35,233 nt of DNA from positions 1-35,233 of the forward strand of contig JAPPGV010000142.1 in assembly GCA_028821235.1 (NCBI GenBank), written 5' to 3'. Positions 1-35,233 of this stretch are shown piece by piece. The DNA is from a bacterium (GTDB taxonomy: Bacteria > Actinomycetota > Acidimicrobiia > Spongiisociales > Spongiisociaceae). A program made the translations under genes and the position numbers. Each line of letters begins with the position of its first letter. Position 1 is the first letter of the stretch. The notes under the pieces are model-generated. The model saw only the letters and a list, made by a program, of their open reading frames with translations. It was not told where the DNA came from and searched no databases.

Positions 1-54
1 ACGGGACGCCGATGGCCGCCAGAGCACCCGGTTGTTTCGCAGACAGACCACTAG
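1..54. repeat. Partial palindromic repeat, one arm (left window edge)
   Basis: This stretch matches the right half of the complete element at 27614-27773: both share GGGACGC, GATGGCCGCCA and AGCAC in the same order and spacing. Its outer end, GCAGACAGACCACTAG (39-54), is the exact reverse complement of 35173-35188 at the other end of the window. The element is cut by the window start. A TAGGAT box at 52-57 lies just outside the arm and could act as a -10 for the SDR gene at 96. The repeat match is seen directly; the promoter role is inference. Confidence 0.75.
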
Positions 55-95
55 GATGACCGCGCCCCTGCCGTCCATCACCGGGAGTCGTCCTA

Positions 96-845
96 TTGCC
101 CCATGACAACGGCGCTCCCCGCGCATCGCTGGTAACCGGTGGATCCCGAGGCATCGGAAGGGGCATCTCCGAGCGCCTGGCGCGGCGGGGCGACACGGTG
201 TTCATCGCCGACATCGCCCGAGCGGAACAGACAGCCTCCGAACTCAGGGACGACGGTCTCGACGTCCGCCCCCTGCCGTTGGATGTGTGTGATGTCGCCG
301 CCATCGGGGAAGCGGTCGCCCGTGTCGATGAGCAGGCGCCTCTGGAGACGATGGTCAACAACGCCGGTACCGGATGGATCAAGCCGCTGGTGGAGGTCAC
401 CCCCGAGGACTTCGACGGCCTGATGGCCCTCAACCTCCGAGCCGTCTTCTTCGGTATCCAGGCAGCGGCCCGGGTCATGATCCCCCGCCGCACCGGATCG
501 ATAGTCAACCTGGCCTCGACCTCGGCATTCTCGGCCTCCACCATGCCGATGGTCCCGTACGACACCTCGAAGGGGGCGGTGCGTACCCTCACCATCGCCG
601 CCGCCCGGGAACTCGCCAAGCACAACGTCCGGGTCAACGCGGTCGCGCCGGGCACGGTTGACACCGACCTGGTCCGCGCGGTGCTGGGCGAGGAGGCGTC
701 CCAAGCCCAGACCTCCACCCACATCCCGCTGGGCCGTCTCGGCCAGCCCGCAGACGTGGCGGCGGCGGTGGACTACCTGACCTCCCCCGACGCCTCCTAC
801 GTGACCGGCCACGTCCTGGTGGTCGACGGAGGTTGGCTGACATGA
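96..845 (+). CDS. SDR family NAD(P)-dependent oxidoreductase
   Basis: A 249-residue classical short-chain dehydrogenase/reductase, cytosolic. It has the Rossmann nucleotide motif TGGSRGIG near the N terminus, an NNAG motif, and the catalytic YDTSK (YxxxK) preceded by a Ser in NLASTSAF. The C-terminal SYVTGHVLVVDGG is typical of the 3-oxoacyl-ACP reductase-like branch. The start is TTG at 96, supported by GGGAG at 83-87; the nearby ATG at 103 is out of frame. The stop overlaps the start of the LLM oxidoreductase (ATGA, 842-845), so the two are probably translationally coupled. The substrate cannot be read from sequence; the neighbours suggest catabolism of a small organic compound. Confidence 0.9.
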   Translation: MPHDNGAPRASLVTGGSRGIGRGISERLARRGDTVFIADIARAEQTASELRDDGLDVRPLPLDVCDVAAIGEAVARVDEQAPLETMVNNAGTGWIKPLVEVTPEDFDGLMALNLRAVFFGIQAAARVMIPRRTGSIVNLASTSAFSASTMPMVPYDTSKGAVRTLTIAAARELAKHNVRVNAVAPGTVDTDLVRAVLGEEASQAQTSTHIPLGRLGQPADVAAAVDYLTSPDASYVTGHVLVVDGGWLT

Positions 846-1705
846 GGATCGGGGTCACCCTGCCCGGTTACGGCGCCGACCAGCCGGTATCGATCACGGA
901 CGCAGCCCGGATGGCCGAGCGCATGGGCTTCGACTCGATCTGGAACACCGACCATGTAGTCATGGTCGCCGGCGCTGCCTCGCCATACCCGTTCGACGCT
1001 GACGGGGTGATGCGTTGGGATCTCGACCACCCGATGTTCGACGCGCTGATCGCGCTGGCCTCCGCGGTCGCGGTCACCACCCACGTGGAGGTGGGCACCT
1101 GCGTGCTGATCGCACCGATGCGAAACCCCATCGTCCTGGCCAAGCAGGTTTCCACTCTTGACGTGATATCCGGAGGTCGGTTCGTGCTGGGGGTCGGCGT
1201 TGGATGGTTGGCAGAGGAATTCGCCGCCCTGGACGCGCCGTTCAAAGACCGGGGAACCCGCATGGACGACTGGATCGACATCCTGAGGGACTGCTGGACC
1301 GGCACCCCCGCCGCCCGCAGCTACGCCCACTACGAGGTCCCCGAGGGGATCCGCTGCTACCCCACCCCGCTCCGGGAACCGCCCATCCTGGTGGGTGGGG
1401 ACTCGCCGCCGGTGCTACGCCGTACCGCTCGCCGAGGCGACGGCTGGCTGGGCTTCTCCTACACGGACGAACTCGACCCGGCCCGGATCGGTAACAGCAT
1501 CGAATCCATCCGGATCGAAGCCGCTGCGGCGGGACGGAAAGCCCCCACCCGGCTGGCCGTCCAGACACCCGGGCCGGTGGCGCCCCTGGCCGAGCAACTC
1601 GCCGATCTGGCGAGGCAAGGGGTCACCGAAGTCGTGACCTCGGCGGACTGGACCGCGCCCGACCGGGTGCGGGACGGTCTGAACCTGCTCCGGCGATCCG
1701 CCTAG
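842..1705 (+). CDS. LLM class (luciferase-like) oxidoreductase, probably F420-dependent
   Basis: A 287-residue TIM-barrel flavin/F420 oxidoreductase. The N terminus MRIGVTLPGYG, the MGFDSIWNTDH segment, the APMRNPIVLAKQVSTLDVISGGR core and GVGVGWLAEEF are hallmarks of the bacterial luciferase-like superfamily. In actinobacteria such proteins commonly use coenzyme F420, but FMNH2-dependent monooxygenases share the fold, so the cofactor is inferred. I chose ATG 842, which overlaps the stop of the upstream SDR in an ATGA, over the upstream TTG at 833. The likely role is an oxidation or reduction step in the same pathway as the SDR. Confidence 0.9.
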   Translation: MRIGVTLPGYGADQPVSITDAARMAERMGFDSIWNTDHVVMVAGAASPYPFDADGVMRWDLDHPMFDALIALASAVAVTTHVEVGTCVLIAPMRNPIVLAKQVSTLDVISGGRFVLGVGVGWLAEEFAALDAPFKDRGTRMDDWIDILRDCWTGTPAARSYAHYEVPEGIRCYPTPLREPPILVGGDSPPVLRRTARRGDGWLGFSYTDELDPARIGNSIESIRIEAAAAGRKAPTRLAVQTPGPVAPLAEQLADLARQGVTEVVTSADWTAPDRVRDGLNLLRRSA

Positions 1706-1758
1706 ACATTGGCCCGCCGGCCTGCCACCAGATTCGCAACCCCCGAGGAGGAATGCCC

Positions 1759-2145
1759 GTGTCCGAACAAGCCGTGACCAGCCAAGACGCTCCCGAGCCG
1801 CGCGGTCCCTACCCGCACATCCGTGTCCATGGCGACTCCGCGTGGATAACCGGCCAGATCGGGCGGGATCCCGTCACCGGAGATTTCGTGGAGGGCGGCT
1901 TCGAGGCCGAGTTCCACCAGGCGATCACCAATCTTGAGAACATCCTGGCCGAGGTGGGAGCGACGCTGGCCGACGTGGTCCACACCAACGTTCAGTTCGT
2001 CAACGAGGATGACCTCGACGCCATGAACCGCATCTACGGGGAGCGCTTCCCGGTCCCCTACCCGGCGCGCATCAGCTACGGCGTGGCCTTCCTCTGGAAG
2101 GGCGCCCGGGTCCAGATCGACGCCGAGGTCCGGCTGGCGCGCTGA
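1759..2145 (+). CDS. RidA/YjgF family enamine/imine deaminase-like protein
   Basis: A 128-residue RidA-type protein. Family members form trimers that hydrolyse reactive enamine/imine intermediates, or act as pathway-specific deaminases and hydrolases. Characteristic segments are AWITGQIGRDP, the NLENILAEVGATLADVVHTNVQFVN stretch (read in parts), the AMNRIYGERFP helix and the C-terminal GARVQIDAEVRLA. The signature Arg is not in the usual RVAVE context, so the exact activity is open. GTG 1759 is preferred because GAGGAGG (1745-1751) is only 1 base from ATG 1753 but 7 bases from the GTG. It follows the SDR and LLM genes on the same strand. Confidence 0.88.
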   Translation: MSEQAVTSQDAPEPRGPYPHIRVHGDSAWITGQIGRDPVTGDFVEGGFEAEFHQAITNLENILAEVGATLADVVHTNVQFVNEDDLDAMNRIYGERFPVPYPARISYGVAFLWKGARVQIDAEVRLAR

Positions 2146-2296
2146 AGCCTGCCGAAGAACGAGATAATCACCAACAAGGTTCAGGACTCGCCGACAAGGC
2201 CCAGGAACTCTCCGAGCGGGTGGCTCGCATCGAGGGGAACCTGGTCAACCAGGACAGCCAGCCCGACGGCGCTCTCGCTGTAGTCACAGGTTGGAC

Positions 2297-2605
2297 TCAG
2301 TCGTAGCCGGGTAGCTGGACGGTCGGGGTTCGGGCTACCACTCCGGTCACCCCCGGGACCCTCTGCTTGAACAGGGCTTCGATCCCGGCGGTCATCGTGA
2401 CCACCGAGAGCGGGCATGTACCGCAGGCGCCTACGAGCTCGACCGCCACCACTCCCTCGCTGTCCACGTCCATCAGGATGAGGTCGCCACCGTCGGCGTG
2501 CAAGGCGGGGCGCAGGAAGTCGACCGCCTCTCGTAGGGCATCCATGTTGACCCGAGATTCCCGCTCGGGAATCGCAGGCTCGGCGATCACCGACTCTGTG
2601 CCCAC
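2297..2605 (-). CDS. NifU C-terminal domain-like Fe-S scaffold protein
   Basis: A 102-residue protein matching the NifU C-terminal domain: an N-terminal extension of about 20 residues, then REAVDFLRPALHADGGD and the metal-binding CGTCPLS (CxxC) followed by VTMTAGIEALFKQRVPGV. Stand-alone proteins of this type carry or deliver Fe-S clusters. The start is GTG at 2605, immediately next to the stop of the upstream cyclodeaminase-like gene; an internal ATG at about 2545 would begin right at the domain and is an alternative. It is the last gene of the minus-strand run. A link to the neighbouring catabolic genes is not evident. Confidence 0.88.
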   Translation of the reverse strand: MGTESVIAEPAIPERESRVNMDALREAVDFLRPALHADGGDLILMDVDSEGVVAVELVGACGTCPLSVVTMTAGIEALFKQRVPGVTGVVARTPTVQLPGYD

Positions 2606-3646
2606 CTAGAAGACCTCGATCCAGGTGCCGGCGCCGGCCGCCAATGCCAGGTCGTAGACCAGCGAGGCCACCGCCGCGTCGAGGGCGGGCATCCCCATGT
2701 GGGTCATGATGGTGCGTTCCCGGTCATCCTCCCGGCCCGGCTTGTGGCCCGGCATGATCTCGGTGGCGATGTCTCCGAAGATGTCGGCTCTGGAGAGAGC
2801 ACCGGGCCGGAGACCCCCGATCCGGCCCACCTCCTCACCCTCCACCCAGGCCAGGTCGCGCCCGTACCAGCCGACCGCCCACTTGTCGAAGGAGGTGGCA
2901 CAGCCCGGATCGACATCACGGAACCCGGTAGCCGCGCAGACATGCGCCCCGGCCGGAACCCACTCCTCCATGAGTACCGGACGAGGAGCGGTGGTCACAA
3001 CACAGATGATGTCCGCGTCGGCCACAGCCGTCTCGACATCGGGCGCCACCACGACGGGTACCCCGATCCTGGCTGCGATCTCGTCAGCGAAACGGTTGGC
3101 CTGCTCCTCGTAGATGTCGAAGGCGACCACCTGCTCCAGCGGGAACTGCTCGTTGAGCGTGAGAGCATGCGTGCGGCCCTCGTGCCCGCAGCCGATGATC
3201 GCCAACCGGCTCGAGTCCGGCCTGGCCAGGTACATGGCCCCCACCGTGGAGTGGCCACCGGTACGGGCGTTGGTCACCGAGGTTCCGTCCACCAGGGCTA
3301 GCGGCATGCCCGTGTCGGTGTCGGTCACCAGGTCCAGCGCCGAGATGGCCGGCAGGCCGCGCTTCGGGTTCATCCGGAAGCTCGACAGCCACTTCACCGC
3401 CGCCCGGTCCAGCGGCCGGATCATCGCCGGGAAGGCCTGGACGACGCCGTGGCCGAAGGGGGGCTCGGGCCCGAGCCGGTCGTGGATGTAGAGGTTGACC
3501 GGGTTGGTCTGCTCGATCTGGCCCTCTCCCACCCACCGGAAGGTCTCCAGGCATCGCTCGAGGCATCGGGCCGGGGACAGCAGGCTGTCTACCTCGCTCC
3601 TCGACACCACCAGGATCTCTCCCGGACCGCGCCGGTCGGAGGTCAT
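2606..3646 (-). CDS. Ornithine cyclodeaminase / mu-crystallin family protein
   Basis: A 346-residue NAD(P)-dependent enzyme of the OCD/mu-crystallin family, which includes ornithine and lysine cyclodeaminases, alanine dehydrogenases and ketimine or imino-acid reductases. Visible features are KWLSSFRMNP near residues 85-95, the DGTSVTNARTGG segment, the Rossmann motif AIIGCGHEGRTHA, the acidic end of beta2 (AFDIYEEQ), and IICVVTTAPRPVL with AATGFRDVD. The substrate cannot be assigned; the unusually long N terminus may reflect a divergent branch. Its ATG overlaps the stop of the DapA-like gene by 4 bases (3643-3646), so the two are very likely co-translated. Confidence 0.88.
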   Translation of the reverse strand: MTSDRRGPGEILVVSRSEVDSLLSPARCLERCLETFRWVGEGQIEQTNPVNLYIHDRLGPEPPFGHGVVQAFPAMIRPLDRAAVKWLSSFRMNPKRGLPAISALDLVTDTDTGMPLALVDGTSVTNARTGGHSTVGAMYLARPDSSRLAIIGCGHEGRTHALTLNEQFPLEQVVAFDIYEEQANRFADEIAARIGVPVVVAPDVETAVADADIICVVTTAPRPVLMEEWVPAGAHVCAATGFRDVDPGCATSFDKWAVGWYGRDLAWVEGEEVGRIGGLRPGALSRADIFGDIATEIMPGHKPGREDDRERTIMTHMGMPALDAAVASLVYDLALAAGAGTWIEVF

Positions 3647-4587
3647 AGGTCAGCGTCCAGATCCTGCAGCGCCGCGGCGGCAACCTTGAGTTCGACCATG
3701 GCTGCCTCGGGAAGCGGTCCGTAGGGCTTCCGGGGGACACCGGTTCGGGCGCCGCCCAGGCCGGCGATGGCATTCAGGTAGCCGTGCTCGTAGCTGAGCA
3801 TGGAGGGCATGTCGGGCCGGCGGATGGCCGCCGAGAAGTGCTGGAGGGCGGCGAAAACGCTCCTCACCCACGGATCGTCATGGTTGCCGCGGCGGCACTC
3901 GTCCACGAAGCGGGTGCCGGCCCGCAGTCCCGCCCAACTGAAGATGCCGGTGGCTCCGGCGGCGCCGAGGGTCGAGGCATGGAAGAAGGCCGGGTCGTTG
4001 CCGGCGAACACGTTGATGCGGTCGCCGATGGTGATCAGGATCTCGTCAAAGTGCGGCAGGAAGGTGTTGGACTCCTTGATGGCTTTGATGTTCGGGATGT
4101 CGAGGAGCGTCTCCCACATCTGCGCGGTCAGGTTCATGCCGGTGAGGGGCGAGTAGTTGTACAGCATGAGTGCCATCTCGCCGTCCAGCGATCCGGCCAC
4201 CTCTATGAAGAAGCGGAGCGCCCAGTCGGAGGTAACCGGGAGGGCGTAGGGCGCAGCCAGCATGGAACCGTCCGCGCCGGCCCGCTCGGCGACCCGCGCC
4301 CGGCGGATCGCCTCCCGCTGGTAGGAGGCGGTGCTGCCCACAACCACCGCGATACCGGCGCTGTGACCCGTGGCCACGGCCATCTCGCAGACGGCGTCGA
4401 ACTCCTTCTCCGTTACGCTGGTCATCTGCCCCATGGAGCCGAAGACGATGCACCCCGGCGCGCCGGAGGCGGCCACCAACTCGATGCTCCTGCGAACCCC
4501 CTCGAAGTCGATCTCCTGATCCTCGTGGAGGCTCAGAGGTATCAGCGGGAACAGGCCCTCCAGGGGCTTGCGGATGAACTCAGGCAC
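3643..4587 (-). CDS. DapA-like dihydrodipicolinate synthase / N-acetylneuraminate lyase family aldolase
   Basis: A 314-residue (beta/alpha)8 class I aldolase of the DHDPS/NAL superfamily. The Schiff-base lysine is probably K171 in IKAIKESNT, and the family Tyr is in YNYSPLTG (Y143). The usual GTTGE loop reads GSMGQ at about residues 50-54. This and the catabolic context argue against true lysine-biosynthetic DapA and for a lyase or aldolase of another keto acid. The start is GTG at 4587. It overlaps the cyclodeaminase-like gene (ATGA); a chain of aldolase, imine-type enzyme and RidA would fit handling of an imino or keto acid, which is inference. Confidence 0.88.
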   Translation of the reverse strand: MPEFIRKPLEGLFPLIPLSLHEDQEIDFEGVRRSIELVAASGAPGCIVFGSMGQMTSVTEKEFDAVCEMAVATGHSAGIAVVVGSTASYQREAIRRARVAERAGADGSMLAAPYALPVTSDWALRFFIEVAGSLDGEMALMLYNYSPLTGMNLTAQMWETLLDIPNIKAIKESNTFLPHFDEILITIGDRINVFAGNDPAFFHASTLGAAGATGIFSWAGLRAGTRFVDECRRGNHDDPWVRSVFAALQHFSAAIRRPDMPSMLSYEHGYLNAIAGLGGARTGVPRKPYGPLPEAAMVELKVAAAALQDLDADL

Positions 4588-4690
4588 GGCCTTCGCTCCC
4601 AGGACGGCGCTGGAAGAGACGGGGATGGGTTAGCCCCCGATGCTGTGAACTGGGGTTTTGTCGCTGACCATGGGCCCATCTGGACATTCT

Positions 4691-5800
4691 TCAGTCCCTC
4701 CTTGTGACCAGGCGCCGGTACAGGTCCTGGAGTATCCGGCACCGGTCGGCCAAGTCATCGAACTCCACGGCCTCGTATCGGTAGCCCAGATCCTCCATGG
4801 CTCCAAGTGCCTCGTGAGTGTAAACCACAGTCCCGTCACCCTCGACGCGCTCGATGGCATCGAACCGGGCCGCCTCGTTGTTGATCGCCACCGCCTCATC
4901 GCTGGTGAGCGGAGCCGGCAGGTCGAGATCCACCCTGCCGGCGGAGACAACGGCGGGGTAACCACCGGGCAGGCCCATCGGACCGGAGACGTGGGTCCGG
5001 ACCGGTTCTGGCCCGACCAGTGCCAGGGCGTTCTTCACCGCCGAGGCGCCGAAGAGCGAGAACCAGCCGGTCCGCCCCCAGTCAATCCGCGACGGCCAGG
5101 ACGACAGGATGGAGGCCAGGTCGTATTCGGGGGTCACATCCCTCTCCTCGACCTCGATCCGGAGGTGATGGGGCACCCGCGCCGCGCCGTAGGCCATGAG
5201 TGCGTGCGACCCCACCAGCGACACCTGGATCGCGGCGGCCGGCAGGCCGGTGGCCTCCATGGCGTATCGGAGCACGGTGGCGGCGCTGACCTCCACGTTG
5301 CCGGCGCCGGCGATAGGGCCGTGCCCGAAGTGACTCCAGAGCGCCTGGTTGACCACATCGGGGAAGCAGGTGTTCACGATGGCGGTCTCGATCCCGGCCC
5401 GATCCACCGCCCGGACCAACCGGCTGGCGGGCAGCAGATGCCAGGGGAGCCACAGGCTGAAGGTAGCCGCCCGGATGGTCGCCCTGAGCCCTTCGTCGAT
5501 GTCGGCGTTCATGAACACCCGGGGCGACTGGACCGTGGCCGAGTGGATGATGACGTCCGGCCTGACCTCCCCCAGGAGCCGCGCCATGTCCTCCTCGTCG
5601 GCCAGATCCGCCTGGTAGTGGTCGAAGCGCTTGTGGTGGCCCTGGAAGGCCGACCCCAGCATGGCCAGATCGACTCTCGAGGCGGCTCCCCACGGACTCC
5701 GCTTGGTGGTGACGATCCGGTCGACCCCCGGGCTGCGGGCCAGGAACTCGAGGGCCCAGCCGCCCAGGTCCCCGACCCCGACCAGCAGAACCGTGCTCAT
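4691..5800 (-). CDS. Rossmann-fold NAD(P)-binding protein (saccharopine dehydrogenase/epimerase-like)
   Basis: A 369-residue protein starting with a dinucleotide-binding beta-alpha-beta unit, VLLVGVGDLGGWALEFLA, followed by IVTTKRS and, after about 80 residues, PDVIIHSATVQSP, which resembles the end of beta4 in epimerase and saccharopine-dehydrogenase-like folds. The C-terminal half contains LVGSHALMAYGA and a region with SGPMGLPGGYPAVVS but no active-site motif I recognise. The enzymatic role is unknown. It starts 2 bases after the stop of the NTF2-like gene and probably shares its transcript. A 103-base spacer with no gene separates it from the DapA-like gene. Confidence 0.75.
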   Translation of the reverse strand: MSTVLLVGVGDLGGWALEFLARSPGVDRIVTTKRSPWGAASRVDLAMLGSAFQGHHKRFDHYQADLADEEDMARLLGEVRPDVIIHSATVQSPRVFMNADIDEGLRATIRAATFSLWLPWHLLPASRLVRAVDRAGIETAIVNTCFPDVVNQALWSHFGHGPIAGAGNVEVSAATVLRYAMEATGLPAAAIQVSLVGSHALMAYGAARVPHHLRIEVEERDVTPEYDLASILSSWPSRIDWGRTGWFSLFGASAVKNALALVGPEPVRTHVSGPMGLPGGYPAVVSAGRVDLDLPAPLTSDEAVAINNEAARFDAIERVEGDGTVVYTHEALGAMEDLGYRYEAVEFDDLADRCRILQDLYRRLVTRRD

Positions 5801-5802
5801 GG

Positions 5803-6261
5803 TCAGAGACGCCGCCCGATGGTATGCATCGTGTCACGGTGGAAGTTCTTCATGCCCATCACCTTGAGCGTGAACTCGGCGATCCTCCATCCCTCTCCGG
5901 TCCGCCTGAACCGGCAGTGGTATTGCCCCCACATCTCACCGTCGCCCGGCCTGTCGTGGTAGATATGCCAGGCGTAGATGTAAAAGGTGCCGGTCGCCTC
6001 GTCATCACCGTCGGCCCAGACCCGCGGGTTGGTGATGTGATGCGCCGAGGAGGAGAAGAGGTTGCTCAGTCCCGGCTGGATGGCGCCCACTATGGCATCG
6101 CACCCGACGATGTTCTCGAACTCCGGCCCGTAGTCGATCACCGAATCGGTGGTGAACAGATCGGCCAGCTTCTCCGGCTCGTTCTGGTCGAAATGGAACG
6201 CATAGGCATACACGAGATCGACTATGGCGGCCCGATCGGCCGGGTCGATGGGCTGGGTCAT
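5803..6261 (-). CDS. NTF2-like / SnoaL-like family protein
   Basis: A 152-residue cone-shaped alpha+beta barrel protein of the nuclear transport factor 2-like superfamily. DRAAIVDLVYAYAFHFD and KLADLFTTDSVIDYG form the typical N-terminal helices, and YHCRFRRTGEGWRIAEFTLK forms the closing strands. Relatives include ketosteroid isomerases, scytalone dehydratase and ring-hydroxylating dioxygenase beta subunits, so function is open. ATG 6261 is chosen because the longer open frame back to 6363 would overlap the divergent VOC gene. It is the first gene of the minus-strand run, facing the VOC gene across 83 bases. Confidence 0.82.
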   Translation of the reverse strand: MTQPIDPADRAAIVDLVYAYAFHFDQNEPEKLADLFTTDSVIDYGPEFENIVGCDAIVGAIQPGLSNLFSSSAHHITNPRVWADGDDEATGTFYIYAWHIYHDRPGDGEMWGQYHCRFRRTGEGWRIAEFTLKVMGMKNFHRDTMHTIGRRL

Positions 6262-6344
6262 GCTGGTATCCTCTCGCTCGGTCCGGCTGGACTGCATCCC
6301 CGCACCCATGCGGGGTTGCTTCGCGACAAGGTTAGGAGAGATCG

Positions 6345-6818
6345 GTGGCCGACAAGCCAGCACTCCGGGACGACCTCTGGTCGAGGACGTATCAGGTAGG
6401 CGTAGTGGTGCGCGACATCGAGAAGGCCGCCGCCTTCTACGAGCGGATCGGTGTAGGGCCTTTCGTGGAAGGTCCGTCCGCCCACGCCCTGGAGCGCAAG
6501 ATCTACGGGAAGGACTGTCCCGACGTGGAGGTCAAGGGCCTGATCACCCAGATGGGCAACGTGGAGTTCGAACTGCTGCAACCCGTGTCGGGCGATGGCA
6601 TCCAGATGGAATTCCTGAAGACCCACGGCGAGGGAGTGGTCCACTTGTGTGCCCATACCGATGACCTGGACCGCGATGTGGAAGCCCTGACCGCCCTGGG
6701 CTTCGAGGTGATCTCCTCGGCCATCCTGGAGGACGGCGGCAAGTTCGCCTACTTCGACACCCGTGAGGTGGGGGGCCTGATCCTTGAGCTGTTCCAGACC
6801 GGAGCCGACTGGCAGTAG
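6345..6818 (+). CDS. VOC family protein (glyoxalase / methylmalonyl-CoA epimerase-like)
   Basis: A 157-residue vicinal oxygen chelate protein with two beta-alpha-beta-beta-beta modules. TYQVGVVVRDIEKAAAFYERIGVGPF is the usual first module and GVVHLCAHTDDLDRDVEAL the second; VEFELLQP and LILELFQT supply the Glu positions of the metal site. In the second module His is present (VVHL), whereas the first His position reads Gln (YQVGV), so metal binding may be altered. The start is GTG at 6345 with AGGAGAG just upstream. It is divergent from the NTF2-like gene. Confidence 0.88.
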   Translation: MADKPALRDDLWSRTYQVGVVVRDIEKAAAFYERIGVGPFVEGPSAHALERKIYGKDCPDVEVKGLITQMGNVEFELLQPVSGDGIQMEFLKTHGEGVVHLCAHTDDLDRDVEALTALGFEVISSAILEDGGKFAYFDTREVGGLILELFQTGADWQ

Positions 6819-6921
6819 ACCATCCACCGGGGCAGCCCTCGGCCGGGCGGTCCGGTCCCGGCGGTAGGCTGTGGTCAACGGAACCCCGGAATAACCGTCT
6901 GAAATGGAGGTAAACGCGGAT

Positions 6922-7593
6922 ATGAGCGAGTACGCACGGGTCGACATCGCCCAGCCCGAACTGAAGGAACTGGCCGACGCCATCGATGACGCACCGGGCG
7001 ACCGGCTCGCCAAGACCAAGCGCAAGTCCGACCTCGAAGGCGAGTTGCGCTACATGGAGCACTATCGCGAGGTCTCCGCCGACGACCCCATCCAGAAGGG
7101 CTGGGACGCCAACGAGGCCGAGTTCCACGCCAAGACCAAGATCTTCTCGGTACTCGCCGACGCCATGGAGCTCGAGCTGGGCCATGAGGCGGGCCGGGCG
7201 GCCGTAGCCAGGGCCCGCAAGCGGCAGGGTGACCAGATGGGCGCCGACATGGCCGCCAAGACCCGCGAAAAGGGCGAGCGGCTCAACCTCAACAACTTCT
7301 TCAAAGAGTTCTGGGGCTACTTCCAGTGGTCGCCGAAGCTGGACACCGAGCGCTACTACGACGATGAGGGCAACATGGTCAAGTACGTGTTGCGGCTCAA
7401 CTGCCCCATCGGCGACTACCTGCGTGACAACGCCCCCGACGTGGAGTTCTCCTCCAACTTCTGCGACCTCGACGAGCACATAGCGCTCGCCTACAACCCC
7501 AACATCCAGTACTCAAGGAAGCGCTGGGTGCCGGGCGGTTATCAGTTCAGCGAGCTGATCTGGGAGCTCGACACGGCCGGCGTCATCGACTGA
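6922..7593 (+). CDS. L-2-amino-thiazoline-4-carboxylic acid (ATC) hydrolase-like protein
   Basis: A 223-residue cytosolic protein. From memory the C-terminal region CPIGDYLRDNAPDVEF followed by SSNFCDLDEHIALAYNPNI resembles the ATC hydrolase-like family, named for the enzyme converting 2-aminothiazoline-4-carboxylate to N-carbamoyl-cysteine in Pseudomonas. Most family members are uncharacterised, so the reaction here is not established. The N-terminal third is highly charged and helical. ATG 6922 is preferred over ATG 6904 because GGAGGT (6906-6911) lies 10 bases upstream of it. It is followed after 32 bases by the alcohol-dehydrogenase-like gene, probably on the same transcript. Confidence 0.65.
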   Translation: MSEYARVDIAQPELKELADAIDDAPGDRLAKTKRKSDLEGELRYMEHYREVSADDPIQKGWDANEAEFHAKTKIFSVLADAMELELGHEAGRAAVARARKRQGDQMGADMAAKTREKGERLNLNNFFKEFWGYFQWSPKLDTERYYDDEGNMVKYVLRLNCPIGDYLRDNAPDVEFSSNFCDLDEHIALAYNPNIQYSRKRWVPGGYQFSELIWELDTAGVID

Positions 7594-7625
7594 ACGTCTC
7601 GACTACCTCGTTGAGGGATCGACAG

Positions 7626-8675
7626 ATGCGAGCTCTCGGGATGTACGAGGGGGGTAGGTTCGAGCTCGAGGACATCCCGGTGCCGGAGACGCCTCCCGGT
7701 TGGGGATTGATCCGCACTATCGCCTCCGCTGCCGGTTTGTTCCAGGCTCAGATGGCAGCCGGCATGCTCGACACTCTCGGATTCCCCCGCATACTCGGCC
7801 ACGAAATAGTGGGAGAGGTGGTGGAGGTCTCGTCGGACGCCGCTCCACAGCCGGGATCGGTCGTGATAGTCGACGCAGTGGTCGGCTGCGGGGTGTGCGA
7901 GTGGTGCATCCGCGGCGACGACATGATCTGCCCGTGGATGCGGCACCTGGGGATCAACATCGACGGTGGCTTCGCGGACTACGTAGCGGTTCCGGAATCC
8001 CACATGTTCCCCATCAAGCCGGGGACTCCCGTAGAGGAGGCCGTGATGCTGGGATCGGCCGTACCGGCTGCGGTCCATGCCTCCCGGCGGGCCGGCGTCC
8101 GGGGAGGCCACCGGGTGGTGGTGACCGGAGTGGGCAGCATCGGCCTCACCATCTGCCAGGTAGCCCGGGCGATGGGTGCTACCTCGGTGGTGGCGGTCGA
8201 CATTGCCGACGATCGCCTGGAGGCGGCAGCCCCGTGGACCGACGGGGCGGTGAACGTGTCCGGCGTCGAGCCCAGGGAGGCGGCGCGAATGGTCAGGGAC
8301 ACCCTCGGCCCCCCGGCCGGAGCCGACATCGTGTTCGAGGCGGCCGGCCACATCAACAGCGTGGCCCTCGGGGTGCATGCAGTTCGCCGGGGCGGGATCG
8401 TCCTGCTGATGGGCATCTGCGAGGGCAGGACATCGATCACGTTCGACAGCTTCCTCCGTGACTTCCTGTCGAGGGAGGTGTCGCTGATCACCACCTTCGG
8501 CTTCACCCGCCAGGACTTCGTGACCGGCAACCGCCTGCACGCCGCCGGCAGCCTCGACCTCACCGCGCTGACGGGAGAGACCATCACCCTGGAGCAGGTA
8601 CCGGCAGCTCTGGCGGAGATCGCCGCCTCAGGGACCCTGGGCAAACGCCTGGTAGTGGACGTGGCGATCAGCTAG
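7626..8675 (+). CDS. Medium-chain (zinc) alcohol dehydrogenase-like protein lacking catalytic zinc ligands
   Basis: A 349-residue MDR protein: a GroES-like N-terminal domain with RILGHE at 55-60 and all four structural zinc cysteines (C88, C91, C94, C102), then a Rossmann domain with VTGVGSIGLTICQVA and VAVDIADDR. The usual catalytic-zinc Cys (the C in ICGTD/ICGSD) is Gly37, in ASAAGLFQAQ, and the third-ligand region EEAVMLGSAVPAAVHA has no Cys. It may therefore be a zinc-independent reductase of the MDR superfamily, or use a different site. ATG 7626 follows GAGGGA; the TTG at 7611 is an alternative. It ends a plus-strand pair with the ATC-hydrolase-like gene. Confidence 0.88.
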   Translation: MRALGMYEGGRFELEDIPVPETPPGWGLIRTIASAAGLFQAQMAAGMLDTLGFPRILGHEIVGEVVEVSSDAAPQPGSVVIVDAVVGCGVCEWCIRGDDMICPWMRHLGINIDGGFADYVAVPESHMFPIKPGTPVEEAVMLGSAVPAAVHASRRAGVRGGHRVVVTGVGSIGLTICQVARAMGATSVVAVDIADDRLEAAAPWTDGAVNVSGVEPREAARMVRDTLGPPAGADIVFEAAGHINSVALGVHAVRRGGIVLLMGICEGRTSITFDSFLRDFLSREVSLITTFGFTRQDFVTGNRLHAAGSLDLTALTGETITLEQVPAALAEIAASGTLGKRLVVDVAIS

Positions 8676-8730
8676 TCTCTAGTCCTTAGTTGCTAATCAG
8701 CACTAGTCGCTATTACTTATTAGCTATTAC

Positions 8731-9459
8731 CTACGAGGCCAGCCATCCCCCGTCAACCGGCACGAACGCGCCGGTCATGAAGCTGGCACCGTCCGAGGTC
8801 AGGAAGGCCACCACCTCGGCGATCTCGCGGGGATGGGCGGGCCGCCCCAGCGGGGTGCGTCCCATCAGCTTGGCCCGCCTCCCGGGATCGGCCAGGCTCA
8901 CCGCACTCATGGGCGTGTCGGTTACACCCGGGCCGACAGTGTTGACACGGATGCCGTGCCGGGCGAAGTCCACCGCCAACGCCTGGCCGAGCAACAACAC
9001 CCCGCCCTTGGATGATGCATAGGCAGCAGTCCCGGGGAGCACCACCTTGGAGTTGATGGAGCCGATCAGGACGATGGCGCCTCCGTTCCCCTGGTCGACC
9101 ATGGCCCGCGCGGCCCGCTGGGCGGTCAGGAAGCTGCCGGTGAGGTTGACATCGACGATGCGGCGGAAGGCTGCGAGATCGAAATCGATGGAATCCCCGC
9201 CCATCTCGATGCCTGCGCACGTGACCGCGGTGTCGAGACCTCCGAACCGGTTGACGGCTGCCTCCACCATGGAGTCGCATGCGGCCGGGTCGGTCACGTC
9301 GGCAGCGACCGCCATCGCGTTCCCGATCCGGTCAGCCACCTCGGCGGCGCGAGCGCCGTCAAGGTCTGCGCAGACCACCTGATCTCCACGACTCGCCAGC
9401 ACTTCCGCCACGCACGTCCCGATACCCGAGCCGGCGCCTGTCACCAGAGCTACCGCCAT
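8731..9459 (-). CDS. SDR family oxidoreductase
   Basis: A 242-residue classical SDR: TGAGSGIG nucleotide motif, acidic DLDG after beta2 (NAD preference likely), CAGIE in place of NNAG, catalytic Ser in IGSINS, and YASSK (YxxxK). The C-terminal GASFMTGAFVPVDGGW is family-typical. ATG 9459 is chosen because it begins at the first beta strand and has GGAGGGAGGAA directly upstream; the longer frame to 9525 has no such support. It is convergent with the alcohol-dehydrogenase-like gene across a 55-base spacer and divergent from the glutaredoxin-like gene. The substrate is unknown. Confidence 0.9.
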   Translation of the reverse strand: MAVALVTGAGSGIGTCVAEVLASRGDQVVCADLDGARAAEVADRIGNAMAVAADVTDPAACDSMVEAAVNRFGGLDTAVTCAGIEMGGDSIDFDLAAFRRIVDVNLTGSFLTAQRAARAMVDQGNGGAIVLIGSINSKVVLPGTAAYASSKGGVLLLGQALAVDFARHGIRVNTVGPGVTDTPMSAVSLADPGRRAKLMGRTPLGRPAHPREIAEVVAFLTSDGASFMTGAFVPVDGGWLAS

Positions 9460-9550
9460 AGCCGATTCCTCCCTCCGATACCTGGCGCCGCATCCTACAA
9501 ACGGCGCCGATCCGTGGCCGGGCAAGCGCGGTCCGGACGGGCCGATGTTC

Positions 9551-9556
9551 TATAGT
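9551..9556 (+). promoter_or_regulatory. -10-like box upstream of the glutaredoxin-like gene
   Basis: TATAGT lies 35 bases upstream of the GTG at 9592. There is no good -35 at 17 bases, so this is a modest promoter call. The predicted leader of about 30 bases contains the strong AGGGAG ribosome-binding site at 9580-9585. Confidence 0.4.
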
Positions 9557-9591
9557 GGCGAGATCGGAGTAGCCGACCGAGGGAGATACCG

Positions 9592-9870
9592 GTGGAGCAC
9601 CCCATCCTCTACAGCCTCAACACCGACGCACGAACCCCGACCTGACAGGAGTGCTGCCGGGTGCGCGACTACCTGGAGGCCAACTCCGTCGAGTTCGACG
9701 ACCGCAACATCCGCCAGAGCGAGCAAGCGCGCAGCGAGTTGCTCGCCCTGACCGGTGACCTGATCGTGCCCTACCTGGTCTACGGGGACCGGACGGTCAC
9801 CGGCTTCGACCCCGAGGGGATCGACGCCGTCGCCGATGCGTATCGCTCCGCCACCGCCGGCGTGTCCTGA
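9592..9870 (+). CDS. Glutaredoxin-like probable selenoprotein (in-frame TGA = Sec18, UQEC motif)
   Basis: Reading through the TGA at 9643-9645 gives a 92-residue thioredoxin-fold protein: first strand HPILYSL, redox motif U18-Q-E-C21, helix CRVRDYLEANSVEF, strand DDRNI, then the cis-Pro segment LIVPYLVYGDRTVTGFD and a C-terminal helix. In glutaredoxins the pattern is CPxC..(K/R)xYL; here the TGA falls exactly on the first, nucleophilic Cys, which is where selenoproteins carry Sec. GTG 9592 has AGGGAG six bases upstream. A start downstream of the TGA (GTG 9661) would lack strand 1 and the whole active site. A SECIS-like hairpin follows the TGA. The loop between strand 1 and Sec is about six residues longer than in classical Grx. 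Alternatives are a recent nonsense mutation or a sequencing error. From memory, NCBI names related 'UXX-star (seleno)protein' families; membership was not tested. Confidence 0.75.
9653..9680 (+). promoter_or_regulatory. Candidate bacterial SECIS element
   Basis: CCGGGT (9657-9662) pairs with ACCTGG (9671-9676): five Watson-Crick pairs and one G-U. Beyond a G-A mismatch and a U-G pair, GC 9653-9654 pairs with GC 9679-9680. The 8-base apical loop GCGCGACT begins with G, and 17 bases separate the TGA from the loop. This fits the known bacterial SECIS layout, a hairpin just 3' of the UGA with a G at the start of the apical loop. An alternative fold pairing CAGGAGT (9646-9652) with ACT/CCTG exists. 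Folding energy was not computed. Confidence 0.6.
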
Positions 9871-9886
9871 GCAGATCCGAGATCAC

Positions 9887-10144
9887 GTGTCACATCCTCC
9901 CGGGAACTCACTGCAAGCCGACCAGAGGGCCCGTGTCTCCGAACCCGGCGAGAGTCCGGAACGGGGGATCCTCCATCTCATCGAGCGGGTCCGGCAGGAA
10001 CTGGACTACAACGACGCCAAGGGCCAGAGCGCCTACCGGCTCGGCATGCACGACGGGCTCAGGTTCGCCGAGGACGCTCTCGTGAACCTGCTGAACCGCC
10101 ACGGATACCAGGCCCAGGTTCGCGAGACCCCGATGGACATGTAG
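9887..10144 (+). CDS. Small conserved-looking protein of unknown function
   Basis: An 85-residue hypothetical protein. The first 25 residues are disordered-looking (Pro, Gly, Arg), followed by an amphipathic helical part, [17 protein letters not shown] and [20 protein letters not shown], ending in charged residues. No family was recognised. GTG 9887 starts 16 bases after the glutaredoxin-like stop; ATG 9836 would overlap that gene by 35 bases. It ends 7 bases before the ABC transporter ATPase, so it may be co-transcribed with either neighbour. Confidence 0.55.
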
Positions 10145-10151
10145 CGGAAGG

Positions 10152-10919
10152 ATGAGCCAGACCGAGGACGCCCGGCCCGTCGTCCGGCTACGCAACATCC
10201 ACAAGTCGTTCGATACCAACCATGTCCTGAGAGGCATCGACCTGACGGTGGGACAGGGCCAGCACGTGGTCATCTTCGGGCCATCCGGATCCGGCAAGTC
10301 AACGCTGCTCAGAACCACCAACCTCCTGGAGACCCCCGATTCCGGTTCGGTCTGGTTCGACGGCAAGGAATACGGCCCCGGCATCGAAGGCGAGGACCTG
10401 CCCCGTGGCAAGGCGCGGCTCCTCCGCCAGCAGATCGGCATGGTGTTCCAGCAGTTCAACCTGTTCCCCCACGTCACCGCGCTCGACAACGTGGCTCTGG
10501 CCCTCCGGCGGGTGCGGGGGATGAAGCGCGACAAGGCCGAGCACAAGGCCGCCACCTACCTCGACCGGGTGGGCCTGCTCGACAAGCTGGGCGCCTTCCC
10601 GTCACAGCTGTCGGGCGGCCAGCAGCAGCGGGTGGCGATCGCCCGCTCCCTGGTCATGGAACCCAAGGTGATGCTGTTCGACGAACCCACCTCGGCTCTC
10701 GACCCCGAGTTGGTAGGCGAGGTGCTGGCCGTCATGCGTGACTTGGCGGAGTCGGGCATGACGATGGTGGTGGTAACCCATGAGATGGGATTCGCCCGGG
10801 AAGCCGGGGATCTCAACATATTCATGGATGATGGCCTGGTGGTGGAGTCGGGGGGCAAGGAGCTCTACAGCGACGCCAGGGAGCCGCGCACCAGAGCCTT
10901 CTTCGAGGCAATCCTCTGA
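10152..10919 (+). CDS. Polar amino-acid ABC transporter, ATP-binding protein
   Basis: A 255-residue ABC ATPase of the GlnQ/HisP type that powers uptake of a polar amino acid from the inner face of the membrane. Walker [10 protein letters not shown] is at 43-51, Q-loop Q100 in [11 protein letters not shown], signature LSGGQQQR at 153-160, Walker B VMLFDE with catalytic E178, D-loop SALD, and switch His210 in [10 protein letters not shown] short extra segment around residues 70-90 ([15 protein letters not shown]) lies between Walker A and the Q-loop. Its stop overlaps the permease start by one base (TGATG). Confidence 0.95.
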
Positions 10920-11731
10920 TGTTCGACTTTGGTGTGTGGATACTCGCGCAGGCGCGTTTCAGGCCCGAGTTCATCTGGGATAACCGGGACGCCTTCCTCG
11001 GCGGAGTGAGGCTCACCGTATTCATCGCCATCGTCGCTTTCGCGCTGGCGACCGTACTCGGCCTGGGGGTTGCTCTCCTGCGCATGTCGAAGAATCGGCT
11101 TCTCGCCCCGATCGTGGCCGCCTACATCAACATCTTCCGGGCTATCCCCCTGCTGGTGTTCGTAGTCTTCGTGTACTACGGGATAGCGATCCAGTTTGAC
11201 GTCAAGATCTCAGCCATCCAGGCCGGGATCCTGGTTCTCACCCTTCAATACTCCGCCTGGCTGGGCGAGATCTTCCGCGGCGGCATCCAGGCGGTCTCCG
11301 ACGGGCAGACCCAAGCGGCCCTGTCGGTGGGTATGAGCCGTCCCCAGACCTTCTTCCGGGTGGTGCTGCCGCAGGCCATCCGCATCGTCATCCCGCCCAC
11401 GGGCAACATGTTCATCGGCATGATCAAGGACTCGTCTCTGGTCTTCATAATCGGTGTACCCGAGCTCTTCCGCGTGAGCAGCGTGATGGCCAACAGGACA
11501 TTCCGCTACTTCGAGGTGTATCTCGGCGCGGTTATCTTCTACCTCATACTCACCACCGCGGCGTATTTCGGAGTCAAGTACCTCGAGAAGCGGTTTGCCC
11601 TGGTGGACGTCCTCACCGCCAGAGTGAGGTCACCCCTCGCCCGGCGCAGGGGGGTACGTCTGAGGACGATCCAGGAGGCTGTCGCATCTGAACGTGAATC
11701 CAAATCGTCCGGGACGGCTACGGCAATGTAG
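10919..11731 (+). CDS. Polar amino-acid ABC transporter, permease
   Basis: A 270-residue HisM/GlnP-family membrane protein with about five membrane segments, the first at roughly residues 30-55 (LTVFIAIVAFALATVLGLGVALL). The cytoplasmic coupling (EAA) loop is clear: GQTQAALSVGMSRPQTFFRVVLPQA, read in parts. FRAIPLLVFVVFVYYG is typical of the family. It overlaps the ATPase gene by one base. Only one permease is present, so the transporter may use a homodimer, or its partner is encoded elsewhere. The C-terminal tail (RSPLARRRG onward) is basic and cytoplasmic. Confidence 0.94.
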   Translation: MFDFGVWILAQARFRPEFIWDNRDAFLGGVRLTVFIAIVAFALATVLGLGVALLRMSKNRLLAPIVAAYINIFRAIPLLVFVVFVYYGIAIQFDVKISAIQAGILVLTLQYSAWLGEIFRGGIQAVSDGQTQAALSVGMSRPQTFFRVVLPQAIRIVIPPTGNMFIGMIKDSSLVFIIGVPELFRVSSVMANRTFRYFEVYLGAVIFYLILTTAAYFGVKYLEKRFALVDVLTARVRSPLARRRGVRLRTIQEAVASERESKSSGTATAM

Positions 11732-11743
11732 GATGACTTGGTC

Positions 11744-11771
11744 GACGTCACAACTCGGACGTCACAACTCG
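11744..11771 (+). repeat. Perfect tandem 14-bp direct repeat upstream of the binding-protein gene
   Basis: GACGTCACAACTCG occurs twice back to back (11744-11757 and 11758-11771) in the 121-base spacer between the permease and the substrate-binding protein. GACGTC itself is palindromic. Paired sites suggest a regulator-binding region, but no regulator gene is adjacent; a simple duplication is also possible. Confidence 0.6.
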
Positions 11772-11852
11772 CAGATGGATGGATGATCGTGGCTTGTCTC
11801 ACGGTCAGCCGGTCACTCGCAAACACATCGAATCCTAGGGAGGAGACAGAGT

Positions 11853-12770
11853 ATGAAGAGCCGCATGAAGTGGCTGGTCCCGGTACTTGCACTAGCAATG
11901 CTCGCGGGCGCCTGCGCCGACAATGGTGGCGGCAGCGACGCAGCGGCCGGCGATGGTCAGATGGCCGCAGACATGGCCGCCATGGAGGCCAGGATCGTGG
12001 AACTCGAGTCATCCATGGACGCATCCGGCGGGGGCGTCGTCGACGGCAACCTGCTGGACGAGATCAAGGATCGCGGAACCCTCCACGTCGGTATGGTCCT
12101 CCAGTTCCCGCCGCAGATGTACATCGATGACGCAGGGAACCCCGCCGGGTACGACGTGGACCTGATGAACATGCTCGCCGAGGATCTCGGAGTGACGCTC
12201 GAGATTTCCAACCTCGAGTTCGACGCGATGATCCCGGGCCTGATCGCCAACCAGTTCGACATGGTGTCGGTAGGTCTCGTCGGTCGTCCGGCTCGTCTCG
12301 AGCAGCTCTGGTTCACATGCCCGTACGTTCCTTACCGCCAGGTCGTCGTGGTGAACAACGACTCGGGGATCAACGACATCAGCGAGTTGAACAGCAGTGG
12401 CGTGACCATGACCGCCCTGATCGGTTCGACCGCGGCCAGCCTCACCGAGACCCGGTTCCCGAACGCGGAACTCGTGGAGCTCGATCAGGCGCCTGCGTTG
12501 CTCGAAGTCGCCTCGGGTAGGGCCGACGCCATCGTCATCGAGGAGTACCTCGCCCTTCCGTTCGTAGCGGAGAACCCGAGCACCAGCGTGCTGAACCCCA
12601 ACGCGCCGTTCGTCGCAGAGGAGTACGGGGCATGGGCCCTCCCCCGCGGTGAGGTCGTGTGGCTGAACTACCTGAACGGCTGGCTGGCCTACTACATCTC
12701 GAGGGGCACGCTCGACGAGGTCTACGAGCGGCACATCGGTCCGACCGAGGGTCTCCCCGCCTGTAACTAG
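11853..12770 (+). CDS. Amino-acid ABC transporter substrate-binding lipoprotein
   Basis: A 305-residue extracytoplasmic solute-binding protein of family 3 (SBP_bac_3). A lipoprotein signal peptide ends at C21 (MLAGAC), followed by a Gly/Ser stretch and a short coiled-coil-like linker (residues 35-55), then the two-lobed domain: LLDEIKDRGTLHVGM, GYDVDLMNMLAEDLGV, then the hinge and YVPYRQVVVVN. Ligand residues cannot be assigned with confidence. The start is ATG 11853 with GGGAGGAG at 11838-11845. It completes the importer with the upstream ATPase and permease, and strong hairpins follow the stop. The substrate is probably a polar amino acid. Confidence 0.93.
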   Translation: MKSRMKWLVPVLALAMLAGACADNGGGSDAAAGDGQMAADMAAMEARIVELESSMDASGGGVVDGNLLDEIKDRGTLHVGMVLQFPPQMYIDDAGNPAGYDVDLMNMLAEDLGVTLEISNLEFDAMIPGLIANQFDMVSVGLVGRPARLEQLWFTCPYVPYRQVVVVNNDSGINDISELNSSGVTMTALIGSTAASLTETRFPNAELVELDQAPALLEVASGRADAIVIEEYLALPFVAENPSTSVLNPNAPFVAEEYGAWALPRGEVVWLNYLNGWLAYYISRGTLDEVYERHIGPTEGLPACN

Positions 12771-12780
12771 ACAGACAAAT

Positions 12781-12810
12781 GGTCCGGTCGGCGATTCTTC
12801 GCGCCGGACC
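12781..12810. terminator. Hairpin after the ABC transporter operon
   Basis: GGTCCGG (12781-12787) pairs perfectly with CCGGACC (12804-12810), with a further GCG/CGC stem inside a small bulge. It lies 11 bases after the binding-protein stop. There is no U-tract, so it may be part of a two-hairpin terminator. Confidence 0.5.
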
Positions 12811-12821
12811 CACCGACTACG

Positions 12822-12855
12822 GATGCCGACGTCTCCAGGTGGAGGCGTCGGCATC
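12822..12855. terminator. Strong intrinsic-type terminator hairpin
   Basis: An uninterrupted 15-pair stem: 12822-12836 pairs with 12841-12855 (14 Watson-Crick pairs and one G-U) closed by the loop AGGT, followed by TCTTTG. It lies between the ABC operon and the convergent HEPN gene and could serve both. The U-tract is weak, as is common in actinobacteria. The rest of 12856-12986 shows no gene. Confidence 0.8.
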
Positions 12856-12986
12856 TCTTTGCGCTCACCCAACGCCGTGGGATGACCATGGGACGGGGAA
12901 ACTTGCGCGGCTACAGCCGGACCTATCCGGCCACACCGTGCTCGGCCGGCTATGCGAGCACGGGCGCTCGCGACAGGGAGCTCAGG

Positions 12987-13391
12987 TCAAGGCAGGCGCG
13001 CGATTCGTATCAGTGCTCTCATCGCCCGTATGGCACGTTTCGTTTCGGGCACCGAAGGATGCCTGTCCTCGTACTGGGCCATGTTCTTCATGGCCAGTAG
13101 AGCAATCAAGTGAGCTCCGGCGTCCTGGCCTCCACCAGGAGCATCCGTCAACAGCACCAGAGCACCTGAGTGGTGACCGGCAGCCGAGCGCTGTCCGAGG
13201 TACCTGCAACAGATCGAGTCGACCGCAGCGATCCCGGCTAGCACGGCATTGCTCACCGCCACCGAACGGAGCGGCCCATCCGCCGACAGAGGGTCGAGAT
13301 CGGCAACCAGCGCAAAGGCTTCGGCCTGCTTCAGGCGAGTGTCCGCGAATGCCCGGCCACATGGCACACGCCTGGTGCCGCGGCGCCTCAC
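12987..13391 (-). CDS. HEPN domain protein (putative toxin of an MNT/HEPN pair)
   Basis: A 134-residue mainly helical protein. The segment NAVLAGIAAVDSICCRYLG, followed by R68-SAAG-H73, matches the HEPN pattern in which Rx4-6H forms an RNase active site. HEPN proteins paired with minimal nucleotidyltransferases act as toxins silenced by nucleotidylation or binding. The start is GTG 13391, overlapping the TGA of the nucleotidyltransferase gene (GTGA, 13388-13391), so the two are translationally coupled. The order here is nucleotidyltransferase first. Toxicity has not been shown and the family assignment rests on motif reading. Confidence 0.72.
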   Translation of the reverse strand: MRRRGTRRVPCGRAFADTRLKQAEAFALVADLDPLSADGPLRSVAVSNAVLAGIAAVDSICCRYLGQRSAAGHHSGALVLLTDAPGGGQDAGAHLIALLAMKNMAQYEDRHPSVPETKRAIRAMRALIRIARLP

Positions 13392-13981
13392 GCGGCGGGT
13401 ATGAGAGTGACGGCCTCACGGGCAAGCGACTCGGCAAACCCGGGGGCTCGTTCGGGCAGAGCCGCGTAATCCTCGTCGGTGTATACCAACGGGGTGCAAG
13501 GGTTGCCGGTGAGTCGTGTCACGCCTACGGCGACTTCGGCCGCCGCGGACCATAACACCGGCTCTTCGGTACCGGCAGGCCAGATGAGCAACAGATCGAT
13601 GTCGCTCCCCGGGCCGGCCTCGCCGCGGGCAACCGATCCGAACAGCAGGGCCATCGACACACCCTTCGCGTGGGTCTCTACAATCTCGGCGATCCGAGCC
13701 GGTATGTCGTCACCAACGGCAACCACCTCGTGGACAGCCGATGCCAGGGCATGATCGCGGTTCAGCAGGTTGAGAATCGATCGACCCGCTGCCGTCTGGG
13801 TGACCAACCCCTCGGCGGCCAGCCGATCCAACGTCTTCTGGACCCCGGCCTGGCTGGCGGACCTCGGAAGTTGTCGTTGTACCGCTCGTCCGGAAAGTGG
13901 ACGGGTCGTCCGGCAAAGCACCTCGAGCACAGCCCCTGTGAGACCCGGCGACAGAGCATTGATAGGATGTGACAAGTCCAT
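13388..13981 (-). CDS. wHTH-nucleotidyltransferase fusion (MNT-type, putative antitoxin/repressor)
   Basis: A 197-residue two-domain protein. Residues about 10-72 form a winged helix-turn-helix (GLTGAVLEVLCRTTRPLSG, then KTLDRLAAEGLV and a wing with TAAGRSI). Residues about 95-197 form a polymerase-beta-type minimal nucleotidyltransferase with GSVARGE at 115-121 and the metal-binding SDIDLLL (D127, D129). In MNT/HEPN systems this protein neutralises the HEPN partner. The fused DNA-binding domain suggests it also represses its own operon, and an inverted repeat covers its start codon. A TATAGT box ends 8 bases before the ATG with no ribosome-binding site, so the mRNA may be leaderless. Confidence 0.88.
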   Translation of the reverse strand: MDLSHPINALSPGLTGAVLEVLCRTTRPLSGRAVQRQLPRSASQAGVQKTLDRLAAEGLVTQTAAGRSILNLLNRDHALASAVHEVVAVGDDIPARIAEIVETHAKGVSMALLFGSVARGEAGPGSDIDLLLIWPAGTEEPVLWSAAAEVAVGVTRLTGNPCTPLVYTDEDYAALPERAPGFAESLAREAVTLIPAA

Positions 13982-14000
13982 GATAGCTCACTATATCATG
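13979..14000. promoter_or_regulatory. Inverted repeat/operator candidate over the MNT-HEPN start
   Basis: CATGATA (13979-13985) and TATCATG (13994-14000) are perfect inverted arms with an 8-base spacer. The left arm includes the start codon of the wHTH-MNT gene, and the spacer carries its -10-like ACTATA (reverse TATAGT, 13990-13995). This is a natural site for autorepression by the encoded wHTH. It lies in the 56-base gap to the divergent VOC gene and could affect both. Confidence 0.5.
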
Positions 14001-14037
14001 CATATGAACAGAATTGTAGGCATCCTGGAGGCACCCT

Positions 14038-14535
14038 ATGCCTGATCTTCCCGAACACCTCGAGCCCCTCAGCGATCTGATCGAGTACTTCGACCATGTG
14101 GCCATCGGGGTCCGTGACGCGGCCGCGGCGGCCGAGTCGCTGGAGTTGCTCGGCGGCGCCTTCCTCACGGGGGCAGACAACCAGCGGCGGGGATTCCGGT
14201 GGATCCAGTACCGGCTGCCGGGCGGCACGAAGATCGAGGTATTGGCGCCCGTGACCGATGACTGCTTCCTATGGCGCTTCCTGCGATCGCGAGGGGAGGG
14301 GATGCACCATCTCACCTTCAAGGTGTCTTCGGTGGCCGAGGCAGCCAGGAGAGCGGAGGAAGCCGGGATGGACGTGGTCGGCTTGCATACCAATCCGGGC
14401 GGCTGGAGCGAGTGCTTCATCCATCCATCGAGCGCCCACGGCACCCTCATCCAACTGGCCGACTGGCCCGACGGCCATTACCCCCAGGCTTCCCTGGAGC
14501 AAGTGCTGGCCGGAGAGGTCTTCGATTACGACTGA
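14038..14535 (+). CDS. VOC family protein (glyoxalase / epimerase-like)
   Basis: A 165-residue vicinal oxygen chelate protein. IEYFDHVAIGVRDAAAAAESLELLG is the first module with its metal His (DHVAI), and GEGMHHLTFKVSSVAEAARRAEE is the second with HH. KIEVLAP gives a Glu, whereas the last metal position reads Gln (LIQLAD) rather than Glu. The layout resembles methylmalonyl-CoA epimerase, but the altered ligand leaves the reaction open. ATG 14038 has GGAGG at 14026-14030. It is divergent from the MNT-HEPN pair and convergent with sodC (24-base gap). Confidence 0.88.
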   Translation: MPDLPEHLEPLSDLIEYFDHVAIGVRDAAAAAESLELLGGAFLTGADNQRRGFRWIQYRLPGGTKIEVLAPVTDDCFLWRFLRSRGEGMHHLTFKVSSVAEAARRAEEAGMDVVGLHTNPGGWSECFIHPSSAHGTLIQLADWPDGHYPQASLEQVLAGEVFDYD

Positions 14536-14559
14536 CCGCCCGGCGTCGGGGCCGGCGGA

Positions 14560-15096
14560 CTATGCGCGCCGGATGACGCCGCAGGCGACGCGGTCGCCCG
14601 CGCCAGGGTCGGGGCCGTAGCTGTCGGGTTTGGCGTGGATGATGATGGCGGAACCGTCCGCATCGAAGATCGACGTGTCGGCATCGGCCGCAAGTGTGAT
14701 CTTGTTCGTGAAGACGTCGGCCCGGGCAACTCCATCCGCACCCGCGTAGAGGTTCGGCAGGTCTCCGGCGTGGGACCCGTCCTCGTGCTGGAAGCCATGA
14801 CCTTCCCCGCCAGGGGCAAAGTGCCCGCCCGCCGCGGAAAAATCGGGCGTGCAAGCGCCCACATCATGGATGTGGAATCCGTGCGCTCCGGGGGAAAGCC
14901 CCGTCACGTCAGCCGAGATCAGGACACCGTTGGGTCCTTCCGCGAGGACGACAGTGCCTAGTGCGGCTCCGTCGGTACCCGACATCGAAGCAGCTGCCTG
15001 CTGTCCCACCGCGGAGGGCGTCTCTCCCTGGCATGCCGCCATCCCCACGAGAGCGAGCAGTCCCAGAACGGCAACGATGAGCCGGCGCATCTTCAT
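14560..15096 (-). CDS. sodC: Superoxide dismutase [Cu-Zn], lipoprotein
   Basis: A 178-residue exported Cu/Zn superoxide dismutase, which converts superoxide to hydrogen peroxide and oxygen outside the membrane. The signal peptide ends in a lipobox, MAAC, with lipidated C22. Copper ligands are in GAHGFHIHDVGAC, the zinc loop in GGHFAPGGEGHGFQHEDGSHAGDLPN, read in parts, and the C terminus GDRVACGVI carries the conserved Arg and disulfide Cys. The start is ATG 15096 with AAAGGGGAA upstream. It is divergent in function from, but on the same strand as, the CO dehydrogenase operon, with hairpins in between. All key residues look intact. Confidence 0.95.
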   Translation of the reverse strand: MKMRRLIVAVLGLLALVGMAACQGETPSAVGQQAAASMSGTDGAALGTVVLAEGPNGVLISADVTGLSPGAHGFHIHDVGACTPDFSAAGGHFAPGGEGHGFQHEDGSHAGDLPNLYAGADGVARADVFTNKITLAADADTSIFDADGSAIIIHAKPDSYGPDPGAGDRVACGVIRRA

Positions 15097-15130
15097 CGAG
15101 TTCCCCTTTCCCGATTCCTACCGGTTTGTT

Positions 15131-15165
15131 GTAGCCCGGCCTTGGGCTACCCCCTCCGAAGGAGG
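15131..15165. terminator. Paired hairpins between the CO dehydrogenase operon and sodC
   Basis: GTAGCCC (15131-15137) pairs with GGGCTAC (15144-15150), and CCTCC (15153-15157) pairs with GGAGG (15161-15165). They lie 11 bases after the stop of the XdhC-YHS gene in its direction of transcription, so they are a likely terminator for the cox operon. There is no U-tract. They also lie upstream of sodC and could influence it. Confidence 0.5.
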
Positions 15166-15176
15166 ATATATCGGGG

Positions 15177-16070
15177 CTAACGCTTACCGGGATAGGCGGA
15201 GGGATCCGACTCGAAGGCGCGGCGGCAGCCGGCGGCGCAGAAGTAGACGTCTTCTCCGGCATGGTGGCTGACGAATCCGGCCCTCGCCACGTCCACCAGC
15301 ATCCCGCACACCGGATCGACCGCCTGAGGCGGTATCACCACCTCCACCACCTGGGCGCCGGCCCCTGCCGCCTTGAAGGCGACCAGCTCGGCCATGATCG
15401 ACACAGCCATCTCCTCGTGGGTGGTCGACCCCAGGTCGACACCGGCCGGAGCGTGCACTCTTGCTAAGGCATCCGCTCCCACTCCCCGCTCCCGGAGCCA
15501 GGCGAGCACCGACGAGGCCCTCTTCTCGGAGGCCACCAGGCCCACGTAGGCGGCAGGCGTGGCGAGGGCGGCTTCCAGGGCCGGCTCGTCGAAGTGTCCC
15601 TGGGTGGCGACCACGACGTAGGATCGCTCGCCTGCCCGGCCGATGTCCCCGACGTCGGTGACGGCCTCGGCCCGCCACCCGACCACCTCGGCTATCCGCC
15701 GTAGGGTCCCCGTCATCGGGGAGGAGCCGACGACGACCAGGTGAGGAGAGGGGAGGACCGGTTCCACGAACACCTCCATCGCTCCTTCGCTGTCACAGGC
15801 CATAGCCACGTCCGTCACGCCGGGCCGCCGGTCGGCCTCCCCCAGCATCAGCACCCGCGCCTCGCCATCCCGAAGCGCCTCCAAGGCATGGCGAACCACG
15901 GTCGGGGCTGCGCAGGCGCCTCCCAGCCAGCCTTCCACCCGACCGTCCGGGTGGATTATCGCCTTGGAACCGCCCTTGCCGGACGACGGCCCGCGCGACC
16001 ACGTGACGGTGGCCAGCGCGAACGCCCGACCCTCCTCGTAGAGCCGGGCCGCCTGCCGGAGGATGCTCAT
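15177..16070 (-). CDS. XdhC/CoxI family molybdenum-hydroxylase maturation protein fused to a YHS domain
   Basis: A 297-residue protein. Residues about 10-75 are the XdhC/CoxI domain (FALATVTWSRGPSSGKGGSKAII, then GWLGGACAAPTVVRHALEAL), and about 115-240 the Rossmann-like XdhC C-terminal domain (HLVVVGSSPMTGTLRRIAEVVGW, YVGLVASEKRAS). Residues 251-297 are a complete YHS domain: DPVCGM (C255), YFC (C278), C282 and DPSAYPG. XdhC proteins bind sulfurated molybdenum cofactor and insert it into hydroxylases; YHS domains occur in copper-handling proteins. ATG 16070 lies 13 bases after the coxL stop, so it is the fourth operon gene. A role in building the Mo-Cu site is inference. Confidence 0.87.
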   Translation of the reverse strand: MSILRQAARLYEEGRAFALATVTWSRGPSSGKGGSKAIIHPDGRVEGWLGGACAAPTVVRHALEALRDGEARVLMLGEADRRPGVTDVAMACDSEGAMEVFVEPVLPSPHLVVVGSSPMTGTLRRIAEVVGWRAEAVTDVGDIGRAGERSYVVVATQGHFDEPALEAALATPAAYVGLVASEKRASSVLAWLRERGVGADALARVHAPAGVDLGSTTHEEMAVSIMAELVAFKAAGAGAQVVEVVIPPQAVDPVCGMLVDVARAGFVSHHAGEDVYFCAAGCRRAFESDPSAYPGKR

Positions 16071-16083
16071 CGCATCCTGAGGT

Positions 16084-18456
<2,373 letters not shown>

Positions 18457-18457
18457 T

Positions 18458-18919
18458 TCAGCTCCCCTCTCCGCCCGCGGCCTGGATGGCAGTCACGATG
18501 TTCATGTAGCCGGTACAGCGGCAGATGTTGCCCGATATGGCCCAGCGGACCTCCTCGTCGGTCGGATCCGGATTCCCTTCGAGCAGGGCACTGCCCACCA
18601 GCATCATCCCCGGTGTGCAGAAGCCGCACTGCAGGCCGTGGTGCTCCTTGAAGGCCGCCTGGACCGGATGGAGTTCGCCACCCTCGGCCAGACCCTCCAC
18701 TGTCTTCACCTCGCTGCCGTCAGCCTGGACCGCCAGCACCGTGCAGGACTTGACCGGCCGGCCGTCCAGGAGGACGGTGCAAGCACCGCAGGAGGAGGTG
18801 TCGCAGCCGATGTGGGTCCCGGTGAGGCCCGCATCCGAGCGGATGAAGTCGACCAGCAGGCGTCTGGGCTCTACGTCCCGGGTCTCGCTGGCACCGTTTA
18901 TGTTGACGGTGATCTGCAT
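18458..18919 (-). CDS. coxS: Aerobic carbon monoxide dehydrogenase, small (2x[2Fe-2S]) subunit
   Basis: A 153-residue iron-sulfur subunit linking the Mo/Cu site to FAD. The plant-ferredoxin-type cluster uses C39, C44, C47 and C59 (CDTSSCGAC...C). The alpha-helical second cluster uses C98, C101, C133 and C135 (CGFC and CRC). All eight ligands are present. The ATG overlaps the coxM stop by one base (TGATG), and coxL begins one base after its stop, so all three subunits should be translated together. Confidence 0.96.
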   Translation of the reverse strand: MQITVNINGASETRDVEPRRLLVDFIRSDAGLTGTHIGCDTSSCGACTVLLDGRPVKSCTVLAVQADGSEVKTVEGLAEGGELHPVQAAFKEHHGLQCGFCTPGMMLVGSALLEGNPDPTDEEVRWAISGNICRCTGYMNIVTAIQAAGGEGS

Positions 18920-19794
18920 CAGCCCTCCCCTCTCGCCAGGGCCAGCGCTTGGGCGAACCCGCGCCTGGTGTACTCCGCTACCACGGCCCTCTTGTACTCG
19001 GCCGGACCCCGAACGTTGTCATCGGGATCGCAGGCGCGGGCCGCGATGGCCGCCGCCTCGGCGAACAGTTCCGGTCCGGGGGCCTGCCCGGCCATCATCT
19101 CCTCCGCCTCCGTGACCTTCAGATTGTGGCCGTAAACGGCGGTCAGGCCGAGGCCCGCCTGCGCAACGTTCCCCGAACCGTCGAGCACGAGATGGGTGGC
19201 CACTCCGACGGTGGCGTAGTCGCCGACCTTGCGCTCCAACTTGAGGTACGCGCCCCCGGCCGGCCCCTGGTACGCCGGGATCCGCACTTCCGTGACCATC
19301 TCTCCGGGATCGAGCGAGTTGGTGAAGAAGTCGACCACGAAGTCCGTGATTGGAATCACCCGCTCGCCCGACGATGAGCGGGCCACCACCGAGGCGCCTA
19401 CCGCCAGCATCACCGAGTTCCAGTCGCCCTCGGGGTCGCAGTGGGCCACCGAGCCGCACAGGGTTCCCCGGTTCCGCACCAGCGGATCGGACACCCAAGG
19501 CGCCGCGGAGGCCACGGTGTGGTTGTGACGGCTCACCGTCTCCGAAGAGGCCACGTCGGCGTGACGGGCCAGAGCCCCCACCGCCAGATGGCCGTTTGAC
19601 TCGCTTATGTGTGCCAGCTCGTCGACGCGGTTGATGTCCACGAGGTGGCCCGGCGCCGCCAACCGGAGCTTCATCATGGGGATGAGGCTCTGACCTCCGG
19701 CGAGAACCCGGCCCTCGTCACCCAACTCAGCCAGGGTGGCCAGGGCCTCCTCGAGACTGCCGGGCGCCGAGTAGTCGAACGCGGATGGATACAC
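18919..19794 (-). CDS. coxM: Aerobic carbon monoxide dehydrogenase, medium (FAD) subunit
   Basis: A 291-residue FAD-binding subunit that hands CO-derived electrons to the respiratory chain. The flavin motifs are AGGQSLIPMMKLRLAAPGHLVDI, read in parts, and RNRGTLCGSVAHCDPEGD (usually TxGGxxAHxDP), followed by the CO dehydrogenase flavoprotein C-terminal domain from about residue 175. The start is GTG 19794, which has the strongest ribosome-binding site in the operon (AGGAGGTGAGG). It is the first gene of coxMSL-xdhC. coxD, coxE, coxF and coxG homologues are not found next to it in this window, apart from the XdhC-type gene. Confidence 0.95.
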   Translation of the reverse strand: MYPSAFDYSAPGSLEEALATLAELGDEGRVLAGGQSLIPMMKLRLAAPGHLVDINRVDELAHISESNGHLAVGALARHADVASSETVSRHNHTVASAAPWVSDPLVRNRGTLCGSVAHCDPEGDWNSVMLAVGASVVARSSSGERVIPITDFVVDFFTNSLDPGEMVTEVRIPAYQGPAGGAYLKLERKVGDYATVGVATHLVLDGSGNVAQAGLGLTAVYGHNLKVTEAEEMMAGQAPGPELFAEAAAIAARACDPDDNVRGPAEYKRAVVAEYTRRGFAQALALARGEG

Positions 19795-19897
19795 CGAACC
19801 TCACCTCCTGCGGTCGTTGGCCCCACACTATCGGGCCGAGCGCTCATCCCGCCGGTAATCGCCGGTTTCTTTCCGCGAAGCGAACCCGCGGGCACGG

Positions 19898-21625
19898 CTA
19901 ACGGTCCCCCCGAAGATGGACTCGGAGGCCGAGGGCGGACAGCTCGTCCGCGTAGCCGGCCATCTCATTCGTTGCTCGGTGGGAGGGCCAGTCCAGCACC
20001 GACGACAGCGTCGAGGCCATCCGCTCCGCATGCGACCGGCCATGATCGGGGCTGCCCCAGGCGAGCCGGGTCCGGCGCAACGCGAAGTCACCGATCGACG
20101 CCACCGATTCATGGAGAGCGGTGTAGGCGACCTCTGCCAACGAGACCCGAGCCGAGGTCATCAGGCTTCGCCAAGCCGGGCGCTGTTCCAGGATGCGAAG
20201 CACCACGCCGGCCTCGGTGCCGTAGCGCCCGATCAGATCGTCGGCGTAGTCCTCCGGTACCTGGATGCGTGCCAGGCCGGTCCGGAGCCGCTCCCGGAGG
20301 CCGGCATCCACGCCCGCGCCGACGAGCGGCTCGCCGGCGGTCCGGGATCGCCGGTCGATGCGCAGACGGGCGCAGGCACGATCAACCGCCTCCGCTCCGA
20401 TCACGCGGGCCGAGCTCAGCTTGCCCCCGACCACGGCGAATACACCGGGCGCCCGCTCGACGATCCGGTGCTCCCGGGAGGCGGCGGAGACGTGCCCGCG
20501 GTCCCCTGCCAGGGTGCGGAGGCCGGCGAAGGCCGCTAATGGAGAAGCGGAGTGGTCCAGGTAGCGGACCAAGTGCCGCTCCAGGTACTCGATATCGTCC
20601 TCGTCGGGGCGGACCCGGTCCGGATCGGCCTCGTACGGGGTGTCCGTGGTCCCGAGCAGTGCCAATCCTCGCCACGGAACCACGAACAGGAGGCGCCCGT
20701 CATCGGTCTCGGGGAGTACCAGGGCCTTCTTCTCGACGCCGAGGTCGCGAGCCCTGTAGACCAGGTGAACCCCCTTGGACAGGCGTCGGGACACGTCCGG
20801 AGATCGCCCGTCGAGCGGAGGAGGATCGAACGCCCACGTGGCCGAGATAACGGTCCTGGCCCGGATCAAAACCGGTCGGCCATCGCCGTCCGGGTCGTTG
20901 TCCGTCAACCCGACCCTGAGCTCGTCGCCGGCCAGGTCGATCGAGCGGGCAGCCATCCGGGAGATCGCCACGGCCCCGTGAAGCGCCACCGCCGTCTTGA
21001 GGAACGCAACGGTCAGCCGGGAGTCATCGGTCAGGGCATCCCGGTAGGAGAACCCTTCCATCAGTGACTCGGAGCGCAGCTTGGGGAAGGACCTCTCCAG
21101 GTCCGCCTTCCGCAGCCTTCGATGCCTGTCGGGTCCCCGCCTCCCGCCCAGACGGTCGTACAGCGACAGTCCCGCTCTGAGGCTGAGGGAAGCCAGAGGT
21201 CCCGCCGTCAGCCAGCGCGGGAGATCCAGGACCCCCCGGCCACTGAAGAGAGGTATGACGAAATCCAGGTCGGAGTAGAGGTAGTCGGCCGTCCGGCGCC
21301 ATACGTCCTGTTCGCGCAGGCCCTGGCGGATAAGCCCCAACCGCATGTGGGGTAGGTACCGGATACCCCCGTGCAACAACTTGGTGGACCTGCTCGAGGT
21401 TGCGCCGGCGAAGTCGTCCTTCTCGACCAATGCCACCGACAGGCCCCGGCTCGCCGCATCCCTGGCCACCGCGGCACCGATCACTCCCCCGCCGATTACG
21501 ACCATGTCGAACAGCCGGGCCTCCATCAAGGCTCGGAGAGAGTCGGCGCGCGTCCAGGTCCCGGGTAGGGCCTGGCCGGACCCGAGGGGGTTAGGGGACT
21601 GCGGGAAAGAAGGGTTCCGCACCAT
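19898..21625 (-). CDS. glpD: Aerobic glycerol-3-phosphate dehydrogenase
   Basis: A 575-residue FAD enzyme that oxidises glycerol-3-phosphate to dihydroxyacetone phosphate at the membrane and reduces quinone. The FAD motif is FDMVVIGGGVIGAAVARDAASRG, read in parts, followed by VEKDDFAGATSSRSTKLLHGGIRYL, which is diagnostic for GlpD/GlpA. VPWRGLALLGTTDTPYEADPDRV and the C-terminal GlpD domain (about residues 440-560) complete it. I chose ATG 21625; open frame continues upstream to 21823, but that part would overlap the divergent deacetylase gene and looks non-coding. Adjacent glycerate kinase suggests C3 metabolism in this region. Confidence 0.93.
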   Translation of the reverse strand: MVRNPSFPQSPNPLGSGQALPGTWTRADSLRALMEARLFDMVVIGGGVIGAAVARDAASRGLSVALVEKDDFAGATSSRSTKLLHGGIRYLPHMRLGLIRQGLREQDVWRRTADYLYSDLDFVIPLFSGRGVLDLPRWLTAGPLASLSLRAGLSLYDRLGGRRGPDRHRRLRKADLERSFPKLRSESLMEGFSYRDALTDDSRLTVAFLKTAVALHGAVAISRMAARSIDLAGDELRVGLTDNDPDGDGRPVLIRARTVISATWAFDPPPLDGRSPDVSRRLSKGVHLVYRARDLGVEKKALVLPETDDGRLLFVVPWRGLALLGTTDTPYEADPDRVRPDEDDIEYLERHLVRYLDHSASPLAAFAGLRTLAGDRGHVSAASREHRIVERAPGVFAVVGGKLSSARVIGAEAVDRACARLRIDRRSRTAGEPLVGAGVDAGLRERLRTGLARIQVPEDYADDLIGRYGTEAGVVLRILEQRPAWRSLMTSARVSLAEVAYTALHESVASIGDFALRRTRLAWGSPDHGRSHAERMASTLSSVLDWPSHRATNEMAGYADELSALGLRVHLRGDR

Positions 21626-21715
21626 CCGAGCGTACTTCCGTCCGGGACATAGCTCGTACCGAGCCGGAGGCCGGGTCCGGTACGACCCCCGGGAGACCAC
21701 CATGGAGCTGGGCCC

Positions 21716-21733
21716 CCTAGGCATATGCCTAGG
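21716..21733. promoter_or_regulatory. 18-bp perfect palindrome between glpD and the deacetylase gene
   Basis: CCTAGGCATATGCCTAGG is a perfect 18-base dyad in the intergenic space between divergent genes, 91 bases upstream of glpD and 40 bases upstream of the chosen deacetylase start. It contains two CCTAGG half-sites. An operator for a dimeric regulator is plausible; no cognate regulator is in the window. Confidence 0.55.
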
Positions 21734-21772
21734 CTCCGGGCGATGGTCGATTACCGCGTCCCCGAGCAGAGC

Positions 21773-22498
21773 ATGACCTCCGACCTGCCGGTCCCGACGC
21801 GAGCGCTGGCCATCGGCGCACATCCTGATGATGCCGAGTTCGGAGCCGGTGGGACGCTGGCCAAGTGGGCGGCCGCCGGGACGCAGGCGACCATCCTGGT
21901 GCTGACCGACGGCTCAAAGGGATCGTGGGACCCTTCACTCAGGCCGTCCGACCTGGTCCGAATGAGGATGAACGAGCAGACCCGCGCCGCCGAGGCCCTT
22001 GGCGTGGACAGCACCCTCAACCTCTCCCACGTCGACGGTGAGCTGGAGTACACAATGGAGCTGCGCGCCGAGGTGTGCCTGTGGATCCGCCGTTTGCGCC
22101 CCGACGTGGTTCTGACGCACGATCCGTGGCGCCGCTACATGCTGCATCCCGACCACCGGGCGACCGGCTGGGCGGCCATCGACGGGGTGGTGGCTGCCCG
22201 GGACCACCTCTTCTTCCCCGAGCAGCTGACCGATGGCCTGACCCACCACCGTCCCTCGGCCCTGCTGCTCTGGGCCGCGGACGAGGCAGATCATTACGAG
22301 GACGTGACCGGCTTCGTCGACCACAAGGTGGCCGCCCTGCTGTCACATTCCAGCCAGGCCACCACCACGATGGACGGCGCCGGGGACTCGCTGGAGGCGA
22401 CCGAGGCGTTCCACCTCGAGATCGACGACCGCGCCCGGACGGTCGGTAACGGGGCCGGCCTATCCCGAGCCGAGGCGTTCAAGCGGATCACACCCTGA
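21773..22498 (+). CDS. PIG-L/LmbE family zinc deacetylase
   Basis: A 241-residue N-acetylglucosaminyl-type deacetylase. The family motif AHPDD is at residues 16-20, giving His and two Asp including the catalytic base, and LHPDHRATG supplies the third zinc ligand. Relatives deacetylate GlcNAc-inositol (mycothiol MshB), bacillithiol precursors or antibiotic intermediates; the substrate here is undetermined. ATG 21773 begins just before the first strand. Upstream in-frame ATGs (21743, 21725) are possible, but 21725 falls inside the palindrome. Its stop overlaps the glycerate kinase start by one base. Confidence 0.88.
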   Translation: MTSDLPVPTRALAIGAHPDDAEFGAGGTLAKWAAAGTQATILVLTDGSKGSWDPSLRPSDLVRMRMNEQTRAAEALGVDSTLNLSHVDGELEYTMELRAEVCLWIRRLRPDVVLTHDPWRRYMLHPDHRATGWAAIDGVVAARDHLFFPEQLTDGLTHHRPSALLLWAADEADHYEDVTGFVDHKVAALLSHSSQATTTMDGAGDSLEATEAFHLEIDDRARTVGNGAGLSRAEAFKRITP

Positions 22499-23817
22499 TG
22501 GGACTGGCCGGCGACCGGATCGGTGACCTCCGGGCCATCAATCCCCGAGCCATGGGCCGCCTGCTCGGCGCCGTGGATGCGGCATTGGAGGCGGTGGACC
22601 CGCGCCGGCTGGTGCGCTCCGCGCTCGCTCCCACCGAGGATGGGGTTCTCGCCGGCGGCCGTTTCATCGCCGCCCGGACAGTGGCGGTGCTGGCGGTCGG
22701 CAAGGCGGCAACCGGAATGAGCCGCGGCGCGGCGGACACCCTGGGACCGCTGGTGTCGCGCGGTCTGGTGGTGACCGACCAGACCGAAACGGCGCCCGAT
22801 TGGGCGGAGGTGGTGGTGGGGGGCCATCCGGTTCCGGATGAAGGGAGCGTCAAGGCGGCCGAGCGCGCCATCGACCTAGCCCGGGGCGTGGCGCCCGACG
22901 AGCTCCTGCTGGCTCTCGTGTCCGGGGGCGGATCGGCCCTGCTGGAGGCGCCGGCCGAGGGCCTCAGCCTCGACGACATCCAGAACCTGAACGCCCAGCT
23001 GATCCGCTCGGGCGCCCCCATCGAGACGATCAACCAGGTCCGCCAGGCGGTCTCGCTGGTCAAGGCCGGGCGGTTGGCGGCGCACTGCCGCAGCCCGGTG
23101 GTCACGCTGGTGGTCTCCGACGTGGGCGATGATCCGGCGGTGGTGGCCTCCGGCCCCACCGTGACCCCACCTCGTAGCCCGGCCCGCCCGGGCGAGATAC
23201 TCGACCGGTACTCCATCCGGGGTGGCGCGGCGGATCGGGCCCGGCGCGTCATCGCCGGAGCGGTCGAGGGCTCCGATGCTCGGCAAGGGTCGGGGAGCGA
23301 TCTCGCCCTGATCCTCGCTGACGGGATGACCGCAGGTCGGGCGGCGGTCCGGTTCCTGTCCGCAGCCGGCCTGGACGTGTCGCCGGCCCCGGCGCGGCTG
23401 GCCGGGGACACCGAAGATGCCGTGCTGAGGGAATTGGCCACCACCCCGGAGGCCACGGTCCGGGTCCTGGCCGGTGAGACCACCGTAGAGGTGCGCGGGC
23501 CGGGCAAGGGCGGTCGCAGCCAGCACGCCGCCGTCACCGCCGGCATCGAGATCGCCGGGAGTCGGCACCGGTTTCTCGCCTTCGGAACCGACGGCGTGGA
23601 CGGCCCGACCGACGCGGCCGGCGGTTGCGTGGACGGCGCCACGGTCACCGATCCGGCGCTGGCCCGGAGCCACCTGGACGCCTGTGACTCCTATGCATAT
23701 CTGGAGGCGGCAGGCGGGTTGCTCCGGACCGGGAGAACGGGAACCAACGTCGCCGATCTGTGGATCGTGGACAGATCAGGGAATGGTCGCGCCACAGATC
23801 CGATCGTTATATCCTGA
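22498..23817 (+). CDS. Glycerate 2-kinase (MOFRL / DUF4147 type)
   Basis: A 439-residue type II glycerate kinase that phosphorylates D-glycerate to 2-phosphoglycerate using ATP. The N-terminal DUF4147 domain shows VLAVGKAATGMSRGAADTLG, VSGGGSALLEAPAEGLSL and INQVRQAVSLVKAGRLA. The C-terminal MOFRL domain has GPGKGGRSQHAAVTAGIEIAG, read in parts, with FGTDGVDGPTDAAGG. Length and domain order are normal. ATG 22498 overlaps the deacetylase stop (TGATG), implying translational coupling. The SDR gene follows after 7 bases. Confidence 0.93.
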   Translation: MGLAGDRIGDLRAINPRAMGRLLGAVDAALEAVDPRRLVRSALAPTEDGVLAGGRFIAARTVAVLAVGKAATGMSRGAADTLGPLVSRGLVVTDQTETAPDWAEVVVGGHPVPDEGSVKAAERAIDLARGVAPDELLLALVSGGGSALLEAPAEGLSLDDIQNLNAQLIRSGAPIETINQVRQAVSLVKAGRLAAHCRSPVVTLVVSDVGDDPAVVASGPTVTPPRSPARPGEILDRYSIRGGAADRARRVIAGAVEGSDARQGSGSDLALILADGMTAGRAAVRFLSAAGLDVSPAPARLAGDTEDAVLRELATTPEATVRVLAGETTVEVRGPGKGGRSQHAAVTAGIEIAGSRHRFLAFGTDGVDGPTDAAGGCVDGATVTDPALARSHLDACDSYAYLEAAGGLLRTGRTGTNVADLWIVDRSGNGRATDPIVIS

Positions 23818-23824
23818 CCTCATC

Positions 23825-24529
23825 ATGAGCGACCCCGTAGCAGTAATCGTCGGCGCCACCAGCGGGCTCGGCGCCGCCCTCACCGGGCGGCTGATCCGCC
23901 AGGGCTACCGTATCGGCGCCACCTATCTCAGACCCATCGACACGGACGAGTTCGAGGAACGGTTTCCTTTCGATGAGGATCAACTGGTCCTCCGTCGCGT
24001 CAACGCCACGGAGTCCGGGGAGGTCGAGGACTTCCTGGCCAGGGTGGCGGACCGGTTCGGGCGTATCGACGCCGTTGCCTCGCTGGTGGGAGGCTGGGCC
24101 GCCGGAAGGGATGTGAAGGACACCGACAATGTGCGGTTCGACTGGATGATCGACCTCAACCTGCGGTCGGCCTTCTACACCGTGCGTGCCGCCGTCCCCC
24201 ATCTCGAGGCCGGCGGAGGCCGCATCCTGCTGGTCGGAAGCCGGGCCGTGGTGGACAACCCACCCGGGCAGGCTGCCTTCAACATCGCCAAGGCGGGCGT
24301 GGTAGCCCTGGCCAAGACCGCCGCGGCGGAACTGGAGGACGCCGACGTCACCGTCAACGTGATCCTGCCGTCGGTGATGGACACGCCGGCCACCCGCCGC
24401 GCACTGCCCTTCGCGGAGTACGTCAAATGGCCCACCCCTGACGAGATCGCAGCGGTGGCGGAGTTCATCCTGACCGGAGAATCGGGTGTCATGTCAGGGG
24501 CGGTGGTCCCCGTCTACGGACGGGCCTGA
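23825..24529 (+). CDS. SDR-like protein with Phe in place of the catalytic Tyr
   Basis: A 234-residue short-chain dehydrogenase-like protein. It has the nucleotide motif GATSGLG, no NNAG (SLVGGW instead), LVGSRAVVDNPPG where the catalytic Ser lies, and FNIAK where classical SDRs have YxxxK: F152 and K156 (TTC at 24278-24280). The C terminus ILTGESGVMSGAVVPVYG is family-like. The missing Tyr hydroxyl predicts altered or lost oxidoreductase activity, though a few SDR branches do carry other residues here. ATG 23825 is preferred over the frame extending back into the kinase gene. It is the last gene of the plus-strand trio. Confidence 0.87.
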   Translation: MSDPVAVIVGATSGLGAALTGRLIRQGYRIGATYLRPIDTDEFEERFPFDEDQLVLRRVNATESGEVEDFLARVADRFGRIDAVASLVGGWAAGRDVKDTDNVRFDWMIDLNLRSAFYTVRAAVPHLEAGGGRILLVGSRAVVDNPPGQAAFNIAKAGVVALAKTAAAELEDADVTVNVILPSVMDTPATRRALPFAEYVKWPTPDEIAAVAEFILTGESGVMSGAVVPVYGRA

Positions 24530-24592
24530 CGCGTACCTTCACCAACCGGGCGGGGGCCCGCAGGACGGTGACATCAGTCCTGCTACTTACTG

Positions 24593-25957
24593 CTAGTCGC
24601 CGGCGTCGGAGATCGACTCCGAGAGGGTGGGATGGACCATGAGGGTCTCCCTCAGGGTCTCGACCTTGATCCTCCCCCTGGTGGCCAGGGCCAGGATCCC
24701 GATCAGCTCCGACGCCCTGTGCCCGACGATGGTCCCGCCCAGCACCACCCTGGTGGCCGGATCGGACACCACCTTGGCGAAGCCTCCCGTGCTCCCGTGG
24801 ATGAGGCTGCGGGGATTGGCGGTGAAGGGCACCTTGGTGATACGAACCTTGCGGCCCTCCGCCGCGGCGTCCGCTTCCTCCAGACCGACGGAAGCGATCT
24901 CCGGCTCTGTGAAGATGGCTTGGGCCACGTGCGAGTAGTCGATGGACTGGCCGGGATGGCCCGTGACATGCCGGCCCAGGTTCCGCCCCTGCTGGTTGGC
25001 CACCGACGACAGGAGCATCTGGCCGGTGACGTCACCCGCGGCGTAGATGTGCGGAGCCGAGGTACGCTGGTACTCGTCCACCACGATGAAGCCCTGGTCG
25101 GTCTTGACCCCGGCCTCGTCCAGGCCCAGCCCCTCGGTCATCGGCATCGCCCCCACCGCCAGCAGGGCGTGGCTCCCGTCGACCCGGCGACCGTCCTCGA
25201 CATGCACTGCCACTCCGTCCCCGGTACGTTCGATTCCCACCGCCCGGGCACCCTTCAGGAGCCCGACGCCCCGCTCCAGGAAGTTGACCTCCAAGGCCGC
25301 GGCCACCTCGGCGTCCCGGTGCGGGAGGACGTGGTGGCGGCTCACCAGGAGCGACACCTTGCATCCGAGGCTCTCGAAGATATGGACCATCTCCACCCCG
25401 GTCACGCCCGATCCGATCACCACCACGTGCTCGGGAGGGGCGGGCAGGTCGTAGACATGGCGCGTCGTCAGGATCCGCTCCCCGTCCACCTGGGCCCACT
25501 CGGGGACGCGCGGCCGCGATCCGGTGGAGACCAGGGCGGCATCGAAGGGGATGGTCGTCTCGATCCCGTCGACTGTCACACTCGCCAGGTTGGGGCCCAC
25601 GAACCGGCCCCGGCCACGGACTATCTCGACTCCCTGGCTCTCCAGCAGATCGACCGAACGGTTCGAGATGGCCATCGCTATCGCCTGGATGCGATCAGCC
25701 AGACGGCCGAGGTCCACCCCTGCGCCCGGGCCCACAATCCCCAGGTCCGCCGCGTTGTGAATCGCCTTCATCCGGACGGACGTGGCCACCATCGCCTTCG
25801 AGGGTATGCAGTCCCGGAGATGGGCGGCGCCGCCCACCACGGAGTCCTCGACCAGGGTGACATCGGCGCCCAGCGCAGCCGCAGTCGAGGCTGCCGCGCT
25901 GCCCGCAGGCCCGGCGCCGACAATCAGGAACCGCAGAGACGAGTCCTCGCGATTCAT
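24593..25957 (-). CDS. NAD(P)H-quinone dehydrogenase-like flavoprotein (LpdA/Rv3303c type)
   Basis: A 454-residue pyridine-nucleotide disulfide oxidoreductase-fold protein. The FAD motif is IVGAGPAGSAAASTAAALG (12-30), and NAD binding is at VVVIGSGVTGVEMVHIFESLG, read in parts. The redox-disulfide motif of dihydrolipoamide dehydrogenase, GGTCLNVGCIPSK, reads GGAAHLRDCIPSK: Ala45 replaces the first Cys and C50 remains. As in mycobacterial Rv3303c, this rules out a classical dithiol mechanism and fits quinone reduction. The C-terminal HPTLSES dimer motif is kept. It lies 39 bases after the mutase gene on the same strand. Confidence 0.9.
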   Translation of the reverse strand: MNREDSSLRFLIVGAGPAGSAAASTAAALGADVTLVEDSVVGGAAHLRDCIPSKAMVATSVRMKAIHNAADLGIVGPGAGVDLGRLADRIQAIAMAISNRSVDLLESQGVEIVRGRGRFVGPNLASVTVDGIETTIPFDAALVSTGSRPRVPEWAQVDGERILTTRHVYDLPAPPEHVVVIGSGVTGVEMVHIFESLGCKVSLLVSRHHVLPHRDAEVAAALEVNFLERGVGLLKGARAVGIERTGDGVAVHVEDGRRVDGSHALLAVGAMPMTEGLGLDEAGVKTDQGFIVVDEYQRTSAPHIYAAGDVTGQMLLSSVANQQGRNLGRHVTGHPGQSIDYSHVAQAIFTEPEIASVGLEEADAAAEGRKVRITKVPFTANPRSLIHGSTGGFAKVVSDPATRVVLGGTIVGHRASELIGILALATRGRIKVETLRETLMVHPTLSESISDAGD

Positions 25958-25996
25958 CCGCCTGCCTCCATCCTTCCGGTCGGAACCCGAACCCCG

Positions 25997-27607
25997 TTAC
26001 CGGGCACGGTGCACGCCGAAGACCCGCCGCAGGGCATCGGAGACTTCGCCCAGCGTGGCGCCTTCGGCCAGAGCATCTTTCATCGGGTACATGATATTGC
26101 CCGCTCCTCGGGCTGTCTCGGCCAGCCGTTCCAGTGATCGATCCACCGCATCCTGGTCGCGATCGGCGCGCCACTCCCTCACCCTCGACCGCTGGTCGGC
26201 TTCGAGGGCCGGGTCGACGCTCAGGGCTTGGACCGCCGGACCGGCATCGTCGGTGAACCGGTTCACCCCGACCACCGTGTCCTGCCCGCTCTCGACCCGT
26301 ATCGAGGCCCGGTAGGAGGCCTCCTCGATCTCCCTCTGCGGGAAGCCCTGCTCGATGGCGGCCACCGCCCCACCCAGCCGATCGATCTTCTCGATGATCC
26401 CCCCGGCAGCCTCCTCCAGGCGGTCCGTGAGGCTCTCCACGTAGTAGGAACCCGCCAGGGGATCGGCCGTGTCCGCGAGACCCGACTCCGCCGAGAGGAT
26501 CTGCTGGGTGCGCAGGGCGATGGTGGCGGAGCGTTCGGTGGGCAGGCCGAGCGCCTCGTCGAACGCGTTGGTGTGGAGCGACTGGGTTCCCCCCAACGTG
26601 GCCGCCAGCGCCTGGACGGTGGTGCGGACGATGTTGTTCTCGGGTTGCTGGGCGGTGAGGGTGGACCCGGCCGTCTGGGTGTGGAACCGCATTCGCTGCG
26701 CGGCCGGACCGGTGGCGCCGAAGCGATCTCGCATGATGTAGGCCCACATGCGGCGGGCGGCCCGGAACTTGGCCGCCTCCTCGAACAGGTGGTTGTGCGA
26801 GTTCCAGAAGAACGACAGGCGGGGGGCGAACTGCTCCACGTTGAGGCCGGCCTCGACGGCGGCCACAACGTAGGCGATGCCGTTGGCAAGGGTGAAAGCG
26901 ATCTCCTGGGCGGCTGTGGAACCGGCCTCACGGATGTGATAGCCGCTTATGGAGATGGTGTTCCAGCCGGGAAGCTCCTTGCCGCAGTAGGCGAACAGGT
27001 CGGTGACCAGCCGCATGGACGCCCTCGGCGGGTAGATGTAGGTTCCCCGGGCGATGTACTCCTTCAGGATGTCGTTCTGCACGGTTCCACGGATCCGCTC
27101 GGGCGGGGTGCCCTGCTCCTCGGCCACCAGCTGGTAGAGCAACAGCAGCACGGGCGCCGTGGCGTTGATGGTCATCGAGGTCGTCACCTCGCCGAGCGGC
27201 AACCCGTCGAGAAGAACCCGCATGTCGGCCAGGCTGTCGATGGCCACCCCCACCTTGCCGACCTCGCCCTCCGCCAGCGGGAAGTCCGAGTCGAACCCCA
27301 TCTGGGTTGGGAGGTCGAAGGCGGTGGAGATACCGGTCTGTCCGGCGGCCAGGAGGGCCTTGAAACGCTGGTTGGTCTGGCGGGCGGTGCCGAAACCGGC
27401 GTACTGGCGGATGGTCCAGGGCCGGCCCCGGTACATGGTCGGGTAGGGCCCGCGCGTGAAGGGAAAGCACCCGGGATCGCCGAGATCGCCATGGGACGCC
27501 GGGCCGTAGACCACGTCGATCTCCAGATCGCTGGAGGTGACACGCCGCGGCGATGCAGGAGAATTGGACACGGGCACCGGTATCCTGGCTAGCCGATGAC
27601 CCGACAT
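25997..27607 (-). CDS. Acyl-CoA mutase large subunit (methylmalonyl-CoA mutase family, no B12 domain)
   Basis: A 536-residue TIM-barrel subunit of a coenzyme-B12-dependent carbon-skeleton mutase. [20 protein letters not shown], then [45 protein letters not shown] and [20 protein letters not shown] are the family core. The Tyr of RQYAGF and the Gln and His of QND and SGYH are as in methylmalonyl-CoA mutase, so that substrate is the first guess; the alternatives are 2-hydroxyisobutyryl- or ethylmalonyl-type. The B12-binding domain is absent and must be a separate protein; no gene for it is in the window. ATG 27607 lies 7 bases from the palindromic repeat; GTG 27571 is a real alternative start (524 residues). 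Confidence 0.9.
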
Positions 27608-27613
27608 GCTACC

Positions 27614-27773
27614 GGTCCGCCTGCGGAACGGCGGTGTGGTATGGCGACGGCAGCGGTGTTCCTCGCAAGGCCCGCTGCCAAAGGCATACCCGCAGCGGTA
27701 CGTCAAGGAAGCGAAACGCAGCGAGGGACGCTGATGGCCGCCAAAGCACACCAAGTTGTTCGGCAGAAGGACC
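27614..27773. repeat. Complete 160-bp palindromic intergenic repeat
   Basis: GGTCCGCCTGCGGAAC at the left end and the reverse complement of the right end (GGTCCTTCTGCCGAAC) form an imperfect inverted repeat that continues about 55 bases inward (GGTGTG, TGGCG, CGAGG on both arms). The core has further stems, for example GGCAGCGG with CCGCTGCC. The left 56 bases match 35178-35233 at 50 of 56 positions, and the right part matches 1-54. No ORF of its own and no clear target duplication were seen. It fills most of the space between the divergent mutase and penicillin-binding protein genes. Confidence 0.85.
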
Positions 27774-27783
27774 GTGGTCTCCG

Positions 27784-30258
27784 TTGACCGGTCCGAACAT
27801 CCACGACATCGAGCGGGGCGAACTGAAGCGCCGGTGGTCGCTCGCTCTCGTGCTGAGCGTGGCCATTGCGATGATCGTCGCCACCTGGATCGGGCTCTTC
27901 GGATTCCTCGGAGTCAACGCCGCCTACGCGACATTCGACCGGCTCCTGGACCGGTGGCTTCCCCAGGTCGAGATCGAACCCACCCTGCTGGCTCTGCCCG
28001 ACCTGTCCCGGGTGTCACGCGTCTACACCGAGGACGGGACCCTGCTCGCCGAGCTGCACGCCGGGCGCATCTCCGAGCCTGCCCGCTTCGTAGATGTTCC
28101 CAGACACCTCGTCTCCGCCATACTGGCCGCCGAGGACGGGGACTACTTCGAACACCAGGGTGTCGACTTCACCGCCATCGCCAGTGCGGTGCGCGACCAC
28201 GTGACCGGCGTGGACCGGCGGGGCGGGTCGACCATCACCCAGCAGGTGGTCAAGAACAACATCGTCGGCGACGAGCAGACCATCCAGCGCAAGATCCTCG
28301 AGGCGCTGTACGCCATCGAACTCGAACAGCGGTTCCCAAAGCAGCGGATCCTCGAGTTCTACATGAACTCGGTCTACTTCGGCTGGTCGGCATACGGGGT
28401 GGCGGCCGCCGCCCGGGAGTACTTCGACAAGGACCTGGCCGAGCTCACCATCGCCGAGTCGGCCACCCTGGCCGTCACCATCCGCAACCCCACCCTCTAC
28501 GACCCCCGCCGCCAGCCGGAGCGGGCCGAGGACCGGCGCAACGATGTGATCGACGCCATGGCGGCGTCCGGGTTCATCAGCTACGAGGCGGCCGCCGAGG
28601 CCAAGGAGGAGCCTTTCCTCATCAAGCAGCCGGAGCCGTTCCAGAGCCGGGCCGAACACGTGGTGGCCGAGGTGCGCCGCCAGATCCTCAACGACAGCGA
28701 GTTCGACGAGTACCTGGGCCTTACCAATGAGGAGCGCCGCCAGGCGCTATTCGGATGCCCGGCCCACGAAGAGGACTGCGAGGGAGGCGGCGGGCTCAGG
28801 ATCTACGTGACGGTGGACCTCGCCCTCCAGGATGCGGCCAACCGGATCCTGCGGACATGGCTGCCGCTACCGGACGAGGAGACCACCGACAGCAGGGGGG
28901 CGCCCACCGGGGCCATCGCCATGGTCGAGAACCACACCGGGGCGGTCCTGGCGATGTCGTCCGGGCTGCCCTTCGAGCAGGAGCAGTTCGATCTGGTCAT
29001 CCAGGGTCGCCGCAACCCGGGCTCGGCCTTCAAGCCCTTCGTGCTGGTGGCCTACCTCGAGGCCGGCGGGAGCCTCCAGTCCTACTGGGATGCCCGCAGC
29101 CCGTTGGAGATCGAGTGCGAGGATCCGTGCGGCCCTGACGGCGGCTACGTCTGGACGGTGCGCAACGCGGGCTCGGTAGACGACCTGCTCACGGTGGCGC
29201 AGGCCACGGAGCGATCTGTCAACACGGTATACGCCCAGCTCTCCGTCCTGGTGGGGCCCCAGGCGATCATCCGCACCGCCCACAAGATGGGCATCACATC
29301 GGAACTGGAGGAGGTCTACTCCCTGGCGTTGGGAGCAGGCGTGGTGAGCCCGCTCGAGATGGCGTCCGCCTACAGCACGTTCGCCACCAACGGCTCTCAT
29401 GCCAGGCCGTACCTGATCTCCCGGATCACCACCGACGACGGAGAGGTGATCTACCAGCGCAGGGTGGAGACCACCCAGGCAATCGAGCCGGTCCTGGCGG
29501 CCGCCGTAAGGAGGCCGATGGAACGGGTGGTCTGCTGCGGAACCGCCCGGCGGGCGGACATCGAGGGCGTGCCCCAGGCCGGCAAGACCGGGACCCACCA
29601 GGCCTACCGGGACGCCTGGTTCGTGGGATACGTTCCCAACTTCACCACCGCGGTCTGGGTGGGCTTCCCGGACGAGCAGATCTCGCTGGAGAACGTGGTG
29701 ATCAACGGGGAGACCTACTCCCAAGTCTTCGGCGGTTCGGTTCCGGCACCGATCTGGAAGGAGTTCATGGAGGTCGTCCTGGAGAAGTACCCGGTAGGCG
29801 AGTTCCCCGGCAGCCTGGGCATCGGCTACTACAACGAGCTTCCCTTCACGGAGGTGCCGGACGTGACCGGGATGACCGCTCCCGAAGCTCGCGACGCGGT
29901 CCTCGGCGCCCACCTCATGGCGGAGGTGGAGGAGGTGCTGTCACCCGAGCCTCAGGGCACCGTGGTGGCGTCGCATCCCGCAGCCGGGCTCGAGGTGGAT
30001 CAAGGATCGACCGTGACCATCCAGGTAGCCGGCGAGGCCAGCGTCCTTGTCGTGCCGGTGCTGGAGGGACTCGGCTCGCAGGAGGCGTTGGAGGCCATCC
30101 AGGTCGCCCAGGAGGAAGCGGGCACGGCGGTGGCCATCGAGATCCTTTACCAGCCTACGGACGATCCCGGATTGGTCGACCGCGTGCTGCTTACGGTGCC
30201 TTCCGCCGGCGAACTGGTACCGACGGACGGCGCTCTATCGCTGGTGATAGGTAGCTAG
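27784..30258 (+). CDS. Class A penicillin-binding protein (transglycosylase/transpeptidase) with two PASTA domains
   Basis: An 824-residue bifunctional peptidoglycan synthase. There is a short cytoplasmic tail, then a membrane anchor at about residues 20-45. The glycosyltransferase 51 domain has [13 protein letters not shown] with catalytic E117 and [12 protein letters not shown]. The transpeptidase domain has S414-A-F-K417, S478-V-N480 and K601-T-G-T604. Two C-terminal PASTA repeats follow ([17 protein letters not shown] onward, and [16 protein letters not shown] onward). TTG 27784 is the only sensible start before the membrane segment; AGAAGGA lies 12 bases upstream, inside the repeat arm, so the element contributes to this gene's leader. 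Confidence 0.93.
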
Positions 30259-30295
30259 CTGGTTGCTAGATGAGGATATTGATAAAGGGATATTG

Positions 30296-30481
30296 TCATG
30301 CCAGCACCGCGAGGATCACCGCGGTAGCTGTACCAACGACGCCCACGATGAACCCGAGGGTCCAGAGAAGGTCTTTCTTGGCTGACTCCTGTAACGTCAG
30401 CAACGCCTTGACTGTCTCTGTATCCGCTTCGGCCTTGACCCGGTTCACGCTGGCCTCGATGAACGACTCAGTGCTCACCAT
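30296..30481 (-). CDS. Small predicted membrane protein
   Basis: A 61-residue protein: a charged, amphipathic N-terminal helix (SFIEASVNRVKAEADTETVKAL, read in parts) and one C-terminal membrane segment (LLWTLGFIVGVVGTATAVILAVLA, about residues 37-60), a tail-anchor-like layout. No family was recognised. ATG 30481 has AAGG 6 bases upstream; the longer frame to 30634 runs into AT-rich intergenic DNA. It is convergent with the penicillin-binding protein gene (37-base gap). Confidence 0.55.
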   Translation of the reverse strand: MVSTESFIEASVNRVKAEADTETVKALLTLQESAKKDLLWTLGFIVGVVGTATAVILAVLA

Positions 30482-30667
30482 CGCGGTGCCTTCTGCTCGC
30501 TGACTCCTGACACTCACCCTATCACTTCTGATAGTACTAGGTGACAACCGTTGTGGCTCGGTCTCGTGCCCCAATGACGGCCATCTGACTGCAGGCCCCC
30601 CTCTCATGGTTGCTATTGGTCGATTCTTGATCAAGAGTGGGAAAAATATCTGAAAGCGCTAAAAATA

Positions 30668-30701
30668 ACCTATTGATTGAATAGGTCGTCGGCGGCATAT
30701 T
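30668..30701 (+). promoter_or_regulatory. Promoter with overlapping operator-like dyad, leaderless start at 30708
   Basis: TTGATT (30673-30678), a 17-base spacer and CATATT (30696-30701) place the transcription start at about 30708, the ATG of the next gene. No ribosome-binding site is present, so the mRNA is probably leaderless. The perfect dyad ACCTATT-GATTG-AATAGGT (30668-30686) overlaps the -35 and is a plausible repressor site. The surrounding 30482-30707 is AT-rich for this genome and has no other gene. Confidence 0.6.
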
Positions 30702-30707
30702 GCAGGC

Positions 30708-31172
30708 ATGCGGTTCGCAGCGCCCGGTACTGTCCGTCTAGACGACCGTCCTCCCGTCGCCACGGACATCGCGCCGTTACCGGGCGCCGCGCTCCGCGTG
30801 ACGGCGCAGGAACGCTTCCGGATCACCCCCCGCCTCTGGCCCGAGCACCTCTGCTACGGGGTGGAGCCGTCCCATCCGTACGTGCTGACCTACTGGACGG
30901 CCGCCCTGGGACCCAACGCCGTATCGGAGCTCCTGCGCCTGATCATGGCCGCCAAGCGCAGGTCGGAAGTCCCGCATCCTGTGTTCCTGTCGGTGTTCTG
31001 CCGGGAGGGCCTGGTCCATTTCCACAGCCGGGCGGTGTGGGTACGGCCGTTACTCCCCCCGATCGGACGCCATCACGTCGGCCGTCTCACCCCACGCCTG
31101 CGACAGCAGCATCGCCGAGATCTACTCTCGGTCCGGTATTCGCGGCCCGCGGCAAGTACCGGAGGGGTGTGA
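30708..31172 (+). CDS. Hypothetical protein
   Basis: A 154-residue protein with no recognised family. The central part is well structured by eye: LTYWTAALGPNAVSELLRLIMAAKRRSE, read in parts, then PVFLSVFCREGLVHFHSRAVWVRPL. The last 35 residues are Arg-rich and low in complexity. It has no signal peptide or membrane span. Its promoter and dyad suggest regulated expression, and it lies beside the higBA remnant in a locally AT-richer patch, so it may be an acquired or accessory gene. Confidence 0.6.
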   Translation: MRFAAPGTVRLDDRPPVATDIAPLPGAALRVTAQERFRITPRLWPEHLCYGVEPSHPYVLTYWTAALGPNAVSELLRLIMAAKRRSEVPHPVFLSVFCREGLVHFHSRAVWVRPLLPPIGRHHVGRLTPRLRQQHRRDLLSVRYSRPAASTGGV

Positions 31173-31196
31173 CCCGGTGCCTCCGAAGCGTTGTCA

Positions 31197-31227
31197 CCTG
31201 AGTGGTGGCAGGTTTCACTCCTGAGTG
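31197..31227 (+). promoter_or_regulatory. Promoter/operator candidate for higBA
   Basis: The direct repeat CCTGAGTG occurs at 31197-31204 and 31220-31227, 23 bases apart (about two helical turns). The second copy sits inside the dyad CACTC-CT-GAGTG (31216-31227). A TTGTCA at 31191-31196 could be the -35. HigA proteins bind such paired sites upstream of their own operon; binding here is inferred. Confidence 0.45.
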
Positions 31228-31392
31228 ATCATCCACTTCCGGCACAAAGGGTCTGGAGCTCCTCTACGAAAGGGGGATCGACGCCGCATACCGCCCGGCT
31301 ACTGGTCCGTGAGGGTGTCCGGAGACTGGCGAATCGTATTTCGATTCGAGGGTGCCCACGCGACCCACATCGACCTGGTCGACTACCACTGA
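31225..31392 (+). pseudogene. higB: Decayed higB (RelE/HigB-type toxin remnant)
   Basis: HigB toxins begin with an FRHKGLE-type motif and end with [17 protein letters not shown]...LVDYH. Both ends are here: HFRHK from GTG 31225, and [20 protein letters not shown] to LVDYH at 31297-31389. Between them, GLELLYERGIDAAYR is readable only in the +1 frame, after an extra G in AAAGGG (31246-31251), and about 30-35 central residues expected in HigB are missing. The original frame stays open (55 codons), so a short protein could still be made, but it lacks much of the RNase fold. Loss of toxin function is inferred. Confidence 0.75.
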
Positions 31393-31405
31393 AGGAGGAG
31401 ACGGC

Positions 31406-31696
31406 ATGGGCATGAAGGACCCGCCCCATCCCGGGCTGTCCGTGCGGCATGACTGCCTGGAACCGCTCGGTCTCAGCGTTACCGAAGCGGCCAGGAGGCT
31501 TCGGGTCAGCCGCAAACAGCTGTCGGACGTAGTCAACTGCCGGTCGGGCATCTCGCCGGAGATGGCGATCCGGCTTGACAAGGCTTTCGGAGGAGGCGCT
31601 GACACCTGGTACCGACTCCAGGCAGCCTATGACCTCGCCCGGGCAAGGCAGAAGGTTGGTCACATCAAGATCGAACGTCTCACGGCAGCCACCTAG
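31406..31696 (+). CDS. higA: HigA family antitoxin (XRE-type HTH)
   Basis: A 96-residue DNA-binding antitoxin. [22 protein letters not shown] is the helix-turn-helix, read in parts, followed by [35 protein letters not shown], the conserved HigA C-terminal half. ATG 31406 has GGAGGAG at 31393-31399, overlapping the end of the higB remnant. It is intact while its toxin partner is broken, so it may persist as an orphan repressor. Antitoxins of this family bind their own promoter. Confidence 0.9.
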
Positions 31697-31785
31697 CAGA
31701 CCGGGTCCGAGTCGTCAGTTGTCGGTCCTTGGTTAGATTTATCCCACTCCGCCGGCAACCAGCAAGCCTCCTAGCATCCTGACGG

Positions 31786-32544
31786 ATGGCAACCGACCAG
31801 ATCGAACGGGCCGCCGACCTGCTGGGAGCGTCGAGCCGCCTGCTGGTCTTCACCGGCGCCGGGATCTCGACCGAGTCCGGGATCCCGGACTTCCGCGGCC
31901 CCGACGGCCTGTGGAACACCGTCGACCCCGAAGACTTCACGTTCGAGCGGTACCTGGAGTCCGCAGCCGCCCGCCGCAGGAGCTGGATCAGGTGGTCCAC
32001 ATCACCGCTGCGCCAGGCCAGACCCAACCAGGGGCACCTGGCGACAACCGAGGTGGCGCGGCTGGGCCGGCTGGCGGGCTGCGTGACGCAGAACATCGAC
32101 GGCCTCCACCGGGCGGCCGGCCTGGCGGATGAGCTGCTGGTCGAGGTGCACGGCAACGTCTGGACCGTCCGCTGCCTGAGGTGCCCGGCCGAATGGCCCA
32201 CCGAGAAGGTCTTCGACCGGGTGGAAGCCGGTGAGGAGGACCCGCACTGCCCCCGCTGCGGCGGCATCATCAAGCTGACCGTGATCTCGTTCGGCCAGGC
32301 CATGCCGGCCGCTGAGATGCACCGCGGGTACGCCATGGCGCAGGCCGCGGACGCGGTCCTGGCGGTGGGCACCACCCTTTCGGTCTGGCCGGCCGCCGAC
32401 ATTCCGCTCGCCGCCGCCCGCCGCGGTGTGCCGTTCGTGATCGTGAACCTCGGCCCGACAGACTGTGACGGGATCGCCGACCTCAAGCTGGAGACTCCCG
32501 CCGGCCCCACCATGAGCAGGCTGATCGACCTCCTCGGCCGTTAG
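31786..32544 (+). CDS. Sir2 family NAD-dependent protein deacylase (sirtuin)
   Basis: A 252-residue sirtuin that removes acyl groups from lysines, using NAD+ and releasing nicotinamide and O-acyl-ADP-ribose. GAGISTESGIPDFRG (24-38), TQNIDGLH (101-108), catalytic H122 in EVHGN, the zinc Cys pairs C130/C133 and C155/C158, GTTLSVWPA and NLGPTD are all present. The class III marker Tyr/Arg pair (YxxR) is not obvious, so desuccinylase specificity is not predicted. A TAGCAT box ends 8 bases before ATG 31786 without a ribosome-binding site, suggesting a leaderless mRNA. Confidence 0.93.
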   Translation: MATDQIERAADLLGASSRLLVFTGAGISTESGIPDFRGPDGLWNTVDPEDFTFERYLESAAARRRSWIRWSTSPLRQARPNQGHLATTEVARLGRLAGCVTQNIDGLHRAAGLADELLVEVHGNVWTVRCLRCPAEWPTEKVFDRVEAGEEDPHCPRCGGIIKLTVISFGQAMPAAEMHRGYAMAQAADAVLAVGTTLSVWPAADIPLAAARRGVPFVIVNLGPTDCDGIADLKLETPAGPTMSRLIDLLGR

Positions 32545-32570
32545 GTGCCAGCTGTTGGTCACTAGCACAT

Positions 32571-32606
32571 CGTGTGGCCGGTGTTCAATGAATGTTGTGC
32601 CACACG
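32571..32606. terminator. Hairpin downstream of the sirtuin gene
   Basis: CGTGTGGC (32571-32578) pairs perfectly with GCCACACG (32599-32606) across a 20-base loop, 27 bases after the sirtuin stop. There is no U-tract. The following TTGACA (32611-32616) resembles a -35 but lacks a matching -10. The 189-base gap holds no gene. Confidence 0.4.
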
Positions 32607-32733
32607 GGGGTTGACACGTACACCCGACAGGCTTGCGGGCACAAGGAACTTGATTACCTCCCGGTCGCCCACTGGCCTCTGGATACCCGTCACCGGCCGC
32701 TGATACAGGCCATGTGCCACTAGCCTGCCGGGC

Positions 32734-33912
32734 ATGGGCGCTTCCTACATGGACCTCGTCGCCGAGGCACGCAGCCGGATCAGGGAGATCTCGGCCGATC
32801 AGCTGGCCGCGCTCGACCCCTCCCAGATCATCCTGATCGACGTCCGGGAGGACCCCGAACTGGAGCAGGGCAAGATACCCGGCGCCTACCACATCCCCCG
32901 GGGGGTCCTGGAGGGGAGCATCCACATGGTGTCCCCGCCCACCGATCAGCCCTTGGTGATCTACTGCTCGGCGGGAGTCCGCTCGGCGCTGGCGGCATCC
33001 ACACTCCAGACGATGGGCTATACCAATGCCTCTTCGCTGGCGGGTGGATTCCAGGAGTGGAAGGCCCGCGGCGGTCCCTGGGAATTGCCCAGCCGCCTAC
33101 CCGACGATCAGATGCAGCGGTACGACCGCCATATCCGGCTTCCGGAGATCGGGGAGGCCGGCCAGCGCAAGCTGCTCGAGTCCCGGGTCTTGATCGTGGG
33201 CGCCGGCGGCCTGGGCTCGCCGGCCGCCCTCTACCTGGCCGCCGCGGGCGTGGGAACCCTCGGCCTCGTCGACCATGACAGGGTGGACATCAGCAACCTG
33301 CAGCGCCAGGTCCTCCACAGCACCCGGACGGTGGGCAACCCCAAGGTGGAGTCGGCCCGTGACACTATCCGCGCCCTCAACCCGGACGTGTCGGTCGAGA
33401 CCCTGGACCTGCGCCTGAGCGCCTCCAACGCGCTGGACATCCTGGACGGTTACGACATCATCATCGACGGCGCCGACAACTTCCCCACCCGGTACCTGAT
33501 CAACGACGCCTCCCTCAACCTGCGCGTCCCGGTCGTGCACGGATCGGTATTCCGCTTCGAGGGGCAGGTCAGCCTGTTCGACCCGGCAGGTGGCCCGTGT
33601 TACCGGTGCCTGTTCCCCGAGCCTCCCGCACCCGAGCTGGCGCCCAACTGCGAGGAGGCGGGGGTGCTGGGCGTCCTACCGGGCGTGGTGGGAACCCTGC
33701 AGGCCGCCGAGGCCATCAAGTGGCTGGTCGGGGTCGGGGAAGGCCTTGATGGACGGCTGCTCACGCTCGATGTCCTCAACCAGCGGTTCCGCATCCTCCG
33801 GTTCAGCCGGAATCCGGACTGCCCCTCCTGCGGCGACCCGGCGGCGCCTCCGCCCATCGTGGACTATGACCAGTCGTGCCGGGCGCTGATCAGCGCGCCC
33901 CGAAGCCGCTGA
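32734..33912 (+). CDS. Rhodanese-ThiF/MoeB fusion: sulfur-carrier protein adenylyltransferase
   Basis: A 392-residue E1-like enzyme that adenylates the C terminus of a small ubiquitin-like sulfur carrier (MoaD or ThiS type), with a sulfurtransferase attached. Residues 15-120 are rhodanese (IDVREDPE; active-site C78 in YCSAGVRSA). Residues 125-392 are ThiF/MoeB: GAGGLGSPAALYLAAAGVG from 156, DISNLQRQVLH, DNFPTRYL, and zinc Cys pairs C289/C292 and C363/C366. The rhodanese precedes the E1 domain, the reverse of MoeZ. Such enzymes feed molybdopterin, thiamine or cysteine synthesis, so support of the CO dehydrogenase cofactor is plausible. A TAGCCT box lies 7 bases before the ATG. Its last 23 bases overlap the convergent sugar transferase gene. 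Confidence 0.9.
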   Translation: MGASYMDLVAEARSRIREISADQLAALDPSQIILIDVREDPELEQGKIPGAYHIPRGVLEGSIHMVSPPTDQPLVIYCSAGVRSALAASTLQTMGYTNASSLAGGFQEWKARGGPWELPSRLPDDQMQRYDRHIRLPEIGEAGQRKLLESRVLIVGAGGLGSPAALYLAAAGVGTLGLVDHDRVDISNLQRQVLHSTRTVGNPKVESARDTIRALNPDVSVETLDLRLSASNALDILDGYDIIIDGADNFPTRYLINDASLNLRVPVVHGSVFRFEGQVSLFDPAGGPCYRCLFPEPPAPELAPNCEEAGVLGVLPGVVGTLQAAEAIKWLVGVGEGLDGRLLTLDVLNQRFRILRFSRNPDCPSCGDPAAPPPIVDYDQSCRALISAPRSR

Positions 33913-35164
33913 GCACGGTCCAGAAGCTCCTCCCCAGGATCTCGAGATCGAGCCACGGGCTCATGTGCTTGACGTAGAACAGGTCGTAGGTCAGCTTCTC
34001 GACGGTGCCGGCCTCGCCATCGGCGTATCCGTGATTGACCTGGGCCCAGCCGGTGCATCCGGGTCGGACTAGATGGCGCTGGGAGTAGAAGGGGATGGTC
34101 CGATCGAAACGCTTCACGAACTCCACCTGCTCGGGCCTCGGCCCGACCAGGCTCAGATCGCCCTTGAGCACGTTCCACAACTGGGGTAGCTCGTCGAGCC
34201 GGAGGCGCCGGATGGTGCGGGCCACAGGCACCACCCGATCGTCGTCGCGGCTGGTGAAGGACGCCCCCTGCTGATCGGGATCGTGCCACATCGAACGGAA
34301 CTTGTACTGGGTGAAGTGACCCCCTCCGCGGCCCACCCGAACCTGGCGGTAGATGACCGGCCCGGGCGAGCTGAGGCGGGTGATGGCCGCCGTCACGCCG
34401 GCCAGGACCAGGGTGATCGGTGCAGTTGCCAGCACCGCCAGGATGTCGAAGAGCCGCTTCCCCGGTAGGTAGGGAGCGGTCCGGATGACGGGTGTGGAGA
34501 GCTCCCAGCCCTCCACCAGAGCCACGATCGGCATCCGACCGGTATGCATCTCGTAGACCTGCGATATCGGCCGCACGTCCAGACCGGCCAGGGCGCACGA
34601 GGAGAGGTACTGAGCCATCCGGGAGGACAATGCCGCCTTCAGGTCGACCCCCAGCACCACACCCGGTTCGAGCGGGTCCAGGCGAGCCTCCGTGGAGGGA
34701 TCGACCACCGAGACCACCTCGGCGTGGGGAGCGTTCCTGAGATCCTCCACCAGGCCCTGCTCGCCGGTGATCAGGACCATCGGCTCGGCCCAGGGACGGC
34801 GCCGTAGCCAGGCCCGATGGGCAAGCGCCCCCAGAACGAAACAGGCCATCGTCCAGCCGATGAAGGAACGGGAGAAGTAGACGCGGGTGGCAACCAGAGC
34901 CAGCGCGGTGACCCCGAGGACCATGAGCGTCACCGCCAGGGCCCGTCCGTATCCGGGCCGAGGAGGCCCACCCACCAGCAACCGTGACCCCACCCATTCG
35001 GCCCCTGCCAGGCCGGCGAGCATGATCATCAGAAGCGACCAGATCTGCGGCTCGAACTGCCAGGGGAAGAAGGTGTCGAAGCTGATTGCGGAGGCGACCA
35101 GCATCGACACGACGAGCGTGACCATGTCGAGCAGTGCTTGAGCCCTGAGGAATCTGAGCCGCAT
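33890..35164 (-). CDS. Polyprenyl-phosphate sugar-1-phosphate transferase (exopolysaccharide initiation)
   Basis: A 424-residue membrane enzyme that starts a glycan by moving a sugar-1-phosphate onto undecaprenyl phosphate. There are four or so N-terminal membrane segments (residues 5-135), a CoA-binding/Rossmann-like middle part (VLITGEQGLVEDLR), then the bacterial sugar transferase domain: KRLFDILAVLATAPITLVLA, SSPGPVIYRQVRVGRGG, YKFRSMW, DELPQLWNVLKGDLSLVGPRPEQ, read in parts, and RPGCTGWAQV. It is the WcaJ/CpsE type by layout; the sugar is unknown. ATG 35164 lies 8 bases from the edge repeat. It overlaps the MoeB fusion tail to tail. Confidence 0.93.
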   Translation of the reverse strand: MRLRFLRAQALLDMVTLVVSMLVASAISFDTFFPWQFEPQIWSLLMIMLAGLAGAEWVGSRLLVGGPPRPGYGRALAVTLMVLGVTALALVATRVYFSRSFIGWTMACFVLGALAHRAWLRRRPWAEPMVLITGEQGLVEDLRNAPHAEVVSVVDPSTEARLDPLEPGVVLGVDLKAALSSRMAQYLSSCALAGLDVRPISQVYEMHTGRMPIVALVEGWELSTPVIRTAPYLPGKRLFDILAVLATAPITLVLAGVTAAITRLSSPGPVIYRQVRVGRGGGHFTQYKFRSMWHDPDQQGASFTSRDDDRVVPVARTIRRLRLDELPQLWNVLKGDLSLVGPRPEQVEFVKRFDRTIPFYSQRHLVRPGCTGWAQVNHGYADGEAGTVEKLTYDLFYVKHMSPWLDLEILGRSFWTVLSGFGAR

Positions 35165-35172
35165 CTACCGAC

Positions 35173-35233
35173 CTAGTGGTCTGTCTGCGGGATGGCGGTG
35201 TGGTACGGCGTCGGCAGCGGTGTTCCTCGCAAG
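35173..35233. repeat. Partial palindromic repeat (right window edge)
   Basis: From 35178 to the window end the sequence matches the left 56 bases of the element at 27614-27669 without gaps (50 of 56 identical). The outer CTAGTGGTCTGTCTGC (35173-35188) is the exact reverse complement of 39-54. The copy is cut by the window end. Confidence 0.85.

Follow-up and report, generated by a model that had tools for sequence, protein, structure and literature searches.

Putative selenocysteine glutaredoxin GrxU and its co-occurring partner gene in Acidimicrobiia: an apparently new subfamily

Introduction

A reading frame interrupted by TGA exactly where glutaredoxins carry their first catalytic cysteine raises the question of whether the codon is a stop, an error, or a site of selenocysteine (Sec) insertion, and, in the last case, whether the product belongs to a family that already has a name. 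Such a frame lies in the window, by which we mean the whole 35,233-nucleotide stretch analysed here (contig JAPPGV010000142.1 of assembly GCA_028821235.1), which comes from a bacterium of the Spongiisociaceae in the class Acidimicrobiia. An earlier note, made from this sequence alone, had proposed a real selenoprotein on a branch distinct from classical glutaredoxins. Sec-glutaredoxins as such are an accepted bacterial family, assigned to PF00462 and marked by UxxC, in the literature (PMC1088965; Table 1 of PMC13188914).

Results

The gene, for which we coined the name grxU, occupies positions 9592..9870 on the forward strand, as do all other window features described below, and would encode a glutaredoxin-like selenoprotein of 92 residues from a GTG start. 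The probable ribosome-binding site AGGGAG (9580..9585), read directly in the sequence, stands six bases before GTG 9592, and similar purine-rich stretches precede the grxU start in several congeners. The in-frame TGA at 9643..9645, read as Sec on the strength of its conservation in orthologues, corresponds to residue 18 and to the first position of a U-x-x-C site, and the next in-frame stop is the TGA at 9868-9870. Direct reading confirmed this layout, which the earlier note had given from the AGGGAG through the internal TGA to 9870. With TGA translated as U, the product is VEHPILYSLNTDARTPT-U-QECCRVRDYLEANSVEFDDRNIRQSEQARSELLALTGDLIVPYLVYGDRTVTGFDPEGIDAVADAYRSATAGVS, and its active-site motif is T-P-T-U-Q-E-C-C-R-V-R-D-Y-L.

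The proposal that the read-through frame gives a complete thioredoxin-fold layout also held. The Pfam model PF00462 (Glutaredoxin) matched residues 9-67, on both sides of the TGA, with an E-value of 2.7e-10 and 40.7 bits, above the gathering score of 22.9 bits. The predicted fold was beta-alpha-beta-alpha-beta-beta-alpha, of the glutaredoxin/NrdH type (pLDDT 90.5), and the best PDB matches of the model were Grx-1 (3ic4), NrdH (4fiw/4hs1) and cGrx1 (7c10/7c12), at target TM-scores of about 0.7-0.84. An invariant V59-P60 pair falls just before strand 3. By profile and by predicted fold, GrxU is a member of the glutaredoxin superfamily, for which disulfide reductase activity dependent on glutathione or another low-molecular-weight thiol would be expected. 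The gene would be missed or truncated by gene callers that terminate at stops, and no NCBIfam model calls it.

A translated search located grxU in 14 of the 138 genomes of the order, spread over three families. The carriers comprise the window's genome and eight more of the ten in its genus, members of two further genera of its family, and members of three genera from another two families. These orthologues were 64-91% identical, and every copy (14/14) contained exactly one in-frame TGA. A scan of named genome contigs returned 17 loci, all 17 with the TGA; many of them are genomes of the order under public names, joined by five more divergent loci, and their titles read Acidimicrobiia or 'bacterium'. 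An even draw of 396 genomes from the phylum added one carrier (G403), from another class and also with TGA, and a draw of 395 genomes from the class yielded no additional copy and no Cys form. The sole extra weak match in the class draw (L141) was an ordinary CSWC glutaredoxin. The drawn sets held one genome per species, and the contig collection was searched with two peptide patterns; across the order, the class and phylum draws and this collection, we found no Cys orthologue of the U-Q-E-C-C subfamily, so that the classical pairing of Sec with Cys has to be drawn from more remote relatives. In those, the first Cys of CPYC or CSWC stands opposite the TGA, as the earlier note had proposed for the first glutaredoxin Cys. 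The bin names of several carriers suggest an origin in marine-sponge metagenomes, and a search of the literature on selenoproteins in Acidimicrobiia or sponge symbionts returned nothing relevant. One congener, G027, was the only one in the genus without grxU; it also lacked the partner gene described below and kept the Sec machinery.

The plainest alternative is that the TGA is a real stop, left by a pseudogene or by a sequencing error for TGC, TGT or TGG, since gene callers would see a stop at TGA 9643 and the assembly is of draft quality. However, when the codons of 19 loci were aligned without gaps, every locus carried TGA at the Sec codon, in independent assemblies and down to 64% protein identity, which excludes the sequencing error. 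The frame was intact and under constraint on both sides of the codon, and conservation across genera, families and two classes refutes the reading as a stop, to which we attach practically no probability. The constraint upstream was evident from the 13 codons 5' of the TGA, where the 19 loci differed from the window by 0-9 synonymous and 0-3 replacement codon changes, so that this part is under constraint at the level of the protein. Forty-four of the 92 columns were invariant in the 14-sequence protein alignment, among them the run R14-T15-P16-T17-U18-Q19-E20-C21-C22-R23-V24-R25. Orthologues with TGA, wider relatives with Cys and a conserved upstream part thus left the earlier proposal unrefuted among homologues.

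The same alignment bears on the idea that two proteins are made, a 17-residue leader ending at the TGA and a reinitiated downstream protein. In the window the sixth codon after the TGA is GTG, a possible start, but only 11 of the 19 loci have GTG there, the rest having GTA or GTT, and none of the in-frame start codons further downstream is common to all 19. A reinitiated product would moreover be left without strand 1 and without an active site, yet the upstream codons are conserved. We regard reinitiation as extremely improbable.

Reading of the codon as Sec would call for a recoding signal, and a SECIS-like hairpin was found at 9648..9687, beginning two bases behind the UGA. When the 19 loci were folded, most hairpins began two bases after the codon and the apical loop lay about 19-26 bases behind the UGA; in the window this loop is CGCGAC, with a G among its first two bases. 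The 45 bases from the TGA onwards folded more stably than recoded versions with synonymous codons sampled according to the window's codon use (13 loci, mean z -2.0), so that the hairpin exceeds what the protein sequence demands. Stretches before the TGA and from 27 bases after it, overlapping stretches excepted, gave z near or above zero, and two loci (L095, L097) had little or no excess stability. RNAalifold over the 19 loci produced a weak consensus with no shared set of compensated (covarying) pairs, because the register of the hairpin shifts between clades, and Rfam, queried on the window and locally, gave no match. Bacterial SECIS elements sit directly downstream of the UGA and bear a guanosine in a small apical loop (PMC1088965); the GrxU hairpin is consistent with this description, which we count as support rather than proof. 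Immediately behind it, at 9688..9699, lies the inverted repeat GTCGAGTTCGAC, which is inside the coding region, is identical in 19/19 loci and could form a second short hairpin. Third positions at codons +15 to +25 varied less than at most other invariant grxU residues, an effect to which codon preference may contribute.

The machinery for Sec was present in part in the window's own genome. A tRNA-Sec with anticodon TCA was detected there at 77 bits, and tRNA-Sec occurred in all 14 grxU carriers, as against 90 of the 138 genomes of the order. The genome also contains selD, and in each of the 15 genomes examined this gene has a single in-frame TGA; the three copies that were read (L077, L078, L080) have this codon where Sec usually stands (GSGUACK, GAGUACK and GGGUASK, respectively). 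In the window's own draft neither selA nor selB turned up; the best selB-like match there (L010) proved to be IF-2 and the weaker ones other translational GTPases. The two genes are adjacent to each other and present in all nine congeners (e.g., G027:C57 47079-50188), and every other grxU carrier has both. As selA and selB lie side by side in the congeners and the genome is a draft of 162 contigs at about 97% completeness, one assembly gap could explain both losses, and a single gap would be the simplest reading of their absence. Of the four components that the earlier note had named as a check, tRNA-Sec and selD were thus recovered in the genome itself, and selA and selB were seen only in its relatives.

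The absence of selA and selB from this draft, together with a Sec assignment that comes from sequence, is what favours a recoding of the UGA without Sec, by reassignment to Trp or Cys or by simple read-through. Against it stand the tRNA-Sec, the Sec-type SelD and the selA-selB pair of the congeners; grxU itself ends with TGA, so that TGA also serves as a stop; and the codon occupies the catalytic Cys position of glutaredoxins, with a hairpin directly behind it. Recoding without Sec is accordingly very improbable in our estimation. From the anatomy of the gene, its conservation and the machinery, we infer with high confidence that Sec is inserted at UGA 9643, and the earlier claim of a real selenoprotein gains support from the TGA in 19 aligned loci, tRNA-Sec, selD and the hairpin.

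Two features of the neighbourhood were absent from the earlier note, namely a partner gene and a transporter operon. The partner gene (9887..10144) encodes 85 residues without cysteine, with the pattern PPGNSL...LDYNDAKG...RHG, and was recognised by synteny, by co-occurrence and by its fusion to grxU in five other loci. Among the 138 genomes of the order, its homologues were confined to the 14 that carry grxU, and all 14 had it. Of 18 loci examined, 17 have it immediately after grxU; in the remaining one (L093) it lies on the far side of the importer genes. In L096, L098, L099, L100 and L101, it was fused in frame to the C-terminus of GrxU, giving proteins of 180-188 residues. Invariant residues of the partner include Y-x-x-A-K-G and H-D-G-L-R-F, and the protein matched nothing in Pfam or NCBIfam. 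A model of the fusion protein (pTM 0.47) comprised the glutaredoxin domain, a flexible linker of low confidence and a two-helix hairpin, with no reliable interface between the glutaredoxin domain and the helical part. On these grounds the partner is a previously unnamed protein family, predicted to be helical. The genes flanking the fused loci had no common function, except for cobyrinate-synthase-like genes upstream in two of them.

Behind the partner gene come the components of an importer: an ABC transporter ATPase of the polar amino acid type (10152..10919), whose best NCBIfam model was L-cystine TcyN, below cut-off; a permease (10919..11731), whose best model was a cystine permease, also below cut-off; and a family 3 solute-binding lipoprotein (11853..12770), assigned to the same importer by PF00497 and synteny. 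A polar amino acid type ABC importer adjoined grxU in 12 of 18 loci, L094 being cut off by a contig end, and in the fused loci the importer was not adjacent to grxU.

Discussion

Since Sec-glutaredoxins are already known, the question that remains is whether GrxU simply belongs to one of the named groups, be it of the Uxx-star, YruB or clostridial cGrx1-like type. It shares with them a common fold and a U-x-x-C site. The NCBIfam Uxx-star families and GlrX_YruB are likewise small glutaredoxin-like (seleno)proteins with detectable similarity to GrxU, and its best NCBIfam models were GlrX_YruB TIGR02196 and Uxx_star NF041212. The scores, however, fell far under the cut-offs: 52.2 bits against 88.55 for TIGR02196, 33.9 against 66 for NF041212, and 13.3 against 72, 26.4 against 100 and 25.6 against 97 for Uxx-star families 1, 2 and 3 (Uxx-star models compared: NF041212, NF041211, NF041114 and NF047338). 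NrdH redoxins (PDB 4fiw, 4hs1, 1h75) are among the closest folds to the GrxU model, but the NrdH model TIGR02194 was missed (26.8 against 85.75) and no ribonucleotide reductase gene was seen beside grxU; the mycoredoxin model TIGR02200 scored 19.5 against 89.5.

The closest sequence match among solved structures was cGrx1 of Clostridium (Alkaliphilus) oremlandii (E 9e-11; PDB 7c10, 7c12), which shares the glutaredoxin fold and has Sec at the first motif position (PMC7642778). That clostridial enzyme has the motif U(or C)PXC without an NTDAR loop, whereas GrxU has U-Q-E-C-C with the loop, and no partner gene of the GrxU type is named in the text consulted (PMC7642778). Sec-glutaredoxins from the Sargasso Sea and from other bacteria likewise have a hairpin behind the UGA; in the available portions of their accounts they are not resolved to the GrxU branch, and no U-Q-E-C-C member or partner is named (PMC1088965; PMC13188914). 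In our tree the TGA family grouped as a single clade (support 99/95), set on a long stem and apart from its Cys relatives, the nearest relatives outside the clade being ordinary CPYC-type glutaredoxins. The loop before the Sec (LNTDARTPT) is longer than in classical glutaredoxins and nearly invariant among orthologues; with the sub-cut-off scores and the separate clade, it bears out the earlier suggestion of a distinct branch. The separate clade, the NTDAR-containing loop, U-Q-E-C-C in place of U-P-x-C and the strictly linked partner together make ordinary membership unlikely. GrxU instead appears to be a new, apparently Sec-only subfamily, as judged from the motif, the loop, the partner and the lack of a Cys form in the sets searched. 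The prokaryotic selenoproteome would thereby gain such a subfamily in mostly uncultured actinobacteria, chiefly Acidimicrobiia. As no Cys form was found, selenium is possibly not easily replaced in GrxU, which may be a case where such replacement is hard. One of the nearest relatives outside the clade, a more classical glutaredoxin from a different member of the phylum (G389:C96, L109, 1417-1638), has an in-frame TGA at the first position of its active site (TPTUPYC) and is probably a separate Sec-glutaredoxin.

Taken together, these data make it very probable that grxU encodes a Sec glutaredoxin-like oxidoreductase, in which recoding by hairpin and SelB, resolution by Cys21 and a dedicated partner encoded downstream are jointly explained. 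The SECIS hairpin behind UGA 9643 would recruit SelB with Sec-tRNA, the UGA would be read as Sec, and translation would continue to the TGA at 9868. By homology with U/CPxC glutaredoxins, the selenol of U18 would attack a disulfide or some other oxidised substrate; resolution of the intermediate would then fall to Cys21, possibly helped by its equally invariant neighbour Cys22. In cGrx1, an enzyme of the U/CPxC type, Sec attacks the oxidised substrate and the second-position Cys resolves (PMC7642778). Because the partner never occurs without grxU in the order searched and is fused to it in one locus group, the small helical protein may be a dedicated partner or specificity subunit of GrxU, and it offers a concrete handle on GrxU function. 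Whether it confers specificity for the substrate or for the reductant is a guess on our part. A comparable architecture is found in C. oremlandii, whose selenoprotein MsrA, likewise a small redox enzyme with Sec, carries an extra helical domain at its C-terminus and depends on it for activity (PMC4333827); for the fused partner this is an analogy only, with a different enzyme and no homology implied.

The neighbouring cystine-like importer suggests that GrxU and its partner might process disulfides brought in from outside, for example cystine, although an imported disulfide as substrate is again a guess. We tentatively entertain, at rather less than even chances, a broader proposal: a two-part, Sec-only redox enzyme in which the partner would supply the substrate or reductant binding absent from U-Q-E-C-C, and which most carriers would use with the importer, for example in reducing cystine or selenocystine.

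A search for the mycothiol enzyme MshC gave homologues in all 16 genomes, all below cut-off, and also in 13 of 14 controls, and we read these matches as relatives of cysteinyl-tRNA synthetase. Upstream in the window, at 6904-7590, a gene conserved upstream in congeners matches the Pfam ATC_hydrolase family (L-2-amino-thiazoline-4-carboxylate hydrolase), an activity that offers a route to cysteine, and its presence may be in keeping with a link to sulfur amino acids.
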